From Antitrichia curtipendula (lineage: Eukaryota; Streptophyta; Bryopsida; Hypnales; Leucodontaceae), in contig OX579641.1 of the NCBI GenBank assembly GCA_951230915.1, positions 19,694,254 to 19,758,253 on the forward strand: a stretch of DNA of 64,000 nt, written 5' to 3'. How positions within the stretch are numbered: position 1 is the stretch's first letter; the number at the start of each line of letters is the position of its first letter. Under the pieces are notes generated by a model. It searched no databases and was not told the origin of the DNA. It saw nothing but the letters and a program-made list of their open reading frames with translations. Shown piece by piece: positions 1-64,000 of the stretch. A program made the position numbers and the translations under genes.

Positions 1-173
1 ATTATAGAGGTGCATGTTCAGACGCTCATGAGTTTCAAGGTTGCTGGATATTTATAACTTTGTGAATCACAAATGAGACCACTATCTACGGAAGGTAGGT
101 CTTTGCAAGTTTCCTGTGGTAGCGGGACCGTGTTATTAAACTACTGAAACATCGTAAATTACTGTATTTGCAG

Positions 174-3100
174 CCATTGGCAACATTTCAAGGCAAAAAT
201 GCTTTTAGGGCTGTAGACCATCAATGGGACAGTAAAATATTTGCAACAGGAGGCGCTCAGGTTGATGTTTGGGACCACAACAGGTGTTACTTCTTCTCCA
301 TCAGCCTTTGTATTTGAATCTTCACTGTAGGTCACATCTTGTTGCTTCACATGATTTGGTTGCATGGAGTACTGTTTGGTTCAAGCATTGTTTTCCAACT
401 TTTGGGTGGTGTTGAGGTGGTGTTGAGTTTGGGCATGGTTTCTGAACAATGTGCTTGTTTGCATTGAAGGTCAGAGCCAATCAATACCTTCACGTGGGGT
501 GCAGACTCTATTCTTTCACTGCGGTTCAATCCAGCTGAGCATGATGTGTTCGCTACTACAGCCAGGTGCTTTTTCACATATGTTTGCATTCTCTTCACCT
601 TTATTAAATCCTGGACAATCGGGCTATTTTACAAACTTTTGAAGCATTGATGCTTATCTGTTGCATTTATAGAAGATTTATTGGAGGGACTTTCTGTTTC
701 TCGGTGCCCGTCGTGTTCATGATGACTTAGGCTGAACATTATGTGGAATATCTATCGCTTATCGAATGTTGTTTACGAACCGGAAAAATGTGGGATTGCG
801 TGAGGCAGTGATCGGAGTATTGCTTTGTATGACCTTCGAATGGGGACACCTTTGAGGAAATTAGTTATGCAGGTAAATTTCTAGTTTTATAAGATCCACG
901 TGTAGAGTCTTTTGTTGCTGATAAGAAAACCAGTAGTTAGGCAGGAGTCGGACATTTTATTTTAATTTGACAATCATATGTACATTGTTTCAAAGCTCTA
1001 CTCAAAATGTTAGCTATAATCTTTTTTCAGGTTTATGTCAAGCGATTCAAGATCTGCTAGTAATTTTTTGCTTGTTAATGAGGATCTAATGGTGCTGCCT
1101 GCGCTCTTTTGTCGTTAATGCAGACAAAGACCAATGCCGTCGCATGGAATCCTCGAGAACCAATGAATTTCACAGCTGTAAGTTCGTCTGGGAAATGTTG
1201 GCGATCATTCTGTCGTGGCTTGGCAGCGTAGAGTATGCCTCCTCATTCAGTTTTTCCGGCAAGATGTCTCTTCATTCTATGTCTGTCTTGATTTCCAGGC
1301 CAATGAAGATGGGAACTGCTATAGCTATGACATGCGTAAACTCAAGTACTCCATGTGTATACATAAAGATCATGTGTCAGCTGTGTAAGTTTTCAATGCC
1401 GTCATTTTTTCCTTTCTTACGATTTCTTATTTGGCTCATCTTTGAGGTGGCATAATGTTTCCTTGGTATTCTTCTTTTCTTATGTATTGAGGTACTCCTG
1501 AAGGTCGAACAAGTTACTTTGTCATAATTTCAGTATCTCTTAAATGTAGTATGTATACGCAAGATTGTTGTCTGCATGACTTCGTCTGTTTGTTATTGTA
1601 CTACCGAGTAAAACATGGTTTATTCACGTCAGGATATTACAATGTGTCCTGCAGAATGGCTATAGACTATTCACCAACAGGACGAGAATTCGTGACAGGT
1701 TCATATGATAGGACGGTAAGTTTCCATTAGAACTTTCGTCGTAGATGTATGCTGCTTGCGGTGTCATCAGAAAATTAAAAGTCTACAGGGAACGGACTGG
1801 AAATTAATTTAAGATCGGCGATCGTGTCTGATTCTCAGCATTATTATGTCAAGTCCCTGAAGCTGAGGCTATTTTGAGAGCACGGACTTTGACTGTCACT
1901 ACTTAGAACTGGTTGCTTGGTTTGTGATTCGTTTGAGGCCAGATATCACGAGAATTGTCTACGGGATGTTGGGAATGCTAGTCGAATTCCTCACATTGCA
2001 GTATTGTGTTAAATTTATTCCTCACATTAGGTTATCTCTTGTAATTTCTGACAGATTCACTACTGCTTCAATGCAGGTTAGGATTTTTCCATTTAACGGA
2101 GGTCACAGTAGGGAGGTGTATCACACGAAGCGAATGCAAAGGTGAATTGGTCTGCCTGTCGAGGCATTTCGTGATGCACGATATGTATTTTCTTATATTG
2201 TTGGTAGCTCTGATTCTCGTGCAGCATGTCATAGACCCGAGGAAAGTCGTCACAATTAAGTTAGCAGTTTTCTGTAATCGCTCTGAGAGTATTAAAGTCT
2301 CTGAGGACGTTCCCTAGAATATGATCACTTTTTTCTGTTCCTCCTCTCATGTGGTTTATTTTGTTTATTTGGCAGGGTATTTTCGGTGAATTTTAGTGGT
2401 GACGCAACGTATGTACTTTCTGGTAGTGATGATACCAATATTCGGGTGTGGAAAGCTAAGGCTTCTGAGCAACTTGGAGTGGTATGTACCTCTTCAAATT
2501 ATGCAAATCAAATAGGTCTTGGTTTGTTTATGAGTGGTTTAGGTGCGTTTCAGAGAAGAATTTGACAATTTTTGTCTGTATTTGTCGTTGCAGTTAGTCC
2601 CGAGGGAAAAGCAAAGGCATGCATATTTGGCTGCAGTCAAACAACGCTACAAGCATTTACCCGAAATCAATCGCATTGATAGGTATTATTGGCCGACCAC
2701 TATATTATTTTTCTTCATTTTACCATTTACCATTTAAGTCTCTTTGTGAGGTTTCCCCTGCAATCCTTAGAATCTTAATTTCCGACATCTGACGCTAAAT
2801 TTGGTCGTGACGCATTTTATCATTTTACCATTTACTCCCTCTGTCTCAAGATAAATCCGTAATTTCTAGTGGGAAACTGTGGGAGTACCACGGATTTATT
2901 TAGAGACAAGAGGGAATACCATTTACCATTTTTAAAATCTCTTTGTGAGGTTTCCCACACAATACTTAGAATCTTCTTTTCCGACAGCTGACGCTTTATT
3001 TGGTCGTTATGGTTTTGCAGACATCGCCACTTGCCGAAACCCATATACAAAGCTAACAAACTGCGACACGCTGTTGCCGACGCTGAAAGGAAGAAAGAAA

Positions 3101-3183
3101 GCCGGAAACGAGCCCACAGTGCCCCTGGAGCAATTGACCACACTCCTGCTAGAAAGAAACGGATTGTTGCAGAGGTTGAGTAA
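174..3183 (+). CDS. DCAF13: DCAF13/SOF1-type WD40 protein, C-terminal ten exons (5' end outside window)
   Basis: Ten exons join with consistent phases and no stops: 174-283, 470-565, 809-872, 1124-1177, 1299-1384, 1655-1715, 2077-2141, 2376-2481, 2594-2682 and 3021-3183 (TAA at the end). They give 297 residues, against about 450 for the family, so the N-terminal third lies upstream; I could not place an exon before 174. Diagnostic pieces are FATGGAQVDVWDHNR, AWNPREPMNFTA, FVTGSYDRTVRIFPFNGGHS, YHTKRMQRVFSV, YVLSGSDDTNIRVWKAKAS and the basic Sof1-like tail RHRHLPKPIY ... KKRIVAEVE. In the family this is a nucleolar WD40 propeller that acts in SSU-processome 18S rRNA maturation and can be a DDB1-CUL4 substrate receptor. 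Every intron has GT-AG ends. I see no damage, so this is probably a live gene. The residue match is to remembered family sequences, not to a search. Confidence 0.93.
2741..3010 (+). repeat. Duplicated intron segment (two ~70-bp copies, ~199 bp apart) in DCAF13
   Basis: Within the last DCAF13 intron, a stretch starting TCTTTGTGAGGTTTCCC at 2741 and ending near 2810 recurs at 2940-3010 with about 85-90% identity. The second copy runs straight into the acceptor ttttgcag at 3020. The duplication brackets the MITE at 2835-2916, so it may be a tandem segmental duplication that later received the MITE. Confidence 0.8.
2835..2916. mobile_element. Stowaway-like MITE in the last DCAF13 intron
   Basis: An 82-bp foldback is flanked by TA on both sides (2833-2834 and 2917-2918). 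Its left end CTCCCTCTGTCTCAAGATAA pairs with the complement of the right end (TCCCTCTTGTCTCTAAATAA), with one indel. The CTCCCTC terminus and TA target are typical of plant Stowaway/Tc1-mariner MITEs. It is non-coding and sits well inside the intron, so splicing should be unaffected. Confidence 0.85.
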
Positions 3184-3740
3184 TACTTGAATATTCAAAG
3201 TTAAGAGAATACAGTTTTTATGGTATTGAGCTGATTTCCACCTACTTTACTACCAAGGCTTTGGTGCAGTGTATTGCCCCCTTTGGGGGAACTATGTTGT
3301 AATCTGTAGCCAGATGATAACAGCCCAATGGGCAGGTACTCTGGAGCAAGAGATTTTGGATTGTAGGGCAGGTTTAACAGGTGACTGTACCAGCCAGGCA
3401 GCCACGCGCCCGTTTCGGAACTTGCCAGCGTGGGCGAGACTTCATGGTCACTTCAGTCTTGAAGGGAAGGAATGAAGGATTCGAAACACAAGTGTCTGGT
3501 ACTGTGATCCTGGAATTGCACTTTTTGATAGATTTGGCCTTGTTATGCGACATCTAGTTGATGTACTCCGAGGCTCAAACTTGGAGCACCCCGGTTTACT
3601 AGCTTGCAAATTTGCTCTATTCTTTCATGGTTTATTGCAATTTCAGAGTTGGCCATTTTTTATCCGCAATCAAGAAGTTTTTGAATGAATAGTCTGTTGA
3701 GCAACAAGGTACATAATTTAACAAAAATTCACTTGTTCTA
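3184..3740 (+). other. DCAF13 3' flank / probable 3' UTR
   Basis: This stretch follows the TAA with moderate GC and no splice-consistent ORF. I cannot place the poly(A) site. It gives way to AT-rich repeat DNA at about 3.7 kb. Confidence 0.4.
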
Positions 3741-3743
3741 TGC

Positions 3744-3785
3744 TGTACTTCCTCCGTCCTGTAATACTAGTCCTTTTTTTTAGTA
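3744..3785 (+). mobile_element. Solo Stowaway-like terminus
   Basis: The sequence CTTCCTCCGTCCTGTAATAC at about 3749, preceded by TA, has the look of a Stowaway end. A convincing partner end was not found; the GGGACAAATGAAATAAAG stretch near 4122 is at best a decayed candidate. Confidence 0.4.
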
Positions 3786-4182
3786 TTGAAAGTATTAAGG
3801 ATTTGGCAAAACATGTGGCTACTAATTGCAATCAATAAAATATTAAATTACAATATAGGTTGCAATAGATATGAAGTGCCAAATATAAATAAGACCTACC
3901 TTCACAAGAATGGTTTGGAATTCAATAGATTCCATGAAGAGTTCAATGTCTTTTGGTCTTTGACTTAGTCAACTTCAAATTGCTATAAAAGCTTCAATTT
4001 TTAGGTTTTATAATGTAGATATTAAATTAGATTTCTTTTTTTTATGATATCAAAAATAAAATAAAGCATCTTCAATCCTAAAATCAAGTTTAAAGTATAA
4101 TGTTGGTGGAACAAATAATTTGGGACAAATGAAATAAAGAAAACGGACTAACATCATGTTATGTTGGAGTTACATTAATCCC

Positions 4183-4408
4183 TTAACCTTTCAATGCCTA
4201 GTGTGTGTTTATTAAAATCCAACCTTTTGTAAATTCATTCCAATCAAACTATCACCTAACAAGAGATTTATATAAATTGATTGTACTGATTGGTAGTAGA
4301 GAATAATTTAGAGTCCAAGGGAAAGGGGCATGTCCTTGGATTGTAGTGTTGAAATAAACAAAGAAATTTCAATAGATAGAATCTTGTTGCTAAGATGCTC
4401 AAGGGTTA
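4183..4408. mobile_element. Short TTAA-flanked element (decayed)
   Basis: The left end TTAACCTTTCAATGCC and the right end GATGCTCAAGGGTTAA form imperfect inverted ends around 226 bp. They match the end pattern of the better-preserved elements at 8858, 10119, 14251 and 28729. No coding capacity is seen. Confidence 0.45.
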
Positions 4409-4834
4409 AAGACAAGGATAGTCCAAAATTGTAAAGATTTAATATGAAATGGAACTCAAAGAATTACTTAATGATGATTCAAATACAATAGTCGTAAAAT
4501 ATAGTCCATAGATCATATCAATCAACATACAAACTAGTATTTAAACCAATATTTTCTAATAAAATTTGAAGTCAAAAATCAAATATTTCTTCTAAAATTG
4601 ATTGTAGATCGGATGTTTTTGATTTTTACAAGAATTATTTTTCTTTGAATTCAAAACATTAAGTTCTAATCATAATGGTTTTTAAAGATTTATTTTTTAA
4701 TTTTTTATTCAAATTATTTTGGAAGGGTCATCTTTGTAACTTTAAAAGTTGCTTTCTTGAGGCTAGACCTACCAATATTTTTTGAAATGTATAATATTTG
4801 CAAATTTTTGGCAGTATATGCTTGAGGACCAAGG

Positions 4835-5755
4835 GACCAAATTGCATTTTTGGCAACATAGCAATTTTGGATAGCTTACTATGAATGGAATTTTTATTTG
4901 TTTTCTTCAAAATTTCCACACAACATATGTTCGGGGAGTAGCTTTAAGGCCCAACCATTTTCATAATTTTTCACTACATGGTTAAAAAGTTGTAGTATGA
5001 TATGTAGTTTTCATTACTAACTCAGCGAACAGCCCAGACAACAAAATAAACTTCTTTATTATCATTTTTTTAATAAATAAAAATTTGAAATTGGTTCTCT
5101 AGATTTATACATACATGGAAAGCTTTGAACCATTCCATTTTCATCAAAGAGTCAAAAGTTATGAGGAGTTTTAGTTTGCGGATTCTATATTCTAAAACAA
5201 ACTTTGAAGTCCTTTATTTTACTCAATTTTCAATATTTTTGGAATAAAATAAAATCATAGCATGTAGATTGTTTACAACAACATTACAACCATTGGGATT
5301 GGCATTTTTCAGTTCCATAGCTAAATTTCAATAATTTAGTAGTTTGAATCATTCTCTACTTCTTTCTACTTCTTTTTCTTTTCTTGTATGATGTACAATT
5401 CCAAATGATCTGAAATTTTTCAAGCATGTAGCCAACTTGCCTTTACAATTGAATCTGAAGAAGCATCACTATTTAAGACATTTCATCATACATATATGAC
5501 CTTGTGAAGTGCATCTGCCTTGTTTTTCATAGGGTCCAAAAAATGAAATCTATCAATTCAAATGCTAATATCTTGCAATCCACACAGTGGAATTTTTTGA
5601 AATTTCTTTCACATCTTTTCAAACCGGCATACTAAAAGATCTTTCAATTAGGTGTATTCAAAAAAAAAAATCTAAAATTTGAAACTTCTTGAAATGGCAA
5701 TTTTGGAGCATTTTTGGTGAAAACATAGTCAAGGACTTTATAGATTAAAGAACTA
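4835..5755 (-). repeat. Old, antisense copy of the 26614-28107 repeat, without its inner insertion
   Basis: Read on the minus strand, this stretch follows the outer arms of the 26614-28107 element over several hundred bases (for example GGAGTAGCTTTA, CATGGTTAAAAAGTT and AAATTTGAAATTGGTTCTCT). Where the younger element has a 546-bp CTAG-flanked insertion, this copy reads straight through at about 5086-5096 (TTTTTTAATAAATAAAAA). It is an internal pre-insertion allele. Confidence 0.7.
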
Positions 5756-6533
5756 ACACTAGATCTTCCCAAAAATCAATGGATGATAAAAAAAAAATCT
5801 TAACATTTATGTGTGCTTTTGATGTGTTTGCGTTCATCCATTATTCAAAATTTGAATGTTTAGTCCTTAAAGGATTAAATCATTACAGGGAACCTTGCCG
5901 CTTTACAAGGCAGTGAATGGTACAAAAAAGGGGTTGAATGGGGGGTGAAAGTTTACTATCTTTTGGGACTTGTTCAACCCAATTTAGAGATCTGCTTTTG
6001 GATGCAATTCATGTATGTTGCATTCTAATGTACTACTTAGCTTTTATTGCATTGAGTGTGCATTTGGTAATCAAAGTTTTGAAAGTGGAGATGAAAGGGT
6101 TGGAATTGGACTACAAAGTTATCATTTAATGAATTAAAATAACTTATCCATACATCGTATATACAAGGCAAAAGGTTCATTCATTGTTTCATTGTATAAA
6201 GGGATACTTTCAAATTTCCATTGGATCCATATAGGGAAGAGAGAGACACTTCAAAATGCCAAAAGGCAAGAATTGTTTCAAATCTCCTCTAGGGGCTATA
6301 TTGGGAAGCTACATGTTTTTGCTTTGACAGTCTATAATGTATTATTTTATCCAAAAATTAAAATGACTAAAATACATGTGAAATAAACCCTAATTTTCCA
6401 TTCTTTTGAAGAAAAATAAATTGTAAATCCAATAATTGTATCTATGAATAGTAATAAAATAGTCCACAATGGGCTTCCTACCTAATTTGTGCTATTCCAT
6501 TCAATAATTATAATTGCTTGGCCTTTGGGCTTA

Positions 6534-6733
6534 NNNNNNNNNNNNNNNNNNNNNNNNNNNNNNNNNNNNNNNNNNNNNNNNNNNNNNNNNNNNNNNNNNN
6601 NNNNNNNNNNNNNNNNNNNNNNNNNNNNNNNNNNNNNNNNNNNNNNNNNNNNNNNNNNNNNNNNNNNNNNNNNNNNNNNNNNNNNNNNNNNNNNNNNNNN
6701 NNNNNNNNNNNNNNNNNNNNNNNNNNNNNNNNN
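6534..6733. other. Assembly gap (200 N)
   Basis: Exactly 200 N bases, a conventional placeholder length. The true sequence length is unknown, and translations across it are meaningless. Confidence 0.99.
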
Positions 6734-7718
6734 GTTTTTATAATGGATGAACCATTAATAAATTCCTATAGTTTAAGTTCATTTGTAGGGAGGTATGGAT
6801 GTTCTATGGTAATTCCTAGGGAGATTTTATCAACCCAAAGTTGTGCACAATTAAAGGTAAAAGGAATACTTGACCTTAGCCGGTTAATCTATAGATAAGA
6901 TTTCATATTTATTATATTCAAAACCAAGGTTAATGGACTTATCAAGGCAATTGTTTAATGTCATTCTTTAAAGTCTCCAGCTTGATTCCTTTTTCTCCAT
7001 CCAGGATCTATAGCTTCTTCATTCTTTAGTTGAACTGCAACTTCATGCTCCCCTTTAGTCTTGTCAGCTTTAATGGATATTTGTTCACTTCACTTTATTT
7101 TTGCTCCGATTCCAATTGATTTCTAATCTTGACTATAGAGCTTTTACAAATTCCTTTTAAATAATTTTCCTCATAGCAAAATTTACATTTGTTGCTCCCT
7201 CTATAGAGTCCACTCATTTTTCTATCCACATGACTCAAGATGACACCGCTACTTAATTACACCAATTCTATCAATTCTTATAATATATTCCACATTATAT
7301 ATTCTCAGCCCATTCACAATTGATAACACCATTAACATCAGCCATCATTCAGCATTCACTCTCAATCACAATAATGGATAATTTTCCAAAATGATTCTAT
7401 AGATCTATCACGCAGCCCATATCATAACATACAATTGATTCATCTCCATTTCAGCACATCCTCAACAACAATAAAAACTCACAGACTATAGAACACCATC
7501 ACATCATACATTGACTCACAATGGATTCCAACCACAAACAATTAAACATATACGCCAATTAAATCCAATTGAGCCATCACACAATTAAATTCCAATTCCA
7601 TTTCAATTCAGTATTATATTTCACTGCAAAATTTACAATTGTTCTTCACTTCCTTCACATCCTTACTTTGTTAGTAACAATCGACTCAACAGAATTAAAA
7701 TCAGACACCAGTACAATA

Positions 7719-7867
7719 CATTAGAAGAAACCTGTGTTTTTTTTGACGCATTATTTTGAACGTCCACTTTTTTTGGACATCAAACATAACATTAAGATAC
7801 TAGTTTTGACATCATAAAGTAGACGTCCAAAATAATGCGTCAAAAAAAACACAGGTTTCTTCTAGTG
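7719..7867. mobile_element. 149-bp CACTA-type MITE
   Basis: This near-perfect foldback begins CATTAGAAGAAACCTGTG and ends CACAGGTTTCTTCTAGTG. The inverted arms are about 50 bp each and contain GACGCATTATTTTG and ACGTCC. It is flanked by a 3-bp target duplication ATA (7716-7718 and 7868-7870), as expected for CACTA transposases. The ends resemble the larger CACTA elements at 48927 and 54312 (CACTAGAAGAAAACC), so a related transposase may mobilise it. It has no coding capacity. Confidence 0.88.
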
Positions 7868-8263
7868 ATAGAAAATTGAACTCCTCCCATACTTAATTCT
7901 CACCAACAACTGTATCTATTGTTCACTCCACACTCTGCCGGCCACCACCGCAGGAGCTTTGGATCCTATCTAGACTGGCCTCCCAAACTTCCTGACAATT
8001 GATTTCACCCGCCTCACCAGATCAGTTCATAACTGCCTCAATAATTTGCACCCCACTCATCCATTTCTATTCAACTGTAGATGAAAGCGTAATGAAATCC
8101 AATTAGACTGGTAATATTCACACATTAACCTCTCAAATACAATAGAACTATAAAAGTCAAAGATTTTAACAAAATTTGACTGCTATTCACATTCTCTCTA
8201 TAGATTCTATGACTACAAGGAACTAGGAGTTAGAGTTTGAGAAAAACACATGACGAAATTCAT

Positions 8264-8792
8264 TAGAGGTAGTCACACCTTCTCCAATTATCAAACTTTT
8301 AAGAAGAATGAAAAAGGCAGAGAATAAAAAGAATGTCACACCTTCTACATGAAGAAGGTGTGACACCCTTTTTTTCATAGTTGCAAGATTGAGAATAAGA
8401 ATTTGAGATAATTCTTTCATCTACGGGGAAGATCGGGGAAGATCAATGTAGTAGAGAGCCCTAGTCAACCACAATCAACACTAAAGAGTCACGATCAACT
8501 ATAAAGAGGCATAATCGATGAATGAGAAAGATTTGCGGAACAGATTTTAAGTGAGGAGTCTTCTGCATTGATGCTCGCAACGTGAAACCAACCCATAAAG
8601 AGTGTAACTCAAATCCAAATTCTTATGAAGTAATCTTCTTCACATCCATTCTTCACCTTCACAGGAGAAGAATGGCCATTCTCAATCTTTAAAGAATGGA
8701 ACCTCCACAAGCTATGGAGAACCAATGAAAGTGTGCTACGTCTCCATTCTCTGAAGATTGAGAATGGGGTGAAGAAGGTGTGACTACCCCTA
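8264..8792. mobile_element. ~525-bp TA-flanked foldback element with an internal palindrome
   Basis: The left end TAGAGGTAGTCACACCTTCT pairs with the right end GAAGGTGTGACTACCCCTA. A second, self-contained palindrome at about 8333-8366 repeats the terminal motif (GTCACACCTTCT ... AGAAGGTGTGAC). A further inverted pair around CCATTCTCAATCTT / AAGATTGAGAATGG lies at about 8675 and 8750. A TA target would suggest a Tc1/mariner relative. No ORF of note. Confidence 0.7.
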
Positions 8793-8857
8793 TTGAAGCA
8801 CACAAATTGGGTTGTGGCAGAGTTTGGTGCCAATGTTTCTTTTGTACTTGTTCTTAG

Positions 8858-8995
8858 TTAACCCCTAAAGTCCCAAGGCCTTTTTTCCATCAAAGACCAC
8901 TCAAAGTAGAAACTGCCATTTCTACTACAAAGAGCACAAGACTTTAAAAATTAATTTAAAGTCCCCCGTAGGAACTTTGGGACTTTAGAAATTAA
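8858..8995. mobile_element. 138-bp TTAA-flanked MITE
   Basis: The left end TTAACCCCTAAAGTCCCAAG and the right end CTTTGGGACTTTAGAAATTAA are inverted, with TTAA at both edges. It is non-coding. The ends match the 28729 and 26614 elements. Confidence 0.65.
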
Positions 8996-9621
8996 GTCTT
9001 CCCTTTTGGACACCCCTCCTACAAACTAAATGTGGTTCGCATTGCAATTAATTCTATTATGCAAAGAAAACTCTATTACACACATTGCAACCACTATACT
9101 GTACAGTGAGAGTTTCCCATTATTTAATATTGAATTTTGAAAGTGATTTTTGTATCTTTATCTTTAGTTGTAAGGGGGGGTATTTGTTTAATACGGCCTA
9201 AGAAAATCAAATCAAAGAAATAAAAAATATCTCGGAATTAATCCAAATCCAAATCATGAATGATACAATAACCTGCCCCCAATTTTCAGTTGGTCATTCC
9301 ACAACCACTTTTTATCTTTCCGGGTTATGCTAATGACTTGTAAAGGCATGGGCAAGGTGTTATCTTACCATGGACGGAAACTGATGTGATTGATAATCTC
9401 CAATTCCGTCAGCGTGGTCCCGGCCACAAGCTTATCAAAAGGGGGGGCTCTGTTGGGTCACATGCAGGCATCCCCCTCATCATTTGACCACATTTCATTC
9501 TTGTATAGGTGAGTCGTGTTTTGGAAAAGGCTGAAATATTCCTTCATGCAATCCCTTGGTTTGGGCCTTTTCTGTGTCCCAAAATCGCTCATGTGCATGA
9601 CCAAACCACGCTTGGAATAAC

Positions 9622-10122
9622 TTAAGGTAAAACAGCCCATTATGGACCAAATGGGGGGGGTTGCCCTCATGTCATTACTGAAATTTTTTAATTTTTTTTT
9701 CTCATACAAAGACAAGTGATAGAAATGGTGAGAGCAATTGAAATTATATTTTTTCAATAAAGTGTGAATTTGATATAAATTTCTGAAGTGTTCTGCCCAT
9801 CATGGCTAAAAGAGCCTGTAGACTACCTCAAAACCAACAAAAATTATATCCATAACACTCATCTAGCTCACCTATTGCGGTCACAATATTTTCTAAAATA
9901 GAAGGCCTGAAAAAATCACTTCCTATGATGAATTAACACTAAAAAGCTGGAAGTTCCTATTGTGGTTGCTAATTACTCCATTCCGGATATCCAACCCATT
10001 GATTGTAGCGCAAATTTAATTCGCCGGAAGAAAATCATGATTCATTAAAAGAAAATCATAATGGAGTCATTCCTAGGAATCCGTAATGGGTAAAAGGTCC
10101 GTAATGGGCTGTTTTATCTTAA
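9622..10122. mobile_element. ~500-bp TTAA-flanked element with a 23-bp TIR
   Basis: The left end, TTAA followed by GGTAAAACAGCCCATTATGG, and the complement of the right end, TTAA followed by GATAAAACAGCCCATTACGG, match with two differences. The interior is AT-rich and encodes nothing recognisable. Its right TTAA (10119-10122) is shared with the next element. Confidence 0.75.
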
Positions 10123-10577
10123 CCCTTAAATGCCAGGCTCATTGCCATGGAAATCAATTTGTTTTGACACCATGTGAATTGTTGGATTAAAATAATGCAA
10201 AAGCATTCATTGGAAGACAAACTATTGTAGATGATCTTTCTTTTTTGCACAAAATTGGGAGGATGAATAGTTGCACTAAATCTGTCCTACAAGGAGAGAT
10301 TATTTGTCATTCATTAGCCAAAAAACATCCATGGCGGCGTTTAAGGGTTAAACGATGGGCTCATTGCCGTGGAAATCAATTTGTTTTGACACCACGTGAA
10401 TTGTTGGATTAAGATAATGCAAAAGCATTCATTGGAAGACAAACTATTGTAGATGATCTTTCCTTTTTGCACAAAATTGGGAGGATGAATAGTTGCACTG
10501 AATCTGTCCTACAGTGAGGGAGAAATTCTTTGTCATTCATCAACCAAAAAACGTCCTTGGCAGCGTGTATGGGTTAA
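10119..10577 (+). mobile_element. Tandem pair of ~222-bp TTAA-ended elements
   Basis: Two copies of a ~222-bp unit (10136-10357 and 10358 to about 10576, roughly 95% identical) lie head to tail. The outer ends are TTAACCCTTAAATGCC and GGCAGCGTGTATGGGTTAA. At the junction, GGCGGCGTTTAAGGGTTAA reproduces the right end. The second unit thus sits directly on the TTAA of the first, by insertion into the target site or by duplication. Confidence 0.75.
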
Positions 10578-10579
10578 GG

Positions 10580-13500
10580 TTGGTTTTATTGCTACTGCAG
10601 TTTCAATGGAACTAGTGGGCCCATGTGCCGTTACTATAGTAAAAAGAAAAGTAAAAGTAAATTTTAAATTTTTTAATGCAAAAATAACTCAAAAATCCAT
10701 AACTTTCATCCTGTAGGTCCAAATGTCACGAAACAAAGCCTGTGCACCCCTCTTCACCAAGAGCTTTTTGATGGTACCAAGCACATGACCGGGTGCACAT
10801 AGTCTGGGAAGTTTCACCATGATAAACAAAACAAAACAAGCAAACAAATAAACAAACATCCTATCTTAATTGTAGGATATGATGTGCTAGCTATACGAGA
10901 TTATTAAGAGCAAATAAGGTTTAAGATAGCCGACCTCATTCCGACCATTTAAGCAATTTAATGTATTTCCAGTATGCATTTGGTGAGGGGGGGAATTCCT
11001 ACAGTGGAGAAATAGATTAGAGGAGGGTTCCAAACTTTATTCCTCTTTTTTCCCTCTAAAACAAAATAATTATGAATTTTTTTCCATAAAGATTCTGTTC
11101 AATCCACTCTTGTTATATAAGGCACCGCATTTCCAACCATAGGCTGATGACAAAATTGACCGTGCTTCAATGTAGGTGATAATTGTGGCTTCCAATGTAC
11201 ATCTTGTGAACATTGTATGCTTTCAATGTACACCTCACAAACATTTGTGCTACTTGAGTTGTCACCTAAGCACATGAATTGCTTCTAACTAACAAAAATA
11301 GGTAGTGGTCGGAAAGAGGTTGGTTACATTATCCCCTCAGCAACCAAAAGTATCCTCACGTAGTCTAAATCCATGTCCAATTTGAAAGTGATGTAACTTT
11401 TGCACCCAATATCCAAATTTGATAGAACTTGTTGAGAAAACTACACTCTTTCTTCTAGTTTGTGTGGTCAAATTTTTAAATCAATCTTAGATATGTTGAT
11501 TTTTTGAAAGTCATTTAAAGTTCAAGGATTTGACTTGAGTTCACGAAATAACATTTCAATTGCTGCAACTTTAGGGGCTTGTATCTCCTTCATCCAATGT
11601 TTGTTTTCAATTAAAATTTGTTGGATTCAATTCCCCTTGAAGTCTAGTTATTGTGGTAAAATTTTAATGTCAATCTAAGTTGCTTCAAATGTTTTGGGAG
11701 CCTTTGAAGTTCAAAATCTAGAAATATTTGGATTACAATTAACTTTGGCAACTTATTTCTTCTACATACGATGTTTGTTTCTAATATTTCTTAGGAAAAA
11801 GTTGCGCATACTAGTCTAGTTTGTGTGTTTAAAATTTCACATCAATATAAAAAGTTATGCGCGTTTGAGAAACATTTTAGTAGACGGAGGTTTAGTCATG
11901 ATTGGTGATTTGGGTCCAATATTCTTCATTGAATTCTTGTATTGGAGCTTGAGATGGACCTTTAACCCTAAATTGTTTTTTAGGATGCAAAATATTCTTG
12001 GAATGACTTCATCTACAATCGTAGGATGGGGAAAAAAAATTGTTTTTTTCACCCCAGTTTTTTTTAAAGTTGCTTGAATATATTTTCAATGAGCAACAAA
12101 TTATCTCATTATGGTATTATTGACTTTTCTAAAGAAGAAGATGCTTGATCCATGGATCACCCTTGTAGTGTATTTTGGCCATTTCTTGCTATTAACCCTT
12201 AATAATAATTTTAGCCATAAAAATAATTTTTTTGAACTTGAGTCCAACTAATGAAATGTAGCTTATCAAGTGAAATTTCTACTCTAATTGAAAATTTTGA
12301 AAATTTAAGTATTTTATTGCAATATAAACTTTGGATGGTTTGTGAATTTTTAGAATTTTATAGTAATATAGTAACTTTAGTTTATATTATGGTGTTATAC
12401 ACTATAATATACATATATGGTGAAATATTCAGATTTTAGGATATATTCTAAATTTGATATGATTTTTTTCACTTTTTTCTTAAGAAATTTACAGTAATTT
12501 TTAATTTTCTCAAAGAAAATTGAAAATTTTATGACTTGTAGTAAACATATGACTTCACTTTTAAGCATAAATATAAATTTTTTCTTTCACATCTAGTTGC
12601 AAAATGGTAGCAACGAGAATGATGGACAATAGGGCTTGAAATCAATGGTCATGGGCCTAGCCTTCTATGATTAACCCTTCAACACTGCTTTGGACACTAA
12701 TTGTTTGATAGTGACAAAGAATTATTCTTTGTAAGTTGTAGGAGGTACAAGATAGAAAGAAAACTTTAAATCATTGATAGCTCTAAGATGGAATTGAAAC
12801 TCACTGATTGCAATAGTGAGATTGTCCTAGCAAGAGAATTGAAATTTGTGGAACTTTTTTTGAACTTTTTAAAAATTGAATTAAAAAATGAACCAAATAC
12901 ATTGTTATTTAAAAAAGATGCGTCAACTACTTGCAAAACAAAAATCTCTAACTTTCACATCACTAATCCTAATGGAATAAATACAAAAATTTCATATAGA
13001 TAAAAATATAATTTACAAGAAACAAATTTATTATATTTTTTTCAATCTTTATTTCCGTGTGCAACAAATTGCTTTTTGAATTTGTTGTAGCTTAATTTTT
13101 TCTTGTGGGCACTGATTGAAGTAATATTTATGTTGCCTAAAATTGAATTTACTCTTCTAAAAAAGTTTTAGAAAATCATGTCAAAAATTGAGGTTACACA
13201 AGCCTACCAAAAATCCCAAGTGTCCCCCAAGGCCCCAAAGAGACTCTAGGACTATAGGGATTAAGAATTTAAAAAATATAAATTAACCCCTCCCCCTATA
13301 AAAACTAAGAACAAAAACATGCTCTATATGTATTTTATATATATGATAATTTGGGTTTCTAGCCTGGAATTGAATTTGGTTTGCATGGTATATGACCATG
13401 CTATGTGGCTTGATATTTCAATAATTGTCATGTTGTGTACTCTAGCTTCGTAGACAACATCCAAATATGTATTTGTGAGCACATGTCCAAACGCATTTTG

Positions 13501-14250
13501 GGTGAAAATTTCTCAAAACCGTCAAAATAAACAATTCAGTAGAATTGGAGGCACCTTTTTTAAGAAAGAATTGTTTGTAGGTATTAGCAATTGAAAATCA
13601 AGAATTTGTCATTTGCTCTCCTATGCAATGCGGTTAAGGTAGGAAGTCCATAAGCCTATCTACCTCAATAATGGCAATAATAGATATTTCAATGGACATG
13701 TCACTCATTTCCAAATAGAGGATGTATTGAGAACCTGGTCAATTTAATGAATTTATGCACCTCCTACCTCAAAGGGGCTTGAGTGTTCATAACATTGTAT
13801 AATTAGGCAATGGTCCTCCCCCATGTTGAGAAGGTCTATATTATGCTTTGCTAGATACTTGAGAGGAACTTATCAACTAATTTAAGGATTGGGGTTGGTT
13901 GAGGAGTCATCAATAAGACAATTTCGTTTAGTGTAGGGGGCCCTTTCCAAGGATGCAAAAGGGCCCCTATCTCATTGGTAAACAATATTATGTCTCTGAT
14001 CCCATGTTCACCTTGAGCAAAAGAGGCAAAATTTGACATGTTTAGGAATGAAAATTTGCTCAAAAGTGATAAAATATTGAATTATCAAGGTTCACTTTTC
14101 ATAGTGGATGAAAATTTTAAATTATTGTAGACGATAGCAATCTATTTTGGATGAATGTACACACTTTTGGATGAAGAAATATGTTTTCATCCAGGCATGT
14201 TTTTCATTTGCATTCATGCCCTGGATTCTTCATCCTGGAAAGCTGTGAGC
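10580..14250. other. AT-rich dispersed-repeat DNA, no gene seen
   Basis: ORFs here have no family resemblance and low-complexity composition. A module near 10690-10810 (AACTTTCAT ... GTCACGAAACAAAGCC ... AAGAGCTTT) recurs in diverged form near 39930-40040, 40470-40570 and 42715-42815, so much of this is old transposon DNA. Confidence 0.55.
12120..12545 (+). repeat. Dispersed repeat, copy 1 (partner at 43855-44262)
   Basis: The two copies are in the same orientation and run colinear over about 400 bp, with shared blocks such as TTTTGGCCATTTCTTGCTAT, ATGTTATACACT/GTGTTATACACT and AAAATTTTAT.ACTT.TAGTAAAC. They are diverged and AT-rich. No terminal structure is clear. Confidence 0.65.
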
Positions 14251-14550
14251 TTAACCCTAAGCCCCTCAAAAGTAGGCACATGTGCTGCACAAGACAATCT
14301 TAGTTTTTTGGGCAATTTAAGCATCTTCTTAAGATAAAACTTTTTGTCCAACTTTGAATGCTAATATCTTCCAACCCGTACGTTCAAATTTGATGAAATT
14401 TTTACTACATGATCTCAGACAAGTTAAGTACAAGATCCTACAGTTAAATTCCAAAATAAATAATTTTATGATTTCTTTAAGTGAATGCAGCAGAAGTGGT
14501 AGTTTTGAGTGGTTTTTGATAGAAAACACACTCGGGGCTTTAGGGGTTAA
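14251..14550. mobile_element. 300-bp TTAA-flanked element
   Basis: The left end TTAACCCTAAGCCCCTC and the right end GGGGCTTTAGGGGTTAA are inverted. The right half (ATGCTAATAT ... ACATGATCT ... GCAGAAGTGGTAGTTTTGAG) matches the right half of the 28729-29291 element, so this looks like a shorter deletion derivative of the same family. Confidence 0.75.
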
Positions 14551-17500
14551 AGAAGAACAATGTTATTCCATAATGATCCATGGGTCAATTTAGCCATAGT
14601 ATACTTCTTTCCAATCTCAATCTTTTATTTTGGTAGATGGATATTTGATCCATCTTATAATTAGTATAGTGTTTTTTTATCTGAATGTACCATTAAAGAA
14701 ATTGACCCAATTTGTGATACAAGACTATTTGTGCCATTCTATAGAAGATCCCATTGTAGCCATGCTCAAAGTCCAAATGCACCACTTTTGAGTAAATGAA
14801 CTAATGGGTATTGTTGTAGTGTAGAAGTGGCACTCATGGGGGCGTGCAAGCAATAGTTAGAAGTGCCCTAGTAGCAAGAACAAGGGCTCATAACTTTTAG
14901 GTGGAAAAACATCAAAAATCATGACCACCTAGGGCCTCAATGTTGTGGCAGTTCCAGGATAGTATTGTAACCATTTTAAGTGAGTAAAATGACCATTATA
15001 GATGTACTTTTTGTTGATTCTAAAAGTGAGCTAGTGACACTTATGACTTATACAGTAAACACTTTAAAAAATAACATAAAAGATTCATCCTTTGTTGAAA
15101 AAATAATTTCAATTGATATTGCTTTTTCTAACACTTTTCCATTTGTCATTTTTTTATCTACCACCATTTGAAGTAGGCACAATTGCAAATTGTGTCACAA
15201 ATAGAGTCAACTACCTCAGTCAAACTCCACAACAAAGTTCTAAAATGAATTTTGGGATCTAAATTACTCTCTTTCTTCTTCACCTCCACCAAATACACAA
15301 ATTTGTACTATTAGTGAAGGTACAAAATTAATACCACCTACAAAATTAGTGTCATTACAAAATTTTATTTTTGAAGAAATTGGTGTTATTTCAATCACAC
15401 AGGCTTCATTATTTTATAGATAATACAACTTTTGATAAATTAGTATTACATGCATTGATAAGACAAACCAATGTAATTGCCTATCCAAATGCTATAAGGT
15501 ACAAACATCCCAAATTGCCTATTCTTATATAATAGAGCATTTTTAGTATTAGATTGGTAAAACTTTTATTTTAGCCAAGTAATACCAAATTTCAATGTTC
15601 CAAAGAATGCATCATTTGGATATATGAAAGATATGAGTAGTCCTCGGGGAGGTCAGTGTGTAAAAAAAGTAAGGGGATAGGTGCGAACATCAAGTATTTT
15701 TTTCTTCTTAAAACATGCTATCATTATATAATTTCCTACTTTGGATTATTAGAGAAGGGGCTTGCATTACTTATAATTCTAAATTAAAATGAATAAATAA
15801 TATTGTAGTTTAGATTAAATAAATAAATTCTACTACATTTTTTATCCTGCATTAAATTTCTTTCAAACTCCCACCCACCCACCCACCTAATGACTACTTA
15901 CAACTAGAACTTAACAGAAAAGTGTAGTAAATACTACTATCACTAAAAGTGTATCTTCCATAAAAATTGTCAATGACACTCATTTACTAGGAAGGTATCA
16001 TATTATTGAATGCTATCAATTGAACTTTAAGTTTAGGTCTTTTTTACATGATTAATATGAATGATATAGAGATCACTTTTTGATATCAACTTTACTTTAA
16101 CCTACATTGTTTGATTCAATATACCTGTCTTCACAATATGCACAATAACATGTAAGAATTATTTTTGCACTATCATGATAGTATAAAATCATAGCATGAA
16201 ATAAAATGTAAGAAATATTTTTGTAGAATCATGGTAGTATGAAATGGTAGTATGCAATGGTAGTATAAAATAAAATGTCCTCATTGTGTTTAGAAAACAA
16301 TGAGTGAATAAAAATGTGCATATCATGTTTAGTTATGGAGACATGAATAAAACAGAGCTTGTACACCTAAACTCAAACATACAGTATTGTAATTGATGGG
16401 AAAACTAAAAAATAATCACAGTCTTCCACATAAGAGGGAAATGCAAAGAAAAATGCATTTCCATGATTCAAACAATCCCCTACAGTTCTGCATCTGCATT
16501 GTAGTAGACACACACACTTAGATAATTGGAAATGGCCAAGAAGAACATGAACACGCAAGCACACACATGGGTACCATACTGTACATCATGCACAAATTTG
16601 AAGAGCACTAAAGCGTAAGCACATGCAAAGGAAAGGGAGGTAAAATTCAATTCCACGAACGAGACAACAATAAAAGAGCATGCTCATACGTAGAAAACAT
16701 GAAGACCATGTCCCTCTCCCTCGCTTGCGAGGTACCGCGAGAAATTCCTCTTCTTTTCACTTGTACAAAGTTTGCCACCGATATGCGCAACACAACAAAC
16801 ACCGTGAGCCCGTGCATTGCATCACACCATTGTGTGCATGTCGCTGCAAGACATGGGAGGAGAGTCATGATTTCCTTGTCATTGAGGAACACCCACACCC
16901 AATAATCTTTAGGTAGTTGCTCAGCCAATGGCAATATATAGTCCCGGAGAATTCCAGGCAAGTCTGCAAACTCTATGTATGCCTAAAGAATAAGCATCTA
17001 CAAAAAAATCGGAAGCAACGCGAAGTTTAAACGTGGTGACAGTCTCCATTGGGACGGACTAAGCAATGTCAAAAATTCAGAAACAAACCCAGTTTCAGGG
17101 TACAGACGACTTAACTTTCTGCAAACAATTCGCAAACACAAAACAACATCCCTAAATCAAAGACAGTAGAAAAGACAGACTAGACGATCTCCAAAGCCCA
17201 AAGCGGACCCTGAATCCTAAACAATCGGAACAACGAACAAAGGGTCCAAAATAGGAACCACCTATTTTCAAAAATTAAATGACAACCACCTAAAGCCAAC
17301 CAACGGCTACTGTAGAAATTAGTAAAGTCTATAAAATTATTAAACACTTTGAATATGCCACTCACAAGGCAACAACATTTAATACTTTTGGCCAAAAAAA
17401 TGAATAAAAAGGGGGTATCCTAGGTCTAATTATTTTCTAAATGAAACTATTTTTCTATATCCTATAGTAGTTTGAAGACATGGCATGGCATTTTTGTACC

Positions 17501-18829
17501 GTATAATATATTAAAAATTAATTAATTTTTATCTCAAATGTTTTTTAGGCACCCTATCATTTGTTCGCACGCAATTTTCTATTGCTAATGCTCACTACCC
17601 CCCTAGGAGTAGTCTAAGTCTTTTGATAGATGTTAAAATTTTTTTTTTTTTAAGAATATAGTAATTTGAGGTTACCTTTGGTGAAAAACAATAAAACAAA
17701 ATTTAAAGCAATGATTTTGGAAACTAATAAGTTTCATTACTAAATCCAAGGAAAATTAGACATTAAGAGATTCAAATCGAATGAAAAGATACTTGTACAA
17801 CTTGATCTAAGGTTATGTCCACTAATTAATGCAAAATTCAAATTCATTCCTCTAACTTAATAGCAAAGGAGGGACACTACAAAAGTAATGAGTTCATTGC
17901 TCGGTTCATTGACAAGAAACCTTGACTATTATTTTCCTATGCAATGAAGAAAACCAGTTGTTCAACTTCGAAGATTATTTGAAGGGTTACTGAAAGTTAA
18001 GAATTTTTTTTTATTAATTTATAAAATAAATTATTAACACAAAAATGAAGTGCCAAATCAGCCATTCCAATTTTTAAGAATTATCAAGTAAAAAGGTGCC
18101 AAAGGTGCCTTCAAGACTCATGCTACCATAGTTACATATTGATTTAAAAGTTGGACTTGAAGTAAATACACCTAATTTCATCTTGTTTTCTTAATCTAAT
18201 CCCTATAAATTCTTGCTTAAAACGTACTTCCACTATTTGTGAAAGTGAATTGTCAGTTTAGAAACATTCATTTTTAGCACTTTGAAAATTCAGAGTTTAT
18301 TCATACAATGTCTAAAAATACTTATAAAGAGAATTTAAAATCCCCTTTTGACTACCAGAAAGCCCCCCCTCCCCCAAAAGTTTTGTAATATAATAATGGA
18401 AACCATGCTGAGTTTTTTATTTGTGCAATTTTAAGGTAGATGTATCTATTTCAAACACTCCCTGACATGATATGGTGACTTCTTGTGGACAACAATTGGA
18501 TGCATTGTTCTACATGAAAAAAAAGATTCTTTGTATGTACCTTCTCATCTATTCATTTCTCTTCCTTTCCTTGATTACAGAGAAGTGCCAAAAGCTAACT
18601 GTGCATAAGAGGTGAGTCTATAAGACCAGAATAGGTCCATGTGGAAACTCCTCATTTATATTGAATAAAATATTCATTTATTTTTTTATTTTTTATGATT
18701 CCTTTCTTTTGTATTCTTCCTGGTCTTTATTTCCGCACACATTGAATTCAATTTCTCAACGAATTCCCCATATCCAACAAGCTGAAATGCTTAAGTAATC
18801 CGTTATAGTATTCTCTACCTTAGGTGTAG
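14551..18829. other. AT-rich intergenic DNA, no convincing gene
   Basis: Nothing here has splice-consistent coding signal apart from the weak ORF at 16647-16961. Simple repeats occur, for example (CCCA)n near 15880 and ATGGTAGTAT repeats near 16230-16265. Confidence 0.5.
16647..16961 (-). pseudogene. Unrecognised 104-codon ORF, faintly F-box-like
   Basis: The stretch LPKDYWVWVFLNDKEIM ... CLAATCTQWCDAMHG has the spacing of an F-box (LPxD, then L...C...C..W), and the local GC is higher than in the flanks. Without a C-terminal repeat domain or splice-supported neighbours it is more likely a gene fragment than a gene. An unrelated chance ORF remains possible. Confidence 0.25.
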
Positions 18830-19247
18830 TTAAGGTAGGAGGCTCTGAAATCACTCGGGCATTAAGAACCGCCTCTATAAATGGCTCTTGAATGGAATGA
18901 GGTGATCTTGAAATGGAACGAAGTGATCCTTAAACTGACTGCAATAGTGCTATGAATGAATTAGAAAAAAAGGGGTCCCAGCCAATCATCGGCTTTGTTT
19001 TTTCCCATCTTGCAAGTGAGCAGTTTATGGAAGACCTAGGGTCACAAATAGGGACCTACAATACATCTCCTTTGAAAATTCATAACTAATTCAATATTGC
19101 TCAAAAAAAATATGAAACCACTTGTGTTAGATTCCTCGTCTATTTTTCTATCTCTGAAAAATGAATTAAAAATACTACCGACCAAGGAAGCATATGAAAA
19201 AGGCAGATCAGCCCTTAGATGGGCGATTCAAGAGCCTCCTACCTTAC
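18830..19247. mobile_element. ~415-bp foldback with GGTAGGAGGCTCT ends
   Basis: TTAAGGTAGGAGGCTCTGAA at the left pairs with TTCAAGAGCCTCCTACCTTAC at the right. The left flank is TTAA, the right TTAC. Inside, AAATGGCTCTTGAATGG and AAATGGAACGAAGTGATCC-like units repeat. A related left end (TTAAGGTAGGAAGTCC) occurs at about 13634. Non-coding. Confidence 0.6.
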
Positions 19248-19701
19248 CTTATTGTGAGCAACTGCTCTAGGGGCGCCGTTTCAAGCTTTTAGGCACATGA
19301 TGCATTTGGATGTCCCTACCTTATGACGTTAGTAGAGTTCCACACACGGTCCGTGTTTTGGAGATGCTCTGTCCATTAACTACATGCTTTACAAGTTATG
19401 AACAGTAGTACGGTAGTGTAGTATTAGTGCTGTTCATGTTATTAGTCTGGGTAAATAATTACACTCAAAGGGACAGCTCTCCTGTAGTTCCGTCTCTGCA
19501 GGGCCTCCCATCCAATCATTAACGTCCAGCTGTCTGTCCCTCCAAATTCGCATCACTCTCCCCAGTCAGGAAAAGGCCGGCACGTCTAAAAGTAACCAGC
19601 AATGCCCTCTCCACCAATTACAGGGTGTCAGCAAGGCAGACAGCACCCAAAATTAGGACTGATCTGCATCGAAAAATTGCACAAATTAGTGGTGACCACA
19701 A

Positions 19702-21029
19702 AAAAAATGTTTTTTCGATACTTCTCTAAGTTTTAGAGTAGATTCTAACTCCCTTTCAGAAATCCTTGCTCATGATAGATAGTAAGAGTTTAATTTCAGC
19801 AATCAGAGCCTAATTTTGACAACCAGAGTCTAATTTCGAAATCAGATTTTCACCTAATGTTACAAAAGACCCAAATCAGCCCCCAGCAACCTCATTTAGT
19901 TCCCACAGCAATCAAAATTCGACCAAGCAGTGGTGACAACAGAACTGTGAGCTTCAACTGCATGCTAGAAAAAAATTCTAGATATACATGCTGTTCTTGG
20001 TAGCTTTGCTCCCAACTTGAATACAACATAAACTAGCACTTATCTCCAATCTCTGTAGAAGACAATATCTAGCACACAATTGATACTACAAATTTCATGT
20101 ACAAAGATTTGTTCATGATTGCTAAATGCAAGAAGAAAGCTTGTTGCGTTGGACGCCAGCTTCTCTTGCCCATAAAATCGTTTTTGGAGTAAATTTTTGA
20201 AAAAAAATTCCCAGGAGGTGGTAACCCTCACCTGTACCCATGCCAACCAGCAAACAATTAGTGTGCCAATAGATGTATACGAGGTGTCTGCAAGTTACCA
20301 CAACTTGTTATCGTTATTTCACCAGAGAAAACTTTATCAATCAGACTCCTAGATCTGATGCAAAAAAATTGTTCACAAAACTATTGCCATAATTTTGCTA
20401 CAAGATCCACCACCTGTTGGCCGCTGTTCTGAGAACCCAACACCATTTCGTCACCCAATGTTTGAGTAACCCACTTGACTGTACTAGAGCTTAGCAACCA
20501 AATGGATGTTTGATTTGGTTTGTGTTGCATAAACTTGAAAAAATTATGTAACTCCCGCCAAGATGTTTGAACTTAGCCTGGTAAAGGCTAGCTTGAAATT
20601 GCACAAAAGTTACTATTGGTTCAGCCCACAACTTGCTGGCATCCTTAACACAGCTCTAAATGGCGTTGTTAAAGCCTCTGTCCACCATGCCGTCAATTAT
20701 TTCGAAATTTGACAGCACAACTATCTCAGGAGAGATCCAGTTGTGATATTACTTGCCAAATTCACTTATTAGTGAGAGCAATGTGTCAGCAACTTAATGC
20801 TAGATTGTTTCTAATCAGATCAAGATGGTGTAAAATTTGTAAATTATTTTTTGTAATAAATCTCAGATTTTGAATAAGCTCTAGATGTATAACACTCATA
20901 TATATTCACATTTAGTGTGGAAGAACATGTCATTATAATCTATGTATTGTAACAACGGTAGACTTTTTTATAAAAACCTAGGAGTGTAACCTTGGAATTT
21001 GAGTCTAAAAAAAGAAAAAAAGAAAAAAA
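19702..21029 (-). repeat. Terminal direct repeat, left copy (3' relative to the element's coding strand)
   Basis: It starts AAAAAATGTTTTTTCGATAC and ends AAAAAAAGAAAAAAAGAAAAAAA on the plus strand. Against the right copy I found one substitution (20270 region, GATGTATACG versus GACGTATACG) and one T insertion in a T run near 20963. Near-identity implies a recent insertion or gene conversion. It contains a 68-codon ORF on each copy with no recognisable product. Confidence 0.93.
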
Positions 21030-21044
21030 AAACCCACCACCACC

Positions 21045-21105
21045 CTTGGTGTGACTGCTCTCAGTAGGAGTACTTGATGTACTCCTTACTGAGGAGTACA
21101 CCAAG
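21045..21105. promoter_or_regulatory. Strong hairpin between RT stop and 3' repeat
   Basis: An outer stem CTTGGTGT/ACACCAAG encloses an inner stem CTCAGTAGGAGTAC/GTACTCCTTACTGAG with a single bulge and a TTGAT loop. It lies just downstream of the reverse transcriptase stop in element sense and occurs once, not in the terminal repeats. Candidate roles are an RNA 3' structure for template recognition, a ribozyme or a terminator-like element. The canonical hammerhead core (CUGANGA ... GAAA) was looked for and not seen. Confidence 0.7.
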
Positions 21106-21156
21106 CTCATACACAAGCTTTTTTCCTTTTTTCCAGACATGTAGATGGGTAATAAA

Positions 21157-23330
21157 TTACCTTAGTACTTTGAGAAGCAACTGTAGATCAAATTTGATTC
21201 CAGGGAAGGTATTTTCCTTCAGGAATTTGGTGATGTTGTTCAAGAGCCTCTGTCTCTGAAAACCATTGCTTTGCAATGTGGTAATCAGAGCCTCCAGTTC
21301 GTTGTGTACCGCCTTGATATTACTGGACAGGTACAAGATTGGTACTGCTTGAGATATAGCAATGCTATAAGATTGTCGAATTGGCCTATTTGACCTGAAT
21401 TGAATATATTGGGAATACTGAAATGGAAGATCTCGACGTTTGTCAAACTTAGCCGTTTGAAATTCGCCCGAGTTGTCATCTTTGATCTCAACATCTAGGT
21501 TCATAAAATGTGCCTTGATGCCTCTGAGAGGGTCATCGCTTGCAAAACCTGTGATCTCACATTTGATTTCCAAAACATCCAATGGATATATCCAATATGG
21601 ATTGTCCTAGGTTCGCTTTTGGTTGGGGTCTAAAAATTGCCTCGCAGCTGAATTATTGATCCAACAGAGATCGTCTATATAGTGGTATGAGTGTTTAAAG
21701 TATGTCATGATCTGGCTTATACCTAGGTTGCCTAACCTTTGCATGAATTGAATTTCAAAGTGCAACAGGTATAAATTACACCAAAGCGGTGAGCAGCTGA
21801 ATCCCATTGGGATACCGAGTGACTGTGTCCAGACTCGATCGCCTAAACCAACGTAAGAGTGGTTCATTAACCATGTATATAAACCAATTAATTGTTCCTC
21901 TGATAATGGAAAAAAATTTCCATATGTAGGGCAGCTGGTATTCCAGGTCGCATGCGCAGCATTGCCTGAAGTATCCACTCTAATCCATATTTGAGGATTT
22001 GACCAAGGATGTTTCGACCGTTCTTGTCGAAACCCAAGGCGGATAATGTGAGCTATAGCATCTACTAAATTATCCTTTCCATGTAATGGGATGGTCTCGT
22101 AGCAACGAGTGATATCCGCAACATAGATGTTTGAAATTCTTTCAGGAAGATTCAGTGCTACTTCTATAGCTGAATTCACAAGCCAGAACAACGAAGTGTC
22201 TGCCTTGAGAAAATTTATGTATCCTGTATGAACTGTAGCCGCCCAATCTTTCACTTTATCCAAAATCAGCATTGTGGATATAGTTAGCATATGGGCTAAG
22301 TTAGAGTAGACTGTGCGAAAAGCATTCGTCAATCATCTATACTTGTTTTTATGGAGCTTATACGTGGCCATCAGGTATGGTAGGGAATTGTATGTCACAC
22401 ACAGTTCTGGGATAATATCCTTTAGAGAAGCTGTGACAACTTCGATCATTGTAGCTCTTGATAGCCAGCAATTATTTTCACGGCATGGTGAAAAATCTGA
22501 GCTCATCAGTCTTTCCAAAGCCAACAAGCGTATGTGCTTTATACAAATAAAGCATATATTGTTCGAGGCCTTGTCTAAGCCTGAGCAATAGAGGTTTTCC
22601 GTAATCCATTCTACCTCCTTTTGGACAACAGGAACAGAGAATAGGTTTGGTTGTGATGACCGAAAACCAAACTTGTTTTCATTTCTGGCTTTTTTCAGGC
22701 GAGCTAAGCATAAAATCCTAACCCATTCTCTAGCTTCGATCACTGGAAAATCATTAGATTCCAGACCTAAAGCATTGACAACTTGTGAAAAAGCATCGAG
22801 AATAGTTGCGATACATACCCCAATAGCCGTGGGTTTAAGAGGTATGTGGTTTAACCCCATCTTTACTGCCTTTCGTAAATCTGCATTTTGCAGAAGCTCG
22901 CAACTCACAGTTCAAACATGGACCTCCAAAGCAGCTGTACTGGTGGTCTCCTGCGAGGTCAGCGGGTCCAATAATTTCTTGAACCATTTAGCTGAATTGC
23001 ACAGACATGCTTTAGAAACATCAAACACATCTTTGAAAGCAAAGTTTTTGAAAACGAACGTTGGCTTATAGAACATCGTTGCTAGACTATCGTGATATTG
23101 CCAAGCGAATAATAACTCTTGTACCAAGGGAACAAGGTGAGAAAAATTGAACTGTATCATCATTTCTTGAAACAGTTGTTTCATATTGATCCATTCCATA
23201 GCTCTTCTAGGATATTTAACAATAATAATACCCGTAGCTTTAGGTTTGTTCACCCTTTGCAAGACTTTTCGTCCAACCTGGTCGGAAGTCAAGATCCGAG
23301 AAATTTCTGTGCACACAACATCAAACTATC
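21157..23330 (-). pseudogene. Reverse transcriptase, Penelope-like, one frame with three in-frame stops
   Basis: Four consecutive open segments (23316-22912, 22908-22333, 22332-21607 and 21582-21157) share one reading frame and are separated only by stop codons: TGA near 22910, TGA near 22334 and TAG near 21605. Together they span about 720 codons. RT landmarks are YKLHK before the second stop, motif A ADITRCYETIPL (codons 72-83 of the third segment), motif B GIPMGFSCSPLWCNLY (173-188), motif C YIDD (218-221), and a thumb-like region with FQYSQYIQFRSNRP and YSIAISQAVPILYLS in the last segment. The catalytic aspartates are present. The TGA after KYR sits where the flanking pattern suggests a Trp. 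As it stands the copy cannot make full-length RT without readthrough. Confidence 0.85.
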
Positions 23331-23357
23331 CACTTATAAGAAACTGATAGCTATTGG

Positions 23358-25136
23358 TTAGTCTTCGTTTTCATTAGCAAAGCTCAGGGCTTTGCGCTTG
23401 AGAGGTGACTCTGAGACTACTTGAATACGGCTAGTTGTAGAGGTGCCGGTATTCTCCACAGAAGCTGGACCGCCAGACTGTGGTCTATCACTGTTCCGGT
23501 CTGCAGTGTCTGATCCAAAAGAATCGCAGATGCTCATAACGGAAAACGCAGGTACTGTATTTGGTGTCCTAGGAGGACATTGCGCTTCTTTGTTCCACGG
23601 TGAGTGTCGTTTAGACTGATTGGGACTTTGGCCAGTGACGTTAGAGGTTTTATTGAACCTCTGCCAGTTTGGTCCATTGTTCCAATTCTGCCCTGGAGAA
23701 TTGTAATAATTGTTGCCACGACCTCGACCGTAGCCACGTGAATTACCTCCATTACCCCGGCCACGTCCAGCGTTGTTACTGCTTGACGGAGGAGTCATAG
23801 TTTTCTGCCGCTTGGCTGAAGGTGCTAATGATGATTTGTCCGGATTGGCGATGGACCAACTGGCCGGCTTCAGTAGGCGTTCAACCTGCTTATAGCCTGG
23901 GAGTTGTGCATTATCTTTGAACAGAGGACCATCCAGATTCACTACTAGCTGTAGAGCGCCTTCGCAAATCCATTTTCTTGAGTGCATGAAGGAAACATGG
24001 CACTTGATCGCTAGTGATCCTGCTTGATGAAGCCAAACCAGGAATGCACTAAATTTCGATCTGAGTGACGGGTGAGGTGTATCTTCAAAGAATCGGTCCA
24101 AATGATTTGCCATGAACCATACCGCATGATCCCACCAGATCATTGAACCTGCACAGCCCATACTAGCGTTAGGCGCACAACTGCATTTCATGTATGGTCG
24201 TTTGCCATTCCATAATTCCTGCATGTGTTTGTCACGCCTATGCTTGTCTGTAGGGGGGTCGATTTTGCATTGCATTTTTATGCTATCTGTGGTACACTTT
24301 GTATGATCGAAGGAACACAGACTGTACGCGTTGCTAATTGAACTAGCTGCTGTACTCATAGCTCGGTTATTAACCGCAGACTCTCTGCATTCCTTCATGT
24401 CACTTGCTAAGAGTCCGCCCCAGATTCTCCAAACAAATGGAGGAATCGATGCTAGCAGATTAATGTTACCCACTTGCCACACTCGGTGGTCACAGTTGAT
24501 TAACATGTCCTCGACTGTGCGGGGAGGTGTAAATGGAATAGCCAATCTTTTGCCCGAGGCAATAAGCTCCGCTTCCTCTTTCTGCTTTTGCGTGCCGATG
24601 ATCAGTTCCTGCAAGTCCTCGATCGCAGTCCGTTCCCTTGGCTCCATTATCAAACCCTCTAAAAAAGGGTGTGAGATAATCGATGCCACCTCATTCCCTT
24701 TCTGGCTATTGGATAATTCCAGATCTTCCTTGTTATTTGCGGCGCGAATAGCCACCTCTACTGAGATAGCATCTCGCTGGGATCCCGCATATTCCTCGGC
24801 ATCCTGCGAGATCAATTCCTCCAAGAACGCATGCAGCTCTTTTAGGCAAGTTAAGCCCAGTCCTGGCGTCTTTCCGTTGGCTACTTCAAAGACTCGCGTC
24901 CACTGTGACAAATCCAAGGTGCTAAGAATTAGCGGTGACTCACCATCTTCTCCGTTGTTTTTTATAGTTTCCGCATCTGTTTCTTGGATAAACGTATGGA
25001 TTTCGGTTGGCTGAATACTAGCCAAAGTAGCTTGGATGATTGGGATAGGCGGTGGCAAAGGCAAATCATAGCCCATTGCTTGTAGATCTGGATGCCATAC
25101 TGGCTCTTTGATGAGTGACTGACACAGAAAAATCAA
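23358..25136 (-). CDS. Retroelement ORF1, 592 aa, RG/RGG-rich tail
   Basis: One uninterrupted ORF begins 75 bp inside the 5' repeat and ends just before the RT frame, which is in a different phase. The N-terminal part is acidic and helical-looking (PGLGLTCLKELHAFLEELI). The middle carries a compact Cys cluster (KCSCAPNASMGCAG, about residue 315) and W/H-rich segments (MIWWDHAVWFMANHLDRFF). Residues about 448-495 are RG/N-rich (AGRGRGNGGNSRGYGRGRGN), typical of RNA-binding tails. A Ser/Pro/Lys-rich end follows. I do not recognise the family. By position and composition it is probably a Gag-like RNA-binding partner of the RT. No CCHC knuckle is seen. Confidence 0.7.
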   Translation of the reverse strand: MIFLCQSLIKEPVWHPDLQAMGYDLPLPPPIPIIQATLASIQPTEIHTFIQETDAETIKNNGEDGESPLILSTLDLSQWTRVFEVANGKTPGLGLTCLKELHAFLEELISQDAEEYAGSQRDAISVEVAIRAANNKEDLELSNSQKGNEVASIISHPFLEGLIMEPRERTAIEDLQELIIGTQKQKEEAELIASGKRLAIPFTPPRTVEDMLINCDHRVWQVGNINLLASIPPFVWRIWGGLLASDMKECRESAVNNRAMSTAASSISNAYSLCSFDHTKCTTDSIKMQCKIDPPTDKHRRDKHMQELWNGKRPYMKCSCAPNASMGCAGSMIWWDHAVWFMANHLDRFFEDTPHPSLRSKFSAFLVWLHQAGSLAIKCHVSFMHSRKWICEGALQLVVNLDGPLFKDNAQLPGYKQVERLLKPASWSIANPDKSSLAPSAKRQKTMTPPSSSNNAGRGRGNGGNSRGYGRGRGNNYYNSPGQNWNNGPNWQRFNKTSNVTGQSPNQSKRHSPWNKEAQCPPRTPNTVPAFSVMSICDSFGSDTADRNSDRPQSGGPASVENTGTSTTSRIQVVSESPLKRKALSFANENED

Positions 25137-25210
25137 CCATCAGTGAGTAAGGGTTAACGATAAGGAGAAGAATCCATGAGAGATTCACCATCTCTCAAAG
25201 GATGGAGGTT
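25137..25210 (-). promoter_or_regulatory. Short leader between 5' terminal repeat and ORF1
   Basis: 74 bp containing a small inverted repeat (GAGAGATTCACCATCTCTC). It does not begin with a recognisable complement of a tRNA 3' end, which argues against standard LTR-retrotransposon priming. Confidence 0.45.
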
Positions 25211-26539
25211 AAAAAATGTTTTTTCGATACTTCTCTAAGTTTTAGAGTAGATTCTAACTCCCTTTCAGAAATCCTTGCTCATGATAGATAGTAAGAGTTT
25301 AATTTCAGCAATCAGAGCCTAATTTTGACAACCAGAGTCTAATTTCGAAATCAGATTTTCACCTAATGTTACAAAAGACCCAAATCAGCCCCCAGCAACC
25401 TCATTTAGTTCCCACAGCAATCAAAATTCGACCAAGCAGTGGTGACAACAGAACTGTGAGCTTCAACTGCATGCTAGAAAAAAATTCTAGATATACATGC
25501 TGTTCTTGGTAGCTTTGCTCCCAACTTGAATACAACATAAACTAGCACTTATCTCCAATCTCTGTAGAAGACAATATCTAGCACACAATTGATACTACAA
25601 ATTTCATGTACAAAGATTTGTTCATGATTGCTAAATGCAAGAAGAAAGCTTGTTGCGTTGGACGCCAGCTTCTCTTGCCCATAAAATCGTTTTTGGAGTA
25701 AATTTTTGAAAAAAAATTCCCAGGAGGTGGTAACCCTCACCTGTACCCATGCCAACCAGCAAACAATTAGTGTGCCAATAGACGTATACGAGGTGTCTGC
25801 AAGTTACCACAACTTGTTATCGTTATTTCACCAGAGAAAACTTTATCAATCAGACTCCTAGATCTGATGCAAAAAAATTGTTCACAAAACTATTGCCATA
25901 ATTTTGCTACAAGATCCACCACCTGTTGGCCGCTGTTCTGAGAACCCAACACCATTTCGTCACCCAATGTTTGAGTAACCCACTTGACTGTACTAGAGCT
26001 TAGCAACCAAATGGATGTTTGATTTGGTTTGTGTTGCATAAACTTGAAAAAATTATGTAACTCCCGCCAAGATGTTTGAACTTAGCCTGGTAAAGGCTAG
26101 CTTGAAATTGCACAAAAGTTACTATTGGTTCAGCCCACAACTTGCTGGCATCCTTAACACAGCTCTAAATGGCGTTGTTAAAGCCTCTGTCCACCATGCC
26201 GTCAATTATTTCGAAATTTGACAGCACAACTATCTCAGGAGAGATCCAGTTGTGATATTACTTGCCAAATTCACTTATTAGTGAGAGCAATGTGTCAGCA
26301 ACTTAATGCTAGATTGTTTCTAATCAGATCAAGATGGTGTAAAATTTGTAAATTATTTTTTGTAATAAATCTCAGATTTTGAATAAGCTCTAGATGTATA
26401 ACACTCATATATATTCACATTTAGTGTGGAAGAACATGTCATTATAATCTATGTATTGTAACAACGGTAGACTTTTTTTATAAAAACCTAGGAGTGTAAC
26501 CTTGGAATTTGAGTCTAAAAAAAGAAAAAAAGAAAAAAA
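25211..26539 (-). repeat. Terminal direct repeat, right copy (5' relative to the element's coding strand)
   Basis: Matches 19702-21029 at an offset of 5509-5510 bases with two observed differences. If it acts as a pseudo-LTR, the promoter for ORF1/RT would lie here, reading leftward. Confidence 0.93.
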
Positions 26540-26542
26540 GAA

Positions 26543-26571
26543 ATATATATATATATATATATATATATATT
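26543..26571. repeat. (AT)n microsatellite at the element edge
   Basis: About 14 AT units directly abut the purine-rich end of the right terminal repeat. It may be the insertion target or a product of insertion. Confidence 0.9.
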
Positions 26572-26613
26572 ACTTAGAAAAGGACTGGCTGGACCGACCA
26601 CATCATAACATTG

Positions 26614-28107
26614 TTAACCCCTAAAGGTTTTTGACTATGTTTTCACAAAAAACGCTCCCAAATTGCCATTTCTAGTACAAGTACCAAATTTTGGAAAAAA
26701 AACATTTTTGGACACATGTAACCGTGTGATCTTGTAGTAAACTAGTTTGAGAAGATGTCGAAAATTTTTAGAAATTTCCACCGTGTAGATTGCAAGAAAT
26801 TAGCATTTGAAGTGACAAAAATCCTTTTTTTGTCCCTGCGAAAAACCGGGCAGCTGCACTTCACATGGTCACATTTGTATGAAAAAATGTCCAAAATGGT
26901 GGTAACTCTTTGGATTCATTCTTCAAATCAAGTTAGCTACATGCTTGAAAATTTTCAGATCATTTGGAATTGTACAACATATAGGAAAAAAATAGTAAGT
27001 AGAAAGAAGTAGAAAATGATTCAAAACACTAAATTGTTAAGGATTTAATTATGGAATTGAAAAATGCCAATCTAAACGACTGTAATGTTGTAATAAACAA
27101 TCTGCACCTTGTGTTTATATTTTTTTCCAAAAATATTGAAAATTGAGTTAAATAAAGGACTTCAAAGTTTATTTTAGAGTAGAGATTCCATAACTACCCG
27201 CAAACTACCCACAACTAAAATTCCTCATAACTTTCATCTCATAAATCAAAGTGGAATGATTCAAAGCTTTCCTTGTGCACATAAATCTAGAGAACCAATT
27301 TCAAATTTTTATTTCTCTAGCCCCTAAGCGCTCAAACGACCATTTTATGGTCGCTACCCGACTTCGGGCAGATTTTTTGGGCAGAAAAAAACTTTTTTCA
27401 ATTTTATTTTTTTCAATTTTTTAAAAGATTGGATTGTCTTTCAATATTTATATTCAAAACTAAGATCGCTACGGTCAAACAAAAACTATAAGAGAAATAG
27501 CACAAAGAGTCTAGTATTGCCTAGTGTTGAAAAACTTACTATTTGGGGAAAGTGTTGGTGTTTTCATTACTGGATCTTATGCATTTTTTCACTAATCAAT
27601 AGAAACCACAATTTTGACCAATCAAAAAAAAAATCAGTTGCTAAAGATAGAAATTGTATTTTTGGTGAATTTTTGAAGTTATATCTTCAAAATTCATTTG
27701 AAGAGAATCTAAAAATAATTTTATAATTTTGACCATACGGATATTTTTTTCTTTTTGTGCTTCACATTATCTATTTTAATGCAAACTTCAAAAATGTTGT
27801 AGAACTTATATTTTATAACACATTTGTGTTTTGTCCAAACCCCTTGGGCTTTTAGGGGCTAGAAAATGATTTTTAAAGAAGTTTTTTTTGCTGCCCGGGC
27901 TGCCCGCCGAACAATGAAAACTTCATATCATACCATAACTTTTTAACCATGTGGTCAAAAGTTATGAAAATTGTTGGGCCCTAAAGCTACTCCTCGGGCA
28001 CATCTTATGTGAAAATTTCAAAGAAAAAAAACAAAAATTCCATTCGTGGTGCGCTGCCCAAAAACGCTATGTTGTCAAAAAACGGTGTTTGGTCCTTTAG
28101 GGGTTAA
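26614..28107. mobile_element. 1.5-kb TTAA-flanked element, host of a nested element
   Basis: The ends are TTAACCCCTAAAGG at the left and CCTTTAGGGGTTAA at the right, inverted, with TTAA at each edge. The interior is AT-rich with no transposase. It is split by the CTAG-flanked insertion 27317-27862. Its arms are homologous, in reverse, to 4835-5755. Confidence 0.8.
27317..27862. mobile_element. Nested 546-bp element with CTAG edges
   Basis: CTAGCCCCTAAGCGC at the left and GGGCTTTTAGGGGCTAG at the right form inverted ends like those of the TTAA family, but the target is CTAG. The 4835-5755 copy shows the unoccupied site. No protein is recognisable; ORFs inside are AT-rich noise. Confidence 0.78.
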
Positions 28108-28728
28108 CCAGGGTACTGTGTACCTCTGAGGTGGAGGAATAATTCCCTCCAAGGTATTTGGGAGGAATTTAGTTATAATATGAGGATCGTTATTGGATGG
28201 TTTTTAAGACTTGTTAGTGCAAGAGATAATTTCATTGGGTGGCCCATCCTAACCCTTTTCTTCCCCTCTACCTGGAATTGTAATAGTGCAGGGGGCTCTC
28301 CTTTCTACGGAAGCAAAAGGGACCCCCATGCTTGTTTAATAATGTTATGATGGGGCATGTATTATTCAAGTTGTAAAAACTTCAAATTTTTTCACTGGGT
28401 GAATAAATGTAAAAATTTGTGCCCCATTGTAGAGGAGAGCCTAATTTTGTGGTTACATGAAACTATTAACCAATGCTAGGGGGGGGCTTTTGCTCCCAGA
28501 AAAGCGGAAGCCCCCAACAGTGCAACTTTCCAGCTAGTCAATGACTCTTTGCAACTTCCCACTTAGCCAATGACACTAGCCATGCAAATTCTCAGCTAGC
28601 CAATGACCCTCTATAGATTAAGAGCGTAACCATTAGACTTGGAAAACAAATCCCAAAACTGGCTTGAAAAGAGGGTAGACATTCACTTTCCAAGTTGTGG
28701 AAAAGTAGATAGTCCCACTCATGGCCTC

Positions 28729-29291
28729 TTAACCCCTAAAGTCTTGTTGTTTCTATGGGGGACAAAATGGATTTCAATTTTTACCAAAACGTATTGAAAC
28801 TTTCTCACAAGATAGAAATACTTATGAGCTTTTGGGGAATATAATTTTTATTTCAATTGGTGCCTTGGAACAAAAGTTATGCCACAATAACCTTAAAATG
28901 GGGGAGACTGGGCAACAAAAAAATCCACAAAATATTGAATATTTTTTTAATGATATATATATTTTTCTTGTAGATTATATATTTTTTCTAAATGGAATTC
29001 TTTGATTCATTCCATTTGGATTAGTGATGTGAAAGTTATGAAACTTCTTATTTTATAGGCAATCATAGCAGCTTCTTGAATGAATTTTTTTTTCCACTAT
29101 AAATGCTAATATATTTCAATCTATAAGTTCAAAAATCACAAAAAAATTATCACATGATCTAAGATAAGGTATAACAAGATCTTGTTGTTAGATTCTAAAA
29201 AATATTTTTTAAATTTATTTCGTAGGTGAACATAGCAGAAGTAGTAGTTTTGAGTGGTTTTGGCAAATGGCCTTGAGACTTTAGGGGTTAA
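28729..29291. mobile_element. 563-bp TTAA-flanked element
   Basis: TTAACCCCTAAAGTC at the left and GACTTTAGGGGTTAA at the right are a perfect 15-bp inverted pair. Imperfect inverted similarity continues into the flanks (GGCCTC/GAGGTC and a CATTCACTTTCC/GGAAAGTGAATA pair), so this element may sit within an older foldback. Internal blocks recur at 14251-14550, 40600-41485 and 42360-42720. Confidence 0.82.
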
Positions 29292-29326
29292 GAGGTCATA
29301 GGAAAGTGAATATGACTAGAGCTGCC

Positions 29327-30006
29327 TTAACCCTGAGCACCCCACCTGCCCAAATGTGGTCACTCAAAATCATATTTCTACAAGTAAGGTTCAAATCCAA
29401 CGTTGTACTTTTGGGAAAATGATACAGGGTTGACTGAGAGTACATGAATGATCTCTCGGAGTGAACCGATGGTGGTTCCACTTGTCATACAGCAATGTGG
29501 TTGCCATAGAGAGGGAGGTTTTATATTGAAAATGGAGTTTTGACAAACAATGCCCCAAATACAATAGTCCAAACTATACTTATTCCCATTCAAAATTTTA
29601 GTTTGCAGTGTTTGGCACTCCAGATTATGCCTGTCGAAATGTGCTTGTCAAGTGTCAGAAAATTCTGAAATTTGGTAGGCAATGGAACAATTGCTTTCTG
29701 CAAGCTATGCCCAAATTTGGGCAAAAGGGGCCACGTCCTGTGGTTGCCATAATATTTTGAAGTTCAAGATTGCCCCAAAATTTGTCCTCACCAAAATAGT
29801 CAAGGTACCTTTGACTATTATAATTTCCGCATCCAACCGTTGAAAACTTGTACAAATTTTAGTAAAGTTGCAAACCGTAATCCTTTCCCAATTCCAACGG
29901 TGAAGTCTTCTACAATTTGATTTTCAATTTGTGAGGGCATTTCATTTGGTAGGTGGTCCCCCGTGGCTCAATTTTGGGAATTTTGCTCTGGGCGCTTAGA
30001 GGTTAA
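29327..30006. mobile_element. ~680-bp TTAA-flanked element
   Basis: The left end is TTAACCCTGAGCACCCC, the right end GGGCGCTTAGAGGTTAA. The inverted match is imperfect but in register, with TTAA at both edges. GC inside is a little higher than around it. The two short minus ORFs at 29296-29593 and 29655-29855 have no recognisable relatives. Confidence 0.65.
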
Positions 30007-33000
30007 TTGGAGAGCGTCATTGGATAGCGGAAAGTAAAACAACGGAGATAAGTTTTTGTTTTTTCTATTTGTAAGGCAGGATTGTTGACTTGCAAACAAC
30101 TGCGGGTATCAAGCCACCTACAAAATTTGGGCCACCACATAGGGGAGGTCATCCAAGCCTAGTGGCCATGCTCTAACTAAATGCACTCCCAAGGATCTAA
30201 AGATGGATTCCAAATTGTATTATCCAAGGTAAATAAATATTCATGCAATTTTTCCCATGCAATTCATGGAAACTATTGGGCAATAGCTAGACTACATTAA
30301 AACTTAGGAATCTTGATTATTTCCAAAGGTTGAAGGAAAGAAGTATAATATTTTGAATATTGTCTATTGAAATTCAACAAATAAGTTTCTAAAATAAATA
30401 AAAATGACTTTTGTAGGTTTTGAAGCTTTGGATTCAAGTTGAAAGGAGAATAAGTTGTCATTTGTTGAACATTCTTGAAGAAAATACATTTTTGATCAAT
30501 TGTAGAAGGGATTCTTTTAACACTAGAAGGATGCCATCAGCGATCCTAGAACTGGCTAAATTTCGCTCAATTGCTAATAAATTTGACATGTCCTCAGTGT
30601 AATTTTTTTTCAAAATCTTCCAAAAATGAACATTTGGCTAAAAACCCAAAACTAGTTCTGAGATCACTGGATGCCATGGATACTAAGTGTTCAATGGATG
30701 ACAAAGAATCTTTCTATGTAAGATAGAAGTGTCAATTGTGCATCTTTAGAATTTTATGTGAAAAAGGTAGGTTTTGTCGACAGTTGTTTGACCTTGAGTG
30801 AGTACTTCTAAGCTTTTTAGAGCAAATGATTTATACGATCTCAAAAATGAAGATTTACATGGTGACCACCCTATCCTTCAAGGATTAACTTGACTATTGA
30901 TTTGACTACAATTCAACTTTCTAGGGAAGAATGTTGTAATTGAATATCAGAAGTTGATCATGAATTCATTCAATTTTGAAAATTGCTTGAGAAACAAAGT
31001 AAAATACTAGGTACTTCAATATACCTTGTAATTCATATATATGAATGTTGAATGTTTTTATTATGGGGCTATTTAGCTATTATTTCACAATAGATATGCC
31101 TCTATTTTTTTCTACTTCTACTTTTTGCCCATTTTCCTACACCCTATGGTAGATAAAATTGAAATTTGAGGCATTTGAACATGTCCCTACTATAATTCAA
31201 AAATTTATATTTGATATTAGGATTGATTAGTACAACATGTATACTTTAAGTATTATTGAATACAACCTACACAAATGGCATATATACAAACATCATATAT
31301 CATTTTATATGAATGGATTATACATGTATAATGCCATAAAAAATTGCAGAAATTGAAAATCCCACAAGTAGTAATATATTGACTAAGCTTGACTAGTACA
31401 TTTATAGATGTAGTGGTTTAGGGTTCTAAAATCTTACCAATTTGTGCTAGCAAGTAGACTAGTTTCAAAATTTGGGGTTCAAAATATAGTAAAACGATAT
31501 GCCCAAAATGAGACCTTGTTCATTATTTAACTATTTGCATATAGTAAGCGGAAACTCCTCATGCAAGTTCCTCGATCCTTTCTTTTTTAGACTACCTTTT
31601 GGGTAGATTTACAAATTATGTACTACAGAACATTACAATATATTGATAGTAGTTGTACTATAGTATGCTTTAATAAATGATGCTCTAGTAACTTCAAGAT
31701 TTAAAATGCACCTTGTAATAGGTCTCACATTTTTTCCAAAATAACCGCTAGTGAAGTATCCGGGAGTCAAACATATACCATTAGATAATTTGCAAGGATG
31801 GAAATTCAGATATGCATTTAATTTTAAAGCTTTCCTAAAGTATTGATGAGGGAGTATTGAAGTCTTTTCTATTTCATCCTGTGACCAAAGAAGTATTAAA
31901 CAAAATAGAGCACACAACTTTACATAGTTTCATTTGATTTGCATTTTGCTTTATGAGTTTCATGCTCTATTTTGTTCAATCTTTCAATCATCAACAAGTT
32001 TTAAACTCTTCTTATTTTTATCATTTGTCCTCTCATGTCTTTTGTGTATGAAGAACTTGGATAATTCTATTTTCTAAGACTAACAAATTCTTTAATTCAT
32101 TCATACTCTAAAGGAAAAAAAAACATTTTCATCACTTATTCTCTATAAACAAGTTTTTTATAAGTGGCCCCCACGGAGGATGGCATTTCATGACTTTTAG
32201 AATAATTCTAACAAATTTTGCTTTCCAAATTTTTTATGAATTTTGCAATACTTCTATGAGAAAAATATCATTTTCAATTTCAATATTCTTTCCCTTCATA
32301 TATGTTGAATTGAAAGTAAGATAAACGTGTATTATTGAAAAAATGTATTGCACTTTTTTATGTATATCTTTGAAATAAATTTTAATGCCACATTTAACTA
32401 CTTTTGGACTTTTACGTGAATTCTAGACAAAACATTCAAAAATCTATGGATAATAACATCTAGAGATCTCCAGATGTTTGTATAGATCTTCAAATATTTT
32501 GTATTGATCTCCCAATGTTTTACATAGATCTCATGATGTTTTGCATTATCTTCAAATGACCATTTTTTTTCTATTATTAATTCTGGACCCTTGGAAAGTC
32601 CAGAAGTAGTTAAATGCGGCATTTTACTTCGATTTCATCACATTGATCTTGAAAGAAAGTGATCTTTTGAGAATTTAAATACTACTTTGGATTAATGTAA
32701 GCTATTTGAATACAACATTGCTCAGAGGCACTTTATTCATTTAATTTGCCTACCATACATTATAATCACTTTTAAGAATTTGAAGCTACTAATATTACTC
32801 TTGGTTTGATGCTTCTTCTTGAATCCTTGAGTATTGTAAAAAAGACAATCTAGTCTACATGTTCAAGATTTTATGTAAGAACTAAAGAAACTAGCAGTGA
32901 TAAATGTTTAGGGTGATGTTGTTGTGTCATGTTGCTTTCTTTCCATTCTTTTCAGATTAGTTGAGTAGATTGAACCATCTATGTCATTCAACTTTGATAA

Positions 33001-33530
33001 AAAAAAGATGGAATCATCAAATAGGAAATTCTTAATTGCCACACATTTGTGAACCATCCAAATCATGAAAGATGTTTGAGAAGACTGATTTCATCTTAAA
33101 CAAACCCTAATGACATTCAAACATCCCAAGGATGTGTTGCAAGTTGATGAAACCTTAGTTTTTGATAGCAATAACCTCGGTTCAAGTGTATTTTTAAATT
33201 TACAAAAATAAAAATAAATAATAAAAGCATGTGAATTGGTAGTTTGTCCATTTCAATTCACTTTACACTATACATAAATTAGTGAATGGACCTAATATCA
33301 TGAAAGAAGCCCCTTGTCATTATGATATGAAGTTCATAAGACCTTAAGCACTTGAAATACATTTCTGCATAAGATCCACTTCATATTAATGTGAAATAAT
33401 GGTAGTTCCAAGGTTTAAAAAAATTTAAGTAAAATAATGCAACTCTTTCAAAGTTACTAAAATTTCAATTACTATGAAATTCATATAACGGTCAGATCAA
33501 ATTAAAATCATTTACTGTGAACTTGATCAG
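30007..33530. other. AT-rich intergenic DNA, no gene seen
   Basis: A possible decayed element runs from TTAACACTAGAAGGATGCC (about 30517) to CCTTCAAGGATTAAC (about 30895). A CTCCAGATG/ATCTCCCAATG-type run of short imperfect repeats lies near 32460-32560. Nothing else stands out. Confidence 0.5.
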
Positions 33531-33537
33531 GGGTGAT

Positions 33538-33554
33538 AAAACCCTAAACCCTAA
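33538..33554 (+). promoter_or_regulatory. Double telobox (AAACCCTAAACCCTAAT)
   Basis: Two head-to-tail telomere-type units. In plants the telobox AAACCCTAA is a common promoter element of translation- and growth-related genes. Its place at the upstream edge of a higher-GC, gene-like island supports a promoter or 5' UTR nearby. An interstitial telomere fragment is the alternative, but it is very short. Confidence 0.55.
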
Positions 33555-33625
33555 TCTTCGTGAATGAGGACCGATCAATTCCACTCCCATCGCTGACTCA
33601 TTGCGTATTGCCCTGTCCCTTGAGT

Positions 33626-34245
33626 CTAGGAATCTGTGAGTTTCTTAGTTTGCAATGGAGCAATCAAAGGTGACGATGATTTACTTGTTATATACGAGCT
33701 GCATCTGCATTGGAGAAATACTGAATTTGCTGCTGAGAGATGGCGTGAACCGGCTCTTAAATTGTGATTCTTCTTGGTTCGTCGTGCAGTGACTACTTTT
33801 GTTTGAATATATACGACTGTTAGCATGTATTTACGGTTCTTGTATTCATTTCATGACGTTGAGGAAATTTTTGACAAATTGCAGAGCTGCGTTAGTGCGA
33901 GCGTAAGAAGGTTATTTCTTTCGAGCTTCATGTCCAATCTCAGAAAGTCAATATGGACCCGGAATCTGTGAATTTCTCTTAGTTTTCTCAATGCAGCAAT
34001 CAAGGAGATGATGATTTTGTTTCATATGAGCTCCATCTCAAATTAGATCGAGAAACAGGAATTTCCGATTCTGCGGAGAGACGTGGTGCCTGAACTTTCT
34101 GTTTGTGTCTCTTTATGGTTTGTCGTGCCGTAATTACTGTTTATTTGACACAAATATGTTGGCGTATATGTGCGGTTGTGTTAAACATTTCCACTTCCTG
34201 ATGTCGCGGAAATTTTCGTGGCAATTTGCAGTGCGTGTGAGAGGA
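33626..34245 (+). repeat. Diverged tandem duplication (~300-bp units)
   Basis: 33600-33915 and 33950-34245 align throughout: AATCTGTGAGTTTCTTAG versus AATCTGTGAATTTCTCTTAG, GCAATCAAAGGTGACGATGA versus GCAATCAAGGAGATGATGA, GAGCTGCATCTGCA versus GAGCTCCATCTCAA, and TTGACAAATTGCAGAG versus TGGCAATTTGCAGTG. Each unit carries a similar exon-like segment and a TTGCAG acceptor-like end. It is probably a duplicated 5' UTR or first-exon module of the downstream gene-like ORF. Confidence 0.7.
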
Positions 34246-34319
34246 GTCTAAGTTTGAATAAGTTATGTCACTGAAGCCGAAGTGCGAGGCTACTTGAGTG
34301 ATTCAAGAGACACGAGGCG

Positions 34320-35017
34320 ATGACGACGAACAAGAAAATGTCTGCCTTCAAAGGGAGTTCAATCCTTCTTCAGCATGAATCGCCAAGGTGCTTACATCTA
34401 TCATACAGGGGACGGAAAAGAGGTCGTCCATCATCCGGGCGGCAGATCAAGAGAAGCCCGCCATTCAAGCGGCAGAAGCGAAGTCGTAACGAAGGAAGTG
34501 CCAGCAGTGTGACCGCAAGTACAGCGAGAAGCTTCACGAAGGACTTGCGGTCCAAGTACACTTCATATACCTCTGAATGCTGCAGACTGGTAAAGTTGAC
34601 AATTCATGTTCAATTCTTGTTTTCGTAATTATAAATTTCAGGAGGTCGCTGATTTCTCAAGATATTTGGTTTATCTAACTGTATTGCCCGCAGTGGTGAC
34701 TTGCGGAGGAGATCTACTGATAGTTTTCTTGAGCTTCTACTTACAATTACGATGTGCTTCTTCTTGGGACGATTGTCTGTGATGAGCTAATTCTGAAAGG
34801 GGAAGCGCTCATTGCGTACCTCATGCCCAATATGTTTGTCATGAGCAGCTTCTACCGGCAGGATTTTTGTAGGAAGCACAAGGTGGAGAGGTTTGTGACA
34901 ATGGATTCTACGAGGCACAAGCTATGGTACATGCGTTTCCATTATGGCGCTTGGTTCAGACATCCAAGGTTATACATAATCAGCAGTGCTCATGTACCCC
35001 TAATACCTTCCCTATAA
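34320..35017 (+). CDS. Uncharacterised gene-like locus, basic N-terminal exon plus second exon
   Basis: The first candidate exon, 34320-34589, opens with ATG ACG ACG AAC and ends at a GTAAAG donor after 90 codons. It is rich in Lys/Arg, with a nuclear-localisation-like run (GRKRGRPSSGRQIKRSPPFK). A second segment at about 34800-34970 (FCRKHKVERFVTMDSTRHK then LWYMRFHYGAWFRHPR) ends at another donor-like GTTATA. The order of elements loosely recalls a plant B3 domain, but this is weak. The gene ends raggedly and may be a fragment. Exon joins are not proven. Confidence 0.4.
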
Positions 35018-35193
35018 AATGAGCCCAACATTATGCATAAGAAAATGCATCAAGAATCACTGTTCATCAATGTTTATGAATGGATGGTGACAAATATCAT
35101 GCCTTCCTAGACTATCAAAACTCACACAAGAGTATACACCTTTCTAGACCACCTGACTTTGTTTCAACTGAAACTGGGAGGTTACATCAACAT

Positions 35194-36069
35194 CTAAGAA
35201 AGTTTACTCACTAAGGACTCCAACTGGGCATACTCTCTCTTGCAATCTTCATTGCTAGTGACAAAGCAAACAAATCCAAAATCAAGCATTCGGACACTTC
35301 TTTTGTTGTACCTATGCAACCAAGATATTACTAGGTTGAATGTCACCATGAAGACCACACTAGTGCACAACATCAAGAGCATCACATATCTCCTCTACCA
35401 TTGCTTGGCACAAACGTCTTGCATATCCATACTCAAATGTATAAGTACCCAACTACATCACATACAATTAACTTATGCCCTCTTGAGCAATAACCAATAA
35501 CCAATAATCTTCTTAACAATGTGTATGCCTCTTTAGTAAGCAAACACGCAATCGACAAGCTTAACTATTAAGTAATACACAAAAAGCAAGGTTAGTAACA
35601 AATTCATTCCAATTTCATGACCATTGATTTCCTCCGTGGCAATGTACATGATTGTTCTCCCGATAGTAGTCCCATATGAAATTAGTTGTGGTACATACTT
35701 GCCCCAAAACTCCTTCAACATGTGATAGGCCTTAACCTTTGTCAAGAAAGCCTGAATAAACAACAAATTTTACATAAGTGGAACAAATACATCTAAAGCT
35801 TTCATAGATATGGATTTCTTCAAAATAGAAATGATTCACAAGAGTCTCACCTCAGCACGATTTGAGCCAATAGGTGCTTGCTTAACAACAATGCTTTGGC
35901 CTTCATAAGTGCCTCGAACAATTTTGCCACTCCAACATGTAGCAAAGTAATGGTGTTCCAAACGCAAAAGTTCAATTGGAGTCTCTGGCAAACCATCACA
36001 GACAAGTCTTTGGCTCCTGCAAAAGAACATAGTGGACATCATATTATAAGATAAATTATAGTAACTCAC
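35194..36069 (-). pseudogene. Protein kinase, broken copy
   Basis: Three exon-like pieces in order. Piece 1 (36069 to about 35852) has WSGKIVRGTYEGQSIVVKQ, kinase subdomains I-II with the VxK lysine, ending at a GTGAGA donor. Piece 2 (about 35755-35600) has KAYHMLKEFWGKYVP and IMYIATEEINGHEIG, like subdomains III-V. Piece 3 (about 35430-35190) has the catalytic loop LHGDIQPSNILV, then in a shifted frame MLDFGFV, the DFG motif. Two in-frame TAG codons (one just before the catalytic loop, one after NILVA) and the frameshift before DFG make it non-functional. The subfamily is not identifiable. Confidence 0.72.
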
Positions 36070-37260
36070 TACATGGATAATTGACCTGGCCTTCTAATAG
36101 ACAATAATTACTAAATTCTAATCTTCAAACATTAAATCATAAATGTACCAACAAAATTTATATAAACGGAAATAGATTGCATTAATGGACTCTTTTTGAT
36201 TCACAAATCTCAAAAGGCAATAAAAATCTCAAGAGGCAATGAAAATCTCATGTAGAACATATTTTGGAAGTGACTTACCGAGTCCTCATACCCTCCAATT
36301 GCTGTTTACCACTTTCTTCTTTCTCCTTTCCCTTGTTGTCACCTTTAAAACCATGTCTCTTCAAACTTCCTAGAGCAGTGATTGGTGAAATGACTTTGGA
36401 AACTACAAAACACAAACTTATTAATATTGTCACAAAGTTAATATTGTGCAACAAACTCAATAACAAATGGAATCATGGTAAAAGCCAATACCACAATTCA
36501 TACTTGCATTGTAGACTCTTTTGGAATTCCCTGTGACTATATTGGAGATTTTGTAGTTTTTTCCTGCAAGTTTTTCCTAATTTTTATGTTTCTTTGTGTT
36601 CCATTGTCATCATGGAGGGATCTTCAAAGAATTTGTATGCAAAAGGAAATTATAGATTTTCTTTGCAAGGATTTTCATAAATTTTCCCCAAATCCCCGGT
36701 GTGCAATCCAATTGGTAGACTTTGCAACACATTGACACATCTTACATTTCTATCTTGTTTCCACCTAATATTTGGTAGATTTTAGAAGATGCAAATTGTC
36801 CCATATCAATTGTCAAGGGTATTGCGAGGTTGGACACATAACACTTGTACATTATCAACCTTTAAACCAATGTATTCCGTTCATAGAAATCTAACATTTC
36901 TACAGTCGGTAAATTTTAGAAATTTTACAATACACAAAAATGTTAAAACAGATGAAATCTATAAATTACTAATATTCTGAAATCTAAAAATGGGTCTACA
37001 CTAACAATTTTGAAGTGTATAAATCAATAAGATTGAAAATTCAAAATCTACATATCCGTCAGATTTCAACTTCCAAAATCTACAAATTGTATTGGTTATG
37101 CAAACTAAATTCTACATTAAAATTATATTTTAGAGGCCTAAATCTAGATTCTAGAATATTGAATTTTAAAAATTGAGTTGATTTTGAGGTGGGGACATCT
37201 TCACATAACACTCAAAAATGCACAGATTTTCCCCTTAAAATTCCCTTAAAGTTCCCTGTC
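36070..37260. other. AT-rich insertion-like stretch between two gene fragments
   Basis: No coding signal is seen. Repeated AATTCCCTGTGA / CATTCCCTGTGAAC motifs appear near 36526 and at 37250-37300, close to both edges. The stretch may be a transposon separating parts of one former gene. Confidence 0.35.
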
Positions 37261-37671
37261 TTACATTTCCCTGTGAGAGTCACATTCCCTGTGAACAACA
37301 ATTTGTAACATTTCTATGTTTCCTCTTGGAGGGGATTTGCAGTAGAATGCCTGTAGGAAATTCAAAAAACACTTTCTGTGACTAGCTAGTGAGAAAATAG
37401 CCGACGCAATGAACTTGCTTCCATCAAGAAAGCTTAGAAAGTCCGCGTCAAATGGAAGCAGACGACGAGTAGAGTCATCGCATTGTCCGACGAAATCATT
37501 GACAGCACGAGGAATACCTTCCCAATTAATAGGTAACAAATGAGAAGGAAGGAAGTTTGTTTCTCCTGCTGCATGGGAGTAGGACCAAATTAAATCGGTA
37601 ACATCATAGGGAAGTCTCTGTTGGAGCCACTGTCTCGTGGTCACGTGGACGCATGCTTGTGGGATTCTCAA
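37261..37671 (-). pseudogene. Unrecognised 136-codon ORF, probable gene fragment
   Basis: Composition is protein-like and non-repetitive, with regularly spaced hydrophobics (WLQQRLPYDVTDLIWSY, then LPFDADFLSFLDGSKFI). A short overlapping ORF in another frame (37604-37792) reads upstream, suggesting a frameshift. It lies on the same strand as and upstream of the kinase pieces, and may have been the N-terminal part of the same gene. I do not recognise the domain. Confidence 0.4.
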
Positions 37672-37799
37672 TAGGCTGAAACATCTTCCATACGTACAAC
37701 ATCCAAAGCCAATTCAAACTACAACTAGAATTGAATTCTGGCACAGGTGCACCACCTAGAAGACCTTCGTCGACACAAGGCGCTACAGACAATCCCTCT

Positions 37800-40700
37800 T
37801 AGGCGCATGACCTATCCCCCCCCCTCGAAATTAGAAGATTGCAATAATGGCACAAGAAACAAGAATGTAACACAAAGTAGAATTGAGAATACTTGAAACT
37901 GGTCCGCTTCCTGCAAATTCTTCAGTTGATCCAGCTGAATACATTTGACCTTTAGTTCCTTTTAAAATGTCATTATCAAAATGGACTATATATGAACTTC
38001 ACAGCCTTATTCATTTATGTTTCTAATGTGTTTCTTTTCTCCTTCCTCATTTATTATGTGCCGATGTACAAATGTGGAACATGCAGTTATAACCAAAAGT
38101 GTTTCTTTAAGTTTTAGTATAAAATACATTGATAGTTTGAAACATAGAGAGTATACATAGTACAAGCAATTGTATTCTTTTATTATTCTATCAAAAGATG
38201 CTACTAAAAATGCTTTAAACACTTTAATGTAATTTACTATAGTTTAATGTAGCTCAATCTTAAATATTTCATTCATATAACAAAAACATAATTGAAGTTA
38301 TTTTCCTACACCCTTGTACGTATTATTACATCATAAATTATAAACCATCAACAATATATCTCATACCAAAAATATTGGTGCTTTGGTAGTGAAGAATGTA
38401 ATTGACCTTCAAATATGATGCCCCTTGTGTACAACAACTATGGACCTCATTTATATACATTTGTAATGTACTTCTACATCAAAAATGATATCATCAATCC
38501 ATGTTGTTGTAATATGCAAATGTGAAATGTGCTCCTTTATCTTGCATGTAAATTGTCTACTAGAAATTTGTTAAATGAAAAATGAAAACAACACTCATAT
38601 AATTATTAAGATGTATTTAGTTGTAGTACTAATAAATTAATTATAAGCAATTTGAAAATAATTATGTTGTCTTTGGATCCAAATGATCTTGAAGGATCAC
38701 ATAAGAACTAACGTCCTCATTTTAAACCAAAGTAGCCCACTTATCCCTAAAGGGATAGTTCCAATGTTGTGCACCTTGATTCCAATAAGCTCACTTTTGG
38801 AAAAAAAATTTAATTTTTTTTTCACAAGGTAGAAAAAGTAAAAAAAAAAAATTTGTAACGTAAATTTTATTCCTTTTGTATGGTACTAAAAAATATGCTA
38901 CAATTAGCTAGGAAAAGATATGCTTGACAGAAGAAAAAAAAACCTAAAAAATCTTTAAATTAATATTACCTATAAGATTGTATTGTTGTTAGTATGGAAA
39001 AACTTAATTTATTCCATTTGGATTAGTGCTCTAAGAAATTTTGATTATTATACTATCCAATTGCAGATCTTGTGAATGAATATATGCCAAATACAATTCT
39101 TGCATGTTTTTTCTCTTTGCAACAGAAATAATAACATTGAGTTGAATTTGATTTGAAAAAAGGCTTTGGAATCGACTCTTTGGAGGTTGTTGTATATTGA
39201 TACGATTAAATGAGCAATGGCTAAACAAGTTAATACAATATTTGTGATTTTTTGCACAAACAAACATGAAAAGAATATAAAAGTCTAAACTATAGTGGCT
39301 CTCATAGGCGTTCTTGCACAAACTTTAGAAATAGCTAGAACAAGTTACAAAATTATATAGTTCTCAACAAATTTTAGACATGTTTATGTATGAGTAATAT
39401 TATATTTATTAAATAAAATTTAATAATTTAATAATAATTTTAGCCTTTTTTATAATTTAATCAAACTTATTAGTGGTAAGAAAAATTTATATATGTAAAC
39501 TAACATGCCCTATGTGGCTGCCACAATGAAAAAAATAAAAATAAAAAAATAAATTTCTTAACTGGAAAATATATTTTTTGTAATACATGAAGGAGTGCAC
39601 ATACTTTGTTGTTGTGTGAGAAGTTATGTTATTACTAGGAATAATAAAAAGCTCTATGCACAAAGGAGTGCAAGAATTGTATGTTGCGGCCTCAAAGGTT
39701 GCTATGTAAAAATGATGTTTTTTACAAAATAAAAGACACTTTAATTTATTTTTTTAATTTAAAAAAAATCCATAACACTCACACCATAGATCAAATCTCC
39801 ACAAAATTGGCTCAAATAAAAAGTTTTATGCAGAGAGGAATTTATGGATTTTGTTTTGTGATGTTTGGACCTACATTTTGGAATTTTGTATTATTCCAAA
39901 ATAAAAAGGTATTTATATGAAATTCAATAACTTTAATAGCGTAGGTCAGAATGTCACAAAAGAAAGTGTAGGCGCCCCTCCTTGGAAAGAGCTTTCCAAC
40001 ATTGTAACTAAGAATGGTGCCAAACCCCTTGCGTTTTCTTAGAACGCCACGTATCAAACAAAAAAATAACACCTTTAGCTGTTTTGTTTTGTTTTTGTTT
40101 GATTTGTTTGATACGTTGAGATCTAAGGAATTGTGAGGCATTCATAGGCATTCTTGTTCCAAATGAAAAGCTCTTAGCAAGGATAGGTGCACGGAGTTTG
40201 TTTGGGGGTATTTGAAAAAATAGTATGAAAGCTATGCAATTTCAAAGTTTTTATAAGAAATCATATAATTGAACTAAATTATCTTTTATTTTGGGAAAAA
40301 CAAGACTTTCACATCGCTTGTCTATACGCCACAAATCAAAGTCCTAGGCCTTTTTTGTCCATAAATCTTATTATTTGTGTTAATTTCATGGTATTTAGAC
40401 GAGCAATGGAAAAATTATGGATTTATGAAAATTGAAAAAATGAATTAAACTATCTTTTATTATGCAAAAACTATAAATTTCACAGCACATGTCCAAAAGT
40501 CACAAAACAAAGCCTTTGTACTCCTATATGCATAAGATTTTCTCTTCATACCAAGATCGGAAGTTCACACCATAGTGTGAAAGTCATGAATCCCTAAATG
40601 AACGTTTGTCCCCTAAATGACCATTTGTTTTCAGTAGATTCTTGTTGTCTTAATGTGTAGTAAATGTTTTTGAATTTTTTTGAAGATTTTAGGTTTTACA

Positions 40701-41570
40701 AGAGTTTTGTGATATACATTTTTTTTTAATTTCAATTGGTGCCCATGAAAAAAAAGTTATGGCACAATAAGTCCAAAATGGAGGTCGGCAGGCAACACCA
40801 AAAAATAACAAAAAGCCAAAATAATTTATTCAAAGTTTTTATCCTAACATTTTATTGTTTTGTCTACATTTGAATCTTTGATTCATTATATTTGAACTAG
40901 AGATGAGAAAGTTATGGACAATTTTAGTTTTTTGGGTAATATGAGCATTCTTCAAAAAATAATTGGTAGGATTCATTTGTGAATGCAATATTTACAACTT
41001 TAAGAAAAAATTTGTTAGATGGCTTTCATTTTGCTTGCTAGAACAACTTCACCATTAAAATTATTGTATTTCAATTCCATCTTAGAGCTATTAATGAAAT
41101 AATTTTTCTTCAATCTTGAATCTACTTCTACTTAACAATTTTTTAATGAGTAAAAATTAAATGTTTTTTTCTTGATTTTTTTATAAATTTTGAACTCAAC
41201 TATTTAATATAAAAATTCAGAAAATGAAAGGCAATAGTATATAAATTTTTAGTTAAGAACATTCAAAGCCAACACATTTACTCAAGGAAGTCGCAAAGTA
41301 TCTTGCAATATTTGTAGTTAGAGTTTCTGAAATTTTTCCATACATTCTTATACTAGTCTAGTATAAGAGCCTATGGTTAGATATGCCAAGAAAAAGTAGG
41401 TTTTATAGATTTTTGCAATAGAAATGGTAGTTTTCAGTGTTTTCTGATAGAAAAAGGGTGGGGTCCTTAAAAGGTTTAATTTAAAAGTTTTAATGAATTA
41501 AAAAAATTAGAAAAAATGAATTAATTTTAATTTGGTTGTTGCAATGGCACAAAGTAAAATAGTCTTAGGG
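37800..41570. other. AT-rich repeat DNA, no gene seen
   Basis: Includes diverged copies of the module seen at 10690-10810 (39930-40040 and 40470-40570) and homopolymer-rich tracts. ORFs lack coding character. Confidence 0.5.
40590..41485 (+). repeat. Decayed copy of the 28729-type element
   Basis: Colinear with 28729-29291: a CCCTAAATGA...TTCTTGTTG left part, TTTCAATTGGTGCC, AAAAGTTATG.CACAATAA, TTTGATTCATT, and at the right TAGTTTT.AGTGTTTTCTGATAG then GGGGTCCTTAAAAGG. It is larger through insertions, and its ends have decayed. Confidence 0.6.
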
Positions 41571-41574
41571 CCAC

Positions 41575-41720
41575 TTGACACTAGGCGGCACAGTTGAGAG
41601 TCCGTCGGTTTCCACCAATCAGATTTCAAAGATTCAAGAATTTGGACTCTTGGCCCTTCACATTAGACGGCACAGTCGAGAGTCCATCGCCCTCGTGGCA
41701 CCCTATATGGCAGAAAATGC
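41575..41720 (+). repeat. Short tandem duplication
   Basis: GGCGGCACAGTTGAGAGTCC and GACGGCACAGTCGAGAGTCC lie about 83 bp apart with similar surroundings. They produce overlapping ORFs of higher GC that I do not recognise. A TTATTTGTTATTTGTTATTT run lies near 41776. Confidence 0.55.
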
Positions 41721-42359
41721 TTACATGGCGATGGCCTCGCGACGTACTTTCGACCATAGTTTGGGTCGCCATATTTGTTATTTGTTATTTGTTATTTGTC
41801 GCCATTGCGGTTTGAAACCTAGTCTCCACCATTACAATGGGGAGTCTTTGCATTCAATGAACCTAGTTCCCTCAACTTACTTCTTTTCAATGGCCTATGC
41901 CACCCTTTTATTCCATTTATACCCTTCATATTCCTTGTTTGATGATAAGAGCATGTACTGTGATTTTTTTCCAAGGCCATTTTGGACTCCTTTCTCATGT
42001 TTTTTTATCTTTTGCTTGAAAAAATTGACATATGGGTGAGGTTTGGACTTGGCCTATTTATTGCCCATTTCTTTGGACTCTCACCAAAGTTAGGACTCTC
42101 ACTTCTATGGCCTCTCGACTTGATTGGCCATAGTGTGAAGCGGCCCTTATACCTCAAGTTAGGATGTTTGGACTTACTGGTTGAAAGTTGTTGAATTTCA
42201 AATTTTTTATGGTTGAGTAATGAATTAAATTACCTTTTGTTTTTGAAAAATCATAACTTTCACATCGCATTTTCAAACGTCTGAGTTTTCTATTTATGGC
42301 ATTTGGATCAATAATTTGAAAGTTATAATAGTTTTTTAATTAAAAAATTAAATTAAGCC

Positions 42360-42720
42360 ATAAAGGTCCATTATCCCTTTGGCAAACAAATTGGATGCTG
42401 GGCAAGAACCTATAGTCTCAATGTTTTTCATGTTAAAATTGTTTTTCAAAGATAGAAGAATTGACTGTCTTTGTGGGAATATAGTTGTTTTTTCAATTGG
42501 TGACCAGGAACAAAAGTTATGTCCAAATAACCTCAAAAATGGGAGATTGGATAGCAAATACAAATTTGAAAAAATTAAAAGCTTTTAAAAATAAAATCTC
42601 ATAGATTATATTTTTGTCTACAAGGAAAGCTTTGATTCATTTCATATGGATAAGTAGTGTGAAAGTTATAGACAATCTTGTTTTTTGGGTAATGTAAGCA
42701 TCTTCAAAAAAAAAACGTAT
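42360..42720 (+). repeat. Partial copy of the 28729-type element
   Basis: Shares TTTTCAATTGGTGACC, GAACAAAAGTTATG.CC, TTTGATTCATTTCAT and GTGTGAAAGTTAT in order with 28729-29291, without intact ends. Confidence 0.55.
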
Positions 42721-43689
42721 CCAAATGCCATGAAACAAAAACCTTGCATTCCTTTGTGTATAAAGTTTTATATTTGTACCAAGAATGCAACTTCTCACAC
42801 AACGGTGTGGAAGTTATTAAGTTGTTTTAATAAAATAAAAAAATGATTTGTATTTTGATTTTGATTGTGGCAATGACATAAGGCACACTAGTCTTAATTT
42901 AAGATATAGTTTTTTTTCCAAAATATTTTAGGAAGTAAAATTCATGATTTTAAGGTAAGAATTACTGAAATTTCAAGAATATGACTCTATATTAATATCA
43001 GTGACTAAAGTATGACTCTATTTTTCACATGTCTTAAACAGTACTTGAGAAATCTCAAGGAAGTCATAAAATTTTTATGTAAACATTTGTTAGATCATTC
43101 AATTTTTCCACAGTTTTTGGAGATTTTGTGAATTAAATATAAGTAAAGTTAAAAATTTGAAGTAATATTGTACTCAATTATATGTCACTTAAAAAGAATT
43201 GTAATTTTTGAAAGTCTTACACTAGAAAATGTAAGAGCAGTTCTGATTCCAGTAACTCAAGAAACTTTGGAAATCAGTTTTTTTTTGTATTAAAACAATC
43301 ACTAATTAAATTAGAAAAAAATCAAAAAAAAAATTTAGGTGGGTGTGCTGTTTGTACCACATTTTTTTTTTTTTTTTAAACACATGGACAATCTCCATTG
43401 CAATGGGAAACAGTACATAGAACCAAGGGACGTTTGTACCACATTTCAATCCAAGTTTTGATTAACCCGTATCAAACAATATTTTTTGACAACATAGCTT
43501 TTGGGACAGGCCACCATTAATAGGATATTGAACATTTTGGTGTGAAATTTTGAAAGCATGAGTATCTTTCGGTGGCAACTATTTTCAAACGTATTTGAAT
43601 TGTACAAAAAAAGTTATTATGTCCAAAGTGGTTTTCAACATTCGGAGGGCAGTACGGGCACGGTTGTTTACATTGTGCCTGGAATTTTG

Positions 43690-43865
43690 GAAGACTTGCC
43701 CAAGGCTACAAGGGCAGGGCTAAGGGTAGGGATCCTAGGGCGATGAAAAATGGGTTCTTTTTCCTCTGGCAAATGACAGTATTGGTGTCAAGGGGCTGAG
43801 GGTAGGGATCCCAAGGATGGAAAATGGGTTCCATTTTCTCTGGCAAATGGTAGTATTGGATCACC
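43690..43865 (+). repeat. Tandem duplication (~85-bp units)
   Basis: GCTAAGGGTAGGGATCCTAG...GGGTTC.TTTTCCTCTGGCAAATG...GTATTGG is followed by a close repeat, GCTGAGGGTAGGGATCCCAA and so on. It abuts the dispersed repeat at 43855. Confidence 0.7.
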
Positions 43866-44262
43866 CCTGTTGCATTTTGGCCATTTCTTGCTATTTCCTC
43901 TTTATGTGAGTTTGAGCTATAGAAATGTTTTTATTTTTATTTTAGTTCAACAAATGAAATGAAGCTTACTAAATGGGGTCTACTCCAATTAGAAATTTTG
44001 TAAAATTCATAAATTTTAATATTTTATAGCAATATGAACTTTGGGTCTATAACCACGATTTGTTGATTTTCTATTTTTAGAGCGATATGGTAACTTTGAA
44101 TTATACCATAATGTTATACACTGTAATATAGATCTACCATGTAAATTTCAGATTTTTTGAGTACATTTTTTTATATGATTTTTATTCACTTTTTCCTTTA
44201 AAACTTCATAATAATTTCAATTTTTTCTCAAAATATTTGAAAATTTTATAACTTCTAGTAAA
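43855..44262 (+). repeat. Dispersed repeat, copy 2 (partner at 12120-12545)
   Basis: See the first copy. The same orientation and order of blocks is kept over about 400 bp. Confidence 0.65.
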
Positions 44263-44302
44263 CTCGTAGTCTCTCATATCCAAGAAATAAACATAAAAAT
44301 GA

Positions 44303-44523
44303 ATTGCTCTAATGTATGCCCTCCTGGTATGTGGGAATGCTTTGGAAGTCATCCTTCCCACAATGCAACCCACATACTTGGGAAGCATGCCAAAATTCCT
44401 AAATAAATATTAATGGAATTGTAAATACAAAATGATGTCATAATGCTTGCTCTAATGTATGCCCTCCAAATGCTTTGGAAGTCATCCTTCCCACAATGCA
44501 CACCCCACATACTTGGGAAGCTG
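44303..44523 (+). repeat. Duplicated ~80-bp block with internal palindromic motif
   Basis: TGCTCTAATGTATGCCCTCC ... TGCTTTGGAAGTCATCCTTCC ... CCCACATACTTGGGAAGC occurs at 44309-44388 and again at 44449-44523. GTATGTGGGAATGC faces CCCACATACTTGGG as an imperfect inverted pair. Confidence 0.75.
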
Positions 44524-44549
44524 TAGTCACGTGAATTTTCCAATTGTCT

Positions 44550-46840
44550 ATTCGCTTTTTTTAGTATAAATAGGAGTAGCTAATAGATTGTATTTCCATT
44601 GGACCATGATAAATTAGCTGATAATCGGTATAAAAGGACAATTTACAAGATTAGATATCAAATAGGCTAAATGAAAAGATTTGAAGTAGGGCAAGTAGAT
44701 AGGAAGAAACTTAAATGAATAGACATGTCTTTCTATTACTCCCACTTGGCTTTAAGTCTAGTTGATTTTCTCTTTTCTCTCTCTTACGTATCCATTGCAA
44801 TTAGAGTCATAGTTTTCTTGAGTCAACTTGTATATAGACATCATCAATAAAAATATTTATAAAAAACAATTTGTGTGTCTTGTTGGTGTATTGTAATTTG
44901 TGTCAATTTGCTAGCTCATAAGTGGTGAGTAGTGTAGCAAATTGTCAAGTAGTTTGCACATGTGGTGCAATCAATTTATAATATTGGCTTACAGGTGGCG
45001 AGTCATCTTCTTATCATCTTCTTATCAATTTGGTACACAGTAGTGTGCCGTAGTTTAGGAATTGCTCGTCACTTTGTTTTTATAGGAAGCAAACACTCTA
45101 ATTTCATTAAATTTATAAGGGATTATTTGTCAAGTCATTCTATGGTTGGTGTAATAGTGAAATTAAATTGTCTACATGTCAAATTAATACCATTCAAATT
45201 TGTGTAGTTTTAATTTTGTATAGCTTAAGCCACAACTTGACACCTTTTGAGTCTTCCATGAGAGAAGAGTTCCTGGGGGTTGAAGAATTGAATTATGTAA
45301 AAACTATACTACAGAAGCATGCCAAAATTCCTAAAGCAAATTTAGTATAAACAAATATATAAAGATAAAGACTTCATATAAATATAAAATAAAACTATAT
45401 ACATGCATATTTATATGTATAGATAAACTAAGTGATAAAACTTTTATTTTTTATCCCTTTGTTATTTTTGAATATTGAGCCTAAAATTAGTTTACAACTT
45501 GTATCTAGAACAAGTAGATTCTATTATTCCATATGTGCTCTCTAAAAATGAAAGTGTAGAAAATTAAAGGTCCTAACCTCTAGTAATTACAAGAAAATTT
45601 AGAGAGAGCTTTGGAAATTAGGTTTAGGGATTTTTTCAAAATTCCAAGTTCTTTACATAATTTGTAGAGATTTGCAAAATTTTATAACTAATTCCACAAA
45701 GCTCCAAAAAAATGAAACGACTTGGGTTAGATGCCAATTCTACTTTTCTTTCAAGAAAAATTTGCCGAAAATTATTTCAAGAAGATTTGCTTCACCAAGG
45801 AAATTATTTCAATTAAACTTCTAGCGTTGTTAGTTGTTACGTTAGAACATCACAAGTGGCAAGGAGGAGAATGTGTGGAGGCACAGGGGGAGCGTTGCTA
45901 GCGTGTGAGCGGAGAGCGGGGAGCAGGAAGTGGTGAGCGGGGAGGGCAGATTTTAATTATTAAAAAGAAATTCTTCAAAATAAGGAAATAAAAAATATGA
46001 TGTAAACTGATGGAAATGGATGAAAAAAAATCCGGATGTACATAGAAATGGACGAAGCACGGGGCGGACAATAGATGAAATTGGATGAAAAAAGTAGATG
46101 AAAAGTGGACCAAAAAATAGATGAAAAATTTGGATGACAAATGGGTAGCAAAGTAGATGAAAGTGGATGAAGAAATTGGATGGGAAAGGTGGGTGACAAT
46201 AAATGGGACAACTTCACAACATCAGAGCTTCAGAAATTGGAACTTGCTCATGAAAATGGATAACTACCCGAATGACAAACTCATCAAAATCCAAATGACT
46301 AATTGATGACAAGGATTCGCTGAAAAATATTGCCTTTTACGAGAAAGTCGACACTACATTTACAAAATAGGGTTCAACTAACTGAGGACCTAAGACCGTG
46401 TAATAACAATGCTTTATAACCGTGGAAGACAATAGATCAGTGTTATAGAGAACTGATGTTTTGAAGTGGCTGCATGGTTAATGAACCTAGTTAATGAACC
46501 TAGTTAACTATGCATTCCTTCGTTGTACAGTTCGTAATCATAAAACATTTACACAGAATTGTAGCATTTCACTTGTACGCCAAAACTCAGAAGGTTCCAT
46601 TGCTTTATGCGGTGTACTGAAATTAAATGTGGAAATTCATACAATGCTAATTCAAAACACAAAACATAATGTCTGAATCTAAAAAAACAATACAGAGAAC
46701 TCCAGTACATTATTTTGATAGGATGGCTTACTCCTACAAGGTTCAGAAAATGTAAGTAGTGACCCTTCTGGTCTCACTACTACTTCATTAATAAAACTTG
46801 TGGTCACATGAAGATCTCTGGGAATGTATAAGCACTTTCT
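44550..46840. other. AT-rich intergenic DNA
   Basis: No gene recognised. The minisatellite-like tract at 45898-46210 is listed separately. Confidence 0.5.
45898..46210. repeat. Degenerate minisatellite, GAGCGG then GGATGAAA units
   Basis: 45900-45945 is built from GAGCGGGGAG-like units. From 46005 to 46200 the motif (A/T)(G)GATGAAA(A/G) recurs roughly every 12-18 bp. The overlapping reverse-strand ORFs, rich in His/Phe/Ser, merely reflect this periodicity. Confidence 0.7.
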
Positions 46841-46842
46841 CT

Positions 46843-48926
46843 CTAATTAGGGTCTGAGTGGTTAAGTATCCCACTAAGAAGTATTAGCTTCACCTCATTG
46901 AAACTAAAACTGGGAGCATGAATGAAGCCATGTACTGGGGATTGCAGGTTACAAATGACGGTAAGAAGGAAATAAAGGTGCTTACAGTTTGACGACTGAC
47001 TGCGCTTTCCTAAGGCCTTTGTCTTCATCTCTTTGAAATAAAGACACGTGCACTCTGGAAACGATGAAATCGTAAGCATGTATTGCTCAGTCCGCGGTTC
47101 TACTCCAGAAATTAAACAAACTATGCATCCAAATCCAGGGTGAGGAACCATAGTCACTCTATGAATTTGTGCATTCAATATCATAGCTGAAGCGGTATTG
47201 TTTGCATGCTTCCCTGTAGGTGCCTTCAGGTTCCGACAAATGATTTTTCCTGATCGTAATTTAGGATGTTCGTCAGGTGCCAATGGAATGGGATAAGCAT
47301 TGACCAAGTCAACCCCACACTCTCCCCCAAACAACCTGCAAGGTGAAATTACTTCACGTTGAGGAAGTCTGAAGCCAGCTGATTCTAAGGCTAAAATCTC
47401 TTGCTTTGACAAGGCAGTGCCCCTTTTAACAAGCCAAATGTCAGGAACGGGGGGTTTAGACAACACCCATTTCCGCTTCGTCCCCTTCACACAACGTTCT
47501 ATATCATCATTGCAAAAATAGAACTCCATACACTCGTTTTTATTTTTCTTGTAATTCACCATCATACCTGTATATGTTGGTGCGGCTGTGCTGATGCTAT
47601 TTTGGACAATCCTTCTTTGTGCGGTTGTGCATTTCTTCTTTGTATTCGCTTGAAGGGCAAAACATGCCTTTGCAGATGTTTGGGGAAGTCTTGCAATGTG
47701 CCAGGTCAGGACATCACAGTCAGTCTCTTGGATACATGATACATGGAAGGAAGGACCTGGAGTACGGCACTGGGATTCCTGCCGCGTTTCAATAAACAAG
47801 GGTACGTCTACTTCCACAGTTGGGCACACATCCTCTACAATTGGGATTAGAGAAGGAGCACTTGTGGAAGCCTTCCACGATCTTGTCTGTACTCAGGGAT
47901 GTGAGAAGTTCACTTTATCTGGTCTATATGAATCATGCTCGCATCCCAAAGGGTGGTCCGCCTTTCTTTTCTGTGATCCAAATACTTCTTCACCTTCAAA
48001 ATGAGGCTGTCTACTAAAAAATTCTTGAACTGATGGAAGGCTTGAAATAGCTTCAGTGAGCACCTTCGGATTCCCGCTTCGTTGAGTTGATCGTTGGGCA
48101 ACGCAGAGTAGTAATTCTTCCTTCCCAGGACCCGTCCCCGCATCTCCGCCTTTAAGGTATTGGTAATACCTTACCATCTACATAAACGCTCTGACAAAAT
48201 CATCAACAGTGGCAATGTATAAATCGTTCCCACACTTTCTAGACTGTTGAAGCCACTTATTGTGTACAGTCTCGGCGAGGTTGCACGAGGGCATCTCGGC
48301 CTTCTCTGTGTCAAACAGATCTTGAAGACATCGGAAGCATGTCAAATTAGTATAAACGACTAACATCATTAATTCACTTGCCACTTGTCAAAACACAAAA
48401 ATAAGACTTGCTGAAGAAATACACTTACCAGTTGCATGAACCCCCCCCCCATTGTCGATAACGAAAGTGCCAAAATGAGAGCCAAAGTTCCAAACAATGT
48501 AGGCCTTCTTCAGTTGTGGCACCGGATGAGGTCCACCATACTTTAATCGCAAGGTAACGTTCTTCAGATTGTTCCGTTGAAATGGCAATTTTGTACTGTT
48601 TGCATAGAAGTCGGTGTTGATCTTGTAAGTCCGCCCGTATATCAGCCTTTGTATGCTTTTCCATAGATTGGGTCCAATGAAAAAGGCAAGTCCAATCTCG
48701 ATTCTCCATGGGTACACTAGTGTCACCTGATCCGTAGATAATTCGTACCGCATTCCAATTTGTTTGGGCACTATCTGCCATGAACCCTTTGAACTGAGTT
48801 TTAGGGACCCCATGTCTTTGCAGAACTGAATTTAGGTTTGTCCAGAATATGACTTGTGCAATACAGTCTTCTGATTGCATGTCGCACATGGCAATGGTCA
48901 TTACTCGACAGTATACACTGTCATAA
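46843..48926 (-). pseudogene. MULE-like transposase with SWIM zinc finger, C-terminal part, interrupted
   Basis: On the minus strand, 48926-48425 reads YDSVYCRVMTIAMCDMQSE, then FKGFMADSAQTNWNAVRI and LFHWTQSMEKHTKADIR, resembling the catalytic region of plant MULE-type transposases. 48384-47893 continues with SCNLAETVHNKWLQQS and ATVDDFVRAFM. 47829-46843 ends in a SWIM-like finger (CTCLYFKEM ... NCKHLYFLL, a CxC...CxH pattern). Damage: a 10-G run at 48441-48450 shifts frame before the FMQL/GTAAGT donor, and a TAG follows RAFM at about 48180. The N-terminal part is missing because the CACTA end begins at 48927. Confidence 0.75.
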
Positions 48927-49651
48927 CACTAGAAGAAAACCACGTTCCAGTAAACGTAATCGGGGGTTGATTTTGTGTTCAGGTGGCAATCTTACATGTT
49001 TTAGGGGTCAGTCCCGTGCTGGTTGTTGGAAAACCTGTTTCTTCTAACGAAATGTGTTCAATCCGTGTTCTAAGAATGGTTGTGTAGTATGTACGTTTCT
49101 AAAACCTGTTCATTGAAACACAAGTTTTGTTCGTGAATACTTTCTGGACTTTTTCTGCCACCTGGATTCACTACTAGCATGTTTCCGGCCACGTGGACAA
49201 TGATTTGGCAGCATATTCTTCTAGGTAAACAATGGATGGATGGAAATGTGGTTTTCCGTTACATACTTCACTGTATTTTCAAAATAGACAGAAGTGGGTT
49301 GAATTAGTCAGTTTAGAAAGTGAGTTGAATTTACTGCAATGGTATGTTGGATTATATTATTATTTTACTGCCTTTCCATGCCATGAACGTTCGAACTGAA
49401 AAAAACTCTTACGAATTCCAGTTTTACAAGACATGAACTACGTATAGTTCTAAACCTAGTCCACTGAGTTCCAATATGACTACAAATTCAGCTGAAGAAG
49501 CCTACGTCCATACAAAACAATTGCATTAGTAACTTTCAATTTTCATTAAAAATTCATGAGGGTGCACATACGCAAGTCCTGTAGCAAACAACTCTTTGCA
49601 TTTCCTCTTTCCTGAATTCAAGAGGGGCCATTCAATGCCTTGTAGCTCTAC

Positions 49652-52600
49652 CTACTGAAGTACTCGAAGACCCTCGAAATCTGAATCTCTTCCTGCTGCT
49701 AGAAATTCAATCTCTGGCCTTCCAAATGTTGTTTCTCCACGTCGTCCTCTCACCTCCGTCCCACAGACAACCTTCCAGTCTCCTCCTCTACTTCTTTTCC
49801 TTTCCAAGTCATCTGAAAAAAATACTTGCTGACACTGACTGGGAAATGCAAAACAATTTGCCCCTACTGGTAAGCAATTTGCAAAATTTGCAACACTGAA
49901 CCCATACTTGTCACGAACTACATTGGCATTTGTTCCACCCATTTTTGCTTGTACCCATGAACAGACCAACACAACACAACAATGGCTGCGATAATCCAAC
50001 TCCAAAATCTCCTAAATCCAACCTACATATTCAGCATTCTCCCAATCTTGTTGTTCATTTGCATTCCTACCTCAACTACGGCGAAGTACAGAAGCAGCTA
50101 TGGCACTATCACAAGTGACTTTCTCCTCTTTAGCACTCTGCATGCACAAGTGCATTCCATGAGCATACATAGCTCTATATGCTGTCGCTTGTCTTTCTGG
50201 AAGCTTCGAAGCCTCAATAACGTCTAAACTTGGTCCCAATGGTCCTTCTGAAGCCTCCAACACCTGCAATCTCAACCACTCTGCAAATTTGGGCAAATTC
50301 TAACTACCTTCTGGATATGGTACACAGTTATGTCGGACACCACGACGAACGTAATCCCGCCTGAAATTCTCTCGAAGTGTTTGTCTTTCTCTACAGACGT
50401 CGCTGTACTTCCTGCTTCACAAAATAAACAACGCCAGCAAGTTCCGTTACATGCACCATTTGAAATGAACATGACGTTATCGTAGCTTTTCCACAGAGTT
50501 ATTCCTCTGTCACCATTTTCAATACGTCTTACGTTTTCCACATGACAACTGCAACAACATATACACTCTACCTCACACAGTGCCTGTTCAATATAACAGA
50601 CTTATCATTTTTTTTTTCTTTTTAATTTGTATTATCAAAAAATTCTAAAAGGACAAATAATCTATCCTCTTCCATGTTCAACACTTCTGTGAACTATTCC
50701 GAACATGAACTACTACCTTAACCATTTGGTGCCTCTTTTGACATACATGGTTCACGTTATTAATCGACATAAACAATACTTACTGCCTCCAATGCTCCAA
50801 GTCCACCGAATTTGAAAGCACAAAATCATGTGCCCATTGCAAGAATTGATCTGACATTTTTCTGGGCCATCCACTTCCTTGTACTACTTTGTCATTCATC
50901 CTCTGGTCTTCCTTGTCATCCCAAACTCGACGGCTTGTTCCTTGAAATCGTTGCAAGTACTCTGTGCAGTAGCCTAATGTTTCAGACATTGCGTACCCTT
51001 CTGCCATGCTAGCTTCCGGTCGAGCATACGTCCTCACGTACTCTTTCAAAGTTTTCATGTACCTCTCTATTGGATACATCCACAGACAATGAACTGGTCC
51101 GCATATGTATAATTCTTCTACTAGATGAATCATCAGGTGCGACATGATGTCCATGAATGTTGGTGGGAACTCCTTCTCCAACATGCATAATGCATCCGCG
51201 GCATCTGCCATGTCTGCATTTCTGCTTGAAACTGTGATTTCCCTAGCACAAAGTCTTTTAAACACCCGGCTTACCTTCATCACTGCTTGTCGAACCTCCT
51301 CTGAAAGAACAGATCGCAGAGCCAAAGGAAGTACCTGACAACACATCACTCTAAATTACAAATCTTTGCAAACAGTCTTCCATTCTCTCCTTCATTCTTT
51401 AAATCTCAATTTCTTTCAGCATAAAACAACACCTTAATCCCCATCTACTTGCAATAGTTTTCCATGAATCCATCCATATAGACATTGTCATTTCCCTCCC
51501 CTTTACAACATGTACTTGTTCTGCTCCATTCATTATAATGCCTCAAACATTGAATACATGCCTTCGTAACAAGCTTACAACCAAAGTACAATTCACTTAC
51601 TTGTTGCATAAGAACATGGAAATCATGTGACTTCATGTATCGTAGCTTTCCGTCCTCTAAGCACTTCTGAATAGCACCAACGTAGTTTGTAGGAGTTCTC
51701 AAATTCTTGATTACGTCCATCATTGTTGTCTTCTCTGTTGAGTTCAAAATGTAAGGAGCACGAGGCATGTGAAATTCATCCCTTCCATTCTCAGAATCTT
51801 GTAGCCATAACTCCGGTCTAATGCTCATACATTGCATGTCTTGATTGCTTCCCAACGAATCCTTCGCTCCTAATAGCGTTTTCGTCAGGTTCTCACACAA
51901 ATTTTTTTCACAGTGCATGGGATCTAACACATGCCGAATGAGCAAATCCTACAATGCACCCACATGAAGTTCTTCTGGGTTAGCACATACGGAAAAAATT
52001 CCCTTCTCCCGAATTTTATAAACTTTCATATCAAATGTATAAGACAAAATCCCTTCACAGTGCACGCTCAAAAAACTAGTTGCTGCACACATCATGACTG
52101 TCAAAAACCTGAAATTCAACATTGCATTTTTCTTCACTTCAAAAGCAATTTCGTCATATTGAATGCCTGAACTCATCAGTGACGTGCAGGAAAGGAACGA
52201 CATAAGATCCGCATCAACGTCCTTCCTTCTCAATTCCTTATTTTATATCAACACTGTCCAGTCATTTACAATAGTATGCTTACAAAAAAAAATACTTACA
52301 TATTACGCTTGTCCTCCCCAATGTTTCGTTCAAAGCACTTGAAATTAAACAACACCTACCTTCCGCCGTCTGAAACTGCTGTGTGCCATCTTCTCACAGC
52401 CCTCCGTGTAAAAAAGAATACACTTGTACCTAAACGAGCCACACTATGTTGTTTGCACTCTCCGTTTGCAAACAATTACTTGCTGCCACAAAGACATTCA
52501 AATAACTCTACTTTGGAAAACAGCAGTACACACTGGTTTGCAAGGTAGACATGAAAACTTGAAGCTCACCGTCCAATACGGAAGAATGTTCAAAGCAGAT

Positions 52601-54270
52601 TCCCGCTTCACTCCATGCTCGTGAACAGGATCTTCTTCAGCACCCTTTCTACCGCCTGCAGCTAGATACGCATCGCGTTCCTGACCACAACATCTTGTTT
52701 CCTCTCCAGTCATCCTCACTGGACTGGTTCTAACCTCAACCTTCCCATCAAAATTTAAACTCCTACGATACGGATGAACTCTATGTGTCCACCTTCGACT
52801 TCCGGTATAAACGAGCTTCCTCCCTTTTGCTTTCTTCTGAGCATCTAGGTTGTTCCCTGACCTTGCTGGTCTACCTTCTGTGTTTGGCCCACACACAGTG
52901 CATGCTCGATAGCCATGCGTACACAATCCAAAAATAAGACCATATGCAGGGTAATCAGATATGGTCCACATAAGAATACCTCTTAATGTGAACCACCGTG
53001 CACCTGCTGGTTTAGAGAAGTCTTGTGCAGGAACCCCTTTCCACAACACTAGGAACTCGTCAATTAATGGCTTAATGAAAACATCAATGTTTTCATTTGT
53101 GGGGGATAATTTTCCCGAAACTAAAATACTCAATTGAATGAAAAATTTCTTGGTTACCATGAACGGAGGCAAATTGTAGATGAGGACAAGCACTGGCCAT
53201 GTGGAATGACTGGTCGTGTTGTAAGCAAAAGGATTAACACCATCTAAAGACATTGCACAACGCACGTTCCTAGCATCCTCTCCAAATGACGGATCTATGT
53301 TGGTATCAATGTGTTTCCATGATGGGCTATTTGCAACAGACTTCATTACACCTTCTTCTCTCGTAGGATTTTGTGCATGGAATTGTAACATTTTAGCAAT
53401 TGCAGGCGAACGATACATGCGTTGTAACTTAGGAATCAAGGGAAAATGTCGTACTACTCTAGCTGGCACTGTATTGGAACCCGCTACGAATCTTGACCTC
53501 CCACATCCTGGTTTAGGGCATTCTTGCAAATCCTCTTCATCCCCACGAAACAGTACACAGCCGTTTGGACATGCATGGATTATGTCATAGTTCAAACCCA
53601 ATTTCTTAATCAATTTCTTCGCCTCGTAGTGACTGCTTGGCAGCATATTCCTTGCCGGCAGCAGAACAGTTGATAGGTACTTCATGAGTTCATCTACGTA
53701 AGCATTGCTTACGCCATGTATGACAGCCATGTTTATTAGCACAATTGTGGCTGAAATCACACTTACGTTTGTACCTCGGAACACCGCTCGTGTTGCTTGC
53801 TCATATAAGGCATCCATTGCCTGCACTGACTCTGAAAACACATCCTCCTCGGCCTCACATTCTTCAACGTTAGATATAGAGTCCCTTATGTCGTCCCCCT
53901 CAGCGAGAGCATCAAACAGTTGCTGTTGAATGTCATGGTAAGGGTCCATGTGCTCTGCATACTCTGTTCGATCACGTTCATCATCAAAGACATTGTCGGT
54001 TGAAATGGTTTCCCCCTCTGCATTCAACCATATGCCCTCCGCTGGGTATTCGTTAGGAGGATCGCCACCCAACATGGACCTCATAAGAAAAGGATCCCTC
54101 TTGTTCAGCCGCAAATGTCCCTTGATTGTTCGAATGTCATAACGATGTCCCCCATGACATTTTGTACAAGGGCAACAATATGAGAAACATTCATGCTCTC
54201 TAGCAATTCGCATTTCGTTTTCAAATATTAAATCCTCCATAGGTATGTACAATGCCCGACCTCCAGACAT
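49652..54270 (-). CDS. CACTA transposase, TNPD/TNP2 type
   Basis: The 54270 ATG begins MSGGRALYIPMEDLIF, followed by the Cys/His cluster CCPCTKCHGG typical of the transposase-associated domain. Exon 1 (54270-52570, 567 codons) holds the Transposase_21 core (ACPNGCVLFRGDEEDLQECP, NVRCAMSLDGVNPFA, GARWFTLRGILMWTISDYPA, CTHGYRACTVCG). It joins in phase to 51948-51601 (LLIRHVLDPMHCEKN ... KSHDFHVLMQQ) and 51334-50784, a DUF4218-type domain (FPPTFMDIMSHLMIHLVEEL, GPVHCLWMYPIERYM). Downstream pieces near 50530-50080 and a DUF4216-like piece (DKYGFSVANFANCLP) at 49652-50005 complete the gene, but their splice joins are uncertain. No stop interrupts the exons I could join. The family binds subterminal repeats and cuts CACTA ends in the nucleus. 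Confidence 0.85.
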
Positions 54271-54311
54271 TGTTTATGCTAACAGTCGAGGGTCAAACAA
54301 AGGCAAACTCT

Positions 54312-55630
54312 CACTAGAAGAAAACCCTGTTTTTGCTGTCGTTGCAGTGCAACGTGCCATGTTTGTTGAGATGTCACGCGTTAAGCAGTGAACGGGTGCA
54401 AAAGAATGAATTTGATTTGATGTTGCAAAAAACGTGTGAGATTAAGTTGGAAAACAAGTAGATGTCACCATAGACAAAGATGTTTTTGACGATGTTTAAA
54501 AAAATAAGCTGATGTTTTGTTATGACATCTCAGAAAACATAGACTGCCACGTCAGCATGAAGTCCATTTTCATTATGGATAAATTACTAAAAATTACTAC
54601 GGTCAATGGAAAAATATTGACCTTATATAAAAAATTTAGGAAAAAGGCAATGATGTGGCATGCTTTCCAAAAAAAAAGAAAAATGGATGGATGAAAATGG
54701 ATGTGTTCCATGGATGAAAACAGATAGTCTTTATACAGGTGGGGAGGTGGAAGAGAGACAATTGATATGGGATATATAAAAAAAAATTGTGTTCAAAGTG
54801 AAATGTCCACAAAAACGTCGAGATGTCTGAAACAACATCTCTATGTTTAAGAAAACATATACACGTCAAAAACAACATCATGTAAACAAGTGAAATAACC
54901 ATATTCTACTTATCCCATATTGTTTGTCTTTCCATGGGCAGAGTATGGATATAAATACAATGTCCTTATCCTTCATTTTTATTAACTTTTAATGAAGTAA
55001 TTCCTTCATTTGGCCATTAAAAATTCCCTTAATGGTTGATGGTAAGTTTTCTTCAATTTTTGTTGAATTCAGAATTTTTTTTTGTTCATTTTATTTTTTT
55101 TATTTATATTAAATTTTTATTAATATTGCCTTGTAGGTAGGGTATGTAGCAATTGATGTTTGAAAAAATGTGTAATTTGACGTTGCAAAAAATGTCTAAT
55201 TTGACATCTCAAAAAACACCATTAAATTATTCAAATGACACAAAAATGAGTTGACGTGGCCTCCACGTCACAGTTTCCCGCCTCCACGTCAGTGACCATG
55301 TCACAATTTTCTGCCTCCACATCAAAGACCACATCAGCAATGGCATGGATGGAAAAAAAGATGACGTGGCAGTGGTCGAGCATGTGGCGCTGACATGGCG
55401 CTTACGTGGCCTCCACATGTCGACCTATGCAGACCTTTGATCACCTTGTCATGTGTGACATCAAGAAAAAACAAGCTTGAAAACAACGCGTTTTTTGTGA
55501 TTTTTGCACGTTTTTTGCCCGTCAATTCAAACGGATTTTAGAAGACATCTACGTTGATTATTTCCGCGTCAAACAAGACGCCGTCTCATGTTTTCTGCAA
55601 CATAAAAAAAAACCCTGTTTTCTTCTAGTG
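54312..55630. mobile_element. 1.32-kb non-autonomous CACTA element nested upstream of TNPD
   Basis: It starts CACTAGAAGAAAACCCTG and ends CCCTGTTTTCTTCTAGTG, with a 3-bp target duplication TCT (54309-54311 and 55631-55633). Subterminal zones repeat GATGTTTTT/AACATC-type and CCACGTC/GACGTGGC motifs many times. No transposase ORF is present. It lies 42 bp upstream of the TNPD start codon, so it separates that gene from its native promoter or supplies a new one. Confidence 0.9.
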
Positions 55631-55633
55631 TCT

Positions 55634-56990
55634 ATTCCCGACAACAACTCCGTCTACTGCGCCTTGTACTGTCTTCAATGCTATTCGTTTACCACACACA
55701 CCGCTACATACAGTAACACAGAACTTCCACAAACTATACAGTGTACGTCAATGCATGTCAGCTCTAGAAGCAGAATTTAAATTTGCTTCACTCCGTTCAA
55801 TTGCATTGGACCACATGACGCACTCAATGAATTCCCTGCTTCTTGATCGTCATACACAACATACGAGGCCTCAATGCTTTATGAACATCGCATGGAAAAA
55901 ATACAAACGTGTCTTCACTTTTTCAAATTAGAACTCCAGTACATGATCTTCTTCAATGAACTGAACAAAATATGTTTCCTTTGCATCTGAACAATAAAAA
56001 AAAAGTTTCATATCAAAATGCAATATGTTTCTTTACCAAATAACTTCATCATGTTCAAGACACAGTGCAAAGAAGCTACTGTCTACATCCCCTACCTCTG
56101 CAATTGTCTAAGACAGATAAAGAACAACATAAACATCTGAATCCTCAATATTTCACGACCTACACAAAGAAATGACAAATTTTATTGGAAATTATCAAAT
56201 GCAGTAAAGGGTTCATGCCAGTTTACAAATAAAATGTCATGAGCATTGAATAACGAAACTAAAATCCCAATCCCACTCCAGAAGTGTGCATGGTCAAAAT
56301 CTAATTACATCATCATTATTCACAAGAAGTTGTTATATAATTTCAAATGTCAATGTCCACTTCATCTTCAATTTTTATAGTAATGCAGTTGCTTGTTTGT
56401 ACTATTAAATTCTCAGTTTACAAAGAATTCTACTCTGAGATTCTAAGTTCTACCCATCATACGTCTTACTAAGTACTCTATACTGAAAATGATGGAACTA
56501 TAAAGCACAATGAAGTTATGTACAAATTGTGTATTCAACCTCTAACATCTTCATTCATACACACGTTATTACATTAGAATTTGATGTTGTCATTCAAAAA
56601 GGCTTTTAATTTTTCGAAGGTCATCCTCTGCCTCCATTGTTGTATACCAATGTAGCCATAACAGTGACATGCATTTGTCTCTTCTGAGACAGAAAACATT
56701 TTTTGAACACTCTGACACTCTGAAATGGTGCACTACAGACGCTGGCATTTCCTCTTATCCATAGTGCCACCGTGAACAACTTCATGTCGAACTTGTAAGA
56801 CATGTTGCCGTTTTAGAAGAGCTGTTCAAATAATTAAGGGGGGCTGATTTTACCTGACACATGGCGGCTTCACAGAGGTAGACCCAGAAGTTTATGAGCA
56901 CTTGAGCGCCCGCAGATATGTATACAATTGTTTTCTTCAAGCTGTGACGTCAAGTACACTTTCAAATTCAATCCGCCGTCGAACGTGAAG
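55634..56990. other. Head-to-head spacer between TNPD and TNPA-like genes
   Basis: About 1.3 kb without convincing ORFs. It is presumably the original upstream DNA of both divergent genes. I see no CACTA end in it. The stretch GATATGTATACAATTG near 56914 is the only TATA-like sequence close to the plus-strand start. Confidence 0.45.
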
Positions 56991-59900
56991 ATGTCTTCAA
57001 TTCAGGACGACGACGGCAACGTCATTAGCGCGTACGAAGCAGAGAGAAACTACCGTAAACAAGCTCTGCACGATGCAGTAGAGAGAGACTTGTTTGCCGC
57101 CGGACTGAAAGACGTTGCCGCACTTCGCCCAGCCTTCTCCACACAGTTGAGTAGCAGAATTGAAGAAAACAGACCTGCGAACCCAAGAAAAAAGCAGCGG
57201 AAGAAGGCGTCCTCGACGGAGGGGGACTTGCATTTGCGGAAATCACCAAGAACAAGAGGGCAAACGTCGCAGCTCACTTCACAAGCCATGACCGAAGCCA
57301 TTGCACGCAAGAAGGTGAGTTAACTTCCTGTTTTACTGGATCCGAGATAATTTTGATTTTTTGGCATGCAATTCCTTGGCAAGTGGACGTAGAGAAATCG
57401 GTTGTGCATTGAATGTTTGCGGCGGCGACTATTTTTAGAACTTACCTGACATGACAAAGTGCGCGTTGTTGATCAACCGCTATGGTTTTTTTTTCACACG
57501 TGTTGATCAGTGCTCTCAAAAAGGAGACGCCGCATTCAACGTCCTCGGCAGTCGTTTGTTGGGAAACTACATGAGAGATTAGGTTCCGCAAGTGAGAAAA
57601 AACTTGTCGTTCACAGCTGGAGTACCCGCTCCTCATGTCTTTCGTGTTTAGGGTTTCAGTAGCCAATGTTTCAAGTGAAGTCCGCTGTCTGTACGAGCAC
57701 AATGAAACGTACTTGAAGAACATAAACCGCTCTAAAAATTGCAGCACTAATAAAAGGGACTGCCTTTGTTTTAGTACTTATTTTCTACTGCAGCGTCCGC
57801 TGAAGCGTTCATGTACTGATTCTAGCAGATGAGTATGCAGTTCTCCAAGTTAAACTACGTGAATTTGGTGACTATGCTTCTGTGTTCAACTTATTCGGTT
57901 TTTCCTTGAAAATACTGTCTTGACTACTTGCTTTGGGGTGTCGATGCAGGAGAGTTTCTGCCGTTGGCCAGGCAGAGAAGTCAAAATAATTTTGAGGAAC
58001 GATATGAAAAAGGTAAAAGGCGGTTCAAAGAAAAAGGTGGCAGAGTCTGTGGACATCAGCATGGACATAGACTTAGATTTCGACTTGCAAGAATTCAATG
58101 CGGAGTCTCCTACAACAGACCTACCCATGACGCTCCATGAATCAACATCGAAAGAGGGAGAACCATCCGTGTTTGAAGAGCACAGCGGAGACCTCCAGCG
58201 CTGTCTTGGTCCAACAGAAGCAGAAGGTCATACCCGACCGCCCCAAGCAGGATTCCGCGACGAACAAGACAGAAGACATTTGGTGGAATGGGGCGACGAG
58301 TACTCTAAAGGGTATGGGCAGACCTCTGCTGGCTCATACCGTGGAGAATTCAGAAGACCGTGGTCTCCAATTTCATATCGAGGCGCCAGAGATTACGACG
58401 GTCGTCCTCTGGACTACGGCGATCGAGGTAGGCAACATGAAGGGCATTCAGAGTTCGATAGTCGAAGAGGTAATTTATGCGTCTCCTTCACAGTGTACTT
58501 ACTCTTGTTTGAAAACAAAAACACAGTTGCTTCAGTTTTTTTCCATTTCGACGTCCACCCTTATCGATGAAAATGCATGTTTGAAGGAAAATGGCATGCA
58601 CAAAATACTGATTCTATTGTTGTATGACTAAAAACAATTTCAATGTGGTAATAAGAAATTCCTATATGACTACTACCAAACGTAGGTGCACATGCGAGTC
58701 CAGTTACGTGATTCCTGCGTCCAATTTCACTTTCCACTGGTTCTCATTGACAATATTGGGTGGAAGGAGAAGCTCGTAGTATTAGTACTATATGACATTG
58801 GGGAAAGAAATTTGAGGTTGCTGGACGCTGTTATGTGAAGTGCCACTATTGGAAACAGGAAATGGAGTGCATTTTTACATGTCCCTGTTTTCTTAACTTT
58901 TGAATGCCTTTTGTCTTAGACAAGAGGCAAGTTCAATAGAGGACCACGACCGAGTACATGGAGCTGTATTGAAATGTTGTGCAGGTGTTCAAGAACCACC
59001 GTGACTGCAGAGAATTTTTTGAACGGATGAGGAACCCTTCACTTCAGGTAGTCGTCGGAGCAATATCTGATTCTTGTAATGTCACTTGTGCAGATCCATA
59101 CTATGATGGTCGGGGGAGAGACTTCGATCGACGAAGTAGCCAGTATGCAGAGGATAGCCGTTTTGATGACGGTCTGTATGGTAGACGTCGTCCAATTTCG
59201 CCGGACGTGTATGTTCATCCTCTATAGTCCACTGCAGGAAATCAATATGGAAGAACGAGCAGGCCTTGTGCAAGTCCTCCTGCCCCTCCTTCAACACTTG
59301 TTCACAAGGAAGCCAAATCAGACGTACTAGGTCGAAGACCCTTACAATTGGATCAAGCAGGTTTTCCCGTAGGACAAATGGCCGCATTGTTTCGTGCAGA
59401 CATCCTCTCTTTCGTGAAAGACATGGATCCTAGTATTGGTTGGAAAGGTCAACAAGGGAGGCAAAACAGAGATTGCATGATCGTCTCGTCAATGACTACG
59501 AGTTCTATGGAGAAGCTTCGAAAGTGAGTGAGAAATACTTGAGGAAAGAAGCAGGGTCTGCCCTCATCAGCTACTGATACCATTTAAACCAATACATTGA
59601 CATGGGATTGAAGAAGCCCGGAGATTTGCATCCTGACTACTGGATGAAGTTGAAGAACATACGCAATAGTGAGGAGAGCAAAGCCAAGTCTGCCAAAATG
59701 GCCACAATTGCAAGGGGTCGAGGAGAAAGAAACACGACAAAGAAATCTGTACGGGCAGCAGTGCTTCTCAGACTCGTGAGTCCAAAGCGCTGAAGTATTT
59801 TTTTTTTCTGGAGGCGACACACTGTGTAATTGTTGCTTGCTTGTGCACTGCTGGACTTAGGATTTCTTTTTTTCAAAGTTATTCTATGTCTATGAGAGCT

Positions 59901-61673
59901 CATGTTGTCATTGACGTTTATGTTTTTTAATTTTGCAGACCAAGAAGTTGAAACGGGAGCCCTTCTCTACTGAACTTGAAGAAGAAGTTGAAAAAGAGTG
60001 GGCTATTGTGCAAGAAGAAGTTGCGGAGAGGTTTAGAAGATCCGCATACAGGTGAATGAGCCGGAGGAAGTTCTAGTCAAGAGCATAGTAAAGAAGTCAG
60101 TTCAAAGGAGTGCAACTGTTCCCTTGCCGAAGTCGTCTGCAGTGACCCCTGCGGAAGCTCCATTGAAAATTGCGGCAAAGAAGAGTGAGGTCGATGTAGA
60201 AACTCAGAAGAGAAAAGGGAAAGCCATTGTCTCAGTCGAAGAAAAAGTCAATGATAAGCAGGTACTCATTTTTTGCCATAACATATTCCACATTTGTGCA
60301 GATGAGATTTTATTGTGTATGAGCAATTTTTTCTCTGGCCGCGCTTGGAGAACTGTGGAAAACAATCGTTTCATCGTGTTCACTTGCCTGGGATTACAGT
60401 GCGTTGAAATACTTTGGGAGCCGTCTTTGGGTACGGAGACGGTGGTGGTGGCATCCGCGGAGAACAAGGTAAGGAACTATGAAAGTTTTGGAATGTTTAC
60501 TACATTCAATAGGTATGAAGGAATTTGTGAAAGGAAGTGGTAGTTGTTGATTGTTTTTTGTGTGAGAACTTCTTGTGGTTGCAGGAAAAATACTCTGCAG
60601 TGGAAGTGGAGAACCAGTCGGCAGTCTGTGCAGGGAAGTGGCAGAAACTAAATTCTACTGCTGCGGCCGGTCCTATTGTTCTTGACGACTGCGCCGGAAA
60701 AGACAATCCTGCAGAAGGTGAAAGTGTAGGAAAAAGCGGCAAGGACACCCATAAGAAAGGGAGAATTTTAGTAGGAAAAAATGACAAAGTCCTGAAGGTG
60801 TGTGTATTGTCTTTAGAGCAAGAGAAAGAGCTCAAGCTGAATTCTTTTATTTTCTTAGCGTTATGTAGAAACAATTTTCTTTGTTTTGAATGCAGGTATT
60901 CTGCTGTACTGCATGGAAGGTCCATGGCGGATGTCATTTATGTCAGTGATAACTGATTCATGGCAGGGACAAACGACTATGGTTCCTTGTAGTGGAACAA
61001 CCATATGAGAATGAAGTTCGCTCCTTCTAGTTGTTATTTGTTAATATCATGGGGAGCAATGTAGGATATGATTGTTTTGAAAACCAAACAATATGCATTG
61101 GATGTACAGCACATCCTCTGACAATATGTTTGGCATGTCACAGAGAGGCAAATGAAGTGCAACTTCATTAGGGGGCCAGAAATTCATCAGTGTAAGTTCC
61201 GATGCTGTTGATGTAAGAGTTTGGAATAGACATTATGTACGTTTTTGTACAGTTGTTGCTAGTCCCGACACACAGAAGAAATGGTACAGAATTTATTTGT
61301 CTTCACAAAATGTAACATGTTGTTCAGTGAAATGGTAAAATAGAAAGAAAAGGAATCTAATTTTTTTTGGTTATGGCAGGTACCGAGTAACGTACACGGA
61401 GACATTTGGTTGGTGGAGAACAGCAAGCCTAGGAAGTTCGTAGGGTCTGGTACTCTTGTGGAATCCGATGATTACAAGAAAAGAGTGGCTAAGGATGCTC
61501 GGAACGGTAACAAGTTGGTACGACTGAATGTGAAGACGGTGGTCCAACTGGATGCACCTCTGCCTTACGAAGAACTTGACAACGACGGCAAAGTTTTGTG
61601 TAAGACAGTGGGTGAGGCTTTCATGAAGCGGTGCGCAATATGGTGGCCATGTCCTCCAGAATTGAAAATATGA
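56991..61673 (+). pseudogene. CACTA accessory protein, TNPA/Transposase_24-like, broken
   Basis: Exon 1 (56991-57314) starts at ATG TCT TCA and ends at GTGAGT; it contains a basic stretch and KSPRTRGQTSQLT. Exon 57950-58469 is acidic, then R/D/Y-rich (GARDYDGRPLDYGDRGRQ), and joins in phase to 59094 (DPYYDGRGRDFDRRSSQY). The 59240-59775 region has the Transposase_24-like core (ASKVSEKYLRKEAGSALISY ... YHLNQYIDMGLKKPGDL ... YWMKLKNIRN ... KSAKMATIARGRGE). The last exon (61380-61673) resembles the C-terminal DUF8039-type domain of these proteins (GSGTLVESDDYKKR, TVVQLDAPLPYEEL, TVGEAFMKRCAIWWP). A frameshift near 59465 and a TGA within SY*YHLN near 59577 break it. Internal exon boundaries near 60050-60800 are uncertain. 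Confidence 0.68.
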
Positions 61674-62341
61674 CTATGTGTAGACGTAGTAGCTATGTAG
61701 TATATATAGAATGCCGTTTTGTCTAGCTGTCAGAGAAGCTTTTTCAGAACCTCATGTTTTTGGAATTTCTTTTCTCAAGAACGCAGTCGCATTGTAGGTA
61801 TTAGGATGTGGAGGTGGACAGCGTTATCTTCACTTTAACTTTTACAGTGAGTACTGCAGTTTATAAATGTTTGTGAATTGTTGTTTCGTAGAAGAGGAAA
61901 ACTTTGATGGAAAAACTTATGAAATGAATGGCAAAAGGAAGCGCAACAGTTTTGTTGAAGTGTGAATGATTTTTTTAAATGACTAACTGACGGTGAAGAT
62001 GAAGTGATAACCGAGAGATTTGTATCGAAACAAGTCTGTGAAGGTTGTCGGTACATTCTACACCCACTAAAGTTTGGACTGCAAGTACGTTATCTGTTAT
62101 TTGTAGGTTTCATAGATAGTGAGAGAATTTATTTGATTGTGTTGGCATTTTTTCATTACTTCCTGGTGAAAACTGAATTTAGCAATAGTATGCAACTTCT
62201 GTGTTGAAGAGCGCTTGTACTGTCGAAGTGAAGTGGAAGTATGGAGTTTGTATTTTTTCTATTGATTTCACGTTCAATTGTTGCAGAATAATGTGTCAGA
62301 GGCACAGACAGTTGACTGTCACGTGCTTTTCATTTGAGTAG

Positions 62342-64000
62342 GACTTCTGGGGAACGGATCGGTATATCCCAAGATTCATACTGCCGAATTGGCTAAGCGC
62401 AAGAAAATCACATGGATTGTCAGTGTTTCTGGCTTATGTTGTTTCTTCTATATCTTAGGTTCATGGCAGAACACTCCTACTGACCTGCAATCAAATTCCT
62501 TTGGAGACCTGAAGCTTTACGTTCGCCTTGCAAATTAGAAGAGGGACTTGATTTTGAAGCTCACCATAGCTCATTGAGCACTGATACTGGTTCAAACTAC
62601 ACTACTTTCGAACCGTGTGACATGAAATTCAGCGAGTATACTCCATGTGAAGACGTTGAGCGCTCGTTGAAATATCCACGGGACAGATTGGTATACAGAG
62701 AACGGCATTACCCTGGAAAGGATGAACTGCTAAAGTGTTTGATTCCCGCCCCTGCTCGTTACAAAAATCCACTCCCATGGCCTCAGAGCCGAGACTACAC
62801 GTGGTTTGCCAACACGCCCCACAAGGAACTCACTGTGGAGAAGGCAATTCAAAAGTGGGTGCAGTTCCAAGGTGAGAAGCTATACTTTCCAGGTGGAGGA
62901 ACATTCTCAGCTGGTGGTGCTGATAAGTACATTGATGACATTGCAGCCCTGATTCCTCTCAATGATGGGTCCATTCAAACAGCGATTGACACTGGATGTG
63001 GGGTAAAGAGCAAATAAACTCAGCAAACCTGAATTATTGTAGACTAATAAGCTGCTATTAGTCTGAGTCTTCATGAGTTATGCAGTAGAACAGATTTGGA
63101 GACCACTTCAAATAAGTAGGCTGTCGTTTCATCATAGTTATGGCGACCATTTCCCTGATGTTGGTCATGGAGTGTATTACTATCCGCTGTCTTCGTGTTT
63201 AAAGTTTTCATGTCTGGTTCTGTTTTCGGATAGACATGCCTGCCTAAGTTTTTCTTTTGCCTGCTTTTAATGTCTTTTAAAATCTCTCTTATTATGGCGG
63301 TTAGCTTCTAAATGTCATGTACACATTGCTGAATTTCAGGTTGCAAATTGGGGCGCATACTTACTGTGAAAGAAAGTGTTAACCATGTCGTTTGCACCAC
63401 GGGATACACACGTCTCCCAGATTCAATTTGCTTTGGAGAGAGGTGTTCCCGCAATACTGGGAATCATGGCTGAGAATCGCATGCCATACCCCGCACAATC
63501 ATTTGATATGGCACACTGCTCTCGTTGCCTTATCCCATGGGCCAAATTTGGTAATTCACATCATTCATGTTCCCGAAACATGATCTAATTATGGATTTTT
63601 TGTTTTTTACTCATGTGCCTGCGTTCCTTTGCCATGGGTGAGCCGTGTACTTTGGGTCGGAGATGATATTTAACGATGTTTGTTTTGTGGATCTGCAGAG
63701 AGTTTGTACTTGATTGAAGTCGACCGTGTGTTGAGGCTTGGTGGTTTTTGGATACTTTCTGGGCCACCAATTAACTGGAAAACCCACTACAAGGGTTGGC
63801 AAAGGACACAAGAGGATTTAAAAGCTGAGCAAGATAGTATCGAGGACAGAGCTCGGAATCTTTGTTGGACGAAATATGCCGCGAAGGATAATCTTGCCAT
63901 CTGGCAGAAGCCTTTGAACCACGTTGAATGTAAGCAGGAGCGTCTGCGCGACCAGAACTTGCGCCCGCACATATGCAATCGTGCTGAAAATCCTGACATG
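62342..64000 (+). pseudogene. PMT-type SAM-dependent methyltransferase (QUA2/TSD2 superfamily), broken, continues past window
   Basis: Exon 1 (62342-63002) encodes a cytosolic tail and signal-anchor segment (ITWIVSVSGLCCFFYILGSW), then after a frameshift at about 62490-62515 DFEAHHSSLSTDTGS, YTPCEDVERS, YRERHYPG, LPWPQSRDYTWFANTPHK and FPGGGTFSAGGADKYIDD. Exon 2 (63340-63550) has VANWGAYLL followed at once by TGA, then [20 protein letters not shown] and [17 protein letters not shown]. Exon 3 starts at 63699 (LIEVDRVLRLGGFWILSGPP). In the family these are type II Golgi membrane proteins implicated in pectin methylation, with motif I near TGCG. The frameshift and stop argue for a pseudogene. 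No initiator ATG precedes exon 1 in frame. Confidence 0.85.

Follow-up and report, generated by a model that had tools for sequence, protein, structure and literature searches.

What allows a retroelement to spread when its terminal repeats (LTRs) resemble those of LTR retrotransposons, its reverse transcriptase (RT) appears to be kin to telomerase, and no integrase or endonuclease is recognized in it? This question is raised by an element of Antitrichia curtipendula that occupies positions 19702-26539, reads on the minus strand, and has the layout LTR-interior-LTR (Table 1); it lies in the 64,000-nucleotide stretch of DNA that we analyzed, referred to here as the window. The basic observation of a first-pass annotation, a two-ORF interior with RT motifs and several missing domains between direct repeats, was confirmed on re-analysis. 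Absent from that account were the (AT)14 array that abuts the element, the conserved hairpins, and the related copies in the genome. The window also codes for Methyltransf_29 and tnp2/DUF4218, which we take to be pointers to a plant host, in support of the plant lineage proposed earlier.

Table 1. Positions in the window of the element's features and of the microsatellite beside it
Feature	Coordinates	Strand	Remarks
5′ LTR	25211..26540 (repeated part 25211-26539)	-	starts (TTTTTTTC)n, ends ...CATTTTTT
3′ LTR	19702..21029	-	99.85% identity to 5′ LTR
GGTGA-loop hairpin, 8-bp stem	25177..25197	-	just downstream of 5′ LTR; conserved, compensatory changes
ORF1	23358..25139	-	593-aa open frame, read 25139->23358
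ORF2: CxC domain + telomerase/PLE-type RT + thumb	21157..23325	-	open from 23325 down to 21157 apart from stops
Long hairpin, interior 3′ end	21046..21105	-	predicted fold
G-rich tract GGGTGGTGGTGGG	21033..21045	-	just before 3′ LTR, polypurine-tract-like position
(AT)14 microsatellite	26543..26570	.	abuts element's 5′ end

The 2 repeats align over 1329 columns with one mismatch (20274/25783) and one 1-base indel (20964/26473), in agreement with the 2 differences originally noted for these 1.33-kb sequences. No further copy was found inside the 64-kb window, and the genome search that the first-pass annotation had recommended returned both related elements and solo LTRs. Ten genome copies cover at least 1088 of the repeat's 1329 bases; the 6 that were examined all proved to be solo repeats elsewhere in the genome, and further members of the family carry repeat pairs of their own. 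Since these siblings share the LTR-interior-LTR structure and the solo repeats are dispersed, the direct repeats are best read as the element's own ends. LTR length in the family is 1.2-1.6 kb, with identities of 99.6-100% within LTR pairs and 95.4-97.9% between the LTRs of different elements of the window's family.

The RT motifs ADITRCYETIP, GIPMG, and YIDD are present in the window's ORF2 frame. Of the 120 homologs listed, 115, 113, and 117 show the corresponding patterns, respectively, and 107 show all 3. Both ORFs and all 3 motifs of the first description stand, but the window's own RT frame is broken by 3 in-frame stops (22912-22914, 22333-22335, and 21607-21609); intact relatives are present in the genome. 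A stretch of about 90 residues separates motifs A and B′, and none of the 120 relatives listed reaches 850 aa. The CxC domain, RT, and thumb align with the nearest relatives found, proteins that we take to be of the Naiad type, that is, N-terminal GIY-YIG Penelope-like elements (PLEs); these proteins carry GIY-YIG, and the match begins past their endonuclease. Some of the Naiad-type proteins retrieved bear the source label Pinctada imbricata. A model of the relative P0001, its first residues missing, matches telomerase structures with a TRBD-RT-CTE fold, TRBD and CTE being domain names of telomerase, while no telomerase was listed by sequence at E <= 1 and the 50 matches listed from BFVD are mostly RNA-virus polymerases and polyproteins. 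The alignments and structure matches indicate that the RT is of the PLE/telomerase kind, and PMC12632851 describes PLE RTs as telomerase's nearest known kin among eukaryotes. What had been proposed as an endonuclease-less Penelope-like lineage thus keeps its PLE-type RT, with no endonuclease recognized, but its nearest relatives found are Naiad-type and not classical Penelope.

In Pfam searches, the window pieces (E <= 1), 24 RT relatives, 29 ORF1 sequences (single weak matches to unrelated families only), and the 2 sense ORFs of an intact sibling (E <= 10) were all without a match to integrase, RNase H, protease, recombinase, or GIY-YIG. Tyrosine recombinase, the hallmark of DIRS, was likewise without a match in all 4 sets. 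The domains reported as missing from the element were not found in its relatives or intact sibling either; profile searches of both ORFs, advised for a hidden endonuclease or RNase H, returned neither, and the sibling, singled out as the place to look for an integrase or recombinase, matched none at E <= 10. ORF1 consists of a helical N-terminal part, a Cys-rich middle (RPYxRCxC...GC), and an RG-rich tail, and the open frame with this tail agrees with the extra RG-rich ORF1 described previously. It matches no Pfam family and has no detectable kinship to Naiad, and its protein is probably nucleic-acid-binding.

In the genome, 64 RT match stretches are found, mostly linked to ORF1, and many family copies are situated within or next to microsatellites. 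For the window copy this holds on the 5′ side only, where the (AT)14 array lies; TRF lists no other dinucleotide array in the window at a score of at least 40. At (CTT)n, CTT-type insertions share a single strand orientation; the empty site used in the one such comparison is a related array and not an allele, and the 8 resolved CTT elements represent 8 sites and only 4 lineages. Exceptions occur in each type: the CTT units do not continue past the 3′ end in 2 of the 8 CTT-type elements, (CTT)n is missing from the 5′ edge of a single locus among the 10 of CTT type (L038, within an array), and half of the 10 T-rich-type copies have no (AT)n. The 5′ (CTT)n is partly the element's own sequence, and a target duplication is not definable within a microsatellite. 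One subfamily has amplified recently, leaving 4 nearly identical copies that are complete single LTR-interior-LTR units, 3 of them flanked outside (CTT)n by non-element DNA; tandem arrays of family elements are also present.

At the 5′ LTR/interior junction, the GGTGA hairpin covaries, as counted on the same sequences from which it was picked. The long hairpin at the other end of the interior has a predicted energy of −36.5 kcal/mol when folded with upstream context, a value given without a shuffle control. Hammerhead ribozymes are common, though not universal, in PLE terminal repeats; none was listed in an Rfam scan of window positions 19000-27500 at E <= 5. Our preferred reading, which we hold to be probable, is that the element belongs to a multicopy, endonuclease-less family of the Penelope class that has an RT near the Naiad type, LTR-like ends, and a separate, probably nucleic-acid-binding ORF1 protein, and that inserts within or next to simple-sequence repeats.

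As to how such a family would move, we propose the following model. A particle of RT and ORF1 protein would bind the GGTGA hairpin; a 3′-OH on the GAA strand of a broken microsatellite would pair with the CUU-ending LTR RNA and prime cDNA synthesis at the LTR/hairpin boundary. The LTR cDNA would then jump to the second LTR, or else to a tandem RNA, for extension across the interior, after which its free end, again (GAA)n, would anneal to the other side of the break. If this is how the family replicates, then solo LTRs would be the product of rounds that ended early, although they may instead be simple LTR-LTR recombinants, and arrays would come from repeated transfer or from insertion into the element's own (CTT)n. 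RNase H, of which no domain was found, would have to be supplied by the host in an LTR-type cycle. With more doubt than conviction, we also consider a further-reaching reading, in which a telomerase-kin RT that has no integrase, RNase H, or endonuclease to go with it evolved an LTR-type life cycle: the covarying GGTGA hairpin would stand in for a tRNA primer site, the end of a microsatellite break would be the primer, strong-stop cDNA would pass between LTRs, and simple-repeat pairing would take the place of integration. Such elements would form a separate retroelement class between telomere-attached PLEs and LTR retrotransposons.

It is quite possible, if short of an even chance, that the element is of this same class but has ordinary Penelope pseudo-LTRs, made from tandem-copy RNA by an internal RT start near the pLTR junction and with no LTR-type strand transfer. 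Tandem arrays do exist, the GGTGA hairpin likewise lies directly past the 5′ repeat, and in vitro, for an Anolis PLE, reverse transcription was shown to initiate within the RNA near the pLTR junction. However, the 4 recent copies are complete single units, 3 with non-element flanks outside (CTT)n, so every insertion would call for a tandem template made anew. We think it unlikely that the family simply belongs to the published endonuclease-deficient PLEs (Athena/Coprina, Selaginella, and conifer EN(-) PLEs), sitting at interstitial microsatellites rather than telomeres. Published accounts list EN(-) PLEs for Selaginella, Pinus, and Picea (PMC9033089), name them in rotifers, fungi, protists, and plants (PMC3846280), and report terminon RNA ends with telomere-complementary repeats (PMC12477314), but the RT here matches Naiad-type proteins, including their CxC domain, and the resolved copies occupy CTT/AT repeats within contigs. 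Their flanks, like those of the window copy, which is also inside a contig, are unrelated or from related elements, and a telomeric location was seen for none of these copies. Less probable still is that microsatellites are nicked in trans by an endonuclease that a Naiad- or Chlamys-type element elsewhere in the genome supplies; the GIY-YIG of Naiad-type proteins would suit this, and Craig et al. 2021 reportedly found that Naiads prefer microsatellites and that Chlamys occurs in spike mosses and algae.

LTR pairs, solo LTRs, and the G-rich tract preceding the 3′ LTR would also fit an LTR retrotransposon (Gypsy/Copia/DIRS) whose integrase was lost and which another element's integrase mobilizes, but we regard this as very improbable. 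The RT finds its matches in telomerase structures and Naiad-type PLEs, the intact sibling has no protease, RNase H, or integrase match, the sites are often microsatellites, and, as first described, the repeats lack TG...CA ends (they are T-rich) and a tRNA-like primer site, its TGG start being found within 6 nt past the LTR in 0 of 6 elements. A segmental duplication unrelated to the element, for which we found no support, is refuted by the dispersal of the repeat's copies in the genome and by the siblings' own repeat pairs, and it can be set aside almost entirely.

The element hints at a way for such elements to spread without cutting DNA themselves. A recently amplified family at interstitial microsatellites, with no endonuclease recognized, would offer a natural setting in which to test whether breaks can prime, and repeats guide, reverse transcription. 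Sharp predictions follow from the orientation rule, from the junction of LTR and hairpin, and from the 4 nearly identical copies. The family also suggests how CTT and AT repeats could draw large insertions in a plant genome. We found no description of LTR-bearing, endonuclease-less, microsatellite-homing PLEs in the literature searched, which takes in few subscription papers.

Among known systems, Naiad and Chlamys have an N-terminal endonuclease joined to the RT by a CxC domain, an insertion-in-fingers domain in the RT, and a microsatellite insertion bias. The family has the CxC domain and, with exceptions, the bias, and shares an alignable RT and thumb with Naiad-type PLEs, but differs in having no GIY-YIG found, a separate ORF1, 1.2-1.6 kb LTRs with conserved hairpins, and a plant host. 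Of the PLE class features, terminal direct repeats and tandem arrays are present, whereas GIY-YIG, absent in EN(-) members, was not found. With the EN(-) PLEs (Athena, Coprina, and those of plants), compared by description only, it shares a PLE-class RT without endonuclease and an association with repeats (PMC9033089, PMC3846280, and PMC12477314); those elements are tied to chromosome ends (PMC3846280, PMC12477314), whereas here interstitial CTT/AT microsatellites, LTR pairs, and solo LTRs are found. The Anolis Poseidon PLE (PAc) also has direct terminal repeats, tandem units, and an RNA structure that is used near the pLTR/ORF junction, but it differs in carrying a hammerhead ribozyme and, at its C terminus, a GIY-YIG endonuclease. 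LTR retrotransposons share the layout, the near-identical LTR pairs, the solo LTRs, and the G-rich tract, and differ in the domains, repeat ends, and primer-site start that we did not detect here. The rvt genes, with an rvt-type RT and loop 2a, are non-mobile; the present family is multicopy and mobile. Finally, the modeled TRBD-RT-CTE fold appears common to the family and to telomerase reverse transcriptase, but telomerase is a single host gene acting at telomeres, whereas here the fold would belong to a multicopy mobile element with an ORF1 and LTRs.

The long direct repeats described in the first-pass annotation hold up as a pair, aligning over 1329 columns with 1 mismatch and one 1-base indel, and they do enclose the proposed two-ORF interior on the minus strand, consisting of an open ORF1 (593 aa) and a telomerase/PLE-type reverse transcriptase (RT) frame, ORF2, with three in-frame stops. 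The RT of this copy is broken, yet its long terminal repeats (LTRs) are nearly identical. Given the single LTR substitution, ORF2 would be expected to have gained about 0.8 substitutions after the element inserted, so the three stops are probably mostly older than the insertion, which would fit movement in trans or, alternatively, later conversion of the LTRs. No further copy was found elsewhere in the 64-kb window, which also holds remains of a CACTA-type transposon and a gene piece of Methyltransf_29, a plant family.

Positions of the element's parts and of other features in the window
Feature	Position	Strand	Source
222-bp unit, two tandem copies, 91% matches	10136-10577		
LTR, 3' copy	19702-21029	-	
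RT frame (ORF2)	21157-23325	-	
ORF1	23358-25139	-	
LTR, 5' copy	25211-26539	-	
Transposase_21/tnp2 (PF02992) + DUF4218 (PF13960)	50780-54273	-	Pfam
Methyltransf_29 (PF03141) gene piece	62484-63017	+	Pfam

Searching the species' own genome (400 Mb, 303 contigs) with the window LTR gave 75 match stretches (best 40 of 111 candidates scored), 10 of which span 1088 or more of the 1329 bases with 93-100% identity. Six of the eight long copies outside the window were read, and all six, with no interior sequence within ~1.5 kb, are solo LTRs; together with further LTR-interior-LTR elements, they bear out the view that the repeats belong to the element and that other copies exist. The window's family has T-rich LTR ends, and one of its solo LTRs, L005 (G000:C8:20.10 Mb), abuts with its T-rich end, head to tail, the LTR of an element from another subfamily. 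Other subfamilies have LTRs edged by (CTT)n (CTT-type), and a young one among them has four copies (two on contig C1, one each on contigs C3 and C6) that are 99.93-100% identical over ~4.3 kb and 99.7-100% identical over 2.3 kb more. In each copy both LTRs match the query at 100% identity over 1190 bp, and the best 40 of 220 candidates scored included no further full-length LTR from this subfamily. LTR identity is 99.62-100% within elements (n = 10; the C6 pair is 100% for the two LTRs alone and 98.1% where the alignment extends into the neighbouring element) and 95.4-97.9% between elements of the window family; the two LTRs are therefore made alike in each round or soon after. Arrays occur on C2 (5640-bp period, 99.98% identity) and C9 (5480-bp offset, 99.8% identity). 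At G000:C9:1.485-1.539 Mb, RT and ORF1 matches, eight of each, run head to tail with neighbours 5.5-8.2 kb apart, and at G000:C8:21702685-21707780 two ORF1 matches of equal score lie inverted on opposite strands, ~2 kb apart.

ORF1 and the RT are plainly linked in this genome, since 49 of 64 RT match stretches, and 45 of the 46 that are at least 1.8 kb long, are preceded on their own strand by an ORF1 match no more than 1.2 kb upstream. Stop-free stretches number 22/64; in others that have just one stop, it may mark the end of the frame. The RT frame matched 162 proteins at E <= 0.001 (identity 46-78% among the best 120 listed) and ORF1 matched 28, four of which sit on a contig of the same size as a listed RT match (5241, 5556, 4437, 6439), an early hint of two genes travelling together. 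In the intact sibling, L039 (C8:5.52 Mb; LTRs 99.62% identical), no integrase or recombinase was recognised: it has two sense frames that reach 150 aa or more (595 and 739 aa) and two on the antisense strand (234 and 226 aa), and at E <= 10 in Pfam its ORF2 gave a weak RVT_1 match and two weak unrelated families, and its ORF1 none. Kinship of ORF1 to Naiad, a PLE type that Craig et al. 2021 reportedly describe together with Chlamys, was looked for and not seen; no structure matching the predicted fold of ORF1 was found, and its RG-rich tail has low confidence in the prediction.

Both ends could be resolved for eight CTT-type elements (the four young copies, two of a second subfamily and two single). 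Each of the eight carries (CTT)n on its coding strand at the 5' edge; CTT units follow the 3' edge in six, being absent at C5:22.9 and C218. Among CTT-type loci whose 5' edge is visible, (CTT)n is there in 9/10, the exception (L038) lying inside the C9 array, where another LTR end precedes it, and the GAA strand is there in 0/10. The 5' tract is partly the element's own, because where the interior meets the 3' LTR, the LTR starts in (CTT)n as well. The clearest target case is one empty-site comparison, in which the C6 copy is flanked upstream by a related element's interior 3' end and (CTT)n and downstream by (CTT)n and a relative's LTR; at L037, a related array locus, unbroken (CTT)n connects these two flanking sequences (identity 93.6% over 140 bp for one and 99.7% over 2198 bp for the other). 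Among T-rich-type copies, (AT)n of at least 8 units stands by the 5' edge in 5/10 (the window copy, L003, L004, L022, L039) and is absent in L005-L008 and L021, the edges of L021 and L022 being placed from the TTTTTTTC tract alone. Loci whose 5' edge falls outside view (L010-L020, L023-L028) are omitted from these edge counts. In the rest of the window, taken as a control, (AT)8, (CTT)5 or (GAA)5 occurs in 0 of 56,840 60-base stretches.

A hairpin with a GGTGA loop lies upstream of ORF1 in 19 of the 21 loci examined (out of 30 ORF1 loci); L028 has a loop of AGTGA, judged by eye, and the sequence of L016 begins inside ORF1. Wherever the end of the 5' LTR is resolved, it is at most ~40 nt from this hairpin. 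Across 16 distinct rows, pairing is kept in 96.1% of cells and 7/8 pairs change on both sides, with a covariation of 0.983 against 0.310 +/- 0.047 when shuffled (0 of 500) and at most 0.220 in slid versions, for a structure picked from the same sequences used to score it. At the other end, GGGTGGTGGNGGG lies just before the 3' LTR in 8/9 stretches searched, and all seven stretches with enough upstream sequence have a long hairpin near the 3' LTR (-33 to -45 kcal/mol with context, unshuffled). TGG occurs within 6 nt past the LTR in 0/6 elements.

The insertion sites, an empty counterpart of one of them, the homogeneity of the LTRs and the hairpin are observed; the priming, the transfer and the roles of the proteins in the repeat-primed mechanism that follows are our proposal. 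A 3'-OH at a broken GAA/CTT or AT tract would prime cDNA at the LTR/hairpin boundary, and the LTR cDNA would then move to the second LTR or to a tandem RNA. The CTT-type LTR ends in CTTCTT, the same repeat as the target, and the repeat at the opposite end of the cDNA could anneal across the break.

Endonuclease-deficient (EN(-)) PLEs are recorded for Selaginella and conifers (PMC9033089), and the window element's family may overlap these. In an Anolis PLE, according to PMC11167929, AT-rich DNA is cut and reverse transcription begins within the RNA, at an AC-rich stem loop close to the boundary of pLTR and ORF. In the present family the covarying hairpin lies directly past the 5' LTR. Use of telomeric repeats is reported for EN(-) PLEs and terminons (PMC3846280, PMC12477314), and these elements are the parallel for the repeat-primed mechanism proposed here.
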